From contig JAJDUH010000019.1 of assembly GCA_022826805.1 (NCBI GenBank), positions 1 through 64,000 of the forward strand: a DNA stretch of 64,000 nucleotides. The letters are read 5' to 3'. The position numbers and the translations under genes are program-made. Each line of letters starts with the position of its first letter. Positions within the stretch are counted from its first letter, which is position 1. Below are positions 1 to 64,000 of the stretch, piece by piece. The notes beneath the pieces were generated by a model. It was not told the origin of the DNA. It did not search any database and worked only from the letters and a program-made list of their open reading frames with translations. Origin of the DNA: Candidatus Poribacteria bacterium. GTDB taxonomy: Bacteria > Poribacteria > WGA-4E > WGA-3G.

Positions 1-76
1 TCCGCAATGTGGTTCATACCACGATAGGGACATAAACGCTGCGATAAACATTTTACGGGCAGGGGTAGCTGCCTAA
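1..76 (+). pseudogene. tnpB: C-terminal fragment of IS200/IS605 TnpB, cut by the window edge
   Basis: Reading from base 2 gives 24 residues before a TAA at 74-76. They contain CGS-x-HDRDINAAINIL, the end of the TnpB zinc finger followed by the RuvC-III motif with its catalytic Asp in RDxNAA. The same tail (CGSHHDRDINAAINIL) occurs in the tnpB at 61641-62809, which supports the call. TnpB is an RNA-guided nuclease encoded by IS200/IS605 elements. Whether the gene is intact upstream cannot be seen. Confidence 0.88.
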
Positions 77-162
77 AGTGGAGTGATGTCAGACGGTTTT
101 CGCGTTTGCCGAAAACCGCAATCACAAGGAAACAGAAGCCCTAACCTTTAGGTTGTGGGTGC
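77..162 (+). mobile_element. Right end of the TnpB element, with two hairpins
   Basis: Directly after the tnpB stop lies a perfect 9-bp hairpin (arms 94-102 and 110-118). It is followed by a small hairpin AACC-TTTA-GGTT (143-154) and the terminal bases GTGGGTGC (155-162). The second element, on the minus strand at 61577-61640, has the same arrangement: hairpin, hairpin with a TAAA/TTTA loop, then GTGGGTGC. Sequence diverges after this octamer in both, so I place the element end near 162. In this family the 3' end of tnpB plus the right end normally encodes the omega RNA, whose guide is the flanking DNA. That would make bases from about 163 the guide, which is inference. Confidence 0.65.
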
Positions 163-676
163 TATCACCACCGCGAAATACCCTGGACGGGACATCACTT
201 ATGTCAACAAAGGCATCAGTGGAGACATCGTTGAAGGCTTAGAAAGTCGATGGGACTTTGATGTAATTGACGAAAAACCGAAATGGCTTTCAGTGAAGAT
301 TGGTATTAACAATGCGAGTCGACAGCATGCGGAAGGTATTTCTACAGAGGCGTATTTGCCCATTTGGGAAGCGTGCTATCGACGGATTCTCATACGTGCA
401 AAAACTGAATTAGATGCCTCACTCTTTCTATTGGAAATTTTCTATATTGAAGGAGATGTTGACATGCCCCGACCATTGGCTGTGGATGCTTACAACGAGA
501 GCATTCACAGGCTCGCTGAAGAATTTGATGCTCGTTTAATTCCGACAAATGCCGCTTTTGACCTTGCTGTTGCCGCTCGTCCTGGTGCACTCTGGACAAC
601 CCAAGACGGCGTTCATCCAAACGCCGAAGGACATACCTTGATGGCGTTGGAGTTCCTTAAGCAGGCAGATTGGTAA
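155..676 (+). pseudogene. SGNH/GDSL hydrolase, N-terminus lost at the TnpB element end
   Basis: The 173 codons resemble the C-terminal three quarters of an SGNH (GDSL) esterase/lipase. Block V (DGVHPNAEGH) is present with the expected Asp151 and His154. Block III reads GINN where GxND is usual. Block I, which carries the nucleophilic Ser in GDS, is missing, because the sequence to the left is the right end of the TnpB element. The only start in frame is a GTG at 155 inside the element terminus, without a Shine-Dalgarno sequence. Without the nucleophile the product should be inactive as an esterase. No close downstream partner is seen; the next gene is convergent. Confidence 0.75.
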
Positions 677-731
677 ATTGACCCACAGATACTGTTTGAT
701 GTGATTTCGGACAAAAAATGGGAATTTATTG

Positions 732-1592
732 TTACGGTAAAATGCCATCAGCCTGACGTTTTAAGGTTTCAATGAATTCCCGCTCGTGTTGCGTATTATA
801 TTCGGACGCGAGCCGCTGAGCATTCGTCCGGTTGCCCCAGTAAAAAGACAACCCGACTAAAGAGATACCGGCACAGTCGATATATCTGCGTTCACGCACC
901 GCATCTGCCACAAGGTAGATGAACGTTCCGCTCGCTGCAGCTGCGAGAAGCCCTTCTTTAACTTTCCCTACGTAAAGCTGCCCACTTCCTGGCATAATTG
1001 TGGAGAGCCACCCGGCTGTTTCAGGGGATTTAAAGGGTAGTGGTGTTTCATTGAGGAGTGTGTCTGCCAATTGACGCGCGCTTTCTTTTTCGAGCACATC
1101 GGTCGCTGGTGTGCTAACTTGCCGGAATTCCGTGATTGCCTTATTCCAATCGGATGTGTGAATGTAGCACCAACCGCGTAAATAGTGTGCCGCCGCTACC
1201 ACCTCTACGTCCTCGCTGGCGTTCAGAAGTTCAAAAAGCGTCGTCCGCGCCAGTGAATATTTCTCTGCCTCGAAGTGAAGCTGCCCAATCATCAACTGGC
1301 TCTGAAACCGCAGCGGTGAATTCGGATGAGTCGCTGAAAATTCTTGAAATAGTGATTCAGCCTGTTCGGGGCGATTCTGATGGTAATGGCTCTGGGCAAT
1401 TCGATAATCCGCTACATCTCTGAGTTGAGTGTCCTTATGATAGAACAGGAGCCGTTTATACGCACGCCTTGCAGCTTGATAATCACCTAATTCAAAAAGT
1501 TTCTCTGCGTAACGGTGCTGTCGACTTTCATCCTCAGGAACACTATTCATTGCGAAGACTATGATAGAGAAAAAAACAGACGCTACTGTCAT
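732..1592 (-). CDS. TPR protein with C-terminal membrane domain (paralogue 2)
   Basis: A 286-residue protein. I place the start at ATG 1592, two bases after the stop of the upstream gene, rather than at 1613, because it begins a clean hydrophobic N-terminus (MTVASVFFSIIVFA). The middle holds TPR-like repeats (YAEKLFELGDYQAARRAYKR and following). The C-terminal third begins with AGWLSTIMPGSGQLYVGK and continues into hydrophobic segments. A PGSGQ-Y-GK turn before membrane helices is typical of the DUF5683/TM2-like group. The architecture matches the upstream gene, so the two are tandem paralogues at the end of the sigma-FHA operon. Function is unknown; an envelope role is likely. Confidence 0.75.
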   Translation of the reverse strand: MTVASVFFSIIVFAMNSVPEDESRQHRYAEKLFELGDYQAARRAYKRLLFYHKDTQLRDVADYRIAQSHYHQNRPEQAESLFQEFSATHPNSPLRFQSQLMIGQLHFEAEKYSLARTTLFELLNASEDVEVVAAAHYLRGWCYIHTSDWNKAITEFRQVSTPATDVLEKESARQLADTLLNETPLPFKSPETAGWLSTIMPGSGQLYVGKVKEGLLAAAASGTFIYLVADAVRERRYIDCAGISLVGLSFYWGNRTNAQRLASEYNTQHEREFIETLKRQADGILP

Positions 1593-1594
1593 GT

Positions 1595-2512
1595 CTAAAA
1601 CCTTGACCGCCACAACACCAATTTTGTATTATCTTGCAGCGTCAATCTTGCCCCAAATAATCCTGAATCCCTAATTTCCTGTTGAATTCGACTCCGAAAG
1701 TGTCTTTCGTGCTGCAGATTGAATGTCTGTGCCGCTCGGATACTCTGGTAGATACTATTTCCATAGAAGAACACCCCAAGAACTGCGACAGGTACGGCAA
1801 CTTCATAGCGTTCTTTGCTGGTATAATACACACTCGCGCTACCGAAGACTGCTACGCTCATAAAAGTGGACAGTCCATCTATAGCCTTCCCACTGTAAAT
1901 CTGTCCACTCCCCGGGACCAATACTGAAAGCACACCAGCAACCGTTGGCGAGCGACGAGGCAGCGCGTCAGCGTTTTTTACGATGCGTGCTAACCTTGCA
2001 CTCACTTCGGTGAAGGGACTGTCCGGATAGACTGAGGCAACATCGTTCCAAACCTGACTCGCTTGTGTCCATTCATTTTTATCTATATGAAGCATTCCAA
2101 TCGTAAAGCGCGCCAGCGGTGCTAAATCGCTTCCCTTGTGCTTGATGAGGAAATTTTCCAGTGAGACGACCCCTTGTTCTCTTGCCCCTAACAAGATATG
2201 GCACTGGGCAATATTGTTTGTGGCGCGGGCGACGAGAGTGCTATTCGGATAGGTATCAATCAGGAACTGATAGGCAGGGATCGCTTTTTCCAATTGTCCC
2301 GCATTCTGATATGATGCCGCAACGCGGAAGGCTACGAAATCGATACGTGGGGCGTTAGGATGCAGAAAGAGGATCCGTTTGTACTCATGAGCAGCATTGA
2401 GGTAATCGCCCTCTTGGAAAAGTGAATCTGCGAAATCGGACACCTGTCCTGACACAGGCATCGAGAGCGTAGGTAAGAAAAGCAGGGCGGAGATAAAAAG
2501 AAGGGTTTTCAT
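1595..2512 (-). CDS. TPR protein with C-terminal membrane domain (paralogue 1)
   Basis: A 305-residue protein with a signal peptide (MKTLLFISALLFLPTLSMPVSG). TPR-like repeats cover about residues 25-180. A C-terminal hydrophobic domain opens with AGVLSVLVPGSGQIYSGK. The same PGSGQ-Y-GK element and the same QHER-F ending region occur in the downstream paralogue. Its start overlaps the end of the cvpA-like gene by four bases, so translation is probably coupled. Periplasmic TPRs anchored by a C-terminal membrane domain suggest a scaffold for an envelope complex, but no specific role can be named. Confidence 0.75.
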   Translation of the reverse strand: MKTLLFISALLFLPTLSMPVSGQVSDFADSLFQEGDYLNAAHEYKRILFLHPNAPRIDFVAFRVAASYQNAGQLEKAIPAYQFLIDTYPNSTLVARATNNIAQCHILLGAREQGVVSLENFLIKHKGSDLAPLARFTIGMLHIDKNEWTQASQVWNDVASVYPDSPFTEVSARLARIVKNADALPRRSPTVAGVLSVLVPGSGQIYSGKAIDGLSTFMSVAVFGSASVYYTSKERYEVAVPVAVLGVFFYGNSIYQSIRAAQTFNLQHERHFRSRIQQEIRDSGLFGARLTLQDNTKLVLWRSRF

Positions 2513-3003
2513 TTGATGTCGAGTTGTTTTTGTACATGCTCTTTGCTAACTGTCCAAACGCGATTACCGATATCTAAAAGTTGTGGGGCAAAACGGGAGT
2601 TTGCAATCTCGTTTTTGAAACCATCACCAGCATAGGTGTTGAGGAGAATAAGCGCAAGGGCGATTAAAAGCCCGCCTGAAGCAATACCAAAGCAGAGTCC
2701 GAGAAGGCGATTTAGCCAACTCAGAACCCCCTTTTCAATAACGCGCTGAATACGTTCAAAGAGAGTATCTACTATTATAGAGGTAACGATAATAAGAGCG
2801 ACAATACTTGCCCATTTCGCGAACGTCGGGTTCTCTATGAATTTTTGGATGAATGACGCAAGGGAGGGCCAAAATTGACACGCAGCCGCAAAACCCACGC
2901 CCAGCGCGAGTACCCCCCAGACGCTCCGAGTAAAACCCGCCCGGTAACAACTCAGTCCGGCTAATGCAACAAGAATGAGGATACCGATATCTAATTTCGT
3001 CAT
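2509..3003 (-). CDS. CvpA family membrane protein
   Basis: A 164-residue protein with four hydrophobic segments. It begins MTKLDIGILILVALAGLSCY-R-G, the typical CvpA opening: a short N-terminus, a first helix, then an R-G turn. The segment around FERIQRVIEKGVLSWLNRLLG followed by a glycine-rich helix also matches the family. CvpA proteins are inner-membrane proteins first tied to colicin V production, and their general role is unsettled. The gene lies 37 bases after the metallopeptidase gene and overlaps the TPR gene, inside the sigma-led operon. Confidence 0.8.
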   Translation of the reverse strand: MTKLDIGILILVALAGLSCYRAGFTRSVWGVLALGVGFAAACQFWPSLASFIQKFIENPTFAKWASIVALIIVTSIIVDTLFERIQRVIEKGVLSWLNRLLGLCFGIASGGLLIALALILLNTYAGDGFKNEIANSRFAPQLLDIGNRVWTVSKEHVQKQLDIK

Positions 3004-3040
3004 GTTTGCATTTTGAGGTATGGAAAATTTGGGGTATCCC

Positions 3041-4132
3041 TTAGAACGTACCTGCTAACGGTATTTCAGCCAGAGTCTGATTAAATACGTGTTCAATTGC
3101 GTCCTCTGCCCGGGTACCATCGCTTAGTTCGTGAAGGAGTTCGCGTATTTTCGGGAAACCGAATTGTTGGATGAGATATTCTGCTATCGCCGCGGATTGG
3201 ATATAGGCTAATTTCCGAGATCTTGCAGGAAGTTGGCTAAACGGATCACTCAAGGCATCAAAAGAGAGCAAGCTCTGTTTCTCAATCGCGTGCGCTAACT
3301 CAAGCCGTTCAGACTGGAACATCGGGCGTGCGATGATTTGTGCGAGTCCTTCGTTGAGCCACATCGGACAATAACCGCGCGCTAAATAATGGACCAACAG
3401 ATGAACCCACTCGTGTCGTAGGAGTGCGTATAGGATATTCAAGACTGGTTCACCTACAGCACAGTATGCCAGGTGAATGCTTCCGTCATAACATCCACTC
3501 GCCCACCTTGGAAGAGAACTTTGTGATCCAGCCGTCCCATTCGTATTCACAATTGAGATAGGTACCGGTGTGATAGGATAACACCCAAGTATTACGCCAA
3601 GTTCAGAACGCGTTTGATGAATGAGTCGATAAATATTCCACACGGTCTGTGGAGGCATCTCGGAATAGCAGGTGAGGTTGAAGAATTCGGAATTTATAAC
3701 CTGTTTAGCGGGTGTTGTGCTGCTTTCTTGCAACCGTTCGAGGAATTCTTGGGAAGGTGATTTACAGAAATCGCCCAAACAAAGCAATGTGGCATAACAC
3801 GCTTTCTCATCAAGGACGCGTGCTTTGCGTCTCAAAGCTGTCGGTGAATCGGGACATAATCGCAGCGCTATGTCGAGGCATGCCAACGCCTTATCCCACT
3901 GCCCGACCATTTCGTATGCTTTTGCGAGATCTGCATAGATATAGTGGTGTTGTGCTGCACCTAATTTCAAGCCGGCGAGGTAGTGTTGGATAGCTTCAAC
4001 GTAGCGCGCATGCCCGTAGCTGAGCGTCGCTTGTTGAAAATGGGATAGTGCCAGTGAACTGGTTTGGTTTAAGTACACTGCCTCTGCAAGGAATGGAAGT
4101 GCATTGAAGCGTGCATGCCCAATGCACAGCAC
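3041..4132 (-). CDS. TPR-containing gluzincin (peptidase MA-like) metalloprotease
   Basis: A 363-residue protein. About residues 25-120 carry TPR-like repeats. The C-terminal half has the zinc signature HEWVH in RHEWVHLLVHYLARG, followed about 15 residues later by WLNEGLAQ, whose Glu fits the third zinc ligand of gluzincins (peptidase MA group). The start is GTG at 4132, preceded by AGGAGAAGG. No convincing signal peptide is seen, though the N-terminus is moderately hydrophobic. It sits 18 bases after the FHA gene. A protease beside a sigma factor and an FHA protein could be an output of that regulon; this is inference. Confidence 0.75.
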   Translation of the reverse strand: MLCIGHARFNALPFLAEAVYLNQTSSLALSHFQQATLSYGHARYVEAIQHYLAGLKLGAAQHHYIYADLAKAYEMVGQWDKALACLDIALRLCPDSPTALRRKARVLDEKACYATLLCLGDFCKSPSQEFLERLQESSTTPAKQVINSEFFNLTCYSEMPPQTVWNIYRLIHQTRSELGVILGCYPITPVPISIVNTNGTAGSQSSLPRWASGCYDGSIHLAYCAVGEPVLNILYALLRHEWVHLLVHYLARGYCPMWLNEGLAQIIARPMFQSERLELAHAIEKQSLLSFDALSDPFSQLPARSRKLAYIQSAAIAEYLIQQFGFPKIRELLHELSDGTRAEDAIEHVFNQTLAEIPLAGTF

Positions 4133-4150
4133 AATCCTTCTCCTATGTGA

Positions 4151-4804
4151 CTATGAATGTTTTATGTTGACAACTTTAAAGCTAACTTTTCCGCATTTTA
4201 GGGTAGAACCGGGTTGAACGCGGGTTTCCGTTTCAACGCGCTCATTATCAACATAAGTCGCATTGGAACTACCTAAATCTGTGACGTAGACATCTTCGTC
4301 TTTCTGTTCAAATCGGACGTGCAAACGGGAAAGCGTCTGAATTGTATCGTACCGTTTCAACTCCTCTGGAGATGTAGTCGACTGTTCAGTATCCCAACGC
4401 TGTATTTCATCCGTGTTGGGTAAAGACGCGTCAACCTGCATGATTTCGGTCGTCTCACTACCCATGCCTTGTGGACTATAACCAAGCTGTGGTTCCAGTC
4501 CATCAGCGGTAAATGTTTCTGGTGCTTCACCCCGAATTTCCGCCATCACACGTACTCTCGCCCGTTCTTCTGCCCCAGGTCGCGGCATGATATTTTCTCG
4601 TTCCTCGAAACGATAGTGTGCGAAGTCAATCAACTGTTTCAAGGGTTGAAGCTCCGTCAAACTATTGACATCCTTCAAAAGGCGTTTCTGTTTACGTGAT
4701 AATCTTTCGTTTTTTAACCATCGCGTATAGGCTTCTAATATCTCTGCTTTTTTCAAATCATCTGCTGAGATGTCGGGCCTACGCGATCTCTTCCAAAAGC
4801 GCAT
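4151..4804 (-). CDS. FHA-domain protein
   Basis: A 217-residue protein. Residues 1-120 are polar and charged with no recognised domain. The C-terminus is a forkhead-associated fold: LSRLHVRFE, then VTDLGSSNATYVDNERV, then GSTLKCGKVSFKVV. The FHA signature is usually SxxH followed by SxNGT. Here the second part reads SSNAT, with Ala replacing Gly. FHA domains bind phosphothreonine peptides, so a Ser/Thr kinase partner is expected, but none is encoded in this window. A strong GGAGG lies ten bases before the ATG. The gene follows the ECF sigma gene by 21 bases, suggesting shared regulation. Confidence 0.82.
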   Translation of the reverse strand: MRFWKRSRRPDISADDLKKAEILEAYTRWLKNERLSRKQKRLLKDVNSLTELQPLKQLIDFAHYRFEERENIMPRPGAEERARVRVMAEIRGEAPETFTADGLEPQLGYSPQGMGSETTEIMQVDASLPNTDEIQRWDTEQSTTSPEELKRYDTIQTLSRLHVRFEQKDEDVYVTDLGSSNATYVDNERVETETRVQPGSTLKCGKVSFKVVNIKHS

Positions 4805-4825
4805 GAGAGTTAATCCTCCAAAAAA

Positions 4826-5440
4826 TTAATATATCCACTGAATACCTTTAGCAATCAAAATTTTACGCAATTCTTCCGTACACCGAAAGATCCAAATCTT
4901 CACAGTGCCATCTTTCCGGTTGAGGATGCGGGCAATTTCGGCAATACTGTAGCCTTCCAAATGCCGCAGCATCCATGCAATGCGATGGTTCGGTTTCGTC
5001 ACCTGTTCAAGAGCACCCTCCAAGATCCTTTGTGCTTCCGCAGCTTCAAATTCTTGATCGGGTCCCGGGCGCGGGTCCTCGTATTGACTCAAGGGCTGCT
5101 CATCTTCGTCAGGCAAGCCGCTGAGCGGACGCTCTCGAATCCGGTCTCGTTTCCGTATCGCATCAATAATTGTGTTTCGGGCCACCGTATTTAGCCATGC
5201 TTGAAAACTGCCTTGTTCTGTGTCCCATTTGCCCAGTTTTTGCCAGACCTTGATAAACACATCTGAGGCTACCTCTTCCGCATCCTGGTAGTTCCCAAGC
5301 ATCCGGTGGGCTTTGTTATAGACCCACTTATAGTGCTTGTCGAACAATTGCCTAAACGCAGCGTCATTACCCGCTTTCGCTTGCGTCGCGAGATAGGTAT
5401 CTTCGACAGCAGATAAGTCATTTGATACTTGGCGCACCAT
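4826..5440 (-). CDS. ECF-type RNA polymerase sigma factor
   Basis: A 204-residue sigma-70 family protein with only regions 2 and 4. Region 2 covers roughly residues 25-100 and includes FRQLFDKHYKWVYNKAHRML and DAEEVASDVFIKVW. Region 4 is the helix-turn-helix around YSIAEIARILNRKDGTVKIW. Its linker is long and acidic (DEDEQPLSQYEDPRPGPDQE). AAAGGAG precedes the ATG. No classical anti-sigma gene follows; an FHA protein and a metalloprotease come next. The sigma factor may autoregulate this six-gene run, but I see no duplicated promoter motif that proves it. Confidence 0.9.
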   Translation of the reverse strand: MVRQVSNDLSAVEDTYLATQAKAGNDAAFRQLFDKHYKWVYNKAHRMLGNYQDAEEVASDVFIKVWQKLGKWDTEQGSFQAWLNTVARNTIIDAIRKRDRIRERPLSGLPDEDEQPLSQYEDPRPGPDQEFEAAEAQRILEGALEQVTKPNHRIAWMLRHLEGYSIAEIARILNRKDGTVKIWIFRCTEELRKILIAKGIQWIY

Positions 5441-5715
5441 TACTATCTGCTCCTTTACCTATAAAATCCATATAGCAGGCTAAATGATATAACGTAGATG
5501 TACCCAATTGCGTTACAAAATATGTAAAAAAATAAGGAAAATGGCACGCCATAGAGAATTAACGCGCAATAAACATTTTAAGAAAAAAGTTATCATAATT
5601 TTACCGTATATTTGCATAATACGTCAAGGAAAAAGTAAGTTTTATATGGTTTTGTCTATTTCCTTACTGTTAGAGAGCCATTTTCGTGCCGAACATGCTT
5701 AAAATCTCGAAAATT
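5441..5715. other. AT-rich spacer upstream of the sigma operon
   Basis: About 275 bases between the start of the sigma gene and the stop of truD, both on the minus strand. It is AT-rich and should hold the sigma operon promoter. A plus-strand reading frame at 5508-5702 has no Shine-Dalgarno sequence and low-complexity basic residues, and I do not call it a gene. I see no clear terminator hairpin. Confidence 0.4.
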
Positions 5716-6816
5716 CTACTCAGACAGGACCTCCTCCAACACGACTGTGGCATAACCGCCAGCAGGCAATGTAAATTTGAAATGGATACCTACAGTGCCA
5801 ACTGTTGAAACTTCATGACAGGTCATAGGCATTCGCAACGGTCTACGCGCGCCGGGTAACCGGATACCTACAACCTTGCGAAACATTTTCAGCCCAAGCC
5901 CCTCATCTGCAAGGAGTGAGGTCTCCAATGTTAGCACGTCGTTGGCTGGTAGGCGCATCTTGTGTCCGAAAATTGGACCTGATGGACTGATTTCAAGCGC
6001 ATCTGCACGCTGTTGTTCAATGCTTGCGTTCGTAACAAGAAATGGTGCTCCATTGCTGTGTTTTACCGCGATATCGCCGTCAAGGAGTTTCCCTAAATGC
6101 GGCAAGCGTTTCTCCAGTATGCAATTGAACAGATATGCCTGATACGCCGACAAAAGTAGTTTCCGAAGCCGATGCGGAATACACATAACCGCTTTCTCAG
6201 TGGACTTCCGCGCTAATTCCCGCTGCATACGTCGGGCAACATCGTTAGTTTGTGGGGCGTTATCTGCGAGCATGTGACGGACAACTGTTTCCCATTCCGC
6301 TTTCATTAAAGCCTTACCAATCAAATGTGAATCGTTTCTGTTTCCAAATCTCTGCACCCCGAATCGGTTGGGGACGCCTTCAGTCCTCAATCGCTCAATG
6401 ATTGATTTAATCGTTGAGAGTCGGTTGTGCGCGACATCGCGGACCGTTATCTCAAACCGGTTGCCGCGCAGATGACCTACTCTCAGTTTATGTGGGTGCT
6501 GTTCTGCCCACAAAACTTCAATAGCAGGCACCTCAGCCTTCAAAATCTGTTCAGGTGGAACACCTTCCACAGACAGGGTTTGTGTGGTGACTGCGTTCTT
6601 ATCTTTCAACCCAGCATAACCGAAATCTCGTGTAGGGACTTGTAGTACCCGCGCAATTCGGTTAATAGCCTCTAATGTACTTAAATTCCGTTTCCGAATA
6701 GCAAAAAAGGTATGTGTTCCAGCGCCGGAAGGTTCATAGAGCGGCAGTTCTTCAACAATAAAATCTTCTGGTGCTATTTTGAATGTTGTGTTTGTTTTTG
6801 GTGAGGTTACTATCAA
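5716..6816 (-). CDS. truD: tRNA pseudouridine(13) synthase TruD
   Basis: A 366-residue protein that isomerises U13 of tRNA-Glu to pseudouridine. The TruD signature is clear: FGYAGLKDKNAVTTQTLSVE with catalytic Asp72, then NRFGVQRFGNRND around residue 150. The C-terminal part (PGARRPLRMP and SLPAGGYATVVLEE-like ending) closes the fold. Length is normal for the family. The start is TTG at 6816 with AAGGA seven bases upstream. The gene appears monocistronic, divergent from the ferredoxin-bioA pair. Confidence 0.93.
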   Translation of the reverse strand: MIVTSPKTNTTFKIAPEDFIVEELPLYEPSGAGTHTFFAIRKRNLSTLEAINRIARVLQVPTRDFGYAGLKDKNAVTTQTLSVEGVPPEQILKAEVPAIEVLWAEQHPHKLRVGHLRGNRFEITVRDVAHNRLSTIKSIIERLRTEGVPNRFGVQRFGNRNDSHLIGKALMKAEWETVVRHMLADNAPQTNDVARRMQRELARKSTEKAVMCIPHRLRKLLLSAYQAYLFNCILEKRLPHLGKLLDGDIAVKHSNGAPFLVTNASIEQQRADALEISPSGPIFGHKMRLPANDVLTLETSLLADEGLGLKMFRKVVGIRLPGARRPLRMPMTCHEVSTVGTVGIHFKFTLPAGGYATVVLEEVLSE

Positions 6817-6922
6817 GTTTTTGTCCTTCTACGCAAGATTGGCGTGTTTATGGAATATGCTGTAGTTTCTGTTCCATTATAGGTGCTGTCGTCCCGTTTG
6901 TCAAGTGGAAGGATACTTCAAT

Positions 6923-6944
6923 AGGCGAGGTTTTCAACCCCGCT
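6923..6944. repeat. Dispersed palindrome, AGGCGAGGTT type
   Basis: AGGCGAGGTT, a three-base loop and AACCCCGCT form an imperfect inverted repeat with one mismatch. The same palindrome recurs perfectly at 33514-33534 and 58862-58883, and in part at 50721-50735, always between genes. Confidence 0.6.
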
Positions 6945-7004
6945 GGTCTGATTCCAAAATAGCTGCATCGCCTGCCCAAAACTAAAAACCGAAACTCCAA
7001 AAAG

Positions 7005-7046
7005 ATAGCAAATTTGTTTGCTATATCCAATTAATTGTGATATACT
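7005..7046 (+). promoter_or_regulatory. Sigma-70-like promoter with overlapping 8-bp operator-like repeat
   Basis: TTGCTA (7018-7023), a 17-base spacer and TATACT (7041-7046) lie upstream of the ferredoxin-fusion gene. A perfect inverted repeat ATAGCAAA-TTTG-TTTGCTAT (7005-7024) covers the -35 box and would suit a repressor site. Only sequence pattern supports this. Confidence 0.5.
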
Positions 7047-7081
7047 TAATATACCGAAATATCCACAAAAAGGAGGGAAAA

Positions 7082-8341
7082 ATGGCTTACGTAATTTGTG
7101 AACCGTGCGTTGACGTAATGGATACCGCATGTGTTGATGTCTGCCCCGTTGACTGTATACATACCACTGATGGCGAAACGCAGCTTTATATTAACCCCGA
7201 TGAATGTATTGACTGTGCGGCGTGTGAACCCGCTTGTCCCGTTGACGCTATTTCAATGGAGAGTGATGTTCCTGCCGAGTGGCAACCCTTTATTGAAGTA
7301 AACCGTAAATTTTTTGAGACTTTCGTTAAACCCGAAAAAACGGATACCGCAAGTGGCGAGGCAGGAACGACTGGCGGAGGGAAGGAACAGGGCATTCCCG
7401 AAGAATTCGCACAAATACCAGAGGTCCCGGACTCACGGCTCCGAGCACCGTTTGGTCTTTTAACAATGCTCATGCAGCCTATCCTCGGCGCCTTTTCAGC
7501 GAAGTTTAAAGCACGATTGGAGGAGATGGCAGGAAACTCGACTGTTTTTAGTGCAGCCATATCAACAGGTATCAACAGTCTAATCAACATAACGCTCTAT
7601 CCGCTTGTCCTTTTCTTAATCGGAGTTAGAGGGGAAAATGCTGGTATTTTCTCGAGCGAAGGCAACCTAATGATCTTTTTGGGCATAATTATTGCCATCG
7701 CCGAAGGTATTTACCGGTTTAAAGACGAATTCAATTCGACAGTGGATCAACCGCGTTACGGTGCGGCGTTCTACGGTTGGATTCCATCGTTAGTTGCTAC
7801 GCCGATGTTAATCGGCTTGCGTTCTGCTCTCGTGGTTACACCGACAGAGGGACGTATGACAGTCCCCGGGTCAGTGGATACCGGTGGTGCTGTCTATTCC
7901 GATGACGTCCGAGAACGTTACAGACGCTACGGCATGGTGAATCGCGTTACAGAGATGGCAAACCACTACGAAGTGGAAATCGAGTTTCCAAGATGGGTAC
8001 CCAATTCCGTTGGTAAAAAAGAGAACAATCTTCCCGATCTAATGCCAGACTACAACTATGAGGTCAATCTCAGTTCACCGTATGTACCGGGTGAAACGCC
8101 TGCTCCTGAAAGTGTTTTAACCGTTCAGACGCAGTTGGACGATCCGAGGTTCGCTTCCGTCTTGGGACGTACGAGTTCATTCCCAAACGGCTTCACAAAT
8201 ATCCTGCCGATCTCAGGACAGCCAGAGGATTTTCACGCGACTTATCGGAATAAAGTGTTAACAATTATCGTTTCCAAAAGTGGCAGCTGTGAAACACTTG
8301 GGCTTGAACCAACAGTCCATTACGCAAAACTGAAGGGATAG
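7082..8341 (+). CDS. 7Fe-type ferredoxin fused to membrane segments and an Hsp20-like domain
   Basis: A 419-residue protein. The start is ATG 7082, directly after AAAGGAGGGAAAA; an in-frame extension back to 7037 lies in the promoter. Residues 1-80 are FdxA-like. Cys9, Cys17 and Cys52 fit the 3Fe-4S cluster, and Cys21, Cys42, Cys45 and Cys48 fit the 4Fe-4S cluster. Hydrophobic stretches follow near 165-183, 196-213 and 233-251. Residues about 286-419 resemble an alpha-crystallin/Hsp20 fold: HYEVEIEFPRW near the start, and EDFHATYRNKVLTIIVSK near the end, the usual closing beta strand. A free ferredoxin is only about 80-110 residues, so this is an unusual fusion. It lies 21 bases before bioA. 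Electron donation is plausible but unproven. Confidence 0.72.
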   Translation: MAYVICEPCVDVMDTACVDVCPVDCIHTTDGETQLYINPDECIDCAACEPACPVDAISMESDVPAEWQPFIEVNRKFFETFVKPEKTDTASGEAGTTGGGKEQGIPEEFAQIPEVPDSRLRAPFGLLTMLMQPILGAFSAKFKARLEEMAGNSTVFSAAISTGINSLINITLYPLVLFLIGVRGENAGIFSSEGNLMIFLGIIIAIAEGIYRFKDEFNSTVDQPRYGAAFYGWIPSLVATPMLIGLRSALVVTPTEGRMTVPGSVDTGGAVYSDDVRERYRRYGMVNRVTEMANHYEVEIEFPRWVPNSVGKKENNLPDLMPDYNYEVNLSSPYVPGETPAPESVLTVQTQLDDPRFASVLGRTSSFPNGFTNILPISGQPEDFHATYRNKVLTIIVSKSGSCETLGLEPTVHYAKLKG

Positions 8342-8362
8342 CGCAACCTGTAAGTGTAGGCT

Positions 8363-9709
8363 ATGGTTGATAAAGAGACACTTGTCGATTGGGATAAGCG
8401 TTACCTCTGGCATCCATTCACTCAGATGCAGGATTGGCTGGCAGAGGCGCCAGTCATTATTGAACGCGGCGACGGATGTTACCTCATTGATATTGCCGGA
8501 AATCGGTATATTGATGGCGTGGCTTCTATGTGGACAAATGTCCACGGACACAATCATCCTGAATTGAACGCCGCACTCAAAACACAAATCGATAAAGTCG
8601 CGCATACCACGCTCCTTGGCTACAGCAACATTCCTGCGATCGAACTCGCAAAAAAATTGGTAGAACTCACGCCGGTAGGGCTTAATAAGGTGTTCTATTC
8701 CGATAACGGTTCAACCGCTGTCGAAATCGCCTTGAAAATGGCGTATCAGTACTGGCAACACAAAGGAGAACCGCAACGGAAACTGTTTATTCATTTTGAT
8801 AAGGCATACCACGGGGACACAATCGGGGCTATGAGTGTCGGTGGTATTGATAGTTTCCACACAACCTTTGATTCCCTCCTTTTCAAAGGTATCCGTGTAT
8901 TTGCTCCTGAAGCCTATCGTTCCCGTAATACCGGCGACTCGGCGGTTAAAACGCAATGGCTCAATGCAGTGGAAAATGCCCTCTCTGAGCATAGAGGGCA
9001 AATTGCAGGTATCATTTTGGAACCGTTAATTCAGGGCGCGGGGGGTATGCTTCTCTCGCCGAGAGGGTTTCTGAAAGAACTCTCGGCATTGGCAAAGCGG
9101 TGGGAAATACTTCTCATCGTTGATGAGGTGATGACCGGATTTGGACGCACCGGCAAAATGTGGGCATGCGAACACGAATCTGTCACGCCTGATCTCTTGT
9201 GCACCGCAAAAGGGCTCGCCGCTGGCTACCTTCCTCTCGCTGCAACATTAGCTACTGATGAAGTCTATAACGCCTTCCTCGGTGAATATAGAGACCTCAA
9301 AACCTTTTTCCACGGACATACCTTCACTGGCAACCCCTTAGCGTGTGCCGTCGCGTTAGAAAATATCGCCATTTTCGAGCGTGAGAATCTCCTTTCCCGA
9401 CTCCAACCTACTATTGCGCACTTCAGAAATCGACTCCAAGAATTCAACGAACTTCCGCATGTTGGCGATGTACGTGTGTGTGGGTTTGCCGCTGGTGTAG
9501 AGTTAATGAAAAATCCGGATACTAACACGCCCTATCCCTTTCAGGAAAAAGTCGGCATCCGGGTTTGTAAAGAGGCACTCAACCGTGGCGCGCTCCTCCG
9601 TCCCCTTATCAATACCGTTGTCTTAATGCCACCATTGCAAATTTCAACTTCCGAGCTGGATGCCCTGCTGGACATAGTTTATAAGTCGATTGAGACGGTG
9701 ACGGAATAG
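8363..9709 (+). CDS. bioA: Adenosylmethionine-8-amino-7-oxononanoate aminotransferase
   Basis: A 448-residue class III PLP aminotransferase. It converts 7-keto-8-aminopelargonate to 7,8-diaminopelargonate in biotin synthesis, using SAM as amino donor. The BioA opening is clear (RYLWHPFTQMQDW, then GVASMWTNVHGHNHPELN). LIVDEVMTGFGRTG holds the PLP-contacting Asp, and Lys283 in CTAKGLAAGYLPL is the Schiff-base lysine. Length matches the family. No other biotin gene is nearby; the upstream neighbour is the ferredoxin fusion, probably co-transcribed. Confidence 0.93.
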   Translation: MVDKETLVDWDKRYLWHPFTQMQDWLAEAPVIIERGDGCYLIDIAGNRYIDGVASMWTNVHGHNHPELNAALKTQIDKVAHTTLLGYSNIPAIELAKKLVELTPVGLNKVFYSDNGSTAVEIALKMAYQYWQHKGEPQRKLFIHFDKAYHGDTIGAMSVGGIDSFHTTFDSLLFKGIRVFAPEAYRSRNTGDSAVKTQWLNAVENALSEHRGQIAGIILEPLIQGAGGMLLSPRGFLKELSALAKRWEILLIVDEVMTGFGRTGKMWACEHESVTPDLLCTAKGLAAGYLPLAATLATDEVYNAFLGEYRDLKTFFHGHTFTGNPLACAVALENIAIFERENLLSRLQPTIAHFRNRLQEFNELPHVGDVRVCGFAAGVELMKNPDTNTPYPFQEKVGIRVCKEALNRGALLRPLINTVVLMPPLQISTSELDALLDIVYKSIETVTE

Positions 9710-9733
9710 AAGAGTCGCATCCCGTAAGAAAAA

Positions 9734-9757
9734 TAGGGCGGGTCTGAACCCGCCCTA
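9734..9757. terminator. Bidirectional terminator hairpin
   Basis: TAGGGCGGGT-CTGA-ACCCGCCCTA is a perfect 10-bp stem between the convergent bioA and beta-propeller genes. Read on the minus strand it is followed by ATTTTTC, so it should terminate the propeller gene best. Its sequence is close to the dispersed GGCGAGGTT palindromes. Confidence 0.6.
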
Positions 9758-9774
9758 CGATTTATTAGAAGCTG

Positions 9775-11910
9775 TTAGAAACCTGCGCGGCTCACTGCCG
9801 TGTTTTGTGCCCTATCTGTTACCTGAATGATAATCGTGTGTGCTCCTTCGGGGAGTTCACCTGTTTCCAGTAAGAGGTTCTCCTGCTTCGAATCAAAGAT
9901 GCCATCTTCAGGGAAAATCGCTTTCCAGTGTTCATCGCTGTCAATCTTATAGACAGCTTTCTGGATCGATGTCGTCGCATCCATAACGTCACAGGCAATT
10001 TTGTAGGTGCCATTGCCATTCGCGGTAACCTGAATTTCCCCGATAGAGGGTTGGGTGTTATCTATCTGAAACGGCATACTTACCTTCTCAACAGATTTTG
10101 CCCAGCCAACTGGATTGCTGAGTTTGTCGGTCGCAACAGCCTTCACAGTATAGCGTCCATCTGGAACAGTCGTGATGTCCCATTCATATTCCGCTTTGGA
10201 CAACTCTTTTTTTAGAAGCCGCCAGTTGTTTTCGCTAATCCCTTTGTAGTAGAGAGTATACTGCAACGTATCATCGTTTGCGTCTTCCACTTTCCAACTC
10301 ACTTTCCAGTTTTTAGTGGGGGCGTTGTTGCCACTACTGGATCGACCACTATCCCCGCCACGCGCGCTGGGCGGTGCCAGTCCGCCAGAGGGACGACGTC
10401 CTTGATCCCTGTTTCCACCACTACCATCGTCGACCTCGATGCTGGTAAACCGCGGCTCAACATTCGTTTGCACGGAAGCAAGCGTGACTTTCTTCAAGAC
10501 AGGTGTTTGCGCTGTATCGCTGCTGGTAAACTTGGCGCGCCATTGGATATACTGTGCGTCTGCGTTTGGGACTTGGGAACCTTCTGCAGTCGTGAGTTCG
10601 TCTGACCAATCGTTCCATGTATCGTCGGGCTTTTTGGTATTACCCGTACGGGTTGAGAAGGAGATTGCCGTCCCTTCTCCTATTTCGCCTTCCCATGAGA
10701 GTTTACCCCAACGGGACAAACTTTTTGCGTCGTGGACTGTTGACTCAAGTGTTCCTTCTTTGACGTAATTCGCCGTAAGCGTAAAGAGTTTACCCGGGTT
10801 TCCAGTGGCGAGGAGTGTTCGTGTATTTCCTTCCATCTCTTTTTGGTGTATCGCGATGATTTGGTTCGCTGAACACTTCCCGACTTCAATATGGTCTCCG
10901 GTAGTCAGGTTGATGCGATAGAGTTTCCCTGCATCTCCGGTACCTGCCAGGATTTGGGTGTCACTTTCGAGAACGATTGCCAAGATGAGTGGTTCAGGCG
11001 AATTCCAAATCGGCACAACAGTACCATCGGGTCGAATCTTGTAAATGTTAGATTTATTTTCTTGAGGCGCACCGCCGCCGGGCGGTGGAGGACCGCTGGG
11101 AGTCGGGGGCCCATTTGCACCGCGTCGACCTCTTGAGGGTTCAGCGGGTGTTGATGTAACGACCGCCGCATAGAGGTTACCTTGGCTATCCATCGCAAGG
11201 GCGCGCGCCTCTTTTTCTTTTGCTTGGTAGATAACCTTCGCTGTGCCGTCATTCATAACATGGTAGATGATGCCGTTGTCGCTGCTGCCTGCATAAAAAC
11301 CGTTTTCTTGTGCCAGCAACGTCATAATATTTTTCTCTTCAGCATCAAAGAGGACACTGGATTCGCCTTCGGATGTGATTTTGTAAATCTTACCATCAGT
11401 GCCTGTTGCGGCGTAAAGATTGCCTTCAGCGTCAAATTGCAACGCCCATACATATTTATCGCCTTCATTGAGAATAGTTGTTGGCGGTGTTGTGGCGTCA
11501 GTGATTTTGTAAATCAGCCCGTCAGGTCCTGTGCCGGCGTAAAGGGCATCGTCAGGTCCGATAGCGAGACTATAAATCGTAACTTCCGGTGAGTTATAAT
11601 AAAGTTCGGCAGTGTCTCCATCTGCACTAATCTTATAGATTTTCCCTTCGTTACCAGTTCCAACGTAGAGATTCCCTGCTGAGTCCTCAACAAGTGCCCA
11701 GACCTGGGTCTCTTTTAACTTCGTGAAGGACTCAATTTTGGGAGACAACATGACATCGCCGTTGCTTGTCAGTGAAAGGTCTTTCGGCTTGCCTGCCTCA
11801 AAATCAGCGTGATGTTGCTGTTGCCACAGAGATGTCTTGACCGCGAACGAGACATTCGCGAAAATAAAAACAGTTAAAATAAGACTCCAAAAGGAGATGA
11901 CACGGCGCAT
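9775..11910 (-). CDS. Secreted beta-propeller protein with C-terminal Ig/Fn3-like region
   Basis: A 711-residue protein with a signal peptide (MRRVISFWSLILTVFIFANVSFA). From about residue 60 to 350 a blade-like unit repeats: AGNLYVGTGNEGKIYKI, DALYAGTGPDGLIYKI, GNLYAATGTDGKIYKI and others. This resembles two-component-regulator or SMP-30-like propellers. A Gly/Pro-rich insert (PPTPSGPPPPGGGAP) interrupts the propeller, and a second low-complexity Gly/Ser linker lies near residue 520. The C-terminal region (DGRYTVKAVATDKLSNPVGW) looks like a fibronectin or Ig-type fold with a CHU/YY-type ending. It is probably extracellular or periplasmic; substrate unknown. SD-like bases (TAGGAGGGTAT) precede the start. 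Confidence 0.72.
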   Translation of the reverse strand: MRRVISFWSLILTVFIFANVSFAVKTSLWQQQHHADFEAGKPKDLSLTSNGDVMLSPKIESFTKLKETQVWALVEDSAGNLYVGTGNEGKIYKISADGDTAELYYNSPEVTIYSLAIGPDDALYAGTGPDGLIYKITDATTPPTTILNEGDKYVWALQFDAEGNLYAATGTDGKIYKITSEGESSVLFDAEEKNIMTLLAQENGFYAGSSDNGIIYHVMNDGTAKVIYQAKEKEARALAMDSQGNLYAAVVTSTPAEPSRGRRGANGPPTPSGPPPPGGGAPQENKSNIYKIRPDGTVVPIWNSPEPLILAIVLESDTQILAGTGDAGKLYRINLTTGDHIEVGKCSANQIIAIHQKEMEGNTRTLLATGNPGKLFTLTANYVKEGTLESTVHDAKSLSRWGKLSWEGEIGEGTAISFSTRTGNTKKPDDTWNDWSDELTTAEGSQVPNADAQYIQWRAKFTSSDTAQTPVLKKVTLASVQTNVEPRFTSIEVDDGSGGNRDQGRRPSGGLAPPSARGGDSGRSSSGNNAPTKNWKVSWKVEDANDDTLQYTLYYKGISENNWRLLKKELSKAEYEWDITTVPDGRYTVKAVATDKLSNPVGWAKSVEKVSMPFQIDNTQPSIGEIQVTANGNGTYKIACDVMDATTSIQKAVYKIDSDEHWKAIFPEDGIFDSKQENLLLETGELPEGAHTIIIQVTDRAQNTAVSRAGF

Positions 11911-12096
11911 TGGAAATACCCTCCTATAGGGTTATTTGGTCGAAACTTGAAAGGTAATATTGCAAGCTCCCAAATTTAAGTTTTTGTGTATGATTTGACC
12001 TTTACCGATGTGTAGGAACAAATGTTTGTGCGTCTGTCCTACTACCGCGTGTGCTAAGGCGGAAAATTACGTGTTTCCACCCTGTTTTGTTTGTCG

Positions 12097-14016
12097 CTAT
12101 TCGGCGTTTCTGTCAACAACAAATCGAATAATGCCGCTGCCGTAGATAACGTAGTCCGTAGAAGTCCTATCAATATGCAGCGTTGTCCCCGTAGTGTACC
12201 CACTATCGCCAACTTGATTTGCGGTGTTCATCACAGACATCACTGAAGGTGGAAGATCCTCGAATTCCTTACCTTGAACGGTGAGTCCAGGTTCAGGTAC
12301 AAACAACTCCATAATAATATCAGTATTGCGTTCTTCCCGTTGAAGCAGTTCGATCAATTGATTGATGTTTTTGTGGCGGAAATTCAGAGGTGCACGCGAA
12401 CGCTGCCATGCTTCGTGAAAATTCCCATTTCCGGCGAGGAGCATGACAAGCCCATCTGGAGTATCTTTGGGAATTGTGATTGTTCCTGTCTGTATGATGG
12501 GGTTTTCGAGATGGGGCTGCAATGTCATTTCTACTTCCACAGTATCGCCAGGACGATAACGGAGTTTATCCACTCGGAGACTCTGAATCCTCGCTGTTTG
12601 CCGTTTATCCTCTAACTTCAAATCAAGCCTGACATTCTCAACATCCACCTTCATATAAGGATTGATGCCGAGTTGGAACAGTGGCAACATGAGCGTCTGC
12701 ATGATACCAAATCCGGGTGAACCGGTGGAGGAGTAGGTGTTTTTGTAAACTAATTCACGGGTTTTCAGGTCGGGGTGTGCTTTTAAGGTAATAGCCGCTT
12801 CCATATTGAGCATGTAGTCATTGGAATAGAATGTCAGCCCTTGCACGAGGATCCCAGCTGCCAGTCCGGTATAAATTGGAGAGAAACTGCGATGCCGCAT
12901 CACTTCATAGTACTTTTCGTGCTGTTTCTTATCGGTTGTTTGCACATTGAGATTCACGGGAATATAGCTCGGATGTTTACCGATAATTCCAGCGATAGCA
13001 GGGTCACGATCTTGTACTAACGTCCCGATAGGCTGCGTAGCAGAGGCGACTTTGAAAGAACGGGAACGGCTGGGGAAAATATAATGTACATATCCACCTG
13101 ACATCGGCAAATTCACATTGCCTTCTCCGAAGCCGGCGTGTCCGTAGGCGAGTAACTTGTTTCCATCTACATAGGTGATGGTTCCGTAACCAAAGAGTGG
13201 CGCGTCGCCGCGCACTAACTCCGTCCCGACTATCTGTCCCGCCTCAACGGGTGATTCCTTAACTGGGCTTCCACCACCTGCTGCCTGTACTGGGGTCAAA
13301 TTGAACCTGTCAAAAATCGGTTTGACGATTCGCATGACATCCGAACTGAGTGCCGGAAGTGTAACAGGTAGCGGTAACTGTGCCGATCGCACTTGAGAAG
13401 AGGTATCAGAGATGTCAGTCAATAATCTTTGATCAAAAGTGCGGGGTGCAAGTGGAATTTTACCATCGCCGAAAAGAGACGCGCCCATGTCCAGACCGTA
13501 GTTTTGTGTTGCAGCATCTGAACTGAGATTAAAGAGTTGGGCACCTTCGTAGTTTAAGTTGGGCTGCATGCCGCGCTGTGCGACTTTAACCATCAATTCA
13601 AAGGGTGTAACACCGCAGAGATTGGAGCGTTCCCGCTGATTGAAATATCCAAGCGAGATCGCACCCATAAGCCGGCCGTCAATATACATGGGGCTACCGC
13701 TCATGCCACCTGCCACGCCCGTATACTTAAAATTGTCGCTTAATCCTTCAACCCATACAACGTGCCACGTCGGAATAGCGTTGTATTCAATGCTTACAAC
13801 TTCAAATTCAAATTCCTCAACCGTTGTTCCGGAAAACACCGTATAGCCTTTCCCTTTCATGCCCTTCTTTACTTCGGACAACGGCATAAACTTTTCAGCA
13901 TCCCACTCAATCTGCGAATAACCGTGAGGTGCAGCCAAGCAGAATATCACAAGCGCGCAAAGCAAAATTTTACCCAGCCAGGTAAAATTTGTCTTTGCTT
14001 TACATTCCTTTTTCAC
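12097..14016 (-). CDS. SpoIVB-like (S55) serine peptidase, secreted
   Basis: I choose the GTG at 14016 because AGAGGAG lies eight bases upstream. It starts a good signal peptide (KKECKAKTNFTWLG, then LLCALVIFCLAAPHGYSQ). The 639-residue product has the S55 (SpoIVB) peptidase signature about 100 residues in: GVAGGMSGSPMYIDGRLMGA, with the nucleophilic Ser in GMSGSP. A long region of unknown fold follows, including a second stretch typical of these proteins (GTITYVDGNKLLAYGHAGFGEG). It is more than twice the length of sporulation SpoIVB (about 430), and no sporulation genes are near. A periplasmic processing peptidase is the likeliest role; target unknown. Confidence 0.78.
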   Translation of the reverse strand: MKKECKAKTNFTWLGKILLCALVIFCLAAPHGYSQIEWDAEKFMPLSEVKKGMKGKGYTVFSGTTVEEFEFEVVSIEYNAIPTWHVVWVEGLSDNFKYTGVAGGMSGSPMYIDGRLMGAISLGYFNQRERSNLCGVTPFELMVKVAQRGMQPNLNYEGAQLFNLSSDAATQNYGLDMGASLFGDGKIPLAPRTFDQRLLTDISDTSSQVRSAQLPLPVTLPALSSDVMRIVKPIFDRFNLTPVQAAGGGSPVKESPVEAGQIVGTELVRGDAPLFGYGTITYVDGNKLLAYGHAGFGEGNVNLPMSGGYVHYIFPSRSRSFKVASATQPIGTLVQDRDPAIAGIIGKHPSYIPVNLNVQTTDKKQHEKYYEVMRHRSFSPIYTGLAAGILVQGLTFYSNDYMLNMEAAITLKAHPDLKTRELVYKNTYSSTGSPGFGIMQTLMLPLFQLGINPYMKVDVENVRLDLKLEDKRQTARIQSLRVDKLRYRPGDTVEVEMTLQPHLENPIIQTGTITIPKDTPDGLVMLLAGNGNFHEAWQRSRAPLNFRHKNINQLIELLQREERNTDIIMELFVPEPGLTVQGKEFEDLPPSVMSVMNTANQVGDSGYTTGTTLHIDRTSTDYVIYGSGIIRFVVDRNAE

Positions 14017-14329
14017 AACATTCACTCCTCTCTGAATTATTGGAAATCTGTTTATATTCACGACAATAATCTCACTTGTAAATAATTGAATCGTGGAGCT
14101 ATCTAATTTGCTTTTCGTTGTTTTAATCTCCCAATCAAAGTTCTATCTGGTGGGAAAGTATGTAGGGTTCTTTTGGACTACAAGCAAAAAGGGGTCGCTC
14201 TGTGTAATGTAAAGTATTACGAGTTCTATGAATTCATTAAAGACGTAATATCTATTATACCGAGAATAGGTTCTCATGTCAACTTGAATTATAGTGAATT
14301 CCATAATTAATTGGACACTTCTTTTGTAG

Positions 14330-14413
14330 CGCACGGGGAATGCCATCAGGCATTCATACCGTTGATTCCTGTTAGTTTGCGTCCCACTCCTACACGCCAA
14401 CGAACAGGAATCA
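14330..14413. repeat. REP-like hairpin module (solo copy)
   Basis: CGGGGAATGCCAT begins a 7-bp hairpin GAATGCC-ATCA-GGCATTC (14338-14355), followed by ATACCGTTGATT. An 11-bp inverted repeat TGATTCCTGTT (14363-14373) / AACAGGAATCA (14403-14413) comes next. The CGGGGAATGCCAT start and the TTCATACCGTTGATT end also bound the tandem array near 63000-63140, so both belong to one family. Confidence 0.55.
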
Positions 14414-14655
14414 GTGCCAAATGTTCACATATTTTCGGGCTTTACTATAATAACGATTTGTAGCCAATCAAAATATATAAACATTTCATGAATCGTGGAC
14501 TCGAAGCCCTTCAGTAGCGGCGTAAGAGGATTTTCGATTTCACCCATCCATCTGTATATTCTTAATATTTTGACGTGAGTTTGACTTAAGGGTTTATCAC
14601 GTAAGAGTAATAAAACAGAAACTGAATCCTATCATTATTTTTTTAAGCAAGTTCT

Positions 14656-14693
14656 GTGCCAAACCTTTGATAAAATGCTATAGTTGTATCAAA
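14656..14693 (+). promoter_or_regulatory. Possible glpK promoter with inverted repeat
   Basis: TGCTATAGT (14676-14684) reads as an extended -10 element. It lies inside a perfect inverted repeat TTTGATA (14666-14672) / TATCAAA (14687-14693), which would suit a regulator such as a glycerol repressor. The -35 box is weak. Confidence 0.35.
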
Positions 14694-14786
14694 CTACCAC
14701 TGAAGTTCCGAGAATGTTTCCACTTGCTCTTTTTCTCTCGCCGTGTTATTCTTTAAAGAAAACGGTTTAGGAGTAGCACGCATAGT

Positions 14787-16328
14787 ATGTCGAATACCGC
14801 TTGCATTCTCTCGATCGACCAGGGGACAACAGGTACTACTGCTCTCCTCGTTGATGTAGAGGGTAACATCATTGCACGAGGATACCAAGAATTCACACAA
14901 TACTATCCACATCCAGGTTGGGTGGAACACGATCCAGAAGAAATTTGGAACGCTACACTACAAGCAATAGATGTGCTTTTTCAAGACAATCCTCTGAACA
15001 TAGTTGCTATCGGAATTGCCAATCAGCGCGAAACCACTCTCGTCTGGGACAGAGAAACCGGAAAACCGATTCATCCAGCAATTGTCTGGCAGTGTCGGCG
15101 CACTGCCGATATGTGTGCCTCCCTTGAAGAACAGGGGGTCGCTGAAGATATAAAATCGAAAACAGGCCTTGTGCTTGATCCCTACTTTTCGGGTACAAAG
15201 GTGGCGTGGGTTCTGGATCACGTTAGTGGCGCGCGAGAACGGGCAGAGCGGGGCGAACTGGCATTCGGCACTGTAGACACTTGGCTTCTGTGGAAATTAA
15301 CAGATAAGGCAGTTCATAAAACCGATTATACAAATGCATCACGTACGCTACTCTTTAATATAGACACCCTTTCGTGGGACGAAACCCTTTTAGAAATATT
15401 CAATGTTCCGAAAGCCGTGTTACCTGAAGTCTTTCCCTCTGCTAATAATTTCGGCACAGCCAGTTTCTATCGCAATTTTTGGCTTGAAACCTTTGGAAAA
15501 AATATATCTTTAGACGGCCTACCGATTACCGGCATCGCAGGAGATCAGCAGGCAGCCCTCTTCGGTCAATTGTGCACGAACCCAGGCATGGCGAAAAACA
15601 CCTATGGGACTGGATGTTTCCTGATGCTGAATACTGGGGCTGAAAGAATTGAGACAAAGACGGGACTGTTGACAACCCTGGCTTGTAGTTTGGATGAAAA
15701 TCCTGTTTACGCCTTGGAAGGAAGTGTATTTGTCGCTGGTGCTGCTGTTCAGTGGCTACGAGACGGTATTGAGATTATCGGTAGCGCGCAAGAAACAGAA
15801 GAAATCGCATCGCGTATACCCGATTCAGGGGGTGTTTGCGTTGTGCCTGCTTTTACCGGGCTTGGGGCACCCTATTGGGACCCTGAAGCACGAGGTGCCA
15901 TCCTCGGTTTAACGCGAGGGAGCACGCGCGATCAGATTGTCCGTGCTACTTTAGAGTCAATCGCGTATCAGTCCGCCGATGTCGTTACGGCGATGGTAAG
16001 CGAGACTGCAGGGGTAATTGATCGGTTACGAGTAGATGGCGGTGCCGCCGCGAACGACTTCCTCATGCAGTTTCAAGCGGATATTCTCGGAATAGATGTA
16101 GAACGCCCGGCACAGATAGAATCGACAGGACTGGGTGCCGCATACCTCGCCGGTATTACAACAGGTGTATGGAACGACATTGAAGAACTGGAGACACACC
16201 GATCTGGGCAGGCTCAGCTTGCAAACAATACACTTAAAACCAGGGTCTTTTCACCGCAGATTGACGCAGACCAACGCAATCAGAAACTCTCGCAGTGGAA
16301 AAGGGCGGTGCAACGAGTGATGAGTTAA
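14787..16328 (+). CDS. glpK: Glycerol kinase
   Basis: A 513-residue FGGY-family kinase that phosphorylates glycerol to glycerol 3-phosphate with ATP. The N-terminal phosphate loop is SIDQGTTGTTALLVD. PGWVEHDPEEIW and NQRETTLVWDRETGKP are characteristic of GlpK. The second nucleotide motif is ITGIAGDQQAALFGQ, and the C-terminal region includes GLGAPYWDPEARGAI and RVDGGAAANDFLMQFQAD. Length is as expected. No glpF or glpD is adjacent. Instead the histidine kinase starts one base after the stop, so the kinase and the two-component pair form an operon. Confidence 0.95.
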   Translation: MSNTACILSIDQGTTGTTALLVDVEGNIIARGYQEFTQYYPHPGWVEHDPEEIWNATLQAIDVLFQDNPLNIVAIGIANQRETTLVWDRETGKPIHPAIVWQCRRTADMCASLEEQGVAEDIKSKTGLVLDPYFSGTKVAWVLDHVSGARERAERGELAFGTVDTWLLWKLTDKAVHKTDYTNASRTLLFNIDTLSWDETLLEIFNVPKAVLPEVFPSANNFGTASFYRNFWLETFGKNISLDGLPITGIAGDQQAALFGQLCTNPGMAKNTYGTGCFLMLNTGAERIETKTGLLTTLACSLDENPVYALEGSVFVAGAAVQWLRDGIEIIGSAQETEEIASRIPDSGGVCVVPAFTGLGAPYWDPEARGAILGLTRGSTRDQIVRATLESIAYQSADVVTAMVSETAGVIDRLRVDGGAAANDFLMQFQADILGIDVERPAQIESTGLGAAYLAGITTGVWNDIEELETHRSGQAQLANNTLKTRVFSPQIDADQRNQKLSQWKRAVQRVMS

Positions 16329-16329
16329 A

Positions 16330-18039
16330 ATGCGACTCCAATGGAAATACTCACTTGTTATTAATCTCTCTGTAATAGCAATTCTCGTGGCGTTTTACTT
16401 CTTCGATAGTATCCGCGTCCGGAATGAGATGAATGCCCTTCACGCTTTGGGCGCCGAGCGTGGTGCTGAACTCAAGAAAATCGCTGAAACTACAATTCTT
16501 GATGCTATTGCGAGGGAAATCGAAACCACACAGGCGTTTGATGCCCAACGACTGGATCAGATGCTGGACAAACTGAAGCGGGAACATCCAGATATGCGAG
16601 ATGTGCTGAATGTCCATATCTCTTTGAATGATACCCGTATCCGTTCCAGCCTACTTGCAGGCGAAGATGCCGTTGATATTAATCTTGACTCAGCAGATTT
16701 GGCGCAAATCAAGACAAAAGGGGCAATCATACACACTGTTGAGGGACAGAACGCAACGGCTATGGTCATTAAGTACACCATCGTTTTGACCCCTCCAAAG
16801 CCTATTGAGTTGGAACCCCGCGATTTCGCATACGAACCTATACTCGATGAGGGAACGCTGCTGTACGATGTTTGGTATAATGTTTGGTGGACTGTGTTTG
16901 GCGAGGATGTCTATGTACCAGACGGACCCGTCATACCCGAAGAGAAAGGCAGAAGTTGGCGAATTGTCGATCAAGAAAAAGGCGATCTCTACAATTTATG
17001 GAAGCGCGATGAGACTTTATGGATACAGAGAGCATTGACCGGCTACATACAAGTGCTTTTCGATGTTCCGTATATTGGCAGATCCATTCGGTACTCACTG
17101 CTAATGCACGCGATACTGATCGTTATTGTTGGGGCACTACTCGTAATTCTGATTGATTTGACAACAAATCATCTGATTATGAAACCGTTAGAACGGATGA
17201 CGGGTATTATTCAGAGTGCCGAAAGTGGGGATTTATCGCCACAAGAGATATATTCGTCGGACGAAATCGGGAGAGCGACCTATAACCTCGCAAGGATGCT
17301 CTGGCAATTACGCGACTCTCATTCGAGACGGATTGCTGCCTTAGGACAATTCGCCGCGGGTGTGGCACACGAAATTCGGAATCCACTAAATTCCATCGGG
17401 ATGACTGCCCAACACCTGAAATCTGTTTTCTCACAACCCAAGGTTAAACCTGACGATATTGATGAGGCGAAAGAACTTTTAGAGATTGTCGATCAAAAGA
17501 TAATGGAACTCAAGCAGATTTCAGAGCAGTTCCTCACCCTGAACCGACCCAGAAAATTAAATGTAGAACCCGTAAATCTTAATACACTCGTCGATGGTGT
17601 ATTATCCGAATTTGCCCTCGTGGCTGAAGAGGCGAAGGTTCAGGTGATTAGAAACTATGACGAAAACCTGCCGGATGTTCAATTAGATTCAAGGTTAATG
17701 CGGCAAACCCTCTTTAATCTTGTGCAAAACAGCATCCAGGCGATGCCCAAGGGCGGAAGCATTTATATCACCACCATGATTGAGGAGGCAGATAATATCT
17801 CCCGACGGGTTGTCCTTGAAATTCGAGATACAGGGATTGGCATCCCTGAGGAGATTCAGGAACAGATTTACGACGCGTATTTTACTACCAAGGACGCTAC
17901 CGGCGGCATCGGTCTGGGGCTCGCTGTCTCTCACCAGATTATAACCGCCCATAAAGGAAAAATCGAAGTTCGAAGCAAAATGGGAATGGGAACGGCTTTT
18001 AAGATCAGTTTTACGCTTGATCAGGATGAATCCCTCTAA
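16330..18039 (+). CDS. Membrane sensor histidine kinase
   Basis: A 569-residue sensor kinase. A first membrane helix lies near residues 8-25, then about 230 periplasmic residues, then a second helix around 257-278 (LLMHAILIVIVGALLVILIDL). A HAMP linker follows. The dimerisation domain has the phospho-acceptor His347 in AAGVAHEIRNPLNSIG. The ATPase domain has an N box (FNLVQNSIQAMPKGG, Asn463 and Asn467) and G boxes (RDTGIGIPEE, GGIGLGLAVSHQI). It fits the NtrB/ZraS-like group that pairs with sigma-54 activators, and its response regulator follows 32 bases later. The signal is unknown; the operon with glpK suggests glycerol or envelope status. Confidence 0.92.
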   Translation: MRLQWKYSLVINLSVIAILVAFYFFDSIRVRNEMNALHALGAERGAELKKIAETTILDAIAREIETTQAFDAQRLDQMLDKLKREHPDMRDVLNVHISLNDTRIRSSLLAGEDAVDINLDSADLAQIKTKGAIIHTVEGQNATAMVIKYTIVLTPPKPIELEPRDFAYEPILDEGTLLYDVWYNVWWTVFGEDVYVPDGPVIPEEKGRSWRIVDQEKGDLYNLWKRDETLWIQRALTGYIQVLFDVPYIGRSIRYSLLMHAILIVIVGALLVILIDLTTNHLIMKPLERMTGIIQSAESGDLSPQEIYSSDEIGRATYNLARMLWQLRDSHSRRIAALGQFAAGVAHEIRNPLNSIGMTAQHLKSVFSQPKVKPDDIDEAKELLEIVDQKIMELKQISEQFLTLNRPRKLNVEPVNLNTLVDGVLSEFALVAEEAKVQVIRNYDENLPDVQLDSRLMRQTLFNLVQNSIQAMPKGGSIYITTMIEEADNISRRVVLEIRDTGIGIPEEIQEQIYDAYFTTKDATGGIGLGLAVSHQIITAHKGKIEVRSKMGMGTAFKISFTLDQDESL

Positions 18040-18071
18040 AATAAACCTCACAAATGAGGAGGAGCTGGACG

Positions 18072-19463
18072 ATGGCATCAATATTGGTTGTAGACGATGA
18101 CCGGGCACAACTGACAATTCTACAGCGCATCTTAAAACGCGAAGGCTATACCGTTGAAATTGTTGCGGACAGCAAAGCTGCGCTTGAAACTTTAGATAAG
18201 CAGATGTTCGATCTTGTTATCAGTGATATGTGGATGTCCTCACGCTTTGAGGGTCGTGATCTCCTGCGGGAAATAAAGCGGACAGATCCAGACCTACCGG
18301 TGCTTATCATGACAGCATTCGCAGAACTTAACGACGCGGTCAACCTTGTTGCTCATGAAGGGGCATTCTACTATCTTGAGAAGCCTATTCAGGTTGACGT
18401 CCTTAAACGAGAAGTGAAGCAGGCACTCCAGAATCGCGGGGCACTTGGAGAAACCGTTGAAGATACCGATGCTTCAACACCCGAAATTCAGATTGATGAA
18501 ATTGTGGGTGAGAGTGAGAAGATGCAGGAGCTTTTGAAAAATATGGCACGGATCCTTCACCGTGGGGTTACCCAAGTGCTTATTACAGGAGAAACGGGTT
18601 CTGGCAAGAGTCTGATTGCGCGAGCACTCCATACACACGGAAATCGAAAAGACAAGCCTTTCATAGCCATTAACTGTGGAGCCATTCCCGAAACGCTGAT
18701 TGAAAGCGAACTCTTTGGGCACGAAAAGGGGGCATTTACGGATGCCGCGCAGCAGAAAAAAGGACTCTTTGAGGTGGCAAACGAAGGCGTGCTTTTTCTT
18801 GATGAGATTGGGGACTTGCCTGTTCAAACCCAGAGCAAACTCTTACAGGTACTTGAGGAACGCGAGATACGCCGCATCGGAGGGACCCAGAACATCAAAG
18901 TGGATGTCTGTGTCATTGCTGCAACAAATAAGAATCTCATTCAAGCGGTTCGAGATGGTGTTTTCCGAGATGACCTCTATTTCCGTCTGAATGTTATTCC
19001 GCTCCATGTTCCACCTCTTCGCGAACATCCAGAGGATGTTCCATTGCTTGTGAATTTTCTAATCCAAAAGTTTAGCAGCGAGTACGCCGAGGCGCTACCT
19101 AAACAGGTCACGCCACAAGCAATGTCGGCACTCAGACGTTATCAGTGGCCCGGCAATATTCGGCAGTTAGAAAATTATCTCCGCCGTATCTTTGTTCTCT
19201 CAGAAAATGAAGTCATTGACATGGACGAATTGCCGCCAGAGATTTTGGATACTTCGCTTCCAACCACTGATGTTGAGTTTGATATTCCGGAGGAAGGCGT
19301 TTCCCTTGATGAGATTATCAAAGAATATATCTGCAGCGCATTAACAAAAAGCAACGGCACACAGATTCAAGCCGCAAAGTTGCTCGGTATTTCGCGTCGG
19401 AAACTTCAGCATCGGATGCAGAAATATGGACTCCAAAGCCAGGATTTCAAAACAGACCCGTAA
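18072..19463 (+). CDS. NtrC-family sigma-54-dependent response regulator
   Basis: A 463-residue protein. The start is ATG 18072, seven bases after AGGAGGAG; an earlier ATG at 18054 overlaps that ribosome site itself. The receiver domain has the acidic pair in LVVDDDRAQ and phospho-acceptor Asp52 (VISDMWMSS). The AAA+ domain has Walker A GETGSGKS near 173, Walker B LFLDEIGD, and an arginine-finger region FRDDLYFRLNV. The sigma-54 contact loop is GAFTDA at 220-225, a variant of GAFTGA. A Fis-type helix-turn-helix ends the protein (TQIQAAKLLGISRRKLQHRM). It should activate sigma-54 promoters under control of the upstream kinase. Confidence 0.93.
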   Translation: MASILVVDDDRAQLTILQRILKREGYTVEIVADSKAALETLDKQMFDLVISDMWMSSRFEGRDLLREIKRTDPDLPVLIMTAFAELNDAVNLVAHEGAFYYLEKPIQVDVLKREVKQALQNRGALGETVEDTDASTPEIQIDEIVGESEKMQELLKNMARILHRGVTQVLITGETGSGKSLIARALHTHGNRKDKPFIAINCGAIPETLIESELFGHEKGAFTDAAQQKKGLFEVANEGVLFLDEIGDLPVQTQSKLLQVLEEREIRRIGGTQNIKVDVCVIAATNKNLIQAVRDGVFRDDLYFRLNVIPLHVPPLREHPEDVPLLVNFLIQKFSSEYAEALPKQVTPQAMSALRRYQWPGNIRQLENYLRRIFVLSENEVIDMDELPPEILDTSLPTTDVEFDIPEEGVSLDEIIKEYICSALTKSNGTQIQAAKLLGISRRKLQHRMQKYGLQSQDFKTDP

Positions 19464-19599
19464 GAAGAAGAACGTCTACTTTCTTGGGAGTCATGAGTCT
19501 GTTTTTGGGTATAATGGAACGGATGCCACAGAAAACGACAGCATGTTTATCTTTTCAGATATTTTTTTTCACTGATTGCTCCCTCCATACCTATAAGCA

Positions 19600-20043
19600 T
19601 TAATATCGTAAGATTTGCGTATCAATCTCTTGTGCCCATTGGTCAATGCCGCCAAGTAGCCGCTTGACCGATTTGAAACCGAGTTGCTGTAAAAGGAACG
19701 CTGCATCAAGACTCCGCATGCCGCGGTGGCAGTAAACTATCACTTCATTCCCCGGTTTTATTTCTCTAAACCGCTTCAGCAACTCGCCGAAGGGAATCGA
19801 GATGGCGCCTTCAAGGTGAACCATCTGATATTCCCACTCTTCCCGCACGTCCAACAAAACAAACGGTCTACCTCCGTGCATCATCTCTTTTAGCTGCCTT
19901 GGCGTGATAGTGTATGTGTCCGTGTCCAACGGAAGGATCGCCTCCATCACACTTGGGGCAGCCTTCGGTAGTTTCCGATCCCGCGCAGGCGCAGTAAAAT
20001 GCCACCAGATCTTTCTCAATGTTTTTTTGATGTATTCGAACAT
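19600..20043 (-). CDS. Rhodanese-domain protein
   Basis: A 147-residue single-domain rhodanese. The domain begins at about residue 43 (ITPRQLKEMM, then FVLLDVREEWEYQMVHLEGA). The active-site loop is VIVYCHRGMRS with Cys105. The C-terminal strand-helix (LGGIDQWAQEID) is typical. The first 40 residues are basic and aromatic without a clear signal peptide. Such proteins carry persulfide sulfur in sulfur transfer or redox chemistry. No sulfur gene lies near; downstream is a 136-base spacer to the response regulator. Confidence 0.88.
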   Translation of the reverse strand: MFEYIKKTLRKIWWHFTAPARDRKLPKAAPSVMEAILPLDTDTYTITPRQLKEMMHGGRPFVLLDVREEWEYQMVHLEGAISIPFGELLKRFREIKPGNEVIVYCHRGMRSLDAAFLLQQLGFKSVKRLLGGIDQWAQEIDTQILRY

Positions 20044-20120
20044 TTTTATTTTCTTGAAAGTAGCAAGATTTATAATTTTTAGGATGTTCCTACAAAGAGA
20101 TTATCACGGCGTTCACACTG

Positions 20121-22151
20121 TCAAAAGTTCACCGTGATGCCTAACGTCGGGACAATCGGAAAAAGAGGTTCTTCTTCAATTTCACAACCAATAATAGCAT
20201 CTGTTTTTTCGTCTCGAACTTCGCTAAAGGCGTACTGATCTACATTTGTATGATTATATAAGTTCAGAATCTGGAAATACCAAGACATCTCCCATCTGCG
20301 ATAAGGACTCCTTTTGGTAATACGAAAATCGAGACTATGGTATGCAGGCATCCGCGCTGAGTGGGTATCGCCGAACTCCCGATCACAGGCGATACCGCCA
20401 TCAGGTAAACGGATCTCTTTGTGAGTAAGAGGTGTTCTCGGCTCGCCAGTATAGAAACGCCAACTCAGATAGAGATGCCAAGTGGGCGCAAACTGATAAT
20501 TGCTACTGATGGCGAAGGAATGCCGCCGGTCATGTTGGCGAAAAATTGTTGTGCCGCCTGCGACCTCTTCTGCAACGCCAAAGGCATAACCGAGCGTCCA
20601 TGCCAAACGATTGGAGACCGCATGGGTCATGAATACGTCAACGCCTCTTGCTCTCCCGGATTCAGGTGAAGCGAAAATCTGATTCTGTCGTCCGAACTCA
20701 CGAAGTCTCCCAGCAAGATTATCGAATGTATTATAATACCCTTCAACACTTACCAAGAAATTATCAGCAGGGGTATACTCAGCACCGAGGATGTAATGCA
20801 CGGCTTGTTCCGCACGTCCCACAGTCTCAATCCCATCCTCTACAGGAATTCCCATCAAGTGAATCGGTTGATGATAAATCCCCCATGCCCCACGCAAGAC
20901 GAGATCTTTTGTTGGTTTTACAGCCAGTGCAACCCGTGGTCCAATCTCATAACGCTCGATGCCTTCTTCCCGATACTGTTGGTAGAGGTAGCGCCCTCCG
21001 ACATTAAGGGCGAGTTTCGGATGAAGCTGCCACTCATCTTGCAAAAAGGCGTTGAATTCGTAACCTGTATCGTCAACATCAGCGAGAATTGGCTTGTAGA
21101 CGTTTATACCCGGCTGCCGTTCTTGAACATCGTACTGATATTGTGCTGCTAACCACCGCCACGTCACACCACTACGAAACGTGTGTTTATCAAAAAAGTT
21201 TGCTGTGAGCTCCGCTTTTGTCCCGAAAAATTGGAAATCGCGATCATCAACGTCTGCTTTGCCTGTCATTCTATCTTGGCGAGAGGTGCCAGCAAAAATA
21301 AAAACATCTGTCCAATATGAGGTGCCAAAGGTCCGTCGCCACTTCGCCCAGGCAGTCGAATTGTCGTATCGGGAATCCAAGTTATTGTCTATGTCATCTA
21401 CGCGAATCCGATTTTTGTCCCAACCGTAGAGTCCATTGAGAGTAAGGGTGTCTGTCGGTGTAATCTGATAAGTCAATTTGCTGTAGACGTCAGCGTACTG
21501 TGGCTTATAATTTTCATCGATTTCCATGAGCATAAGAATCAGATCTATATACCCACGTCGAGCTGACAGAAGCCAACTTCCATTTTCAGTGAGCGGTCCT
21601 TCTAAAGTGGCTGTCGCGTTAATTAAGTCTACCCCAAAATTGGCAGAGAATTGCTCGGCATTTGGTGTCCTTGTGGTGATGTCAAAAACGCCGGACATCT
21701 TCTCGCCGTATTCCGCGGGAAATCCGCCCATGAGTAATTCGGTGTTCTGAATGAGATCGATCCCTATGAGCGAGACGGCGCCCCCAAAATCCTGAAGATG
21801 GTAGGGATCATAGAGTTCCATGCCGTCTAATCTGACCGAAATATCACTCTTTTCACCACCGCGTACGCTGAATCGCGCACTGTAATCGCTTGAAACGACG
21901 CCTGGGAAAATATGTCCTGCTCGCATGACATCATTGTCGATGAGCGGAAATTGTTCGATTTCCTGTTTGGATAGCGAGATTCTTGCCGAGGTGCCGTCAT
22001 AAATCGTAAAGCGACCGGGTGTTACAACAATCTTTTCGATGCGTACAGGGGCAGTATCCTCTTCTGCGGAAGCCGTGAGCAGGCTTACGAATCCCAGAGA
22101 TAGGACCCAAAAAATTAAACACAATGTCTGCCGAAAATGAGTGTTGAACAT
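20121..22151 (-). CDS. TonB-dependent outer-membrane receptor
   Basis: A 676-residue protein with a signal peptide (QTLCLIFWVLSLGFVSLLTASA). A plug domain covers about residues 35-160, including VVTPGRFTIYDGTSARISLSKQEIEQ and FSVRGGEKSDISVRLDGMELYDPYH. A beta-barrel of alternating aromatic strands ends in PTLGITVNF, a terminal Phe as expected for BAM-assembled proteins. Length is at the short end for the family. The ligand is not evident. No TonB, ExbB or ExbD gene is in the window, and it stands alone between a rhodanese gene and a divergent remnant of a restriction-modification gene. Confidence 0.88.
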   Translation of the reverse strand: MFNTHFRQTLCLIFWVLSLGFVSLLTASAEEDTAPVRIEKIVVTPGRFTIYDGTSARISLSKQEIEQFPLIDNDVMRAGHIFPGVVSSDYSARFSVRGGEKSDISVRLDGMELYDPYHLQDFGGAVSLIGIDLIQNTELLMGGFPAEYGEKMSGVFDITTRTPNAEQFSANFGVDLINATATLEGPLTENGSWLLSARRGYIDLILMLMEIDENYKPQYADVYSKLTYQITPTDTLTLNGLYGWDKNRIRVDDIDNNLDSRYDNSTAWAKWRRTFGTSYWTDVFIFAGTSRQDRMTGKADVDDRDFQFFGTKAELTANFFDKHTFRSGVTWRWLAAQYQYDVQERQPGINVYKPILADVDDTGYEFNAFLQDEWQLHPKLALNVGGRYLYQQYREEGIERYEIGPRVALAVKPTKDLVLRGAWGIYHQPIHLMGIPVEDGIETVGRAEQAVHYILGAEYTPADNFLVSVEGYYNTFDNLAGRLREFGRQNQIFASPESGRARGVDVFMTHAVSNRLAWTLGYAFGVAEEVAGGTTIFRQHDRRHSFAISSNYQFAPTWHLYLSWRFYTGEPRTPLTHKEIRLPDGGIACDREFGDTHSARMPAYHSLDFRITKRSPYRRWEMSWYFQILNLYNHTNVDQYAFSEVRDEKTDAIIGCEIEEEPLFPIVPTLGITVNF

Positions 22152-22375
22152 CCGCTTGCCTCTTAGTATTTTTTATGATGCAAAATAAAAATCTGTAGAT
22201 ATCTCAGTGAGTTGTAGCGTCGTGAACGTCGCCTCCTTGCTGACGAGAGTTCTTAACCTTCTCTATTTAGTGTGTATTGTTGATTGTAGGTTTTGATATG
22301 GTGTGTCTGACTTTATAGAGCAATTATAACATATTTGCCAGTTGCAGTCAATTTGGAATACACATCATTTTCTGC

Positions 22376-22404
22376 TTGATTGTCTCCCCAAAACTTGCTA
22401 TCAT
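22376..22404 (+). promoter_or_regulatory. Promoter placing the transcript start at the ATG (leaderless)
   Basis: TTGATT (22376-22381), a 17-base spacer and TATCAT (22399-22404) end six bases before ATG 22411. Transcription would begin at or next to the start codon. No Shine-Dalgarno sequence is present. Confidence 0.5.
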
Positions 22405-22410
22405 ACCCTT

Positions 22411-23883
22411 ATGCCGAACCTCAACCTAAAACCCACCCACAAAGCAATCCGCGACTACTACACGACCCTGCAGCAATACAAACAACACGACATCAGACAC
22501 GAAGGCGCAGTCAGCTCTCCCTTTGATACACTCCTGCACGCTTGTGCGAAACAGATAAACGCCACGCTGGTTCCTCAATACACGATGCACACCACAGCAG
22601 GAAACCGCATTGTCATTGATGGCGTGATCCTCGACGAATACGGACTCCCCTTAGCCTACTGGGAAGCAAAAGATATAGATGATAACCTACTCAAAGCCGT
22701 CCAAGATAAACGCGACGCCGGGTACCCCCTCAACAATATCCTCTTCCAAAACCCACAGCGCGCTATCCTCTATCAGAATGGACAGGTAGCATTAGACCTT
22801 GACATCACCGAACCCGCACACCTGATTGCAGCACTCCAATATTTGTTCGCTTATGTCCCACCGGCGTTGGACAACTGGCAAACCGCTGTCTCAGATTTCA
22901 GGGAACATGTGCCCGACCTCGCAAACAAACTCAAAGAACTCATTGACCAACGCCACGAAACCGATCCGGCGTTCAAGAAGGCGTTCACAGACTTTTACGA
23001 AACCTGCCGGACCTCGATTAACCTGGATCTCTCACAGGATGCCGTTGAGGAGATGCTCGTCCAGCATATCCTCACCGAACGTATCTTCCGTACCGTCTTC
23101 AACCGGTCGGATTTTACGAGCCGGAATATCATCGCTATTGAGATCGAAAAAGTGAGTGCCGCGCTCATGCGTCATGCGATGAGTCGTGACGTGTTTCTTG
23201 AACCGCTGGATAGATTCTATGTGGCGATTGAACAGGCGGCGACGCTCTGTAGGGATTTCTCCCAAAAACAGCACTTTCTCAATACATTCTACGAGAAGTT
23301 TTTTCAAGGGCTCTCCGAAGATGTGACGGATACACACGGTATCGTCTACACACCACAACCGATTGTCGATTTCATGGTAAAAAGCGTTGCACATATCCTC
23401 GAAACCGAGTTTGACCGCTCCTTATCTGACAGCGGCGTGCATATCATCGATCCGTTCGTCGGCACCGGCAATTTCATTGTCCGACTTATGCAGGACATCC
23501 AAGGTGCAGCGTTAGCAGACCTCCATGTTAACTACGAATCCGCTCCGAAATACGATGGGTTGAAATACATCGAAACGCCGGGAATGACAGTGGATTGGTG
23601 GGTGGAGAAGATGAGATTGTCCAAAGACAAAACGCAGCTGAAATACAACAATTTTTTAACCTTAGACAACATTCCACCGGAAGCGTTTGAATACCAGTTA
23701 GGTACACGCTCGGCATTGGAGTGGGTTGTGGATCAGTATCGCGTGAAGGTAGACAAGCGGAGTGAGATTGTGAACGACCCAAACCGCGCGGATCAACCGC
23801 GATATATCGTGGACTTAATCGCGCGTGTCATCCATGTGAGTCTAAAGACGGTAGAGGTTGTAAAAAATCTACCGCCATTGTAA
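22411..23883 (+). pseudogene. Type ISP restriction-modification protein with a large internal deletion
   Basis: An open frame of 490 codons. Residues 1-130 resemble a PD-(D/E)xK nuclease domain (VIDGVILDEYGLPLAYWEAKD). A helical segment and the start of a gamma-class N6 adenine methylase follow: GIVYTPQPIVDFMV and motif I DPFVGTGNFIVRLMQDI. The next residues should lead to motif IV (NPPY) and a target-recognition domain. Instead the frame jumps straight to the family's C-terminal segment (ADLHVNYES, then DKTQLKYNNFLTLDNIP, and NDPNRADQPRYIVDLIARV). Family members usually exceed 1000 residues, so catalytic motif IV and specificity are gone. It is probably inactive as a methylase. The start at 22411 is chosen from the promoter spacing. 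Confidence 0.72.
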
Positions 23884-24006
23884 CTGCAAATCGGTAGGTA
23901 TCAATTTAGAAAGGACTTTATTGATTGTAGGTTGGGTTGAACGAATGCCACCCATAGGTTAGTGCTTTAAAGACAGCATAAATGCTCCTGGCATCTTTCA
24001 TTTGAT

Positions 24007-24035
24007 TTGATCTGTTAGACTTTCTGTGATACAAT
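24007..24035 (+). promoter_or_regulatory. Extended -10 promoter of the cyclase gene, almost leaderless
   Basis: TTGATC (24007-24012), 17 bases, then TGATACAAT, which is an extended -10 ending at 24035. The ATG at 24045 lies nine bases further on. No ribosome-binding sequence is visible between them. Confidence 0.5.
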
Positions 24036-24044
24036 ATCCGTAAG

Positions 24045-25796
24045 ATGAGAACTTTGATAAAAGAAGAAGTTAAATCTGCCTTAACGCGAGGCATTACTTC
24101 TCTATTTATACAACAACGCGAAGACGGTGGTTTTGAAGGACAACTCTCCTCCAGTACGTTTCCGACCTGTGCTTATGCTTGGATTCTGCTTGCACAAGAT
24201 GAAACGCCAGATCCTCATCTCATTGATTGGTTTGTTACCAATCAACACGAAGATGGTGGATGGGGATTGGATACTGCAAACATATCGAACGCAGAGGCGA
24301 CTCGGTTTGCCCGTTTAGTTCTGGAACAAATTCACCTGCGTTCACCAGACCCGTCCCTCCAAAAGTTATTGGCATCCATCCCAGAATTCCCGCCGCACCT
24401 TGCGCTGGTTAAGTTAGCTTATGCTGCTTTTGATCAGTTCGATTGGCGTGAACTTACGCTCTCAGAAAATGCGCTGCCGCTCATGAAACTGGCAAGACAG
24501 TTAACAAAAATTCCTGTGCTTGGCAGTCGATTGAAACCGCCGCGGCATCGCTTACCGCCTGTGGCACTGTTCAATACGCCAATGTTTGAGGCACTCTTCA
24601 TCGCCGAGCAGCATACACTCGTACCTGTTTTCATCATGATTGAACTAAATACAACCAAACGTCCTGAAATGATTGAATCGCTCGTTACTTGGTTGAAATC
24701 ACGTGTTCTCGGTGATGGGAGTTGGTTTCGAGTAAACTATATCACAGCGCTCTCTGTTTTGGCACTCATCGAATTGCAGAAAAAGTGGAAATCAGATGAA
24801 GATACCGCCGCATTTATTGAGCGAGGTATTAAATGGCTTCGCACCACGAAAAATCCTGACGGTGGATGCAGAGAGGCATTGAATCTAAACGTTTGGGATA
24901 CTGCATTGAGTGTCATGGCTCTAACGGAGATGTGTTCTGTAGGTAATGGTGCCGTGCCGTTGAACGTTGAACTGACCGATAAAGTAGAACGTGCAGTACA
25001 GTGGCTCGTCAAACACCAAAATTCGGACGGTGGTTGGGCGTTTTCAGGATTAGACGATAGCACACTTCCAAGCGATGCAGACGATACCGCACTTGGTACA
25101 CTTGCCCTTATCCGTTCGCTCCGCGTGCGTACACCCACTGACCGAAACGCTTTAGATGCGTCTGTGCGCCGCGGTGTTGCATGGCTAAAAACACAGCAGG
25201 GTCGTAATGGGGATTGGAGTACTTATCAACCCGGGGAAGGTGATGTCGGATGCGTCAGCATCACAGCACATGCAATTGAAGCGTTGCTTGAGTTGGATCG
25301 GAGCGATATTGCTGATAAACCTGATATGCAGCGCGAGATGAATCGTGGCATTGACTGGCTTCGCAGACAAATTAACCGAGAGGGGTACTGGCGAGATCTC
25401 TGGTTAGCAAAAGATACCTATGGAACCGCATGCGCCATCATTGCCCTCGTCAAAGTCGGATTGAAAGAGGTGCCAGAAGTCCAGCGTGGTGTTGCGTGGT
25501 TAGAACGCAGCCAGAACGCTGATGGCGGTTGGGGAGAAGATATGTTCGGAAGTCCGACTGAAAGTACAGTAGAGCAGACAGCGTGGAGTACCTATGCCCT
25601 TCTGCTGGCTTCCCCAGAAAATCGTGCAGCGCAAGACGGTATAGCCTTTTTGCTCAAGCATCAGCGAGAAGACGGTTCATGGAACGAGCAGTGTGTCGGT
25701 ATTTATTGGGAGATCATTGGTGGATACGCCGATCCGATTTATGCGTCTGTTTTTCCCATGCTGGCACTGAATCAGTTTTTGCAAACGCCACCTTAA
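24045..25796 (+). CDS. Squalene-hopene-cyclase-like class II terpene cyclase
   Basis: A 583-residue alpha/alpha-barrel protein with many QW-type repeats: QREDGGFEG, QHEDGGWGLD, QNSDGGWAFSG, QNADGGWGED and QREDGSWNEQ. The class II acid motif DXDD is Asp344-Ala-Asp-Asp347, followed by TALGTLALIRS as in squalene-hopene cyclases. The ending YWEIIGGYADPIYASVFPML resembles the family's GG-x-x-Y-FP closure. It is about 50 residues shorter than hopene synthases and lacks their usual N-terminal beta-strand motif. It probably cyclises a polyprenoid, and the product may differ from hopene. A glycosyltransferase gene follows by six bases. Confidence 0.8.
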   Translation: MRTLIKEEVKSALTRGITSLFIQQREDGGFEGQLSSSTFPTCAYAWILLAQDETPDPHLIDWFVTNQHEDGGWGLDTANISNAEATRFARLVLEQIHLRSPDPSLQKLLASIPEFPPHLALVKLAYAAFDQFDWRELTLSENALPLMKLARQLTKIPVLGSRLKPPRHRLPPVALFNTPMFEALFIAEQHTLVPVFIMIELNTTKRPEMIESLVTWLKSRVLGDGSWFRVNYITALSVLALIELQKKWKSDEDTAAFIERGIKWLRTTKNPDGGCREALNLNVWDTALSVMALTEMCSVGNGAVPLNVELTDKVERAVQWLVKHQNSDGGWAFSGLDDSTLPSDADDTALGTLALIRSLRVRTPTDRNALDASVRRGVAWLKTQQGRNGDWSTYQPGEGDVGCVSITAHAIEALLELDRSDIADKPDMQREMNRGIDWLRRQINREGYWRDLWLAKDTYGTACAIIALVKVGLKEVPEVQRGVAWLERSQNADGGWGEDMFGSPTESTVEQTAWSTYALLLASPENRAAQDGIAFLLKHQREDGSWNEQCVGIYWEIIGGYADPIYASVFPMLALNQFLQTPP

Positions 25797-25802
25797 TTCC
25801 AG

Positions 25803-26489
25803 ATGGAAACGCCACAAAAAATCTCTGTTATCATTCCGATTTTGAATGAGGCAAAGGTTCTGGAGAAGACGCTCTCTCAGCTTCAACCCCAGTTGGGATC
25901 TCACGAACTTATCGTCGTAGATGGTGGAAGTACGGATGCTTCTGTTAAGATCGCTGAAAACTATGGGAAGGTGATTATATCCGAGCGTGGCAGGGCAAAG
26001 CAGTTAAATGCTGGCGCGGCAGCAGCAACAGGCGATATCTTAATCTTCCTACACGCCGATATTTGGTTGGAACCTGGGGCGTTAGCGGCAGTAGCAACAG
26101 CAATATCTTCGGGTTACGTCGGTGGTGGGTTTCGTCAGAAAATTGATGGAAAGCGTGTGCTATATCGGCTGATTGAGATAGCAGGAGATATACGTGGCAG
26201 GTACCTAAAGGTCTTTTATGGTGATAGCGGTATTTTCCTCGCACGAACGAATTTTCAGAAAATCGGCGGTTTTCCAGATGTTCCCATTCTGGAAGAGATG
26301 GAATTTTCAAAAGACTTGCGGCGGCTCGGCAAAACAACGCTGCTGACGCCATATATCCACATCTCCGCACGGCGTTGGGAAGCAAGAGGAATTGTCCGAA
26401 CAACACTGAACAACTGGTTGATTACCCTTCTCTATTTCCTTGGTGTCTCACCAGAGAAACTTGCTAGACTCTATAGCCATATCCGGTAA
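25803..26489 (+). CDS. Family 2 glycosyltransferase (TIGR04283-like)
   Basis: A 228-residue GT-A enzyme. SVIIPILNEAKVLEKTL opens the Rossmann-like fold. VVDGGSTDAS, RAKQLNAGAAAATGDI and FLHADIWLEPGA form the nucleotide-sugar and metal site. GDSGIFLARTNFQKIGGFP and ILEEMEFSKDLRRLGK cover the acceptor and catalytic regions, and a hydrophobic C-terminal segment (LITLLYFLGVSPEKLARLY) may contact the membrane. The pattern fits the family annotated TIGR04283. Its six-base distance from the cyclase suggests that it decorates the cyclised terpenoid; this is inference. Confidence 0.82.
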   Translation: METPQKISVIIPILNEAKVLEKTLSQLQPQLGSHELIVVDGGSTDASVKIAENYGKVIISERGRAKQLNAGAAAATGDILIFLHADIWLEPGALAAVATAISSGYVGGGFRQKIDGKRVLYRLIEIAGDIRGRYLKVFYGDSGIFLARTNFQKIGGFPDVPILEEMEFSKDLRRLGKTTLLTPYIHISARRWEARGIVRTTLNNWLITLLYFLGVSPEKLARLYSHIR

Positions 26490-26523
26490 TATCAGACAAA
26501 ATTAGGTAGACGAGGTCTTCCAA

Positions 26524-27492
26524 CTATTTACGTTTCATCGTTCCCCATACAGTCGTTAGTGTAGCGTTTGTAGGTTCAACAGCCAACACCGGACTATCGA
26601 TCCAATCCGCCAGGTAGTTCGCTCCACTGCGGGTGAGTTGTTGAGGTTTCCCACGTTCTGAATCAACCTTAAAGAGTTGTTTTCGATTGTCAACCATCTT
26701 TTCATAGAGAATCTCACTGCCGTCTGAAGACCAAGTTGGATGGTTAACAACCGGTTCTTTAACAAGGTGTTTTACTCTGGCACCCTCTCGATCTGCAACG
26801 TAAAGCGTCAGTTTATCGTCTACTCTCAGCGGACCGACGTGATTTTCCGGCCATTTGAGGGCGGCAAAAGCGAGTCTGTCTCCAGTAGGGGACCAGGCTG
26901 GCTGCCACCTCACAAACTTTCTTCCTTTAAGAAATACCGTTATTCTGTCGGTATCTAGGTTAATGAGCCGAATGCCGCCGCCTCCCATCCAATTGTATGC
27001 TATTTCTGAACCATCGGGGGACCACGCAGGATACCCCTTTCCCGAATCTATCCACGCCAAACGCTTCTCGGAGCGTCCTGTTATTGATGCAATCATTATA
27101 GCATTCTCTTCAGGGGCTGCGTAAGCAATCATTTTTCCATCGGGGGACCATGCCGGTTGTTCTCTGTGCGTCGATCTCTGAAAGACGCTCTGGACGTTAT
27201 CTCCATCTGCATCCATTAGGTAGAGATCACGCACGCCTTCGCGGTTTGAGACAAATAGTATCTGCTCTCCATCCGGCGACCAGGTAGGATCGAGATCATC
27301 AGCACGGTTCCGAGTTAAATTAATCTCTCTGTTCCCGTTGGCATTCATGACGTAAATTTCTTTGTTCCCATCACGGGTTGATGTGAAGACAATTGAGGCA
27401 GTGGTATCGGCATTTGCAAGGGGTAGACACAACTGCTGGCACAATAGTACGGAAATAATAGCTGAGAACAGTTTTGAAGCAGTACATTCCAT
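26524..27492 (-). CDS. TolB-like beta-propeller lipid-free secreted protein with TTVWG C-terminal tail
   Basis: A 322-residue protein with an N-terminal signal-like stretch (LFSAIISVLLCQQLCLPLANA). Six or so WD40/TolB-type blades follow with the repeating core NREINLTRNRADDLDPTWSPDGEQILF and similar PxWSPDGxxIAY units. This is the C-terminal propeller of TolB without TolB's N-terminal domain. The last 19 residues (AVEPTNATLTTVWGTMKRK) match a tail shared by the next three secreted proteins on this strand. GGAGG (TAGGAGGTAACTCCG) precedes the ATG. It likely binds a partner in the periplasm or outside; ligand unknown. Confidence 0.78.
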   Translation of the reverse strand: MECTASKLFSAIISVLLCQQLCLPLANADTTASIVFTSTRDGNKEIYVMNANGNREINLTRNRADDLDPTWSPDGEQILFVSNREGVRDLYLMDADGDNVQSVFQRSTHREQPAWSPDGKMIAYAAPEENAIMIASITGRSEKRLAWIDSGKGYPAWSPDGSEIAYNWMGGGGIRLINLDTDRITVFLKGRKFVRWQPAWSPTGDRLAFAALKWPENHVGPLRVDDKLTLYVADREGARVKHLVKEPVVNHPTWSSDGSEILYEKMVDNRKQLFKVDSERGKPQQLTRSGANYLADWIDSPVLAVEPTNATLTTVWGTMKRK

Positions 27493-27803
27493 CGGAGTTA
27501 CCTCCTAAGCAGTTATAGTTTGCAGTGAGATAAGGACGCCTAAATAATGTGAGTTTGACCCAAGACGGAAAACATTCCATCTCTTATTTTTTTAGACACA
27601 ATTTTAGACCGGAATGGGTGCAATAATTTTAAAAAAAGTTTCTGTGAACATTATATCACCTTTTTGATTATACACAACCTCAACAAAAGAAAAAACAGGG
27701 CTATTTAGTTTTAAAGGAAAAAATGCCTCTGCACCGCTTGGACGATACAAAGGCATTTTTTTATTCAAGGTGTCGAAAAGAGATAAAAGTCTCGACGGTA
27801 AGA
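27493..27803. other. Spacer of about 310 bases with a terminator
   Basis: AT-rich DNA between two minus-strand secreted-protein genes. It contains the terminator at 27718-27762 and the 5' region of the TolB-like gene. I see no small gene. Confidence 0.45.
27718..27762 (-). terminator. Intrinsic terminator after the 27804-28670 gene
   Basis: AAAAAATGCCT and AGGCATTTTTTT form a stem of at least ten pairs around a 22-base loop. Both strands give a U-run, and the upstream minus-strand gene ends 42 bases away. Confidence 0.7.
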
Positions 27804-28670
27804 TTAGCGAACCTGCTTGATTGAACCCCAGGTTGTCGCTAATTTGTTCTTGGCTTCAACATCAAACGAACCGTTTTCTGTCAGCCAGTTGTTGATGAAT
27901 TCAGTAACACCAACGCCGCGGATGTCCGGCTTACCCTCCCAAACTGGGGCGGCTTTTTGCCACATGGCTGCGATCATACCTGTACCGTCTTTGCCCGGTG
28001 TTTTGCTGATTGCGACTGCTGGATCTGCTGTGTTCTTATCTGCTTCTGCAAAGGTAACCACATCCCAGTCTGAGCCATCAAACTGTTCGAGATGCCACGG
28101 ACGGGAGGACTGAAATTCCTTGATGGAAGGGATGTATTTCTTTCCCTCAGCTGTCGGCTGCTGCGGTCCACCTCGGTTACCGAAGGTAAGCCCGGGGATG
28201 TCAAAAACATTCGCTGCACCCGCTGCACCGTTATCTGGACTCCGAACGCCACCTTCGTAGCTCATGTAGAAGATCCAGTCTGCCACGTTAATGACGATGT
28301 TGCCTTCTTCAATGAAGTTCTCTACATTGGAGCCATCCGGCTTTTTGTTTGGGAAGGGATAAAGCGCACTCGGCGAGGTACCACAAGCAAGGATAATAAC
28401 GTCTTGTTGACCATTACCTGTGTGTTCTATACACCATTTAGCGAGTGGGGAGCCGTCTCCTTCTTCATCACCGTCACCAAAGTCTTCAATACTGTTAAAC
28501 AGTGCTTTGATACCCGGATCGTTACGAGTCTGTTTGACATTTTCGGCGACTGCGCCGTCAGAAATCCAACCCGGATTGGTTGGCCCTGAGTAGAATGCCA
28601 AATCGTTTGCTGAAACTGTAGCCACGCAGCTCAGGAGAGCGAAGATGGCTATACTTACATAAATTTTCAT
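27804..28670 (-). CDS. Secreted ThuA-like protein of unknown function, with TTWG tail (paralogue A)
   Basis: A 288-residue protein. The start is taken as ATG 28670, which begins a signal peptide (MKIYVSIAIFALLSCVATVSA); an in-frame ATG at 28700 lies upstream of the GGAGG. The mature part begins NDLAFYSGPTNPGWIS and contains GQQDVIILACGTSPSALYP, FIEEGNIVINVADWIFYMSY and SIKEFQSSRPWHLEQFDGSDW. The spacing of beta-strand and Gly-rich turns suggests a ThuA or class I amidotransferase-like fold, but no catalytic triad is evident, so function stays open. It shares high similarity with the gene at 28762-29640. It ends VEAKNKLATTWGSIKQVR. Confidence 0.7.
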   Translation of the reverse strand: MKIYVSIAIFALLSCVATVSANDLAFYSGPTNPGWISDGAVAENVKQTRNDPGIKALFNSIEDFGDGDEEGDGSPLAKWCIEHTGNGQQDVIILACGTSPSALYPFPNKKPDGSNVENFIEEGNIVINVADWIFYMSYEGGVRSPDNGAAGAANVFDIPGLTFGNRGGPQQPTAEGKKYIPSIKEFQSSRPWHLEQFDGSDWDVVTFAEADKNTADPAVAISKTPGKDGTGMIAAMWQKAAPVWEGKPDIRGVGVTEFINNWLTENGSFDVEAKNKLATTWGSIKQVR

Positions 28671-28715
28671 GATGTGCAATGCCTCCTTTTGGGTTGCCAT
28701 CAGTATGTTGAGTTT

Positions 28716-28747
28716 ACTGGGGTGGCACGTTAGCGCGCCACCCCAGT
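28716..28747. terminator. Strong hairpin between the two paralogues
   Basis: ACTGGGGTGGC and GCCACCCCAGT form a perfect 11-bp stem around a ten-base loop. It follows the stop of the 28762-29640 gene on the minus strand. No long U-run follows, so it may act as an RNA-end stabiliser instead. Confidence 0.5.
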
Positions 28748-28761
28748 TTAATTAAAAACAG

Positions 28762-29640
28762 CTATCGACCTGATTTAATTCTGCCCCAAGTTGTTGCTGC
28801 TTTGTCCTGGGCTTCTACAGGTGTTGCGATGTTTCCATGTTCCATAAGCCAATTGGCGATAAATTCGATGACCCCACTTGCGCGCGGATCGTCACCAGCC
28901 CACTCAGGTTGTGCTTTCTGCCACATTGCGGCGATAATTCCGCCGTCCGTCTTATGAACGGCAACTGCTGGATCAGAGGTGTTCGCATCGTCGTTTGAAA
29001 CAGCGAATGGGGTAACTTCCCAATCTGTGCCGTCAAATTGCTCAAGGTGCCACGGCCTATCCGATTGAAACTCTTCTAATGACGGAATGTATGCTTTCCC
29101 AGCATCCGTGGGGACCTGCGGTCCGCCTCGGTTGCCGAAGGTAAGTCCGGGAATGTCAAAAACATTTGCAGCCCCAGCCGCACCATTATCAGCACTTCGG
29201 GTGCCGCCTTCATAACTCATGTACAAGAGCCAGTCTGCAACGTTAATGAAAACGTTTCCATCTTCAATGAAATTCTCGATGTTGGAGCCGTCCGGATCTG
29301 CATTTGGGAATTGATAGACTGCGCTTGGTGCTGTCCCAGAGGCAGCAATAAAGACATCTTGCTGTCCGTTTCCGGTGTGTGCTACCATCCATTTGCCTAA
29401 CGGTGAATCGGCACCGACCTCATCGCCATCTCCGTAGTTTTCAATACTCTCGAAAATAGCTTGCATCTGGTCGTCGTTCATGATCGCCTCAGCGTTCGCT
29501 ATAGCAGCATCTTGTGAAATCCAACCCGGGTTCGTTGGGCCCGAATAGATCGCCAAATCTGCTGCAAACGCGCTCGTCAAAGCAAGCGCAAAAAGCGATA
29601 AACTGAGTGCTGAAATTAAGGTAAACTGTTTCATGACCAT
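28762..29640 (-). CDS. Secreted ThuA-like protein of unknown function, with TTWG tail (paralogue B)
   Basis: A 292-residue protein, tandem paralogue of the downstream gene. ATG 29640 is five bases after AAAGGAG and opens a signal peptide (MKQFTLISALSLSLFALALTSAFA). The core is nearly the same: DLAIYSGPTNPGWISQDA, GQQDVFIAASGTAPSAVYQ, NVFINVADWLLYMSYEGG, NGAAGAANVFDIPGLTFGNRGG. An acidic stretch GDGDEVGADS could bind calcium. It ends VEAQDKAATTWGRIKSGR, the same tail as its neighbours. The strong conservation of the core against a variable linker (VSNDDANTSDPAV) suggests a folded domain plus a C-terminal tag. Confidence 0.7.
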   Translation of the reverse strand: MVMKQFTLISALSLSLFALALTSAFAADLAIYSGPTNPGWISQDAAIANAEAIMNDDQMQAIFESIENYGDGDEVGADSPLGKWMVAHTGNGQQDVFIAASGTAPSAVYQFPNADPDGSNIENFIEDGNVFINVADWLLYMSYEGGTRSADNGAAGAANVFDIPGLTFGNRGGPQVPTDAGKAYIPSLEEFQSDRPWHLEQFDGTDWEVTPFAVSNDDANTSDPAVAVHKTDGGIIAAMWQKAQPEWAGDDPRASGVIEFIANWLMEHGNIATPVEAQDKAATTWGRIKSGR

Positions 29641-29803
29641 CAAGTCTCCTTTTGGGGAACGGATTTTACGTTTATTCTCTTTTATAAATAAAAGGTATAC
29701 CTACAACTAAAGCGCGCCTTTGGTCAAATACATCTATGAATTTGACACTGCGCGTCTGAAACTTTAAACGGTTCTCTAAACTATAGTCAGAAACACCGGT
29801 GAA

Positions 29804-29845
29804 GCTATAAGGTTACCGCCAACGAAAGCAGCGGAACCTTATAGC
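29804..29845. terminator. Long hairpin upstream of paralogue B
   Basis: GCTATAAGGTT-A-CCGC pairs with GCGG-AACCTTATAGC, fifteen pairs with one bulge. It lies between the stop at 29924 and the start of paralogue B. On the plus strand ATGTTTTT follows; no U-run is seen on the minus strand. Confidence 0.45.
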
Positions 29846-29923
29846 ATGTTTTTAATAAGAAAGAATTGATGTCAACACTTTTTCGCCCTAAACACGCTTC
29901 TGCCAAACTTAAAGTTGGAGCAT

Positions 29924-30652
29924 CTACCGTTTAAGGCTTGCCCATGTTAGAGCAAGTTTGCCTTCAGGTTCAACGGCGAGATTAACCTCGCGCGGGTTAT
30001 CGTAAAGGAAAAGGTTGTCAATGTAGTAGTGTTGGAGTTGATTGGTGTGGATGCCGAGAACCCCTTTAGGATGGAGGTTTTTCGGATCCGTCCATTCATA
30101 AACCTTATCGTAGACAAGTTGGCCCTGTTCTTTGATATAGAGTTGGAATGTATTACCGGCCCCAAGCAACGCGAGCGTGTACCACTTTTTCGTTACAACC
30201 TCAATTGGGAATTCCGCTCTGTGTTCACGGTACTCTTTCCAGGTACCCCGATCGTTGCCTTCGCGCTTGTACCAGCGTGCAGAATTCGGACGACCGGCTC
30301 CATCGGCGGGCGTGATAATCAATTGATAGAAGTGGTAATCTACGTTAGCACGGAACAGGAGTTCCATCTTGCTCGCAAACGGATCGACGAGCAGGTGAAA
30401 ATCGAGACGTAGCCCAAAATCTGCAAATTCAATCAATCCATATCCAAAGTCTATGGCTCCATTGCCATCTCCACCGACTCTGTGGATTTCTAAGTGACCG
30501 CCTTTCGCTTTCCAGGACTCATCTTGACCCTTCCAATATTTACCTTTGAGTTTACCTGTAAAGTCATCTGCTACAAGCAGCTTCGCATCGCTTACCTGAC
30601 ACAATAGAAGAACTGACATTATCAGGTAACAGAGAATAACAATTTTTCGCAC
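29924..30652 (-). CDS. Secreted concanavalin/DUF1080-like protein with LTWASLKR tail
   Basis: A 242-residue protein. GTG 30652 is chosen because GAGGGAGG lies eight bases upstream; it starts the signal peptide (KIVILCYLIMSVLLLCQVSDA). The mature part looks like a jelly-roll sugar-binding fold of the DUF1080 type: DDFTGKLKGKYWKGQDESW, WKAKGGHLEIHR, LDFHLLVDPFASKMELLFR, and KKWYTLALLGAGNTFQLYI. The C-terminus reads AVEPEGKLALTWASLKR, the tail shared with three neighbours, and the AVEP form matches the TolB-like protein exactly. A consensus promoter lies just upstream. It may bind or cleave a glycan. Confidence 0.72.
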   Translation of the reverse strand: MRKIVILCYLIMSVLLLCQVSDAKLLVADDFTGKLKGKYWKGQDESWKAKGGHLEIHRVGGDGNGAIDFGYGLIEFADFGLRLDFHLLVDPFASKMELLFRANVDYHFYQLIITPADGAGRPNSARWYKREGNDRGTWKEYREHRAEFPIEVVTKKWYTLALLGAGNTFQLYIKEQGQLVYDKVYEWTDPKNLHPKGVLGIHTNQLQHYYIDNLFLYDNPREVNLAVEPEGKLALTWASLKR

Positions 30653-30691
30653 AGCAGTTACCTCCCTCTGCATAAAAGTCTTTGCTTAATT

Positions 30692-30721
30692 ATTATAGTC
30701 TATTTTGTACGCCTTTGTCAA
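30692..30721 (-). promoter_or_regulatory. Near-perfect sigma-70 promoter on the minus strand
   Basis: Read on the minus strand: TTGACA, 18 bases, TATAAT, both at full consensus. It drives the gene at 29924-30652. Confidence 0.75.
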
Positions 30722-30764
30722 GTATTGTTTCAACATTTTGATAGTTGGTAGAAAAATGTTGAAT

Positions 30765-30793
30765 TTGACATTATGCTAATTCTGTGTTATATT
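30765..30793 (+). promoter_or_regulatory. Strong sigma-70 promoter for the formylglycine-enzyme-like gene
   Basis: TTGACA (30765-30770), 17 bases, TATATT (30788-30793). It is divergent from the promoter at 30692-30721, with 43 bases between them. Confidence 0.72.
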
Positions 30794-30820
30794 TTCCCAT
30801 CTAAAAAAGGCTGGAGAAAA

Positions 30821-31729
30821 ATGAATCTGAAACATAAAATAATTCTGCGATGGATCAGATACCAGTTAATGTTTATCTGCTTGGGTGTCTGTTTTTTTAT
30901 TTCTACGAAGACAGTTTTCGCTGAACTCCCACTTGTTGTCGTCAATGAAATCGATGGTAGTGAGATGGTCCTGATTCCATCAGGGACCTATCTGATGGGA
31001 AGTGCACCAGCGCAAACTACTGCGTTGATTGACAAGGATGACAGGCTCTCCACAGATTTTTTTCACCCCGAACAGCCCCAGCACGCTGTCTCGCTTCCAG
31101 CGTTCTATATTGACCACTACCCTGTGACGAACGCCCAGTATGCCGCTTTTATTGCAGCGACGGGACATCCGACCCCCAAATATTGGATTCACGCCCCGCA
31201 CATGGGGGTAGAATCACCCTTTCCTGTCGGCGTCAAACACGGTACACATCCTGTTGTAGGTGTCTCTTACGCTGATGCACTGGCATATTGCGAATGGGCT
31301 GGGAAACGATTGCCTACGGAAGCTGAATGGGAAAAGGCAGCCCGCGGTGGGCTTGTCAGTCAGAACTATCCTTGGGGAAACGAATCCTCTCGAAATCATG
31401 CAAACACCGTTGGTGTTTGGGGAAAAGACAAATGGCTCTGGACCTCCCCTATCGGGAGTTTTCCGCCTAACGGATACGGATTATCCGATATGGCAGGCAA
31501 TGTGTTTGAGTGGTGCGCTGACTGGTACGCCCCAGATTATTATCGGCACAGTCAAGAAGAAAACCCGCAGGGACCTAAAACAGGACAGACACGGGTACTG
31601 CGCGGCGGTTCGTGGAGTAACAACATCTTTGGCATCTATCAGATGCGGTGTGCTTATCGATTTCACGCCCGTCCAGAAACTCGCAATCTGACGATCGGTT
31701 TTCGATGTGCAGCAAATCCACCCCCTTAA
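30821..31729 (+). CDS. Formylglycine-generating-enzyme-like (SUMF1/FGE-sulfatase) protein
   Basis: A 302-residue protein. ATG 30821 follows GGAG by four bases and suits the promoter. A signal peptide or membrane anchor covers about residues 9-34. The SUMF1 domain follows: MVLIPSGTYLMGS, HAVSLPAFYIDHYPVTNAQY, VSYADALAYCEWAGKRLPTEAEWEKAARGG, NVFEWCADWYAPDYY, RVLRGGSWSN and IGFRCA. These are the landmarks of FGE-type enzymes. Confirmed FGEs need two active-site Cys near the C-terminus; here only MRCAYR and FRCA provide cysteines, so catalysis is uncertain and a substrate-binding role is possible. No sulfatase gene is close. Confidence 0.8.
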   Translation: MNLKHKIILRWIRYQLMFICLGVCFFISTKTVFAELPLVVVNEIDGSEMVLIPSGTYLMGSAPAQTTALIDKDDRLSTDFFHPEQPQHAVSLPAFYIDHYPVTNAQYAAFIAATGHPTPKYWIHAPHMGVESPFPVGVKHGTHPVVGVSYADALAYCEWAGKRLPTEAEWEKAARGGLVSQNYPWGNESSRNHANTVGVWGKDKWLWTSPIGSFPPNGYGLSDMAGNVFEWCADWYAPDYYRHSQEENPQGPKTGQTRVLRGGSWSNNIFGIYQMRCAYRFHARPETRNLTIGFRCAANPPP

Positions 31730-33381
31730 TACGATTTAATTTGATTATCACCCTCCACAATTTTCAGGAACCGGTTAACACGGACGTCTTCAAATCGCTG
31801 AACAGTTCCACTCTGCCACTGAATTTCTAATTCAACCGTTTCTTGTGTTCCGACCCCAAAATGTAGACGTAAATCGTTTTGTGAGAGGTAACTGGAACCG
31901 CTCTGTACCTCTCGTATTTGGTGATACGGACCTGATTTGAGAAGAACGCGGGTCCCAATAGCAGCCCGGTTTGAGACACTGCCTATGAGTTTCAGGTTTA
32001 TCCAGTTCCCAGAATCATTCCCACCATCATTTCGTAGAATGTCAATCCTATCTCCGACGTTTGACACCACAAGATCCAGATCTCCATCGTTGTCTATATC
32101 ACCCACCGCGCTACCACGGCTGGAATGTTGCAAAGCAAGCCCTGAACCACTCTCTGCTGTGACATCAGTAAAGGTACCGTTTCCATTGTTCCAAAACAGG
32201 TGATTCAATTGCGCATAAGTTGTTGAGCTATCGATGAGCGTTACATTGTCGTGGATATGACCGTTTGCGATGAAGATGTCTTGAAATCCGTCATGGTCGA
32301 AATCAAAGAAATTCACACCCCATGCCAAATACGGTAGGCTAATATCTCCGGTGCCAGAGGCGTAAGTCTGATCCGTGAAGAATTCACCAGTATCGCTGTG
32401 ATAAAGCGTATTTGTTTGGTGCTGAAAGTTAGTGACCACCAGGTCTAACCATGTATCGTTGTCATAATCACCGAAGGCAACACCCATCCCGTTTTCGACC
32501 AATCCGTGTTCGCTGAGTGCCACACCAGAGAATTGACTCTGTTCTCGAAACTGTCCTTTTCCATCGTTGTTATAGAGGAAGTTCGCGTCTGCATCATTTG
32601 CGACGTAAAGGTCTGTGTCACCGTCCGCATCATAATCCGCGAAGGTGGCCCCAAGCCCACGCGCCGCCACGTTGTCAAAGCCAGCATTTTCTGTGTTCTC
32701 TGAAAAAGTGCCGTCTCCATTGTTGCGAAAAAAGACATCTTTCACCCCATCATAAACGCGAGGGCTGCAGTAAACTAAGATCCCGTTAACCCTGCACGGC
32801 GTGTGCGTTTCCACAGAGAAGTTGACGTAATTAGCAACGTAGAGATCCAAATCACCATCTGCATCCACATCCGCAAATGCGCATCCCGCACTCCAGTCAA
32901 GAGACTGAACGCCCGCTTCTGCTGTGTGATCTGTGAAAGTTCCATCGCCGTTATTTCGGTAAAGTACGTTGTTACTAAAGTTGGTTACGTACATGTCGAG
33001 CCACCCGTCATTATCGTAGTCCCCAACACAAACACCGACACCGTACCCTCGATGTCCAGCTCCACTCGCTTCGGTCGCATCAACAAAACCTGCAGTACCA
33101 TCGTTGCGGTAGAGACGATTCATTGCATCTGGTGCAGCATCAGCTGAATCCAAATTGGTTCCATTGACGAGGTAAATATCCACATCGTTGTCATTGTCAT
33201 AGTCGAACAGTGCGACACCAGAGCCGAGTGTCTCGACAAAATACTTCTTATAACTACGACCATTTTCGTGCTGGAATGTAATTCCACGCTCCTCTGTCGT
33301 GTCTGTGAATGTAACACTTGGTTCGCCATTTACATTGAGAATGATGAGAGGACTCAGGAGAAGTAGAAATGCAATTTTCAT
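31726..33381 (-). CDS. FG-GAP/VCBS repeat protein with ASPIC/UnbV C-terminal domain
   Basis: A 551-residue secreted protein (signal peptide MKIAFLLLLSPLIILNVNG). Repeats of the form GVCVGDYDNDGWLDMYVTNF, FADVDADGDLDLYVANY and AVGDIDNDGDLDLVVSN form a seven-bladed FG-GAP/VCBS propeller with DxDxDG calcium loops. The C-terminal 75 residues are an ASPIC/UnbV domain (NRAAIGTRVLLKSG, then QSGSSYLSQNDLRLHFGVG). Proteins of this design, related to CRTAC1, are extracellular; their partner is unknown. The stop codon overlaps the convergent stop of the FGE-like gene by four bases. Confidence 0.9.
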   Translation of the reverse strand: MKIAFLLLLSPLIILNVNGEPSVTFTDTTEERGITFQHENGRSYKKYFVETLGSGVALFDYDNDNDVDIYLVNGTNLDSADAAPDAMNRLYRNDGTAGFVDATEASGAGHRGYGVGVCVGDYDNDGWLDMYVTNFSNNVLYRNNGDGTFTDHTAEAGVQSLDWSAGCAFADVDADGDLDLYVANYVNFSVETHTPCRVNGILVYCSPRVYDGVKDVFFRNNGDGTFSENTENAGFDNVAARGLGATFADYDADGDTDLYVANDADANFLYNNDGKGQFREQSQFSGVALSEHGLVENGMGVAFGDYDNDTWLDLVVTNFQHQTNTLYHSDTGEFFTDQTYASGTGDISLPYLAWGVNFFDFDHDGFQDIFIANGHIHDNVTLIDSSTTYAQLNHLFWNNGNGTFTDVTAESGSGLALQHSSRGSAVGDIDNDGDLDLVVSNVGDRIDILRNDGGNDSGNWINLKLIGSVSNRAAIGTRVLLKSGPYHQIREVQSGSSYLSQNDLRLHFGVGTQETVELEIQWQSGTVQRFEDVRVNRFLKIVEGDNQIKSY

Positions 33382-33513
33382 AAAATACCTGTGGATGCGA
33401 TCTTGTATCGCTATTTGTTGGCTATTATACCGTATCTATATGTAGAAATCCAGTTCATTATATTTCTATAATGCACCATGAATAGCCCTGCCTAATGCCC
33501 TATCCTCTCAGTA

Positions 33514-33534
33514 GGCGAGGTTTGCAACCTCGCC
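33514..33534. repeat. Dispersed palindrome, GGCGAGGTT type
   Basis: GGCGAGGTT-TGC-AACCTCGCC is perfect over nine base pairs. It lies in the 239-base spacer between the ASPIC/UnbV and TPR genes, which are divergent. Related copies lie at 6923-6944, 50721-50735 and 58862-58883. Confidence 0.6.
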
Positions 33535-33620
33535 AGTTGCAATAAAACGATAAACTCGCTACAATATTGAAAGGATGCATCTGTTAACCTGTTTTACAAC
33601 TCTGCTTGGGAGAGAAATTA

Positions 33621-35495
33621 ATGTCCTGCTATCAATCCCTAATTTGGATTTTCGTCCTTCTCATCGCTATTGGGAGTCCGACTGGTGCAAGTGAAGAGGC
33701 GATGTCCCTGTTCGCACAGGGGGTTGAAGAATTAAATGCTGGACAGTTGGACACTGCGCTTGAAACTTTCAAACAGGTCACAACAATCGTCCCTGATTTT
33801 GCCGATGCACATTATCATCTCGGACTGGTTTACTATCAGGAAGCGGAATTCCGAAAAGCGATTGAAGCGTTCAACCGGACTTTAGAACTCCTACCTCGGG
33901 ACGTCGATGTTCTTATCAAATTAGGATTGGCTTTACACAAATCAGGCGACGATGATGCCACCGATTCCCTCGCGAGACGTGCGTTCTATGAACAAGCGGT
34001 CAAAAACTATCAAACCGCTCTTGAAATCCGACCCCATAACGTTGAAGCACTCAACAATTTAGGATTTGCCTATCAAGAATTAGGTCGATTTGAAGAGGCA
34101 ATCGCTGTATATGAGGAAGGCTTGACGCTCAATCCAGACCAACCGCAGCTGCATGCGAATCTCACCACTGTTCGCGACTTGCAGGCTGGAATTTATTCGC
34201 TTGCTTCGTATCGACACTATCAGGTAGGATTGCGGTCTAAGCGCGCAGGGAGAACGAGGGCAGCAGTAGCGGCTTGGAAACAAGCCATTGCCGAAAGTCC
34301 AAAGTATTTACAGGCACATCTTCAGTTGGCTGACCTCTACTTTAAGAGAACTGAATATCAATTGGCAATTCAGACCTATCTTTCGGCAATCTCGTTGGTA
34401 GCCGAAAATGAACTTTCTCAACCTGCCGTCATAGCGAACATTTTCTATAATCTCGGCAACAGTTATCTACGCACGCAGCAATTGGCGTCAGCAATTTCTG
34501 CCTACCAACAAGCCGTAGATATAAACCCAGAAATGGTAGGTGCTTGGGCAAACATGGGTTCTGTCCTGCTTGAAATGGAGCGTTTTAGTTCCGCTATTAC
34601 CGCATGTCAGTCGGCATTAAAGGCACATACCACTGCACTTTCCTTAGGCAAGGGATCGCCTGTTTCGCCGTCTGAGTTGCGTATTATTGAATTCACCCTT
34701 AAGACTGCTCAGGATTTGAAAGCAGGCGCGTATACGATGCAGGCGTATCGCTTATGGAGACAGGGGATTTCGGCAGGAAACCGCGGTAATACATCGACTG
34801 CACTCAAATTGTGGGAGCAAGCAGTTACGTTAAGCCCGCGTTACGCCACGGCACACGAAAATTTAGTATGGGCGTACTTCAACCTAAAGCGATTCGACGA
34901 TGCAATACAAGCAGGCAAGACCGTTGAAATCCTGCGTCCGAATCCGCAGATTGCACAGTTGATTATATTTGCAAGTGAACTTAAAGCAGGAAAGTATCCG
35001 TTTAAAGCCTACCAGCTGTGGGAACAGGGGCGACGCGCCAGTGCAGCCGGTAATTTGGAGCAAGCAGTTACGTTGCTCTCGGAAGCAATCGCAACCGGTC
35101 CCAAATTTGCGTCAGCATACAATACGCTGGCATGGCTCTATGCTGATAAATTGGGAACGAACTTAGCAGAAGCAGAAAGATTGGCAAGGCGCGCACACAA
35201 ACTTGAACCCGATGCGACCCATATTCACGATACACTTGGATGGGTCCTGTATAAGCGAGGACGCTATGCTGAAGCTCTCAATGCGTTTGAACAGGTAATC
35301 GCTCGTGCCCCGAGCAATCCTGAATACCGCTATCACGGCAGTTTGGCTGCTATGAAAAACGGTCAATCCTCTCAAGCATTAGAATACCTTACCGAAGCCA
35401 TTGCCCTTGATAAGCGTATCGTCCAACGAGTCCAAACCCAAAACGAATTCGATGCGATCCGTTTTACCCCAGCGTTCCGAGCACTCGTCCAGTAA
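33621..35495 (+). CDS. Large TPR-repeat protein, secreted or periplasmic
   Basis: A 624-residue protein with an N-terminal signal-like segment (SLIWIFVLLIAIGSPTGA). TPR units run through the whole length, for example SLFAQGVEELNAGQLDTALE and NNLGFAYQELGRFEEAIAVYEEGLTLNP. A longer unit occurs three times near residues 186, 364 and 452: DLxAGxYxxxAYRxWxxG followed by GNxxxAxxxWxQA. ATG 33621 follows GGGAGAG. It lies convergent to gspD and could serve the secretion machinery as a scaffold, but this is not shown by the sequence. Confidence 0.82.
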   Translation: MSCYQSLIWIFVLLIAIGSPTGASEEAMSLFAQGVEELNAGQLDTALETFKQVTTIVPDFADAHYHLGLVYYQEAEFRKAIEAFNRTLELLPRDVDVLIKLGLALHKSGDDDATDSLARRAFYEQAVKNYQTALEIRPHNVEALNNLGFAYQELGRFEEAIAVYEEGLTLNPDQPQLHANLTTVRDLQAGIYSLASYRHYQVGLRSKRAGRTRAAVAAWKQAIAESPKYLQAHLQLADLYFKRTEYQLAIQTYLSAISLVAENELSQPAVIANIFYNLGNSYLRTQQLASAISAYQQAVDINPEMVGAWANMGSVLLEMERFSSAITACQSALKAHTTALSLGKGSPVSPSELRIIEFTLKTAQDLKAGAYTMQAYRLWRQGISAGNRGNTSTALKLWEQAVTLSPRYATAHENLVWAYFNLKRFDDAIQAGKTVEILRPNPQIAQLIIFASELKAGKYPFKAYQLWEQGRRASAAGNLEQAVTLLSEAIATGPKFASAYNTLAWLYADKLGTNLAEAERLARRAHKLEPDATHIHDTLGWVLYKRGRYAEALNAFEQVIARAPSNPEYRYHGSLAAMKNGQSSQALEYLTEAIALDKRIVQRVQTQNEFDAIRFTPAFRALVQ

Positions 35496-35619
35496 CTGTA
35501 ACGCAAGTTGCTACCTATATGATTTTAAAGCCACGGACCCGGTTTTTCAGCGAAAATCGTTCATTCTTCGCAGGAGTTTTAGGCTGCGTTCTTGGAGACA
35601 CAGGCTAACGGTTTCCTAT

Positions 35620-35650
35620 GCTACGAAACCTTAGTGGGTAATTTCGTAGC
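35620..35650. terminator. Hairpin between the convergent TPR and gspD genes
   Basis: GCTACGAAA and TTTCGTAGC form a nine-base stem around a 13-base loop. It follows the TPR stop by 125 bases and lies three bases from the gspD stop. No clear U-run is seen. Confidence 0.4.
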
Positions 35651-35652
35651 AC

Positions 35653-38595
35653 CTATTCTTCTTCAGACTCTTTTTCTCTTTCAGTCGCCCCGTTGTTTTG
35701 CCAATCTTGGGCTTTCTCCTTAAGTTTCTCAAGGTCCTCAGGATTATTAATGTCAACGATATGTGGCGTAATAATGATGACAATTTCCGTGTCTTCAACA
35801 GCGGTTTCAGTGTTTTTGAAGAGCCTGCCGATCAACGGAATGTCTCCTAAGATTGGGAGTTTGTTTTCTACCTGTTTCTGTTTCTTACGGATGATACCTC
35901 CAACGACAATCTGTTGACCATCTTCAACATCAATGTATACGCTAATAGAGTTATCATCGGTGATGGGGGCATTGAAGTCAGTAAACTCAATAAAATTACT
36001 CGCACTAATGTTTTCAATATCCAAACCGATCGTCCGTTTGCCATCTTCGCCGACTTGCGACTTAGCGATGTAAGGTGTGAGTGAGATATTGATACCTACG
36101 GGTGGATCGATGAAATCATAGTTGAAAAGCGGTTGTGAAACCGTCTCACCCAAGATGCTGGTCGTGTCAACACTCTGAAGGTATGGAATTCGGCGTCCGC
36201 TACTCCATGTGGCGTTCCAAGAGTCTCGGGTCAGAAGTGAAGGTGTTGAAAGGGTTTGAACTTTGTTCTCACGCATAAGTGCATGGAGCAGAGACAGATA
36301 TTCCTTGGTTGCTAAGCCGATATTAAATCCAGAGATCTCTTGTTCAAGTCCGAGTTGACTTTCAAATTCACCAATGAGTGGATTGCCGGGACTTATGGAG
36401 GTCCCGAAGATTCTTTTTTCTTGCGCTGTAAGTTCAATACCGAGTTTAGTGGTTTCATCGAGGGTGACTTCCAGAATCTGAATATCTATCCAGACCTGTC
36501 CTCGCACGAAGTCTAATTTTTTAATGAGTGCTCTAACAGCAGGTAGGTATCGTTGTCGTGTTGTGACAATCAGAGAATTCGTATCGGCATCGGCAAAGAC
36601 GGTGACTTTTCCACGTAAGGAATTGATGTCTTGCTGCTCTTGTCTACCGCCGGAAGCGAAAAAACGACCAAAGTTAAAGTCGGTGCCCTCTTCTCCCTCC
36701 CAAACCTGATCAAGTACTTGCTGGAGATGATCTGCGTTGCCATACTCAAGCCGGATTGCCTCAGTAACCTCCTTTTGCCCTTCCGGTGTGGGAACGTCCA
36801 TGGAGTTAATAAACTCCGTGATGAGATCGAAGTTGCGTTGTGTAGCAGTTGAGACGATGACCGCATTCAGCGTGGGATAGGGTTCAGCCGTAACATTACC
36901 CGCAAGTGAACCTTGCGTCTGATTGCGTTGGCGTTCAGCAAGGAAGAAAAAGAAGTTTCCGGTGTTTCCCCCACTGCCTTGATAGACATTGTTGATGATA
37001 GCTGCCACATTCTCCGCATCGGCAAATTTGAGTTTATACATGCGGGTACCCCATTCCTGGTCTGGCATGTTGACATCAAGTTTTTTGATGAGTCCATCAA
37101 TTGTCTCAAAGTTCTGTGCACTCGTAGAGATAAGGATTGCATTGAGACGTATGTCGGCAACGAGATGGACCTCACCTTGCACACCAAATCCGCCGCCACC
37201 GCTCTCTTCAGAGGGTTCTCGAAATCTGCGTTCCCACCAGGGTCGTTCCCTGTCTGCACCAGCACTTCCGCCTTCAAAGAGGTCCTGTAGGCTCGGAACG
37301 AGAGTTTCAGCATCAGCGAACTTCAAAAAGTAGAGTCTAATCTCTTCTTGTGTCTGTTCTTGGTCGAGTTCGTTGATAACCTTTTCGATGATAGAGAAGT
37401 TACGGGGATCTGAGGAAACAACGACAATATTAAGCCGGTCATTGTGGGAGACGTTAACATTGCCGACAATGCCTTGAGATTGGTCTATTCCTTGTTCACG
37501 TTGATACTCTCTGAGTTTCGCTCGATCCCAAGGGTTCATTCGCCCTCGGTTTTCACTACGTTCACCCGTGAGAACTTCTTGGAGCGTCTCTGCAACATCC
37601 GCAGCAGCTGCGTATTTAAGTCGGAAGGTACGTATATGGGTTTGTAGACTCGGCGCGACATCAAGCTCCCTAACAATCTCTTGGAGAAACACCAAGTTTG
37701 CCTCAGAGGCTTTGAGAACAAGTGAATTAGAACTGGTCTCGGCAACAATCTTAATCGTGCCATCGAGAACTTCATAACCCGTGCCGTCGGCTTTCATCTG
37801 AGCCGCTGCAGTTTTTGCATCTTCTGCGCTCATACCGGGTCCACTGCCTGGTTGCTGTCTCTCATCATCACCCTCTCTTTCCTGAAAAATGTTGCTTAAT
37901 GTCTCTGCCAATGTACTCGCATCAGCATAACCGAGAGGGATAATGAGAATCTTTAGCGGAAAGCGTTCGCCTTCGTCTGCTACCTGAAGAATCGAGACAA
38001 TTCGGCGTATATTGGAGGCAACATCCGTTATGACGAGTGTGTTTGTTGCGGTATCTGCGAAGATGTTTGCCTGTTTGTTTAGTAGTGGTTTGAGGCGCTC
38101 TACCTGTTCGGAGGCGACGACAGTGTTTAATTGGATAATATAAGTTTGGATTTCGTCGGTCATATCGACCAGTTCAGGATCGGGTGTGATATTTTTTACT
38201 GTCCCTTTTGTTACCATGGCACGCTCAAAAGTTGTGACTAAGAGTGTGTTATCGGTTTGGATAAGCGTCAGGTCATATTGCGTCAGGACGGTTTTAATTT
38301 TTTCGATTACCTCTTCGATTGTTACATTTCTAAGATTAATGAGTGAGAATTTTTTGTCCTGAATATCCTCTTCACTGGCAATAATGGTAAGATCAGTTTC
38401 GCGTGAGAGCCATTCAAAAAGACCTTTCAGTTCTTGGCTCGTAAAATTAAAGTCAAATCGGATCGCGCGACCTTCTTCGTCAGTTTGTGCGACCCTCATT
38501 GTAGACGCTTGTTCCTGTGCCGGTAATTCAACAAGTCCTGCGATGAGTAATCCCAAGCACAGTAGCGAAGTGAATAAGAGTTTTCGTCCTTGCAT
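35653..38595 (-). CDS. gspD: Type II secretion secretin GspD, enlarged
   Basis: A 980-residue outer-membrane secretin with signal peptide (KLLFTSLLCLGLLIAGLVELPA). An N0-like domain starts near residue 47 (FNFTSQELKGLFEWLSRETDL). Then come six N1-like modules, each with a strand and helix such as YIIQLNTVVASEQVERLKPL, IPLGYADASTLAETLSNIF, FRLKYAAAADVAETLQEVL, YFLKFADAETLVPSLQDLF, YKLKFADAENVAAIINNVY and IRLEYGNADHLQQVLDQVW. Usual GspD has three. The secretin core (VWIDIQILEVTLDETTKLG, then VPILGDIPLIGRLFKNT-like VGGIIRKKQKQVENKLPIL) is complete. A charged C-terminal tail ends in EKESEEE. It is the last gene of the operon. Confidence 0.93.
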   Translation of the reverse strand: MQGRKLLFTSLLCLGLLIAGLVELPAQEQASTMRVAQTDEEGRAIRFDFNFTSQELKGLFEWLSRETDLTIIASEEDIQDKKFSLINLRNVTIEEVIEKIKTVLTQYDLTLIQTDNTLLVTTFERAMVTKGTVKNITPDPELVDMTDEIQTYIIQLNTVVASEQVERLKPLLNKQANIFADTATNTLVITDVASNIRRIVSILQVADEGERFPLKILIIPLGYADASTLAETLSNIFQEREGDDERQQPGSGPGMSAEDAKTAAAQMKADGTGYEVLDGTIKIVAETSSNSLVLKASEANLVFLQEIVRELDVAPSLQTHIRTFRLKYAAAADVAETLQEVLTGERSENRGRMNPWDRAKLREYQREQGIDQSQGIVGNVNVSHNDRLNIVVVSSDPRNFSIIEKVINELDQEQTQEEIRLYFLKFADAETLVPSLQDLFEGGSAGADRERPWWERRFREPSEESGGGGFGVQGEVHLVADIRLNAILISTSAQNFETIDGLIKKLDVNMPDQEWGTRMYKLKFADAENVAAIINNVYQGSGGNTGNFFFFLAERQRNQTQGSLAGNVTAEPYPTLNAVIVSTATQRNFDLITEFINSMDVPTPEGQKEVTEAIRLEYGNADHLQQVLDQVWEGEEGTDFNFGRFFASGGRQEQQDINSLRGKVTVFADADTNSLIVTTRQRYLPAVRALIKKLDFVRGQVWIDIQILEVTLDETTKLGIELTAQEKRIFGTSISPGNPLIGEFESQLGLEQEISGFNIGLATKEYLSLLHALMRENKVQTLSTPSLLTRDSWNATWSSGRRIPYLQSVDTTSILGETVSQPLFNYDFIDPPVGINISLTPYIAKSQVGEDGKRTIGLDIENISASNFIEFTDFNAPITDDNSISVYIDVEDGQQIVVGGIIRKKQKQVENKLPILGDIPLIGRLFKNTETAVEDTEIVIIITPHIVDINNPEDLEKLKEKAQDWQNNGATEREKESEEE

Positions 38596-38647
38596 AACAT
38601 CTAATCCTTAGTTGTTAGTATCTTGTTGTCGTTTAAAAAGGTTTTAG

Positions 38648-38699
38648 TTTACCCAAGCCACCTCTTCACTGGAAACCGAGAACTGATAACCAATAACCG
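38648..38699. repeat. Short AACTGATAACC-type intergenic repeat
   Basis: GAACTGATAACCAATAACC after ACCTCTTCACTGG. It resembles parts of the repeats at 41841-41912, 46109-46208 and 54565-54690, which also combine CCTCTT-ACTGA-like text with ATAACC/GGTTAT. Confidence 0.35.
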
Positions 38700-39998
38700 C
38701 TAAAATATCCGAGCGATAAGGAGTATATCTACATTCAAATTCGCACCGGTATTCTCTGGATTCTGTCCACGCCCCGCTTCAGGACGCGCCGTGGCTTGCG
38801 TATCAGCAGAAATTCGTAAATCGCGCACTGTCAGCCATTTTGCCCCTGTTTCAATAAGATGGTTTAAGTTAACCAGTTTTTCAAGATCTGTTTTGAATTT
38901 CATTTCCACGGTATACAATTCTGTCTGATAGGTCGGGGGTGCTAACGCCAGTTGATCCAGAAGGATCGATTGTTGTTCTTGAACCCTCTCAATATATTTG
39001 ATAAGTGAAGATTGGAGTTCATCAATATCTAATGGCTCTTCAATGTACATGTTGTCTAATACTTGCGTAAGAAAATTCAAAAGCGCGCCATTCCTTCGCA
39101 ATTGGATTGTAACTGTAGTTGGTTTCGCTCCGATACCGAGAATACCGGACGTTGCAGAGGTTCTAACTTTCTGAATTTGCGCTTCAAAGAAGCCTTGCCT
39201 TAAATCTGTTGCGCCGCGTAGCTGCTGCAGGGTCATGGTTTTAATAAACGCTGCAAGTTTAACGCGAAGTGAGATAGGTATCGCCTCCGGGAGCGGGGCA
39301 AATTTCCACGCTCCCGCAGTCTCTATTGGATTAGGTGCGCGTGCTTTATTCTCGACTTCCGCTCCAGTGGCGCGCGGCGAAACGTCTGCAAAGGGGCGCG
39401 CCTTGGAAGATGAACTGCCTGATTTCTCTGTTTTTTCGTTCGTCTCGGTTCCAGAGAGCCACGCGTTCATCAGAATATTGAAGGCGTCTGCTTCTGTTTG
39501 CTCTTCATTAATCTCTGTGAGTTCTTTTTCTTCTGCTTCTATATGCTTGAGGTAGAAGTACCGGACAAGATTTTCCCGGGTCTGCATGGTTAGTTTTTGT
39601 GTCTGTTTAGCCGTTACCGGTTTCGTCAGCAGTTGATAATTTTGTTGGATGCCAACACGTCTGACAAGCGCATCGATGCGCGTTCGAATCACTGTTTCAG
39701 GAGATTCTGTGTCAAAGAGTGTGGTGGTGCCTTGTGTACGAGTATTTATCTCTGGATTTACTATGGGTGCCAAACCTGCCGCTTTGTAAATTTCAGATTC
39801 AATGGGTTTGAGTATTTCAGCAACCCGAACTAAATTTTCAGTCTTTAACAACTGTTCTTGTTTCGCTTTCGTACCTTGATTCGCAAATAAGCGATAGAAA
39901 ATTGGAGCACCCTGTAATATAAGGAGAATTAAAAGAACACAGCCTAAAATGCCGAGTAAAATTTTGCTCCGAGGTGTTAATTCGAGATTCAGTTCCAT
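38700..39998 (-). CDS. gspM: GspM/PilO-like inner-membrane protein of the type II secretion system
   Basis: A 432-residue protein with a single N-terminal membrane helix (KILLGILGCVLLILLILQ), then a long periplasmic part. Coiled-coil-like regions (KAKQEQLLKTENLVRVAEIL, HIEAEEKELTEINEEQTEADAF) occur. The late segment near residue 310-385 (VTIQLRRNGALLNFLTQVLDNM, then YTVEMKFKTDLEKLVNLNHLIE) has the ferredoxin-like strand-helix look of PilO/GspM. Common GspM is about 160-200 residues, so this version carries an insert. The position between gspL and gspD supports the name; the assignment is by context. Confidence 0.65.
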   Translation of the reverse strand: MELNLELTPRSKILLGILGCVLLILLILQGAPIFYRLFANQGTKAKQEQLLKTENLVRVAEILKPIESEIYKAAGLAPIVNPEINTRTQGTTTLFDTESPETVIRTRIDALVRRVGIQQNYQLLTKPVTAKQTQKLTMQTRENLVRYFYLKHIEAEEKELTEINEEQTEADAFNILMNAWLSGTETNEKTEKSGSSSSKARPFADVSPRATGAEVENKARAPNPIETAGAWKFAPLPEAIPISLRVKLAAFIKTMTLQQLRGATDLRQGFFEAQIQKVRTSATSGILGIGAKPTTVTIQLRRNGALLNFLTQVLDNMYIEEPLDIDELQSSLIKYIERVQEQQSILLDQLALAPPTYQTELYTVEMKFKTDLEKLVNLNHLIETGAKWLTVRDLRISADTQATARPEAGRGQNPENTGANLNVDILLIARIF

Positions 39999-40052
39999 AG
40001 GTTAGTCCTCTATAAACGCGAACGTTTATCAGAGCCAGCGAAAATCTGTGTA

Positions 40053-41831
40053 TTATTCCTTTGTTTCGTTTTTCTTCTCTTCGATAGTGTCCAGCGACGG
40101 GGGTCTGATGTTCAGTTCAGCATCCATCGCTGCTTCACCGGTTGATAGTTGCGGCATCGGGTAACGCTTTTTGGCAAATGCCCGAACGGCAGATGACGTA
40201 AGGTTACATCGGACCTGCACTTGAAAAATCTGTTTTCTGTTTTGGGTAGTTGTTGTCACTTCGCCAGCTTGAACGTTGGTAAAAACATCTGATCGATTAA
40301 GCGCACGCAACAAGGAGTTGATTGCGTTATGAGAAGAACTCTCCAAATTGAAGGTGATACGAGCTGTCTCTGGTGTGTGGAGATTCGTAATATTGAGGTT
40401 TGTCCAAGCAATCTGCGTTCTATCGCGGAACATCGCGCTGAGCGTGTGTAGAATGTCCAATGGCGAAATATGATGTGTTAGCATCTCGGTAATTGCCAGT
40501 TCGCGTCCGAGTTGGGCTTTCGCTAATGCTATAGGCTGGGCATAATGTGCCAATTGTGTGTCCAGTGCTTCGGATCTCTGCTGCTGTGAGTGTTGGAGCG
40601 CATAGCCTCCAAAAAGGAGTCCACCGATCATTAAAACGCCTAATCCAGCGGCAGCGAAAATCTGGCGTTGTCGTGTCGCTTGGGTCAACGTTTCAACGGC
40701 TTCTTTGGGTAAGAGGGACACTTTTGTGATCGGATTCAGCGTATTAAGCGCAATGCCTAATGGCACAGCGAGCGTGTCGCCCCATTCATCGAGTGTAACT
40801 TTCGCTTCTGTGTTTGCAATATCCGTGTTAATACCAAAGTGCTGTTCAATAGCGTGAGCCGGGTTCCATAGTTGTGTTGTAATGTTGAGTTCAGTTTCAC
40901 AAGCCGTTGTTAGTTCTGGAAGACGTGCTCCGCTACCGCATAACCAGAGTTCCGTTTCTGTTGCCGATGGCATTGGGTTTTCAGTGCCACCTGCATTTTC
41001 TGCAGTGCCAAAGTCGTTAGTTTCTCTGTGGGTCTTGGCAGCAGCTATCGAGCGTTGAAGTTCACCGATGAATTGAGCTGTCCATGTAGATATAGGGGCT
41101 TCGCGTGCCGAGATATATTGTTTTTCTTCCGCTGCTGTTTCAATATCGGTGTTCAATGCTTGACTCACATGCTCGGAGAGATGATTTTCACCGAGTCGGA
41201 AACTCCGGGAGAATCGCAGCGCGCCATCTTGCATAAAACAGAAGTCTGTCTGTTCGGCACCTATGTCAACGATGAATGTCGGTTGAGTGCATCCACTCTT
41301 TACTGCCACCTCAGCAATTGCTATCGTTGAAGGTATGACCGCCGATGCTGACACGCCAATCTGTTCAAGAGGAGCAAGGTAGTCTGTAACTGTGGAACGT
41401 CGGGTCGATATTAACTCTACCGATACAGCCTCTGGTGTTCGACGCACATCGTGGTAGGTAAAGATGGCTTCATCAGGACGAAAAGGGAGTTCTGTTTCTG
41501 CCGAGATTGCAACGATATTGGCGAGTTGATCGTCCGTCGCTGCAGGTAGGTTGCCTAAACGCTTAGTGCTTACGAAAAATCGTGGGAGGGCAAGCGCTAT
41601 CTCCGCCTTATCTCTACTAAATAATGACCGGAGGTTTCGTTGCGTCGGTGGATCGTCTAACGACGCCCAAAGACGCGCTATCGATTCAACAACATACTGC
41701 CGATCAGCTGCATCTGGATATGTCACAACGTTTGCATTGATAAGATGCACGGCTGTAGATGACAGTTCAAGCTGAACCATTTTCGCTGTGTTTGTGCCGA
41801 TATCTATCGCTACAACTCGGTTTTTTGCCAT
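40053..41831 (-). CDS. gspL: GspL-like fusion of PilM-type actin fold and PilN-type domain
   Basis: A 592-residue protein. The N-terminal 340 residues are PilM/GspL-like: VAIDIGTNTAKMVQLE (phosphate-1 motif), FIVDIGAEQTDFCFMQDGAL and ELWLCGSGARLPEL (phosphate-2 and adenosine motifs). A membrane helix near 400 (IFAAAGLGVLMIGGLLFGGY) leads to a periplasmic PilN-like part: PLDILHTLSAMFRDRTQIAWTN and SSSHNAINSLLRALNRS. This is the GspL layout of a cytoplasmic actin-like domain, one helix and a periplasmic ferredoxin-like domain. It should bind GspE on the inside and GspM outside. Confidence 0.82.
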   Translation of the reverse strand: MAKNRVVAIDIGTNTAKMVQLELSSTAVHLINANVVTYPDAADRQYVVESIARLWASLDDPPTQRNLRSLFSRDKAEIALALPRFFVSTKRLGNLPAATDDQLANIVAISAETELPFRPDEAIFTYHDVRRTPEAVSVELISTRRSTVTDYLAPLEQIGVSASAVIPSTIAIAEVAVKSGCTQPTFIVDIGAEQTDFCFMQDGALRFSRSFRLGENHLSEHVSQALNTDIETAAEEKQYISAREAPISTWTAQFIGELQRSIAAAKTHRETNDFGTAENAGGTENPMPSATETELWLCGSGARLPELTTACETELNITTQLWNPAHAIEQHFGINTDIANTEAKVTLDEWGDTLAVPLGIALNTLNPITKVSLLPKEAVETLTQATRQRQIFAAAGLGVLMIGGLLFGGYALQHSQQQRSEALDTQLAHYAQPIALAKAQLGRELAITEMLTHHISPLDILHTLSAMFRDRTQIAWTNLNITNLHTPETARITFNLESSSHNAINSLLRALNRSDVFTNVQAGEVTTTTQNRKQIFQVQVRCNLTSSAVRAFAKKRYPMPQLSTGEAAMDAELNIRPPSLDTIEEKKNETKE

Positions 41832-41840
41832 TTTTTTCTC

Positions 41841-41912
41841 AGCAGTCAGCAGTCAGTTACCAGAGGTTTTTGATAATCTTAATGCCTCTTTACTGATTGC
41901 TGAAAACCACTC
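41841..41912. repeat. Intergenic repeat with CCTCT hairpin
   Basis: GCAGTCAGCAGTCAGTTACC, then AGAGG with partner CCTCT around TTTTTGATAATCTTAATG, then TTACTGATTGCTGAAAACC. The layout (GTTACC, hairpin, ACTGA) is repeated at 54565-54690 and, with other bases, at 46109-46208. Confidence 0.4.
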
Positions 41913-41914
41913 CT

Positions 41915-43465
41915 CTAATCCTGGCGCCAGTATTGAACACCGATCTCGTTACCCGTACGGTCAATGATACCGATACAGGTTGAGATAGTTTTGTTCGCCA
42001 TATCAACTCCGTTTGATTCAATCCGGTATCCGTGGGAGCGATGGGTCACCCAATCCACAACTTCGCGAAACGTTCCAAAGTCAATTTCGGCTAACTCAGC
42101 AAGTTGTGAGATACTGGTAAACGGATTGCCCTTTATCTCTTCTTCAGTAAAACTTTGTATCTGCGATGTATCGGGGGCCTCCGCTTCTCGGTGTGTAACA
42201 ATCGCCTCCGCCTTTTGTGGATCCATGCCTGGTAACAGGGCGAGGATTTCCGGTGGTGCCGTATTTATATTAATAAGTCCGCTGCGTGTGTCTCCATCTT
42301 TTAGCGTAATTTTGTCAACAATACCGATGAATTCTTGCTGTGTTAACATTTTGACATCTTTAATAGCATCTGTGTTCTGAAAAAATCCTTGTGTATCACG
42401 GTGATTGACGATCCGTTCGGCAATTCCCTGATCAATACCAGGTAGCGTTTCAAAGGTTTCAACATCGGCTGTGTTAATATTCACTTGTCCATTTTCGTTT
42501 TGTTGTTGCATATTTTGTTGTTGTGGATTGTTGGTTTCTTCTTCATCGGTATCTTCATCAGCATCTTCAGTAGTCAGTCGGTCTTGGATATTGTTAAAAA
42601 TTTCGTCAGAAACCGCTTGGGCATCTATGAGTGCCCCAAGCTTATCAAAGTCGCGTTGTTGGATCAGTGATTCCGCTTCAGCTTGTGTAAAAACAGGTTG
42701 GTTTTGTTGCCCATTAATTTTTGTGAGTTCCTCTGTTCCTGCAGTGTTGATATTGACCAGCGGTTGTCCGTTTGGATCAGTGTTCGTATCGACTGAATAG
42801 ATGGTCGCTAAATCGACAAGTCCTGGCTGTCTATCTGTTGCGGTCGTTTGAGAGTTGCTGAAATTGGCTGTTGAGAATATAGTGTTCGCATTCGATGCGA
42901 TCGTACTGGTTTGTGTAAATCCATCTGTCTGTGGCACGCCGTAGAGAAGTTCGGATGTCATTCCTTCGACGCGAGCGAGGTCTCGAACGGTGCGGTACGG
43001 CTGCCCCTCTACAATTTTATTGGCAAGTTCTTGGGTCAGCGCATCATCTTGTGAAGCCCCTACTTGTGCCAGCAAATTGCTAATGAGTCCTACATCTGCA
43101 GCGTTTACATTCACTTTTGAGGCTTCGTCAGTGATTGTTACACGATAGTTTAAAAAATTACCAACTTGGATGCCGTCTTCAACCTGTCCTTCTATAGGTT
43201 CTGCCCAACTTTCGCCGAGTGAATCGAAAGGCGTCTGATCTCCACGCATACGCGCCAGCGTCCATTCAAACCCCGCTCTGGCAGCGTAGTGAAACTTCGC
43301 TCTGTCCAGAAAATTCCGCTGTGTACGCTGTTCTATGTGGATTGAGTAGAGCAGCTGCGTCGCCAGAATTGAGAGAATCGTCAGTATCCAGAGCGTTGAG
43401 ACGAGGGATAATCCATGTTGTTCTTGGCGGAGTATCTGGAATACCCATTTTGCGAACTGCTTCAT
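41915..43465 (-). CDS. gspK: GspK-like minor pseudopilin with helix-hairpin-helix repeats
   Basis: A 516-residue protein. It starts with a prepilin signal, RQEQHG before LSLVSTLWILTILSILATQLL (cleavage after Gly18). The GspK tip domain carries two helix-hairpin-helix regions in known members. Here at least three NINTA-type units occur: LVNINTAGTEEL, QVNINTADVETFETLPGIDQGIAERI and LININTAPPEILALLPGMDPQKAEAI, plus KVNVNAADVGLISNLLAQVG. A Gln/Asp/Glu-rich low-complexity linker (TEDADEDTDEEETNNPQQQN) lies near residue 300. About 320 residues is usual, so this is enlarged. It caps the pseudopilus with GspI and GspJ. Confidence 0.8.
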   Translation of the reverse strand: MKQFAKWVFQILRQEQHGLSLVSTLWILTILSILATQLLYSIHIEQRTQRNFLDRAKFHYAARAGFEWTLARMRGDQTPFDSLGESWAEPIEGQVEDGIQVGNFLNYRVTITDEASKVNVNAADVGLISNLLAQVGASQDDALTQELANKIVEGQPYRTVRDLARVEGMTSELLYGVPQTDGFTQTSTIASNANTIFSTANFSNSQTTATDRQPGLVDLATIYSVDTNTDPNGQPLVNINTAGTEELTKINGQQNQPVFTQAEAESLIQQRDFDKLGALIDAQAVSDEIFNNIQDRLTTEDADEDTDEEETNNPQQQNMQQQNENGQVNINTADVETFETLPGIDQGIAERIVNHRDTQGFFQNTDAIKDVKMLTQQEFIGIVDKITLKDGDTRSGLININTAPPEILALLPGMDPQKAEAIVTHREAEAPDTSQIQSFTEEEIKGNPFTSISQLAELAEIDFGTFREVVDWVTHRSHGYRIESNGVDMANKTISTCIGIIDRTGNEIGVQYWRQD

Positions 43466-43476
43466 CTTTCATTATC

Positions 43477-44382
43477 CTAAGGCGCGCCACCTGCAGTAGC
43501 ACTCGCTGGTAGATACACCATTGTTGATTGTGTCATACTGTTTGGCTGCGCTACAGGTTGGCCTTGCAGCACGAGTTGTGTTGAATCAATACTTACTATC
43601 TGCTGTGGTTCACCTTGAACTGTTATGAGGATCTGAACCGCGCTCGGTATACTCTCGGAATCATCCCATGAAGTATTCCATGTTTCTGTTTCGCCATCAA
43701 AATACTTCAGGTCAAAACTCGCAAGTCCCGCAATGAGGGGCACTATATCGACATAAATAGGATCGCCGTTTTCATCTGTTTGTGGAACCTCGCCGGTTTG
43801 TAAAATGGTACCAATGACAGCTTCAGGATCGAGTGTCGTCGTTGCCACGCGAAAAAGAGCGTACTCGCCGGTCTGTTCAGTACTGGTGTCGCTTGTAACT
43901 CCACCTTGGAAAGACCTCGAGCTCAGTACTGATTCACCGGGTAGTAGTTCAGGCCCGACGAAGTAAGCCACACGTTGCACATCACTTAAAAGCGGTAAAG
44001 GTGCTTGGGCAGCGTTCTGAGATTGAAAATTCGCAAGCTGTTCCAGAAAAGGATCCGGGTCTGTTTTTACCAGTGTGACGAAGCTAAGCATATCTCTATC
44101 GCCGAGTTGACTCGGTCCGTTTTGTGTGTAAAGCGCGAGTTCTGGTGCTTCAAGTGAGATGTACATGTTTTGCAGATCTGTTACAAGTCGATCCATAGCG
44201 ACCCGACATCTTTGCGCAGCCAATATCTTTGCCTCCGTCCGATGGTAGGCATCTACGGCTGTCTTAAATGCGAAATACGCTGACCCGCCAATAATAACGA
44301 GGATACTCACTGACATAAGCATTTCGATGAGGGTCAGACCACTCTCACTGATAATAGAAATTTGCTTTTCTTCGGTTTGCAT
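43477..44382 (-). CDS. gspJ: GspJ-like minor pseudopilin
   Basis: A 301-residue protein with prepilin signal ISESG before LTLIEMLMSVSILVIIGGSA, including the conserved Glu5. The stalk helix continues into VDAYHRTEAKILAAQRCRVAMDRLVTDLQ, and the body has the beta-rich pattern of GspJ (YALFRVATTTLDPEA, ASFDLKYFDGETETWNTSWDD). The segment FDLKYFDG-x-x-W is typical of GspJ. It is longer than the usual 200 residues. It lies between gspI and gspK. Confidence 0.78.
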   Translation of the reverse strand: MQTEEKQISIISESGLTLIEMLMSVSILVIIGGSAYFAFKTAVDAYHRTEAKILAAQRCRVAMDRLVTDLQNMYISLEAPELALYTQNGPSQLGDRDMLSFVTLVKTDPDPFLEQLANFQSQNAAQAPLPLLSDVQRVAYFVGPELLPGESVLSSRSFQGGVTSDTSTEQTGEYALFRVATTTLDPEAVIGTILQTGEVPQTDENGDPIYVDIVPLIAGLASFDLKYFDGETETWNTSWDDSESIPSAVQILITVQGEPQQIVSIDSTQLVLQGQPVAQPNSMTQSTMVYLPASATAGGAP

Positions 44383-44509
44383 CGTTTTTTAACTATTAGG
44401 ACTTCCGCACTAAAAGACTGGTAGGTGCGGTTTTGCGGCGTACTCGACCAAATGCGATGTGCATTCTAACAGCACCAGTTCCCTACTGCTAACTACTAAT
44501 TGCCAATTG

Positions 44510-44974
44510 CTATTCTTCCCGTGGCATTTGTCGGTCTGCTATAAAGGTATTCATGGACATTGAGCGCTCTCTGTTTCTATGTTGCCACGTGACGGTCACC
44601 ATAACCCGTCGAATGTTTTCAACGTCTTCAGATTCAATGTCCTCAACGACTGAACGCCACTGATAACGCGTGTTTTCACCGAACTCACCGGTCTCCTGTC
44701 CTACATCTGGATAGCCTTCCATCTCAATTTCCGCCATCCGGAATTTGAGGAGGTAGAGGGCAGTGGTACTGTTATCTGAAAGCCCTTGGTTCCGTGTAGC
44801 CGAAGCGAACGCCTGCAAGAGTGCAGGGAGTGCAGCCGCTAAAATCGTTAGCGTTACGAGTATCTCGACGAGCGTAAAGCCATCTTTTTCTTTTGAGATC
44901 AAGTGTTTGATTGGAGGTGTCATGTTTGTAATGATTTGCTTGGAAGTTGTAGATAGATTAGTTTGCTGTTTCAA
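44510..44974 (-). CDS. gspI: GspI-like minor pseudopilin
   Basis: A 154-residue protein. The prepilin signal is SKEKDG before FTLVEILVTLTILAAALPALLQAF, followed by LLKFRMAEIEMEGYPDVGQE and YQWRSVVEDI, with RVMVTVTWQHR near the end. This is the GspI pattern. The start is unsettled: TTG 44974 overlaps the gspH end by 17 bases behind GGATT, and ATG 44923 is an alternative. A 127-base gap separates it from gspJ. Confidence 0.8.
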   Translation of the reverse strand: MKQQTNLSTTSKQIITNMTPPIKHLISKEKDGFTLVEILVTLTILAAALPALLQAFASATRNQGLSDNSTTALYLLKFRMAEIEMEGYPDVGQETGEFGENTRYQWRSVVEDIESEDVENIRRVMVTVTWQHRNRERSMSMNTFIADRQMPREE

Positions 44975-45665
44975 ATCCTAACATTTCTATCTCTGCGGGC
45001 ACGAGTTGCTGGACACGGACACGCCCACTCGCCGCTTCGACGGTAACGGACATTATCTGATTGCGCAAATTTCGGAGATATACAACTGTCTCCTTAGATG
45101 TCGCATTAGGCGAGAAATGGATGTATCCCACGCCTGCATCGGCTTGAACCATTCTGCCGTTATGGTTCGTTACTATTGCGGCTAAGGTTACATTCTGTTC
45201 CGTCGAGTTTGGTACACCGAGGATACCACTAACACGAGACAAAGGATTCTGTTGCGTGGCGTTTCCAGTTGTAAGAGAGGCTCCGTTTATATTGTTCTGG
45301 ATGGCGGCTAACGCTGTGGAGTTTTGGGCAGTGAGTGCTGAGCTGAGCGGATTACTCGGGTTGAATGTTTCGCTGGAGGCGAGCCAGTACTGTCCGTTGT
45401 CGAGATTGAAGACCACAAGATATGTTGTCTGGTCCGTTATTGCCATGTCTCGCGCAAACGTGAGTAAACTGCGAAGTGTATAGGCAGACGATTTTAAACG
45501 GCGCGTTGCTGCGAAACCCTTCAACGTAGGCATCGAGATTGCCGAGAGTACGCCGATGATCACTAAAACAAGCAGTAACTCCGTGACTGTGAATCCGTTC
45601 TGAGGTTGAGAAGGTCGCCTATCTGTATGCAGCACTGTTTTAATAGGCTCCGCTTGTTTCGTCAA
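44958..45665 (-). CDS. gspH: GspH-like minor pseudopilin
   Basis: A 235-residue protein. The prepilin signal is SQPQNG before FTVTELLLVLVIIGVLSAISMP, followed by a GspH-style helix (SSAYTLRSLLTFARDMAITD). The body is beta-rich and ends VRVQQLVPAEIEMLGFETAN. The first 26 bases overlap the gspG end. The leader is unusually long (23 residues), so an internal start is possible. Confidence 0.8.
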   Translation of the reverse strand: MTKQAEPIKTVLHTDRRPSQPQNGFTVTELLLVLVIIGVLSAISMPTLKGFAATRRLKSSAYTLRSLLTFARDMAITDQTTYLVVFNLDNGQYWLASSETFNPSNPLSSALTAQNSTALAAIQNNINGASLTTGNATQQNPLSRVSGILGVPNSTEQNVTLAAIVTNHNGRMVQADAGVGYIHFSPNATSKETVVYLRNLRNQIMSVTVEAASGRVRVQQLVPAEIEMLGFETAN

Positions 45666-46095
45666 CCCAATTGGTGATGTCGGCGTCTAGGTCAGTCCCA
45701 CCTACCTTGCCGTCTTTTCCCATAGAATAGAGGTCATAGTCGTAGCCGTAATGTGTACTCGGTTGGCGATAGACGTATGGGTTATCCCATGGATCCATGA
45801 AGTTCGGACTGTCTACATAAGGACCGTCCCAGTTCGTTGGTGCGGGGCTTGGGACACGCCACAAGGCACTTAATCCCTGTTCGGTTGTAGGGTATTCCCC
45901 TGTTGTTATCGCATACTGTTCCAACGCCGTTTTAATACTGTTAATCTCTGTTTGTGCCTTCGCGACTTTCGCCTGTTGGGGCGCGTTTATGACACGAGGC
46001 GCGATGAAGGCTGCGAGGATGCCTAAGATGACAATCACAATTGTCAGTTCAATTAGCGTTAATCCGGATTCGTCGGATTTTAGGTGCGTGCCCAT
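45640..46095 (-). CDS. gspG: Major pseudopilin GspG
   Basis: A 151-residue protein with leader KSDESG before LTLIELTIVIVILGILAAFIAPRV. The GspG body is clear: ALEQYAITTGEYPTTEQGLSAL, then DPWDNPYVYRQPSTHYGYDYDLYSMGKDGKVGG, with the Asp-rich calcium loop GTDLDADITNW. This is the best conserved member of the operon and forms the pseudopilus shaft. Confidence 0.95.
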   Translation of the reverse strand: MGTHLKSDESGLTLIELTIVIVILGILAAFIAPRVINAPQQAKVAKAQTEINSIKTALEQYAITTGEYPTTEQGLSALWRVPSPAPTNWDGPYVDSPNFMDPWDNPYVYRQPSTHYGYDYDLYSMGKDGKVGGTDLDADITNWVDETSGAY

Positions 46096-46108
46096 TTATT
46101 TTTCTCCT

Positions 46109-46208
46109 GTATTGGCTATCAGCGGTCAGAACGGAAATCTGATTCCCAGATTCCTTTGGCGGTCGGTTAAAAGGCGTATGATGAAATTATGCCTATTTTT
46201 GCTGACTG
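46109..46208. repeat. Intergenic repeat between gspG and gspF
   Basis: TATCAGCGGTCAG, then AAAGGCGTA and TATGCCTATTTT pairing as a hairpin, then GCTGACTGCTAATTGCTGA. It has the same three-part layout as 41841-41912 with different bases. Confidence 0.35.
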
Positions 46209-47435
46209 CTAATTGCTGAGTAGTTGATTTGCTTCAAAAATTGGGAGGATCATCGCGACAGCGATAAACCCAATAATAATTCCCATCAGTAAGATAACAA
46301 GGGGACCGATAGAACTCGTTAAACGTTCAAGGCTCTTTTTTATTTCCAAATCGTAGTATTCGGAGAGTTTGCTGAGCATGTGAACAGGTTCACCAGACTC
46401 TTCACCGACAGTCACCATGTGCGTGACGAATTCAGGAAAATCCTTGCTTCTGCCGAGTTCACGAGAGAGCGTAGAGCCTTGCTCTACCTCCACTGTTGCT
46501 GTTGTGATAACGTTGCTATACACCTTGTTTCCGATAGTGTCTTTGACGACTTGGAGAGCAGGTAGCATACGCACACCGTTTTCTAAAAGGGTTGCCATCG
46601 TCCGCGTGAAACGTACAATAGCAAAAGTACTAAATATAGGACCAATGAGCGGCAATTTGAGTTTCAACCTGTCGAACCAGACTTGCCCCGTTTCATGCTG
46701 AAGATACTGTCTCAGCCCGGCTCCACCTATAATAACAATGAGCAACCCCACCCACCAGTAGGTTTGGAACGCATCCGTTAGGCTAATAAGAATCTGGGTT
46801 GGAAGCGGCAAAGCGACTCCCAAATCGTTGAACATCGTCGTGAATTTCGGTATGACCAGAATCATAAGCACCGTAACAGCGGTGATGCTAAGCGTCAACA
46901 AGATAGCAGGATAGAAGAGTGCTGAGACAACATCGTTTTTCAGAAGCCTCTGCCGTTCTGCGAATTCTGCGAGGCGTTCTAAGACTAAACCGAGGACGCC
47001 ACCGCTCTCTCCGGCTCGGACCATATTAACATAGAGATTTGAAAATGCCTTCGGGTGTTCGGTGAGTGCGTCGTGGAAAGTTGCACCGTGTTCGACATCG
47101 TATTTGACTTGTGAGACGATACGGTGAAGTGGGGGACTCTCGATTTGTGCAAGCGTAACCTCTAATGCGCGTGGCAGCGGAACATGTGCGTTTACCAACG
47201 TTGCCAACTGATAAGTGAAAAACTCAACGTCCGCCGGTTTGACGCCGCGACGACTGATCTGGAGCCATCGCCGTATATCTGTCGGGCTGGCTTCTTCTGT
47301 CTCTTCGACGATGTTCGTGGGCCAATAGCCCATCTGTCGCAATCGGGAGATAAGTTCGGCTTTGGATTCGGCTTCCAGCGTATTGCTAACGGTACCACCG
47401 CTATGGGTGAGAGCTTCATATCGGAATATGGGCAC
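46209..47435 (-). CDS. gspF: Type II secretion inner-membrane platform protein GspF
   Basis: A 408-residue protein with two homologous cytoplasmic helical domains and three membrane helices, the standard GspF/PilC layout. Landmarks are MPIFRYEALTHSGG, DVEFFTYQLATLVNAHVPLPRALE, NLYVNMVRAGESGGVLGLVLERLAEF, FYPAILLTLSITAVTVLMILVI, TRTMATLLENGVRMLPALQVV and MVTVGEESGEPVHMLSKLSEYYD. The last helix is GPLVILLMGIIIGFIAVAMILPIF. Length matches. It follows gspE after 92 bases. Confidence 0.94.
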   Translation of the reverse strand: MPIFRYEALTHSGGTVSNTLEAESKAELISRLRQMGYWPTNIVEETEEASPTDIRRWLQISRRGVKPADVEFFTYQLATLVNAHVPLPRALEVTLAQIESPPLHRIVSQVKYDVEHGATFHDALTEHPKAFSNLYVNMVRAGESGGVLGLVLERLAEFAERQRLLKNDVVSALFYPAILLTLSITAVTVLMILVIPKFTTMFNDLGVALPLPTQILISLTDAFQTYWWVGLLIVIIGGAGLRQYLQHETGQVWFDRLKLKLPLIGPIFSTFAIVRFTRTMATLLENGVRMLPALQVVKDTIGNKVYSNVITTATVEVEQGSTLSRELGRSKDFPEFVTHMVTVGEESGEPVHMLSKLSEYYDLEIKKSLERLTSSIGPLVILLMGIIIGFIAVAMILPIFEANQLLSN

Positions 47436-47527
47436 AATTAACCACCCTTATACTTCAGACTACAGGAACGTCTTAAGGACGTTTCAGAACTTTCCTTTAT
47501 CTTTCGCGGAGAAGGGCTTGGAATTTC

Positions 47528-49315
47528 CTACACAACTTCTCCGAAGTCGAATTCGTCTTCCTGTGTCAACCGGATAACTTCCTCAACCGTTGTCAAACCC
47601 GCAGCGACTTTGCGCCAACCGTCTTCACGTAAGCTTTTCATTCCCAATTGGATTGCAAGACGACGAATTTCACTCGTTGATGCCTGTTTAAGTGCCATAG
47701 CACGGATTTCTTCAGTCATGAGTAGGACTTCAAAAATGCCGATTCTGCCTTTATAACCTCTTCCGCGGCATTCCTTGCAGCCGACGGCTCGCGGAATCTG
47801 TAGATCGTAAGGGATAGGAGAACTGTTGCCATTGCTGGTCCCCATAAGTCCTGCCAATTCGTGCATTTCGGGGAGGTACATTTCACAACACGCCTTACAA
47901 ACACGCCGAGCAAGCCGCTGGGCGATGATACCTTCCACTGTGGAAGCAACCAGATAAGGCTCAACATTCATGTCAATAAGCCGTGTAATAGCCCCAGGCG
48001 CATCGTTTGTATGGAGTGTACTAAAGACCAGGTGTCCCGTCAACGATGTGTGGATTGCCATCTCTGCGGTTTCATAGTCGCGAATCTCACCAACTAATAC
48101 CTTGTCAGGGTCCTGGCGTAAAATATGGCGAAGCCCGTCAGCAAAAGTAAAGTCGATATCCGGGTTAACCTGAATTTGGTTGATACCCTCTAATTCATAC
48201 TCGACTGGATCTTCAAGCGTAATGATTTTTACATCGGGTGAATTAATCTCTTTCAGGCAAGCGTAGAGTGATGTCGTTTTACCACTTCCCGTGGGACCCG
48301 TAGCAAGGATGATGCCGTGCGGTTTGCGAATCATACGATAGAAGAGCGCAAGATTATCTTCAGTCAATCCGAGTTCTTCAAGTCCAAAGTCAATGGATTG
48401 TCGGTCGAGAATACGGAGGACAACGCTTTCACCGTGCAGGGTTGCAACGGTTGGAACGGTAGAGACGCGGAGATCTATCTGTCGGTTACCAACGCTACCA
48501 ATCTGCCGACTAATTTTGCCATCCTGCGGACGTCTGCGTTCTGCGACGTCCATGCCAGCCATAATTTTAATACGAGAGGTAATTGCCGATTGCAAATAGG
48601 CAGGGGGTTGTGGCTGATCTTCCAGCACACCATCAACGCGAAACCGAATCTTCAATTGCGTCGGGTAAGGCTCGATGTGTATATCGCTTGCCCCTATCCG
48701 AACGGCATCAATGATCATTTGGTCAACGGCGTGTATGACGGTTGGGTCTTGACTGAGATCTTTTTCGTCAATCCCGAAGTCGTCAATCGTTTCGCGTTCA
48801 AACGTAGTAGTTGCCCCGACAGGCCCCTTAATGCCCGCACTCAGAAGGCTCTCTGCAGTACGTCCGTAGAGACGAACGATCGCCTCATCAATATCTGCTT
48901 CATCGGCAAGAATGGGAATAATCTGGCAGCTGGTGATGAGTTGAAGTTCATCTATGAGCACGATATCCGAGACATCTGACATCGCAACGGTGAGTTCATC
49001 ACCTGCTAATTCGGTGGGTACAATTTTATTACGGTATGCGAACCCAGGGGATATCTTCTCAAGCACAAAAGCTTCCGGAAAGATGCCTTCCAGTTGAATG
49101 AAGGGTGTTCCATGTTCGACGCTCTTTGTAGCAAGCGTGAGGACGGCAGATGGCACGCCGTGCTTGGAAAGCACAGCCGCTTCAGAGGCACCCGTCTGTT
49201 TTATTTCTGCGAGGATGTCTTTATAGTCTTGCTCGGAAATAGCAGATGCCTGTCGAACCACTTCAACAAGCGAAGATGTGTGTAGTGTCTGTTGCATGGC
49301 GTGAACGCTCGGCAT
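47528..49315 (-). CDS. gspE: Type II secretion ATPase GspE
   Basis: A 595-residue ATPase. The N-terminal MshEN-like domain covers about residues 60-150. The catalytic core has Walker A ATGPTGSGKTTSLYACL, Asp box ITLEDPVEYELEGINQIQVN, Walker B DKVLVGEIRDYETAEMA and His box LVFSTLHTNDAPGAITRL. A four-Cys zinc element follows: CKACC and CKECRGRGYKGRIGIFEV. The opening ATG has no good ribosome site; an in-frame ATG six codons later is possible. It is the first gene of the operon, 190 bases after the HEAT-repeat gene. Confidence 0.95.
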   Translation of the reverse strand: MPSVHAMQQTLHTSSLVEVVRQASAISEQDYKDILAEIKQTGASEAAVLSKHGVPSAVLTLATKSVEHGTPFIQLEGIFPEAFVLEKISPGFAYRNKIVPTELAGDELTVAMSDVSDIVLIDELQLITSCQIIPILADEADIDEAIVRLYGRTAESLLSAGIKGPVGATTTFERETIDDFGIDEKDLSQDPTVIHAVDQMIIDAVRIGASDIHIEPYPTQLKIRFRVDGVLEDQPQPPAYLQSAITSRIKIMAGMDVAERRRPQDGKISRQIGSVGNRQIDLRVSTVPTVATLHGESVVLRILDRQSIDFGLEELGLTEDNLALFYRMIRKPHGIILATGPTGSGKTTSLYACLKEINSPDVKIITLEDPVEYELEGINQIQVNPDIDFTFADGLRHILRQDPDKVLVGEIRDYETAEMAIHTSLTGHLVFSTLHTNDAPGAITRLIDMNVEPYLVASTVEGIIAQRLARRVCKACCEMYLPEMHELAGLMGTSNGNSSPIPYDLQIPRAVGCKECRGRGYKGRIGIFEVLLMTEEIRAMALKQASTSEIRRLAIQLGMKSLREDGWRKVAAGLTTVEEVIRLTQEDEFDFGEVV

Positions 49316-49504
49316 TGCCGGCGATACTGGATTTAACGCGAGCGATCTCCCTATGTTATTGTTTGTTGTTAATCTATTTGATGGTTTCTGTTTTTCAATT
49401 TAAGACGCATCAATCGTGAATAAGTTTAAGAGGGCACAAAGGTCTCCATCCTCCACATGATAGGCGATGTTTCCAACTTCGCCGTCCGCCGTCTATGGAA
49501 ATTG

Positions 49505-50653
49505 CTATTGCGTCTTTTCGAGCCGTTGGATCGCTTTTTGCGCAGCGTTGCGAACCTTTTTAGCGCTATCTTTCAGAGCGTTTGTCAGTGCAGGAAGCAC
49601 ATCGGGCGAAGTCGCGCGCATTTCACCAAGCTCATCGGCAGCATTACGACGAACGTTATCATCTGCGTCTTGCAGTGCTACAAGAAGTGTTTGGACAATC
49701 ATTGCGGCAGCGTCTTCAGTCGTTTTGCCCTTTTCACCAATTCCGCCCAATACATCGACAATATGTCCGCGAGTTACAGGTGATGTGCTGTTTCCGAGCG
49801 CGTCCGCCAGCATCGGGGTAACGGTCGTCGCATCATTTTTACCGAGTTCAATCAACGCATCTTCAGCACGATTTCGGACAGATCGTGATTTGTCTGCCAA
49901 AGCGATTACCAATGCGCTGAACGTTTCACTGGAAGTCGCTCGTATATCAGACAACTCTTCTATCGCCTCGGTTCGTACTCGTGAAGAATCGTCTGTAATG
50001 CTTGCAATTAATGCGTCTCGGATTGTGTCAGTGGATTCTCCTTTTTTTCTGAGGATCGCACCAATACTTCCTAAAACATTCAGGACTTCAGCGCGCGCTC
50101 GCGATGAACCTTTCGTCCGGACCGCAATAAGGGAAGGAATGACGGCATCGATTGACGCTGGAGAGGTTGGACGCACATCGTCTAACTCTGCAAGTGCTTC
50201 GCGAAAAACGCTTTCAGACGGATCATTGAGTGCACTCGCCAGTCCAATAGCGATAGCATCGACATTGCGCTTGGCTTTCCGCGCTCGTTCACCAATTTCT
50301 CCTAACACATCGATTGCTTCCCGGCGGACCCGTTCGGACGGATCTTGGAGCAGAGCGATGAGCGCATCAGTGCCCGGATTCCCAATTTCTTCCAGGAAAT
50401 CCACAAATTCACGCTTCACCCGTTCGGATTCGTCAGCCAAAGTCGGCACGACTTGTGCAAGTAATTCGGATTGCCATTGCGCTTGCAGTGCCCGCTGTTT
50501 CGCTTTCAGCGTGTTCAGTTCTTCCCTGAGTTCGGACAAACTTCCTTCTGGTGCCGCTGTTGCTTCTTGAAATTCCACCGTCTGACTAATTCCCAAACCT
50601 AACAATACACCGATCACAGTTGTTATCACCCAAAACCATCGTTTCTGAATCAT
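49505..50653 (-). CDS. HEAT-repeat protein, membrane-anchored
   Basis: A 382-residue protein. ATG 50653 is nine bases after AAGGAG; one two codons earlier is closer. A membrane anchor (FWVITTVIGVLLGLGISQTV) precedes a short coiled coil (SLSELREELNTLKAKQRALQ). From residue 65 a HEAT/armadillo unit of about 38 residues repeats: DESERVKREFVDFLEEIG, DPSERVRREAIDVLGEIG, DPSESVFREALAELDDV, DDSSRVRTEAIEELSDI, DADDNVRRNAADELGEM. It likely acts as a protein-binding scaffold in the periplasm. It sits just upstream of gspE on the same strand. Confidence 0.85.
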   Translation of the reverse strand: MIQKRWFWVITTVIGVLLGLGISQTVEFQEATAAPEGSLSELREELNTLKAKQRALQAQWQSELLAQVVPTLADESERVKREFVDFLEEIGNPGTDALIALLQDPSERVRREAIDVLGEIGERARKAKRNVDAIAIGLASALNDPSESVFREALAELDDVRPTSPASIDAVIPSLIAVRTKGSSRARAEVLNVLGSIGAILRKKGESTDTIRDALIASITDDSSRVRTEAIEELSDIRATSSETFSALVIALADKSRSVRNRAEDALIELGKNDATTVTPMLADALGNSTSPVTRGHIVDVLGGIGEKGKTTEDAAAMIVQTLLVALQDADDNVRRNAADELGEMRATSPDVLPALTNALKDSAKKVRNAAQKAIQRLEKTQ

Positions 50654-50720
50654 GGTCATTTACTCCTTGATTATAGTGAACTATAGGTGCAAAAGCGTAT
50701 CCTCATAGAATAGGTAGACG

Positions 50721-50735
50721 AGGTTGGCAACCTCC
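50721..50735. repeat. Dispersed palindrome, GAGGTT variant
   Basis: GAGGTT-GGC-AACCTC inside GTAGACGAGGTTGGCAACCTC. It is a shortened copy of the GGCGAGGTT family and lies in the spacer between the HEAT-repeat and DUF3352-like genes. Confidence 0.5.
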
Positions 50736-50802
50736 CCAAATATACATTCACAGTATCCCGTTAATCGTAAAATCTGTTATAGTTGAATGAATAAAATGCG
50801 AC

Positions 50803-52557
50803 CTACTCCTGCTCCATGTTCCAAATAAAAAATGGCATCAATCTCGCGAGTGCCTCAAGTCCAGTGCCTCTTCGCGATAGCGTCATCTGTAGCGATGCTT
50901 CGTTATCTTTGACAGAAATCCACGCCAGTAAGGGCGAAATCTGACTGGAATTGACAATAACCCTATCGGCAGGAAGCGCGCCTTTTTCGATCTCCAAAGC
51001 CCGTGCCAGGTTCAGCTGCGCTATGGCTATAGTTGTTTTCGGCAGCTGCATGAAGTAAGCCGGGCTCTTACCGTTTTTGATCTCATCAATGAGGGCATGC
51101 ATCTGTTCTTCCGAGGTGCCAAAAAGAAAGAGTCCATCTACGTTACTATAGTGAAGGTTTGTTGCAAATGTAGAAACTGTCACGCCTTTGTAGTCTGCTT
51201 GAGAGACTGATAGATTTTGCACGTTAGAAATGCTATTGTTTAACTGATTCCATTTCGGTAGGTTGCTGGCATTAAAAATTAAGGTGCCTTGTGTTTCTGC
51301 CCCGCTGGCATCGAGTGTAAACGTTCCATCAAAGTTAGCTTCCATATTTGCGAAAGCCGTCGGATCGAATTGCGTAAAATCGTTTACAGCTACGGCAATT
51401 TCGCCTGTCAAACTTGGAAGAATATCGTCTTCCAGATTCAAGTTCAAAATCCCTTCTAAAAAAGAGATCGCCGCATAAGCATCATCGGTTGCCTCTTCAG
51501 CGATGATTTTGTTAATGAATTGCCAAATGACTTCAGAAACCACCGAAGCGAGAGCGACGAACATATCTCCGTCTGGAGACACGGCTTTGACTGTTTTGAA
51601 AGAATTTCCTTTTTTCAAGAGACGTTCCGGCGTATTAACCATCTCATTGAATTGGTTAATGGTTTTCTCAATCAATTGTCCGTGCAACGTGAAAAACTCA
51701 CCCTTCTCTAAAAGGTTGAGCTCTCCGAAGACTACCTCAAATGGTCTGAGTCCCTCCAATAGAGATTCAGCGAGAATTGCTCCCAAAACATCTGCTTCTC
51801 CCGTGTCTTCTGGGATTAGTTGTGTGTCAGAAAAGATTAATACCTGCCCAGAACCTGACTGCTTGGATAGTTGGGCATAGTGCTTATTTTTCGCTATTGA
51901 AGCTGCCTGCTTTCGGAAGGTATCCAGCAATTTCTCGAAAGCACCCTCACCCCCACCGATCACAAGAAACTCATCCACGAACCCGTATTTAATGACAAGG
52001 TCGAACCTTTCCATCGCGTTGTAGCGAACCCGCTGATACACACCTGCATCCAAGTGCAAGGTATTGTTACTATCCATTCCCATGAGCCCTTCTGCAATTT
52101 TAGTAAGCTGTTGGAGTCTGGCGAGATTCCCACCTGAATGTATCACGATACCAACTTGCAGACTGTTCAATTCATCTTTCCAGGCAGCCAATGCTGTTCG
52201 GTAACCTACTGTCTCGACTATGCCTAACAGGTCAGTCCCAATCGTGACTTGTAACATTGCGAGTACCTCTTGGGTTTCCTGCCAACTTGGTGTGGCAGTT
52301 AGTATGCCAAGTGCTTTCTCCCAAGCTTCCGAAGTCTCAATTTCGTTGTAGATTTCGTCTATATTTTGGAGTTTCCCATAGAAGATGCTCTCCTGAGGTA
52401 TAAAGTCTTCTACCTTCGCTGCATGTGCAAAAGACACAGTTAGTAGGAGTAGGACTGCGCAGCACGTTCGAAAAACCGCTGTCAAGCTGCATCCAAATGG
52501 TTTTCTTCTCTGTTGGATGGAAAATAGTCCGCTTTTCCGTAAAAATTTTGCTTTCAT
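50803..52557 (-). CDS. Secreted DUF3352-like protein of unknown function
   Basis: A 584-residue protein. ATG 52557 is chosen, six bases after GGAGA and 17 bases after the symporter stop. A signal sequence follows (FRTCCAVLLLLTVSFAHA). The body resembles DUF3352: FIPQESIFYGKLQNIDEIYNEIETSEAWEK, VGYRTALAAWKDELNSLQVGIVIH, FVDEFLVIGGGEGAFEKLLDTFRKQA. The latter half repeats similar alpha/beta units (DILPSLTGEIAVAVNDFTQF, LHYSNVDGLFLFGTSEEQMHALIDEI). Function of the family is unknown. Confidence 0.6.
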   Translation of the reverse strand: MKAKFLRKSGLFSIQQRRKPFGCSLTAVFRTCCAVLLLLTVSFAHAAKVEDFIPQESIFYGKLQNIDEIYNEIETSEAWEKALGILTATPSWQETQEVLAMLQVTIGTDLLGIVETVGYRTALAAWKDELNSLQVGIVIHSGGNLARLQQLTKIAEGLMGMDSNNTLHLDAGVYQRVRYNAMERFDLVIKYGFVDEFLVIGGGEGAFEKLLDTFRKQAASIAKNKHYAQLSKQSGSGQVLIFSDTQLIPEDTGEADVLGAILAESLLEGLRPFEVVFGELNLLEKGEFFTLHGQLIEKTINQFNEMVNTPERLLKKGNSFKTVKAVSPDGDMFVALASVVSEVIWQFINKIIAEEATDDAYAAISFLEGILNLNLEDDILPSLTGEIAVAVNDFTQFDPTAFANMEANFDGTFTLDASGAETQGTLIFNASNLPKWNQLNNSISNVQNLSVSQADYKGVTVSTFATNLHYSNVDGLFLFGTSEEQMHALIDEIKNGKSPAYFMQLPKTTIAIAQLNLARALEIEKGALPADRVIVNSSQISPLLAWISVKDNEASLQMTLSRRGTGLEALARLMPFFIWNMEQE

Positions 52558-52573
52558 CGAAGGTCTCCGTTTC

Positions 52574-54271
52574 CTATGGGACACGAATGTCGTCAACAAG
52601 CTCTTGAACCTCATCCGGTGGCGGTGCGGTCAAGGCAGACACACTCAGTGAGACAATAAAGTTTAACACCATACCGACAGTGCCGATACCTTCTGGTGAA
52701 ATGCCCCATAACCAGTGATCTGGTGTATTGAGTTCCGGCCTGATGAATTTGAAGAAGATGATATACGCTGCTGTGAAAGTAATGCCGACGATCATGCCAC
52801 TAATCGCGCCTTCTTTGTTCATACGTTTAGAGAAAATTCCCATGACAATTGCGGGGAAAAATGAACTCGCTGCGAGCCCAAAGGCAAAAGCGACGACTTG
52901 TCCGACAAATCCGGGTGGATTTATCCCGAAATAACCAGCAATACAAACTGCGACTCCCGCTGCAATCCGTGCAGCGTTCAACTCCTGTTTTTCTTGTAGC
53001 GTCGGCATAATTGCGCCCTTGAGAAGATCATGCGCGATTGCAGTTGAAATAACCAACAGTAACCCAGCGGCTGTTGAGAGTGCAGCGGCTAAACCACCAG
53101 CAGCTACTAAGCCTACAATCCAGTTCGGGAGTTTTGCAATCTCAGGGTTCGCCAATACCATAATGTCTCGGTCAATCGTCAATTCGTTCTGCACATCTGA
53201 TTTCGGACCACGATATTGAACGGCACCATCCCCATTTTTGTCGTCGAATTTAATCAGACCTGTCGCTTCCCAATTCTTAAACCATGTGGGTACGTCCTCG
53301 TATCTGACATCTGTTAGTTCGCCGTTCTGTTCAGGTCTAACAGTTTTGAGTAGATTCGTTCGGGCAAATACGGCTACGGCTGGGGCTGTCGTGTACAGAA
53401 TCGCGATGAAAAGTAAAGCCCAACCTGCAGAAATCCGTGCCTCTGAGGCTTTTCGCACGGTATAAAATCGGATAATCACGTGTGGGAGTCCGGCTGTTCC
53501 CAACATCAAAGCCGCTGTGATAAAGAACACATCGATGGTGCTTTTACTGCCATCTGTGTATAAGTTAAAACCCAGTTCTTCGTTCAAGCCGTTGAGTCGA
53601 TCGAGGAGATAGAGCCCTGAGCCGTCCGCAACTTTTCCCAGTAAACCTAACTGAGGGATAACGTTGCCTGTGATTAAGATAGAGATGAAAATTGCAGGCA
53701 CAAGAAACGCAAAAATCAATACACAGTACTGCGCCACCTGTGTGTAGGTAATGCCTTTCATCCCGCCCAGCACAGCATAAAAGAATACAATTCCCATGCC
53801 GATCAAAACACCAATTTCAATGTTGACACTCAGAAACCGGGAGAAAACAATACCGACGCCGCGCATCTGTCCTGCAACATAAGTAAACGAGACGAAAATA
53901 GCACACACAACAGCGACAATCCGTGCTAATTGTGAATAATACCGATCTCCGACAAAGTCAGGAACGGTATATTTACCGAATTTACGGAGGTAGGGTGCCA
54001 ATAACAACGCAAGCAGCACGTAGCCACCTGTCCAGCCGAGGAGATAAACGGAACCGTCGCGCCCCATAAACGAGATAAGGCCTGCCATTGAAATGAAAGA
54101 AGCCGCGCTCATCCAATCCGCTACCGTCGCCATTCCGTTTACAACCGGGTGCACATTGCTCCCAGCAACGTAAAAATCACCTGTCGAACGCGCCTTCGAC
54201 CAGATTGCCACGCCAATGTATAATGCGAAGGAGAGTCCCACCATTACGAAGGTCCATGCTTGTACCGTCAT
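52574..54271 (-). CDS. Sodium:solute symporter, large subunit (TIGR03648-like)
   Basis: A 565-residue SSS-family transporter with about 13 helices. The family start FYVAGSNVHPVVNGMATVADWMSAASFISMAG and VLGGMKGITYTQVAQYCVLI place it near ActP and the VC_2705 group. A soluble loop of about 70 residues (QNGELTDVRYEDVPTWFKNWEATG) is also typical of that group. Its start overlaps the stop of the small DUF4212 gene (ATGA), so both are translated together. The substrate is probably a small carboxylate such as acetate or lactate; this is inference. Confidence 0.88.
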   Translation of the reverse strand: MTVQAWTFVMVGLSFALYIGVAIWSKARSTGDFYVAGSNVHPVVNGMATVADWMSAASFISMAGLISFMGRDGSVYLLGWTGGYVLLALLLAPYLRKFGKYTVPDFVGDRYYSQLARIVAVVCAIFVSFTYVAGQMRGVGIVFSRFLSVNIEIGVLIGMGIVFFYAVLGGMKGITYTQVAQYCVLIFAFLVPAIFISILITGNVIPQLGLLGKVADGSGLYLLDRLNGLNEELGFNLYTDGSKSTIDVFFITAALMLGTAGLPHVIIRFYTVRKASEARISAGWALLFIAILYTTAPAVAVFARTNLLKTVRPEQNGELTDVRYEDVPTWFKNWEATGLIKFDDKNGDGAVQYRGPKSDVQNELTIDRDIMVLANPEIAKLPNWIVGLVAAGGLAAALSTAAGLLLVISTAIAHDLLKGAIMPTLQEKQELNAARIAAGVAVCIAGYFGINPPGFVGQVVAFAFGLAASSFFPAIVMGIFSKRMNKEGAISGMIVGITFTAAYIIFFKFIRPELNTPDHWLWGISPEGIGTVGMVLNFIVSLSVSALTAPPPDEVQELVDDIRVP

Positions 54272-54549
54272 GATTGTTCTATGTCCTCCGTCCCTTTATT
54301 TGTCCGGAATTTCTTTTCCAAACGGTTCATCAACCAGGCATAGACGAAGATGAGTACAACGAAAATCCAAATTGATGCTTGTTGCGCAAAATAGAACCCA
54401 AGGGGACATCCGCCAATACGGATTTGGTTCAATTGCTTTACGAACACAACTGAGCATAGATATGAGGTGATAAACCAAATTCCCAATAAAATGGCGAGAT
54501 ATTGTAGATTTGTCCGCCAGTATGCCTTATTTTTTGCTGTTGTGTCCAT
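54268..54549 (-). CDS. DUF4212 small subunit of the sodium:solute symporter
   Basis: A 93-residue protein with two helices (YLAILLGIWFITSYLCSVV and ASIWIFVVLIFVYAWLM) and the conserved AYWRTNLQYL, GGCPLGFYFAQQAS and MNRLEKKF. This matches TIGR03647/DUF4212, always encoded directly before the TIGR03648 symporter. It overlaps that gene by four bases. Confidence 0.9.
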   Translation of the reverse strand: MDTTAKNKAYWRTNLQYLAILLGIWFITSYLCSVVFVKQLNQIRIGGCPLGFYFAQQASIWIFVVLIFVYAWLMNRLEKKFRTNKGTEDIEQS

Positions 54550-54564
54550 AAACTATCCTCCGTT

Positions 54565-54690
54565 AAATGGTTATCGGTTATCAGTTTTCAGTTATCGGTT
54601 ACAAGAGGTGCTGCTAAACGAATACCTCTTAACTGAAGACCGGAGACTGAAAGGGTTTTTGTAGAAAGCCCGGACTGAAAACTATTTCAA
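54565..54690. repeat. Intergenic repeat with TTATCGGTTATCAG units
   Basis: GGTTATCGGTTATCAG and CAGTTATCGGTTAC are direct repeats, followed by AGAGGTGCTG...ATACCTCT as a hairpin, then TAACTGAAGACCGG and ACTGAAAGGG. It has the layout of 41841-41912 and lies between gmhA and the symporter pair. Confidence 0.45.
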
Positions 54691-54726
54691 ATTTGTGGTG
54701 CATAGTAGCAAAGGGTTGAAACGCGG

Positions 54727-55350
54727 TCAATAATTCTTTGGGAACATTAAGCGTTCGACCTGTTCAATAAGAATGTGGAGGACTTTAATATGGATTTCTT
54801 GGATGCGATCCGCGGTATCGCCGGGGGCAATGAGGAAGATATCACAGTGGTGTTTGAGTGCTCCACCGTCTCCACCGAGTAAACCAAACACCTGCATTCC
54901 GTTTGATTTTGCCGTCTCGGCCGCCCGGACAATGTTAGCCGAATTCCCACTCGTTGAGAGTGCCACCAGTAGGTCCCCGGAGTGTCCGAGTGCCGATAGC
55001 GGGCGTGCGAAGATCTCTGTAAACCCGAAATCGTTTGCTGTGCAGGTAATATGTCCGGCATCACTGAGGGCAATCGCTGGCAGTGGTCTCCGATTATCCC
55101 GAAACTTCCCCGTGCATTCTTCCGCAAAGTGCATGGCGTCACACAGACTTCCGCCGTTGCCACACGTGAAGATCCTCCCTTCCCGTTCAAACACCTCTCG
55201 CATCATTTCTGTGGTCTTTGCGATGGTTGCAATGTTTTCAGGATCTTGAATAAATCGATTAAGCACATCCTGTGCCTCTAACAACGCATCGTGGATCGTA
55301 TGCAAAATGTCCATTATATTTTCTATTTCCGATAGATTGGCATCGCTCAT
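54727..55350 (-). CDS. gmhA: Phosphoheptose isomerase (SIS domain)
   Basis: A 207-residue SIS-domain enzyme that converts sedoheptulose 7-phosphate to D-glycero-D-manno-heptose 7-phosphate for LPS core or other heptose synthesis. The fold is clear: RIFTCGNGGSLCDAMHFAEECTGKF, AIALSDAGHITCTANDFGFTEIF, DLLVALSTSGNSANIVRAAETAK and IQEIHIKVLHILIEQVERLMF. The Glu-rich helix EECTGKF and the His of EIHIKVLH are the metal and catalytic positions in GmhA. It lies ten bases after the ABC permease gene, so the two are probably co-transcribed. Confidence 0.88.
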   Translation of the reverse strand: MSDANLSEIENIMDILHTIHDALLEAQDVLNRFIQDPENIATIAKTTEMMREVFEREGRIFTCGNGGSLCDAMHFAEECTGKFRDNRRPLPAIALSDAGHITCTANDFGFTEIFARPLSALGHSGDLLVALSTSGNSANIVRAAETAKSNGMQVFGLLGGDGGALKHHCDIFLIAPGDTADRIQEIHIKVLHILIEQVERLMFPKNY

Positions 55351-55360
55351 GGCTACCGCT

Positions 55361-57160
55361 CTAAATCCGGAAAATTTCTCCTAATTTTCCACCGAGTACA
55401 CGCCCGGCACCAAGCAGGCACGCGATTAAGATTAACATACCCACCACGCCGAGTGCGCTCGCTGTGTAAGGACCTTGGTCGGGACGTTGAGAGAGAGACC
55501 AAATCGCTTTTGTAATTGGATAGTGTTGATCTTTCATCGCCAAGATTAAGCTATCACTCACTTCAAGCATAGAGAACGAGAACACAAGAATCGCACCAGC
55601 GAGAATATTCGCAATAACAAGGGGCAAGGTAATTTTATATAAAGTCCGAATCGGTGTCGCCCCCATGTTTTGGGATGCCTCTTCGTAGGACACACTTGTC
55701 TGTTGGAGACCAGCGTAAATGGAACGCAGCATGTACGGCAGTCTCCGCACGGCGTAACTGATAATCAAAAGGAAGGTCGGATTCTGTCTCGGATCAATCA
55801 CAGAGATAAGTCCATCTGGTAGATACCGCAGGAGAAGCGTTGTATCGGAGAAGCTACCCAGATAACCAAACGCAATCGCAACCCCTGGTAATGCCAAGGG
55901 CAACATTGCAACCGCATCCAACAGATTTTGGAACGGGAGACGTTTCCGAGTCAAAAGATATGACACCACGACCCCGACGAGGAGTGCCAACAATGTACTG
56001 AAAATACTGTATTTCAGGCTGTTAAGAATACTCGGCAGTGTATCAGAATGTGTGAATGTCTCCACATAGTGCGCCAGTGTCCACGATTGTGGTAGCACAC
56101 TCAAGCGCCACTGGCTTGCATCCGGCGTTAAGGAAACCATGATGACACTAATATGTGGTAACAACGCTGTGAGCGTCAATCCACCGATAAAGACGTAGAT
56201 GATTGTACGCATGATCCAGTTGGCATCTACTTCACGAGAAGTCACATGTCCCCTGCCGAGCATTTCGTAGTGTTTACTTCCCGTCCACCGTTTGGAAACA
56301 TAAAAGGCGAGGGCAGTCAACACGATAATTAAGACAACAAGGGCATAACCCATTGGATTTGTATTCGCTTCAGTCACTTGGTTAAAGATTCGCACTGAAA
56401 CTACATTGCGATACTCAAAAATCAGGGGGGTACCGAGGTCTGTGAACGCCCAGATGAAAACAAGGATCGCACCCGCAAAATAACCCGGCATCATCAAAGG
56501 GAGTGTTATCTGACGAAAGACTTGGAACCGCGATGCCCCCATGTTTTCCGCAGCTTCCTCCAGACTCGGATCTACGTTTGCAAGTGCCGCAACAATGTTG
56601 AGATACATTATCGGGTACAGATGTAGTGTTGACAACATCACCACACCCCAGAAGCCACCATGGAACCAGTCGATCGTTTCGGCTATATCAATCAGGTTAA
56701 GTTTCACGAGAAGCATATTGACGCTCCCGTATAAGCCGAAGAACTGCTTCATTCCAATCGCACCCACAAATGGAGGCATAATCATCGGAATCAAGATAAC
56801 AGAGCGTAACATGTTGCGTCCCGGGTATCGATAACGTGTCAAAAAATATGCCAAGGGTAGACTTACGATGCTCGTTACCGCTGTAACCATCACGCCGATT
56901 TTGAAGCTATTGATAACCAATTCTCGGATATTCGGATCGGTTACCATAAGTTTGAAATATGTGAGGTTAAATCTGTTTTCTATCCAGAAGGCTTCTTTGA
57001 AGACATAGAGGAGGGGGTATATGAGAAAGACAACGAAAAACAGAGTTGTCAGTCCCAAAACCAGTGTGGTTGAGGGGGTTAAATCGTATTGTCGTCTGAT
57101 TCTGTCCATAAAGGACAGATTGCTGTGAATATTCTGTTGTGCCTCTTGGCGATTCAACAT
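55361..57160 (-). CDS. Fused iron-type ABC transporter permease (FbpB/ThiP class)
   Basis: A 599-residue protein with two BPD_transp_1 domains, each with six helices. EAA loops are EEAAENMGASRFQVFRQITLPLMMPGYF in the first half and EEASQNMGATPIRTLYKITLPLVIANIL in the second. Such fused permeases serve Fe3+ (FbpB), thiamine or similar substrates. It starts 265 bases from its divergent partner ATPase. No substrate-binding protein is in the window, so the substrate is uncertain. It is followed by gmhA on the same transcript. Confidence 0.85.
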   Translation of the reverse strand: MLNRQEAQQNIHSNLSFMDRIRRQYDLTPSTTLVLGLTTLFFVVFLIYPLLYVFKEAFWIENRFNLTYFKLMVTDPNIRELVINSFKIGVMVTAVTSIVSLPLAYFLTRYRYPGRNMLRSVILIPMIMPPFVGAIGMKQFFGLYGSVNMLLVKLNLIDIAETIDWFHGGFWGVVMLSTLHLYPIMYLNIVAALANVDPSLEEAAENMGASRFQVFRQITLPLMMPGYFAGAILVFIWAFTDLGTPLIFEYRNVVSVRIFNQVTEANTNPMGYALVVLIIVLTALAFYVSKRWTGSKHYEMLGRGHVTSREVDANWIMRTIIYVFIGGLTLTALLPHISVIMVSLTPDASQWRLSVLPQSWTLAHYVETFTHSDTLPSILNSLKYSIFSTLLALLVGVVVSYLLTRKRLPFQNLLDAVAMLPLALPGVAIAFGYLGSFSDTTLLLRYLPDGLISVIDPRQNPTFLLIISYAVRRLPYMLRSIYAGLQQTSVSYEEASQNMGATPIRTLYKITLPLVIANILAGAILVFSFSMLEVSDSLILAMKDQHYPITKAIWSLSQRPDQGPYTASALGVVGMLILIACLLGAGRVLGGKLGEIFRI

Positions 57161-57210
57161 CGTTTTCTCCGACCTGATTATTTTACACCGGCTTTTGCCC
57201 TTGCAACGTG

Positions 57211-57226
57211 GAAACCTTTAGGTTTC
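57211..57226. repeat. Small palindrome GAAACC-TTTA-GGTTTC
   Basis: GAAACC-TTTA-GGTTTC in the divergent spacer between the ABC permease and ATPase genes. The TTTA loop is the same as in the TnpB right-end hairpins, but no other element part is seen. Confidence 0.3.
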
Positions 57227-57359
57227 TTCGTTAATTATACCCTATACATCATCAAATTGCATGTGTTTTTTCTGTAGAAGGGATCTGAGAATCCCGAATT
57301 CTTCCTATAAGATCGAGTTATGATCGCGACGCCTACTGACTGCCAGGCACCAATTCCTA

Positions 57360-57388
57360 TTGCCCCTAAACGCAATTCGTGCTATATT
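57360..57388 (+). promoter_or_regulatory. Promoter of the ABC ATPase gene
   Basis: TTGCCC (57360-57365), 17 bases, TATATT (57383-57388). The ATG at 57425 lies 36 bases downstream; no strong ribosome site is seen. Confidence 0.5.
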
Positions 57389-57424
57389 ATAATAATATTC
57401 ACAATACGGAATCGTAAACCCTTT

Positions 57425-58555
57425 ATGGCAACAGTAAAACTCGAAAACATCACAAAACGGTTCGGCAACCTCACCGCCCTTGACGACATTACGCTTGATA
57501 TCCAAGACGAGGAATTTTTCGTACTTCTCGGACAGACAGGGGCAGGAAAAACAACCACACTTCGCTGTATCGCAGGTTTGGATAAGCCAGAAGAGGGGAC
57601 TATCTACTTGGACGGAATCAGTGTCAACGACAAAACCCCAGCAGAGCGAGATGTGGCTTTTGTTTTCCAATCCCATATTCTCTATCCACATCTAACCGTC
57701 TACGAGAACATGGCGTTTCCACTGCATCCGAGAAAACTCTCCGCTGAGGAGATTGACCGGCGCGTCAGGGATATTGCACAGATGCTTCATATCGAGCATC
57801 TGCTCATGCGTACACCGAATCAACTCAGTGGTGGGGAAACGCAACGGGTTGGTCTTGGGAGGGCAATGGTCCGGCGTCCCCAAGTATTCCTCATGGATGA
57901 ACCCATCTCCAACCTTGATGCGAAACTCCGCACTGAAATGCGCGCTGAAATCCGTTGGCGGCAACGTGACCTCGGCACAACTACTTTCTATGTGACGCAC
58001 GATCAGGTTGAAGCAATGTCCATGGCGGATCGGATTGCCATTCTTGAGGCTGGCAGAATCCAGCAACTCGGAGCACCTGCTGACATCTATAACCATCCCG
58101 CAAACCTCTTTGTCGCCGGTTTCGTTGGCAACCCAAGCATGAACTGCATTCCGACTGACATCTCCAGATCTGATGGTGAACTCCGTATGACTTTGGCAAG
58201 CAGTGTAGACAGAGAGAATTCGGTAATGATTCAGGACGCGCGGGTTGCAGAAGCCCTAAATCATAACGATCCAAACCGGGACCTCGTGTTCGGTGTACAT
58301 CCTGAAGATGTGATTGTCAGTCATCAATCCATTTCAAACGCATTTCAGGCTGAGGTCTATAGTGTTGAACCGCTCGGTGCGGAAACGATAGTCGAGTTGA
58401 CGCTCGGAACGGATACAGCGGGCGCGCATACGATCCTCAAGGCGTGTACCGCGCCTAACTTTGAAGCCGAAATTGGACAACATCTGTATGTCACATTTGT
58501 CGCAGAACGGATGCATTTTTTCGACAAAAATAGTGGTGAAGCATTAAAGATATAG
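57425..58555 (+). CDS. ABC transporter ATPase (MalK/FbpC class)
   Basis: A 376-residue ATPase. ATG 57425 begins the ABC fold proper (ATVKLENITKRFGNLTAL). Walker A is GQTGAGKTT, Q-loop VFQSHILYPHLTVYENM, signature LSGGETQRVGLGRAM, Walker B VFLMDEPISNLDAKLR and the switch VTHDQVEAMSMADR. The C-terminal 100 residues form a TOBE regulatory domain (FGVHPEDVIVS, EPLGAETIVELTLG) as in MalK and UgpC. It pairs by position with the divergent fused permease, although MalK-like ATPases often serve sugars, so the substrate is open. Confidence 0.92.
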   Translation: MATVKLENITKRFGNLTALDDITLDIQDEEFFVLLGQTGAGKTTTLRCIAGLDKPEEGTIYLDGISVNDKTPAERDVAFVFQSHILYPHLTVYENMAFPLHPRKLSAEEIDRRVRDIAQMLHIEHLLMRTPNQLSGGETQRVGLGRAMVRRPQVFLMDEPISNLDAKLRTEMRAEIRWRQRDLGTTTFYVTHDQVEAMSMADRIAILEAGRIQQLGAPADIYNHPANLFVAGFVGNPSMNCIPTDISRSDGELRMTLASSVDRENSVMIQDARVAEALNHNDPNRDLVFGVHPEDVIVSHQSISNAFQAEVYSVEPLGAETIVELTLGTDTAGAHTILKACTAPNFEAEIGQHLYVTFVAERMHFFDKNSGEALKI

Positions 58556-58581
58556 CGGGTGTTATGATATTCTATGATAAT

Positions 58582-58853
58582 TGTAGGTTGGGTTGAGCGG
58601 TGAAAACCAATGCACCATCTTGTTTATACGGGGCTCCAATTCCAATGTTGCATTAATGTAGGTGGAGCATAGCGAAACCCAACAAACCAACTATGGTAAA
58701 CCAGATAAATAAACAGATACTATTCCCCCCTGATAAGGGGGGTTAGGGGGGTTAGTGTCTGTGCTATAATGTCTATTTAATTGTCAGTTTCACCATAAAT
58801 GTCATCGGCTATGTCCGATTTTTTACGAGATACCTATTCAACCCAACCTACGA
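58582..58853. repeat. Outer inverted repeat TGTAGGTTGGGTTGA
   Basis: TGTAGGTTGGGTTGA at 58582-58596 and TCAACCCAACCTACG at 58838-58852 pair in 14 of 15 positions and enclose 241 bases. A further copy of the same motif occurs at 23926-23940, after the type ISP remnant. Confidence 0.55.
58692..58797. repeat. MITE-like palindromic unit
   Basis: TATGGTAAAC (58692-58701) and GTTTCACCATA (58787-58797) are imperfect terminal inverted repeats, with AAATAAAC and CTATTTAATT continuing the pairing. The centre carries a seven-pair stem CCCCCCT-GATA-AGGGGGG (58725-58742). It has no coding capacity. Confidence 0.5.
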
Positions 58854-58861
58854 TAGAATTG

Positions 58862-58883
58862 GGCGAGGTTAGAGAACCTCGCC
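58862..58883. repeat. Dispersed palindrome, GGCGAGGTT type
   Basis: GGCGAGGTT-AGAG-AACCTCGCC is a perfect nine-pair stem. It belongs with 6923-6944, 33514-33534 and 50721-50735. Confidence 0.6.
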
Positions 58884-59054
58884 AGCAAAGGTTTTGCGCA
58901 AGTCCAATCTAACACAATGAATTGGCGACTTAAACTTTTCAACCTCATCCCAAATTTTCTAAAGCGTATCGGGTGTCAAACCCTACGACGATTCGGGTAT
59001 AATCCTGATGCGTGGCTGGAAAATTTTCTCAGAGAACACAAAGGAGACTGATAC

Positions 59055-60686
59055 GTGAAAGGCGGAGAAATTCTCATTGAATGCTTGAAAGCCCAAGGCG
59101 TCTCGGCAGTTTTTGGAATGCCCGGTACACAAAACATCCAAATCTACGATGCTTTACTGCAGCGCGGTGGTGCAATTGACCACTATCTCGTTCGGCACGA
59201 ATACGCCGCAACACAAATGGCGGATGGTTTCGCCCGCGCAACAGGAGAACCCGGTGTTGCCATCACCGTACCAGGTCCCGGTGCCAGCAATGCATCGACC
59301 GGGATTTTAGAGGCTTTCACCGACTGTGCCCCTGTTCTGCTAATTACTGGGCAGAGCGATTCCAGTCTCTATAGCAAACATCCGAGTAAGATGTTCCACG
59401 GCTTAGATCAGATGCGCTTTTTTGAGTCGATTACCAAATATTGTGCGATCGCTCACACTGTCGCCGAGATTCCAGTCGTCGTCGAAAACGCCTTTAAAGC
59501 GATGCGCAACGGGAGACCTGGACCCACAATGTTGGAATTCCCGATGGATGTTGTTACAGGGGAAGGGGATGTCCGAATTCCACCACGTGTGAAACGCACC
59601 GAATTACCGCCCCCAGACGACGCGGATCTCAGTACTGCTGTTGAGACAATCCGCAACGCCAAGATGCCCGTAATCTTCGCTGGGTCTGCCGTTTTCCACT
59701 CAAATGCCCGCAACGAATTACGTCTCCTCGCCGAGAAATTGAACGCACCCGTCATCGTTACCCGCAATGGAAAAGGTGTTTTGCCGGAGGACCATCCGCT
59801 GGCACTGCAAATTTGCTACGGTTACCTCGGACGTGAGGCACTCGAACGCTGCGACTGTTTAATCGGTATTGGACCGCGTTTCACCTCCATTGATACCCGC
59901 AATTGGAGTCTGGAACTACCGCAACCCTTCATCCAAATTGATGAAGACGCTAACGAGATAGGACTTGAATATCCATGTGATGTTGGTGTTGTCGGTGATT
60001 TAAAACTGACTTTACAGGCACTCATCGAAGATGTTGTCCCCGGTCAAAATGAATGGGACGCGGTGCTAACAGAACTCCGAGCAAAGTTTGATGCGCAGCC
60101 ATCGTTGCCTGTTATTCACGAATTACAAGACGTGCTTCCCAGAGATACCATCTATGCGATTGACGTCCATGCCCTCGGCTATGCCTCCTTCGCAGAGTTC
60201 CCTATCTACGATCCGAGAACCTTCCTCTACCCGAATATCGGTGTGGCGTTAGGGCACGCCTATCCGGCTGCTATCGGGGCAAAAGTGGCACATCCTGACC
60301 GTCCTGTTATCTGCTTTAGTGGTGATGGCGGATTTTTGATGGGTGCAGTGGAGATGGCAACCGCTATGAAATACGGTATCAATGTCGTGGCGATTGTTGT
60401 AAATGATGGTGCTTTGTCAGCGATTAAGGGATCCCAATTGAAAGGGTGTGAAGGACGTACGATTGATACAGACCTGCTGAATCCCGATTTTGTTGAGTTC
60501 GCACAATCTTTCGGTGCTTATGCCAAGCGCGTTGAGAATTTGGGCGACTTTAAAGAGACGCTACGGGACGCACTCGCCGCTGAGAAGCCTGCACTCATTG
60601 AGGTAATGCTGCAGGAGCGACAAGACGACATCATCAACGTAATCGGATGGTTGATGTCTGAGCCACTGCGAAAAACAGGTTTTTAA
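59055..60686 (+). CDS. Thiamine-diphosphate enzyme, acetolactate-synthase-like
   Basis: A 543-residue TPP enzyme. GTG 59055 follows AAAGGAG by eight bases. The PYR domain opens with GGEILIECLKAQGVSAVFGMPG and has the catalytic Glu in HEYAATQMADGFARATG. The middle domain is present (PVIFAGSAVFHSNARNELRLLAE). The PP domain has the TPP motif GDGGFLMGAVEMATAMKYGINVVAIVVND. The overall pattern fits acetolactate synthase, benzoylformate decarboxylase or a related lyase. No small regulatory subunit (IlvN/H) gene follows, and the FAD-contacting segment is not obvious, so a decarboxylase role is as likely as branched-chain amino acid synthesis. Confidence 0.85.
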   Translation: MKGGEILIECLKAQGVSAVFGMPGTQNIQIYDALLQRGGAIDHYLVRHEYAATQMADGFARATGEPGVAITVPGPGASNASTGILEAFTDCAPVLLITGQSDSSLYSKHPSKMFHGLDQMRFFESITKYCAIAHTVAEIPVVVENAFKAMRNGRPGPTMLEFPMDVVTGEGDVRIPPRVKRTELPPPDDADLSTAVETIRNAKMPVIFAGSAVFHSNARNELRLLAEKLNAPVIVTRNGKGVLPEDHPLALQICYGYLGREALERCDCLIGIGPRFTSIDTRNWSLELPQPFIQIDEDANEIGLEYPCDVGVVGDLKLTLQALIEDVVPGQNEWDAVLTELRAKFDAQPSLPVIHELQDVLPRDTIYAIDVHALGYASFAEFPIYDPRTFLYPNIGVALGHAYPAAIGAKVAHPDRPVICFSGDGGFLMGAVEMATAMKYGINVVAIVVNDGALSAIKGSQLKGCEGRTIDTDLLNPDFVEFAQSFGAYAKRVENLGDFKETLRDALAAEKPALIEVMLQERQDDIINVIGWLMSEPLRKTGF

Positions 60687-60702
60687 CACTCTTTATTCAA
60701 TT

Positions 60703-61584
60703 TCACGACACTAAACTGTTGCTTCTTTGGTGCTCTGCTAATTTTTCAAGAAGCAAAAGTTGTTCAGCTCGTTCAATTGGTTCTTGGTATAAGCGTTGAG
60801 GTGTAAAATTCATTGCCAATGCCTCAAGCATCGGTTTTCTATTTTCCTCTTTCGCACCAACGTGGTAGAAATGCTCCTTGGTTAACACATGAAATTCTGA
60901 CCACAGCGTCTCAAGAAAAGTATTCTTCTTGTACTGATTGCTATGCCAAGTGGATAGAATAAATTTACACGGAGAGTGGCTCAGTATCTCAAATAGATGT
61001 CGTTCATTTTCTTCGTCCCAACTATCGAAATAATCGACGTGTTTCCCAACATAAGGCGGATCGCAGTAGACAAAATCCTTTTCAGAAATTTCTTTGAGTG
61101 TTTCGCTAAAATCTTGGCAAATGAATGACCAATTGGAGTGCCTTGACATAACATAAACGTAGTCAACTTGGTTCACAATCTTCGTAATATATGCTTTGGA
61201 AAACCGCTGCGGCTTGTGTCCAAAAGGTACGTTAAAATCTCCTTTGCGATTGAACCGAATCGTTCCATTGAAGCAGCATCGATTTAAAAAAAGAAAATCT
61301 AAAGGTTCATGCGTTCGATTAAATCGCTCTCGAACTTCATAATAATAATCTTGTCCACGTTTTGATAGTATTTCGCCGTGCTGTTCAAGGAAGTTTCTCA
61401 CTTTTATACCATTAATCTTCCCACTTGCGATGGCGTTATAGAAGTTAATCAAATGTGGGTTGGTATCTGCAAAAATAGCGTTGCGCGGTATAATATTGAA
61501 ACCAACAACCCCTGAACCCATAAAGGGTTCAATCCAATTGCCTTCAAAAGACCAGTCCACATTTCGCTTTGTCAAGGCACCCAC
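60703..61584 (-). pseudogene. D12-class DNA adenine methylase, N-terminus lost at the TnpB element end
   Basis: A Dam/D12-type N6-adenine methyltransferase. Motif I is EPFMGSGVVGFN, the characteristic segment FNGTIRFNRKGDFNVPFG follows, and the catalytic motif IV is DPPY in FVYCDPPYVGKHVDYF. A late block YHVGAKEENRKPMLEALAMNF is also typical. The usual N-terminal block with the GGK motif is missing. Upstream of LTKRNVDW the sequence is the right end of a TnpB element (to 61577), which supplies an in-frame GTG at 61584 but no Shine-Dalgarno sequence. About 20-40 residues seem lost, so activity is doubtful. No cognate restriction enzyme is seen. Confidence 0.75.
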
Positions 61585-61640
61585 AGCGTAAACGCTGGAG
61601 CTTGTGCTTCGTGGACAACTGCGATTTCTAAGAAATCGTC
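61577..61640 (-). mobile_element. Right end of the second TnpB element
   Basis: Read on the minus strand after the tnpB stop: CGATTTCTTAGAAATCG as a hairpin, then CAGCG-TTTA-CGCTG, then GTGGGTGC ending at 61577. It matches the right end at 77-162 in order and in the final octamer. An omega RNA would read from the tnpB 3' end into the methylase gene. Confidence 0.65.
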
Positions 61641-62809
61641 TTACACTGTCTCCACAACGGGATCGCAAGCAGCCCATAAGATGTTGATAGCAGCGTTTAT
61701 GTCTCGGTCGTGGTGTGAACCACATTTACGACATGTCCACTGCCTATCTGAAAGTGAAAGATTTTCGTTGGGATGTCCACAATCGGAACACAGCTTTGTG
61801 GTCGGCGTCCACTGCCCGACTTGACGGAACTCACGATTATGTTTCAAACTCTTGAACTTCAGAATCTCAACAAACTGGTAAAAGGCGAGGTCAGACACTT
61901 TTCTACCCCACAAGCGTTTCATGCCTTTAAGGTTCAGCGTCTCGGTAGCGATAAGGTCAAACCTTCGGCAAAGGTCGGTCGCCAGTTTGAAATGCCAATC
62001 GCGTCGTTGGTTAGCAACTTTGCGGTAAAGCCGTGCGAGTTCACGGACGGCACGCCAGTAGTTGCCAGACCCTTTGACTTTTCGGCTGATGGCTTTGTTG
62101 AGAGAGCGGAGTTGGTTCAAGGAAAGTTTAAAGAATTGTGGCGATTGTATTTTCTCACCGGTGTTGAGCGTGAGAAAAGCGTCTTTCATACCGGATTTGG
62201 TCTGGGAATAGACCAAATCCATTCCTTGTATTACATTGTCTGCCCCGACACTTTCACCCGTAGCAGGCAGGACTTCTTTACTGGCATCATCGGTTACGAC
62301 ATACAACCAATACCAACCAACACCATCGCGAAGGATTTGGAGATAGCGGACGTTTCCTTTCCAAGTGCGGTGCTGGTGAAAGGAAACCAACGCTTACTGA
62401 ATTTGAGACGGGACAGCGGTTCATTCCATTGTTTGAAGGAGAGACGCAGACGTCCATCGTCAAGTTTGTAGCCCGATTGAAACTTCGCAGAGCGGTAGCG
62501 TCCTTTGCGTTTGAACTTCGGCTTGCCTGTGCCTTTTATCTTCAAAAAGCGTTGCCAAGCGATGTGCAAGCGGATAATGACAGCGTCAAGTGTGTCGCGA
62601 GGGATCCATGCCCAGTGTTTCTTGGTCCGCTTCAGCAACTTCGTCAAGTGCGGTTGCAAGCGAAAACGTCCAGCATATTTACCATAAATGCGGTAATAGC
62701 GATTTTCCAACTTTAGAAAGTGGTTGTGGACATCGCAAAGGTCATCAAGCATATTGCCCAAGCGTTTGTTCTTGGAATGTTCGCGTATCTGATATGTGTA
62801 CGTTCGCAA
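61641..62809 (-). pseudogene. tnpB: tnpB of an IS200/IS605 element, broken by a frameshift and an insertion
   Basis: Residues from two frames make one TnpB. The N-terminal part (62294-62809) runs through FLKIKGTGKPKFKRKGRYRS to LKFSKRW; the frame then changes near 62370-62390 and continues as SFHQHRTWKGNVRYLQI. The C-terminal part has RuvC-II (TETLNLKGMKRLWGRK), a four-Cys zinc finger (CSDCG, CRKCG) and RuvC-III (HHDRDINAAINIL). In the RuvC-I motif GAD-F-GMKDA, fifteen codons (62193-62237) are inserted directly after the catalytic Asp. Both changes should abolish nuclease activity. The start is a TTG at 62809. Confidence 0.8.
62193..62220. repeat. Hairpin insertion inside tnpB RuvC-I
   Basis: GGATTTGGTCT-GGGAAT-AGACCAAATCC is a perfect 11-bp stem. 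It lies within the 45-base stretch absent from the other tnpB at the same position. Confidence 0.6.
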
Positions 62810-62814
62810 AGGTT

Positions 62815-62962
62815 TTACCAGTTACCAGTCTTTATCCCCTGTCAAGTAGGAAGGCAGACACGTTGCCTTGCGACAACGCTTGACATGTCTGCCAACTGGT
62901 AAGAATCGTATAACATTTTTGACGTTTTGTGTCAAGCGTTTTTTTCAAAGAAACGCCTTGGA
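62815..62962 (-). mobile_element. Probable left end of the second TnpB element
   Basis: Upstream of the tnpB start are two hairpin regions. One is GGCAGACA (62853-62860) / TGTCTGCC (62886-62893), extended by ACCAGTT / AACTGGT. The other is CAAGCGTTT / AAACGCCTTG (62933-62960), a nine-pair stem with one bulge. Subterminal hairpins of this kind are recognised by TnpA in IS200/IS605 elements; no tnpA is present here. The exact end is not resolved. Confidence 0.4.
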
Positions 62963-62996
62963 CTAACACACGAGGGCGGATTTTCCTCCCCAACCT

Positions 62997-63140
62997 CGGG
63001 GAATGCCATACGGGGAAGCCCATACGGGCTTCATACCCGGTGAAGTCCATACGGACTTCATACCCGGTGAAGCCTTTATAGGCTTCATACCGTTGATTTG
63101 ATTCTGATTCGCATTCATACCGTTGATTCAGGATGGGGTT
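62997..63140. repeat. Tandem array of GGTATGAAG hairpins (REP-like)
   Basis: Three hairpins follow each other with 4-base loops: GAAGCCC-ATAC-GGGCTTC, GAAGTCC-ATAC-GGACTTC and GAAGCCT-TTAT-AGGCTTC. Each is followed by ATACCCGGT or ATACCGTTGAT. The stem bases change in pairs between units, which keeps the pairing. The array begins with CGGGGAATGCCATAC and ends with degenerate ATACCGTTGATT copies. The solo module at 14330-14413 has the same boundaries. Confidence 0.65.
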
Positions 63141-63160
63141 TCCAATCCGTATTTTTTGAT

Positions 63161-64000
63161 GACGCTTATGTTTGATACACTTATATTTCAATATCTCAAC
63201 AAATTGGTAAAATGCAAGATCCGAGGCTTTTCTACCCCATAGGCGTTTCATCCCGTCAAGGTTCAAAGTTTCAATCGCAACAGTATCAAACCGATCGCAC
63301 AAGTCAGTCGCCAATTTCCAATGAAAGTTTTTACGCTGATCGGCAATTCTTCTGTAGAGTCGCGCAAGGCGTCTAACAGCACGCCACCAACCACCCGAAC
63401 CTTTTTGTTTACGGCTGAGTGCCTTGTTGAGAGTGCGAAGTTTATTCAAGGATTGCTTCAAAGGTTGCGGGTGTTGTATCTTCTCACCCGTGCTCAAAGT
63501 CAAGTAAGCGTCTTTCATACCGAAGTCTGCCCCAACGCTCTCACCTGTTGTCGGCAAAGGGTCGGTATCCGTGAAACTCGTCGTCATACAAAGCCAATAA
63601 TCACCGCAATTATCTCGCTTGATTGTAATGCGTCTTATATCGCCTTCCCACTCACGGTGTTTGAAAAAGGTATAAGCGACGCGATCCAGTTTCCATTTAC
63701 CACTCTCATATTTGCGAAAGGTGATAGAAATACGATCGTCTTTTATCTGCCAACCCGATTCTCCGGGATAGGTGATAGACCGAAACTTATGCGGACGTTT
63801 GATATGTGGTCTGTCACCTATCTTGTTGAAAAAAACGCTGATATGCTGCGTCAATGCGTTTCAATTCTTCTTGGATCGCTTGACTTGGCAACGCCTTCCA
63901 ATGGGGATGCGTAGTTTGCTTGAGTTCCGTCAAGTGTGCAGCCATAGCGTTATAGTTCGCATAGGGCAAGCCGTCTTTATAGCGTTGCCTTTGCCACTTA
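63161..64000 (-). pseudogene. tnpB: Second tnpB copy, 3' end lost and frameshifted, cut by the window edge
   Basis: From the right edge the minus strand reads KWQRQRYKDGLPYANYNAM to RIDAAYQRFF, the usual TnpB N-terminal helices. A run of seven A (63829-63835) then shifts the frame, and FNKIGDRPHIKRPHKFRS continues in another. RuvC-I is intact (SVGADFGMKDAYLTLS) and RuvC-II is present (AIETLNLDGMKRLWGRK). Homology to the other tnpB stops after YKCIKHKR at about 63162. The zinc finger and RuvC-III are gone, and the frame runs instead through the hairpin array. The product should be inactive. Confidence 0.8.

Follow-up and report, generated by a model that had tools for sequence, protein, structure and literature searches.

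A nested hairpin repeat in a tnpB leader of Candidatus Poribacteria and its dispersal in one family of the phylum

The window analyzed here is a 64,000-nucleotide stretch of DNA from a Candidatus Poribacteria bacterium (assembly GCA_022826805.1, contig JAJDUH010000019.1, positions 1 to 64,000). Three successive hairpins whose stems differ from one another in matched pairs of bases lie within positions 62997–63140, inside the reading frame of a truncated tnpB copy. The locus raises the question of what such an array is, how it came to lie in this place and why its stems change in pairs. The earlier note on this DNA had taken the pattern as a sign that the hairpin itself is preserved, had placed the array at the exact 3′ truncation point of the second tnpB and had pointed to tnpA/RAYT-type genes as a possible relation.

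The units described there, with 7-bp stems and the loops ATAC, ATAC, and TTAT, agreed base for base with the window sequence. On the plus strand they read GAAGCCC-ATAC-GGGCTTC, GAAGTCC-ATAC-GGACTTC, and GAAGCCT-TTAT-AGGCTTC, each with a 4-nt loop, and the array consists of three direct 27-nt copies. On the minus strand, to which the features were assigned, these are unit c (63011–63037; GAAGCCC-GTAT-GGGCTTC), unit b (63038–63064; GAAGTCC-GTAT-GGACTTC), and unit a (63065–63091; GAAGCCT-ATAA-AGGCTTC). As single-stranded DNA, the minus strand of 62970–63152 (183 nt) has a folding energy of −41.5 kcal/mol (z = −6.07), and none of 200 dinucleotide shuffles folded as well. An Rfam match to mir-76 at 63015–63086 scored 30.1 and 25.1 bits on the two strands, below the gathering threshold of 75 bits, and was rejected as a false match attributable to the tandem hairpins.

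Repeat E in the window

Sequence comparison with two paralogs of the same genome, C37 and C8, resolved the region into a nest of two steps within a hairpin of a tnpB leader. The minus-strand order is host arm CGGATTGGAAACCCCATCCT (63130–63149), a first copy of a repeat here called E (E1, 63129 to 62997), and host arm AGGTTGGGGAGGAAAATCCG (62977–62996); both arms were recognized from folding and paralog comparison, the left one also from the empty version in C37. E1 is a plain 35-nt E consisting of a 5′ part GAATCAACGGTATGAATGC (63111–63129) and a 3′ part TATGGCATTCCCCG (62997–63010), and its loop dinucleotide CT is replaced by E2 (63011–63110, minus strand), a 100-nt copy that carries the three hairpins and a head made of a repeated GAATCA-type hexamer (63092–63110). 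The leader hairpin of C37 is empty (...CCCTATCCT-TT-AGGGCAGGGAGG...) and has no E. In C8, E1 replaces the TT, and its two parts are joined directly, with CT intact in the loop. The window copy is the third stage of a series running from C37 (TT) through C8 (E1) to the window (E1 + E2). The array is thus read as a probable nested insertion whose empty and half-filled stages are kept in the same genome, which goes beyond the earlier note. In another species, E was found in the same leader hairpin at a slightly offset position (L074). The possibility that E is an omegaRNA or a native part of the TnpB element was rejected, because the C37 leader lacks it and many hosts other than tnpB carry it.

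The leader (62810–63165, minus strand, with its TCATCAAAA boundary near 63165) is common to the window and C8 and is partly found in C37. An intact TnpB of 375 aa lies just downstream of it in C8, which indicates that the leader segment belongs to the tnpB element and is presumably its left end. In the window, it belongs to tnpB copy 1 (61641–62809, minus strand), a relative of the C8 gene present as two overlapping ORFs (61641–62390 and 62294–62809), and butts against tnpB copy 2 near 63161. The ORF of copy 2 (62832–63854, minus strand) shows TnpB homology up to residues 229–232, corresponding to about 63161, and the remainder reads through the nest. This stop coincides with the left boundary of the tnpB-type leader that recurs in C8 and C37, whereas the nested repeat starts at 63129, ∼32 nt further on, so that the array does not lie exactly at the point where copy 2 loses its 3′ end. 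The truncation is explained by a tnpB-1-type element beside or inside tnpB copy 2, and not by the array. A Dam-family adenine methyltransferase ORF (60703–61725) runs with its first residues into the tail of tnpB copy 1, and its annotated start is doubtful on account of this overlap.

A second E of the window is a single 35-nt unit (14334–14368, minus strand) lying within a MITE-like repeat (14289–14458) with the ends TTATAGT.../...ACTATAA, where it takes the place of a TT in the central hairpin. The MITE-like repeat is present in many copies in the own genome; the paralogs L156, L157, L158, and L160 are empty and retain TT, while E is carried by the window copy, L154, and L155, the last of which is nested once more. 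The window copy and C48 are 98% identical as composites of host and E. In the genomes G022 and G012, the MITE-like repeat is absent at the corresponding place and only its flanks align. A very long nest of E hairpins within one MITE-like repeat was observed at L159 (own genome, C16:5880-6400). In MITE-like hairpins of G012, a different small repeat occupies the spot of E. A second small repeat family, TTTTGCGGCGTACTCGCCC..ATGCGATGTGCAT (L165 and L167 of G012; the "host B" sites), occurs in the same MITE hairpin and itself hosts E; given this second repeat, more than one nesting family is present.

Structure and distribution of repeat E

Side-by-side comparison of the copies showed that E consists of at least one (G/A)AATCA hexamer followed by ACGG, TA, a 7-bp hairpin with a short loop, and (A/C)CCG. 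The single-unit form is 35 nt long, and BLAST recovered this piece alone in unrelated surroundings (query positions 735–769 and 104–138), while in longer copies several hairpins follow one another at a 27-nt spacing, connected by GG(T/A) joints. The ends, (G/A)AATCA.../...CCG, are not inverted repeats and share only an inner CGG/CCG pair. The foot of the element is ACGG-TA/(A or C)CCG in pattern-listed and BLAST-found copies alike, and not a GTAG/CGTC tag.

The stems belong to a small set of types (GAATGCC, AAAGCCT, GAAGTGC, TCATGCC, GAAGCCT, CTATGCC, GAAGTCC, GAAGCCC, and others), for every one of which the exact complement is present. Among 206 units defined by their flanks alone in the genome and the phylum, all seven pairs were formed in 134, six in 16, and five in 5; the remaining 51 (0–4 pairs) are largely unrelated chance matches to the flank pattern. 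The 81 distinct arm pairs included 12 perfect ones, against a mean of 0.67 (maximum 4) in 1000 shuffles. The paired changes first seen in the array thus hold across the genome and the phylum, and it is the hairpin itself that is kept; the array-type hairpin recurs, and mismatched stems are the minority, so that neither of the two outcomes named in the earlier note as counter-evidence was observed. Owing to the small set of perfect types, the matched stem changes of the array are differences between established hairpin types. Ten loci were left out of the gene-context, paired-change, G053, and 17-family counts given here and below: L043, L065, L083, L086, L090, L100, L103, and L108 on account of their record titles, and L115 and L119 because they had no hairpin.

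In the own genome (5.09 Mb in 80 contigs, 94% complete), BLAST of the array gave 61 matches (E-value up to 10), and a genome-wide unit search of the kind that the earlier note had proposed confirmed its dispersal, with 39 + 41 matches to TATGAAGN10CTTC against 4 + 2 for the reversed control pattern. The 15-mer E core AATCAACGGTATGAA has 131 exact occurrences there and is found in 55 of 84 phylum genomes, namely, 36 of 38 in genus g1, 18 of 18 in g12, 0 of 2 in g11, and 1 of 26 among all others (one hit); the reversed 15-mer was found 0 times in every one of the 84 genomes. E is therefore confined to one family of Poribacteria apart from a single stray hit. Related genomes contain 0–257 cores each, with high counts in G082 (257), G057 (252), and G068 (248) and near-zero counts in G002, G003, G005, and G018; these counts are lower bounds as the 15-mer misses E variants. 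Candidatus Poribacteria records matched a 16-mer of the repeat, as did, by chance and without the hairpin, eight records titled as other organisms: of the 104 matches checked in 94 stretches, the hairpin arm was repeated in 80, and in 0 of the 8 other-organism records. Carriage by phages was rejected, since only 1 of the 10 viral contigs matching the 16-mer has the hairpin. That contig, L226 (IMGVR_UViG_2744054414_000001), carries a true E with its hairpin and is perhaps a prophage or host DNA.

Insertion sites and orientation

Flank analyses started from 143 unique sites. With short flanks, an uninserted version was found for 89 of 130 parsed sites, a loose count that includes versions interrupted by other parts of E. 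Longer flanks (97 of the 143 sites) gave an uninserted form for 27 of 56 host groups; the modal gap was 2 nt in 13 of these groups and 3 nt in six. After 25 sites from G022 and G053 were added and E-type flanks were dropped (89 of 168 sites kept), 17 non-E host families had an empty version, and the modal replaced length was 2 nt in 13 of them, 3 nt in three, and 4 nt in one. An exact 2-nt rule for all genomes is contradicted by G053, a member of the sister genus, in which the replaced length at 11 sites was 0 nt in four, 2 nt in one, and 3 nt in six. E insertion is not accompanied by target site duplication; 0–4 nt of the target are lost instead.

The flanks of 46 host groups (112 of the 143 sites) pair at a mean of −7.34 kcal/mol against −5.97 ± 0.27 kcal/mol for swapped flanks, the former value being reached in none of 500 permutations, and the targets of E are inverted repeats more often than expected by chance. 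Location of the target in a predicted hairpin loop was not significant in 17 families when E's own hairpins were excluded (p about 0.11–0.12) and was weak in 18 families when they were counted (p = 0.041; unpaired probability, p = 0.21). Thermodynamically, host families A, B, and D do not qualify as loop sites, and strict hairpin-loop targeting by predicted folding was set aside as only suggestive. On the E-defined strand, 9 of 13 families had two pyrimidines as the replaced dinucleotide (background 0.247, p = 9e-4), and in 10 of 13 the next two bases were GG or CC (background 0.10, p = 2e-8); these are post hoc observations.

Complete nests were forward relative to the host E in 13 cases and reverse in 0, at several positions in the loop. 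In host families A, B, and C, forward junctions numbered 29/27, 22/14, and 8/6, respectively; with the reverse pattern, left junctions numbered 3, 7, and 1, the examples inspected being unrelated sequence, and right junctions 0. The fixed orientation fits either strand-specific recognition or the spread of composites, and the spread of host plus E as one composite inflates the counts inside a single host family. In the complete genome G022 (28 sites), E strands were not sorted by chromosome arc; hence, a simple lagging-strand rule is not seen.

Possible routes of spread and comparison with known repeats

The comparisons show a dispersed 35-nt unit, or its multi-hairpin version, that occupies the tip or the middle of other inverted repeats, where it usually replaces 2 nt, and that nests in its own loop in one orientation. 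From them, we infer the direction (insertion and not excision), the single-strand state, and the enzyme. The array would have arisen through successive, nested insertions of a minute mobile hairpin repeat that multiplies within one Poribacteria family as structured single-stranded DNA, a reading to which we assign a probability of roughly 0.55. E would move as structured single-stranded DNA; a putative enzyme encoded elsewhere would recognize the E hairpin together with the 5′ hexamer tail, open a hairpin tip or a nearby YY/GG-CC junction on the same strand, and put E in place of the opened nucleotides. Under this proposal, each E brings a new loop, so that arrays would grow inward, Russian-doll fashion, and the paired stem changes would reflect a few perfect hairpin types that are kept because only a well-formed hairpin moves or serves as a target. 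More tentatively, and with odds that we place below even, E could be the smallest structure-targeting mobile DNA: a 35-nt single-stranded hairpin placed into hairpin tips by a putative enzyme, without reverse transcription and with a short target replacement. If that is true, self-similar nests would be expected, since every insertion of E creates a new target.

The constancy of site and orientation within a host family, which E nearly always keeps, would also be produced if E had been inserted only a few times and its present copies reflected the spread of composite host repeats (MITEs, tnpB elements, and palindromes) together with recombination or template switching between hairpins. The near-identity of the window MITE copy and C48 as composites and the absence of the MITE at the matching place in G022 and G012 are in agreement with such a history. 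We consider it rather unlikely, as the same E ends recur across 17 host families, several insertion positions occur within one kind of loop, and in the other species represented by L074 the leader hairpin carries E at a shifted position. Amplification by selection of regulatory hairpins (terminators, mRNA stabilizers, or processing sites), with no spread of their own, would account for the compensated stems and for the placement of 118 of 123 E clusters outside ORFs (18 of these beside a locus edge). The gene contexts (11 convergent, 19 divergent, and 70 tandem) do not favor convergent gene ends, related genomes differ in copy number between 0 and 257, and nests grow in depth without obvious use, all of which makes selection on regulatory hairpins very improbable.

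Single-stranded DNA hairpins are the substrate of the Y1 enzyme class, and movement of E as a REP/REPIN-type repeat by a RAYT (Y1 HUH transposase) could be supposed from the presence of Y1_Tnp in 53 of 57 family genomes (five genes in the own genome) and from a borderline correlation of copy number with Y1 count within the genus (rho 0.32, p = 0.051, n = 37). It appears improbable: across the 57 family genomes the number of E copies is not tied to that of Y1 genes (Spearman 0.19, p = 0.15), an E copy, as judged by the E and host motifs used, was found at 0 of the 5 own Y1 loci within ∼1.5 kb on each side (less at a contig end), no Y1 match was obtained in G066 despite its 132 E cores, and E is devoid of the GTAG/CGTC foot. 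Loss of target bases is likewise not known to be a Y1 pattern. Of the earlier interpretation, the preservation of the hairpin has thus held, while the array as cause or site of the tnpB2 truncation and the tie to tnpA/RAYT have not. An RNA intermediate has reportedly been proposed for the small dispersed repeats (SDRs) of cyanobacteria, and if E RNA were joined into loops of other RNA hairpins and then copied back into DNA by reverse transcription, hairpin targets and co-oriented nests would be the natural outcome. We regard this route as quite improbable here. RVT_1 gave no match in the own genome and is absent from 28 of 57 family genomes, including 12 of the 21 with at least 50 E, among them single-contig G069 (111 E) and G068 (248); E as a retroelement using an RVT_1 enzyme was accordingly rejected. 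Copy number does not track the RT count (rho −0.07, p 0.60), and tandem neighbors show no sense-strand bias (28 sense and 42 antisense), against any transcription-sense rule. As RVT_1 is missing, an RNA route through it would be unlikely, except if its action lay only in the past or a different enzyme takes its part; as Y1 is, in addition, neither linked nor clearly correlated, a DNA-level single-strand process is favored.

To our knowledge, the spread of gene-less repeats of 20–40 nt without classical ends has been an open question since their description in cyanobacteria and organelles. In the present case, all three stages of one nest (empty, single, and double) are found within a single genome, and 84 genomes with 0–257 copies, many without an RVT_1 match, make the RNA-intermediate idea testable and provide a basis for a gene-content screen for the enzyme.

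Among bacterial repeats, E resembles REP/REPIN sequences in being an extragenic palindrome of high copy number that forms mosaic arrays, and differs from them in the absence of the GTAG/CGTC tag, the lack of a linked Y1 gene at the five loci of the own genome, and the replacement of target bases (PMC3116915; PMC3733652). By its foot and the missing RAYT link, E is not a REPIN. With bacterial MITEs and the palindromic elements of Rickettsia, it shares small size, non-autonomy, dispersal, and folding, and it departs from them in its 35-nt length and the absence of terminal inverted repeats and target site duplication (PMC2229807; PMC10969869). Given these ends and this target, E cannot be counted among the MITEs. 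In Volvox organelle DNA, short palindromes are inserted into one another and build larger intergenic elements, similar to the nested, intergenic palindromic copies of E; they belong to eukaryotic organelles encoding a putative reverse transcriptase, and defined ends, replaced length, and an orientation rule are not given in the part of that account available to us (PMC2670323). Hairpin elements of sponge mtDNA show conserved stems, complementary substitutions between types, and tandem double hairpins, comparable to the compensated stems and tandem hairpins of E; they are mitochondrial, and the accessible part of the description does not mention nesting with empty sites (PMC2800124).

No published account of such repeats in Poribacteria was present among the literature matches listed, a coverage that left out most subscription journals. 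The nearest published kind is the cyanobacterial SDR. The SDRs of Nostoc and relatives (Elhai et al. 2008, Genome Res 18:1484) are reported to be very short hairpin repeats with compensated stems, nested in themselves and in minitransposons and confined to one clade. E agrees with that description in its length well below 100 nt, its many copies (131 exact cores), its compensated hairpin, its nesting both in itself and in minitransposon-like hosts, and its restriction to one clade. We know of no sequence common to E and the cyanobacterial SDRs. E stands apart from them by its occurrence in another phylum, its multi-hairpin arrays, the measured replacement of 2 nt (0–4) at the target, the in-genome series of stages, and its presence in genomes without RVT_1 matches.
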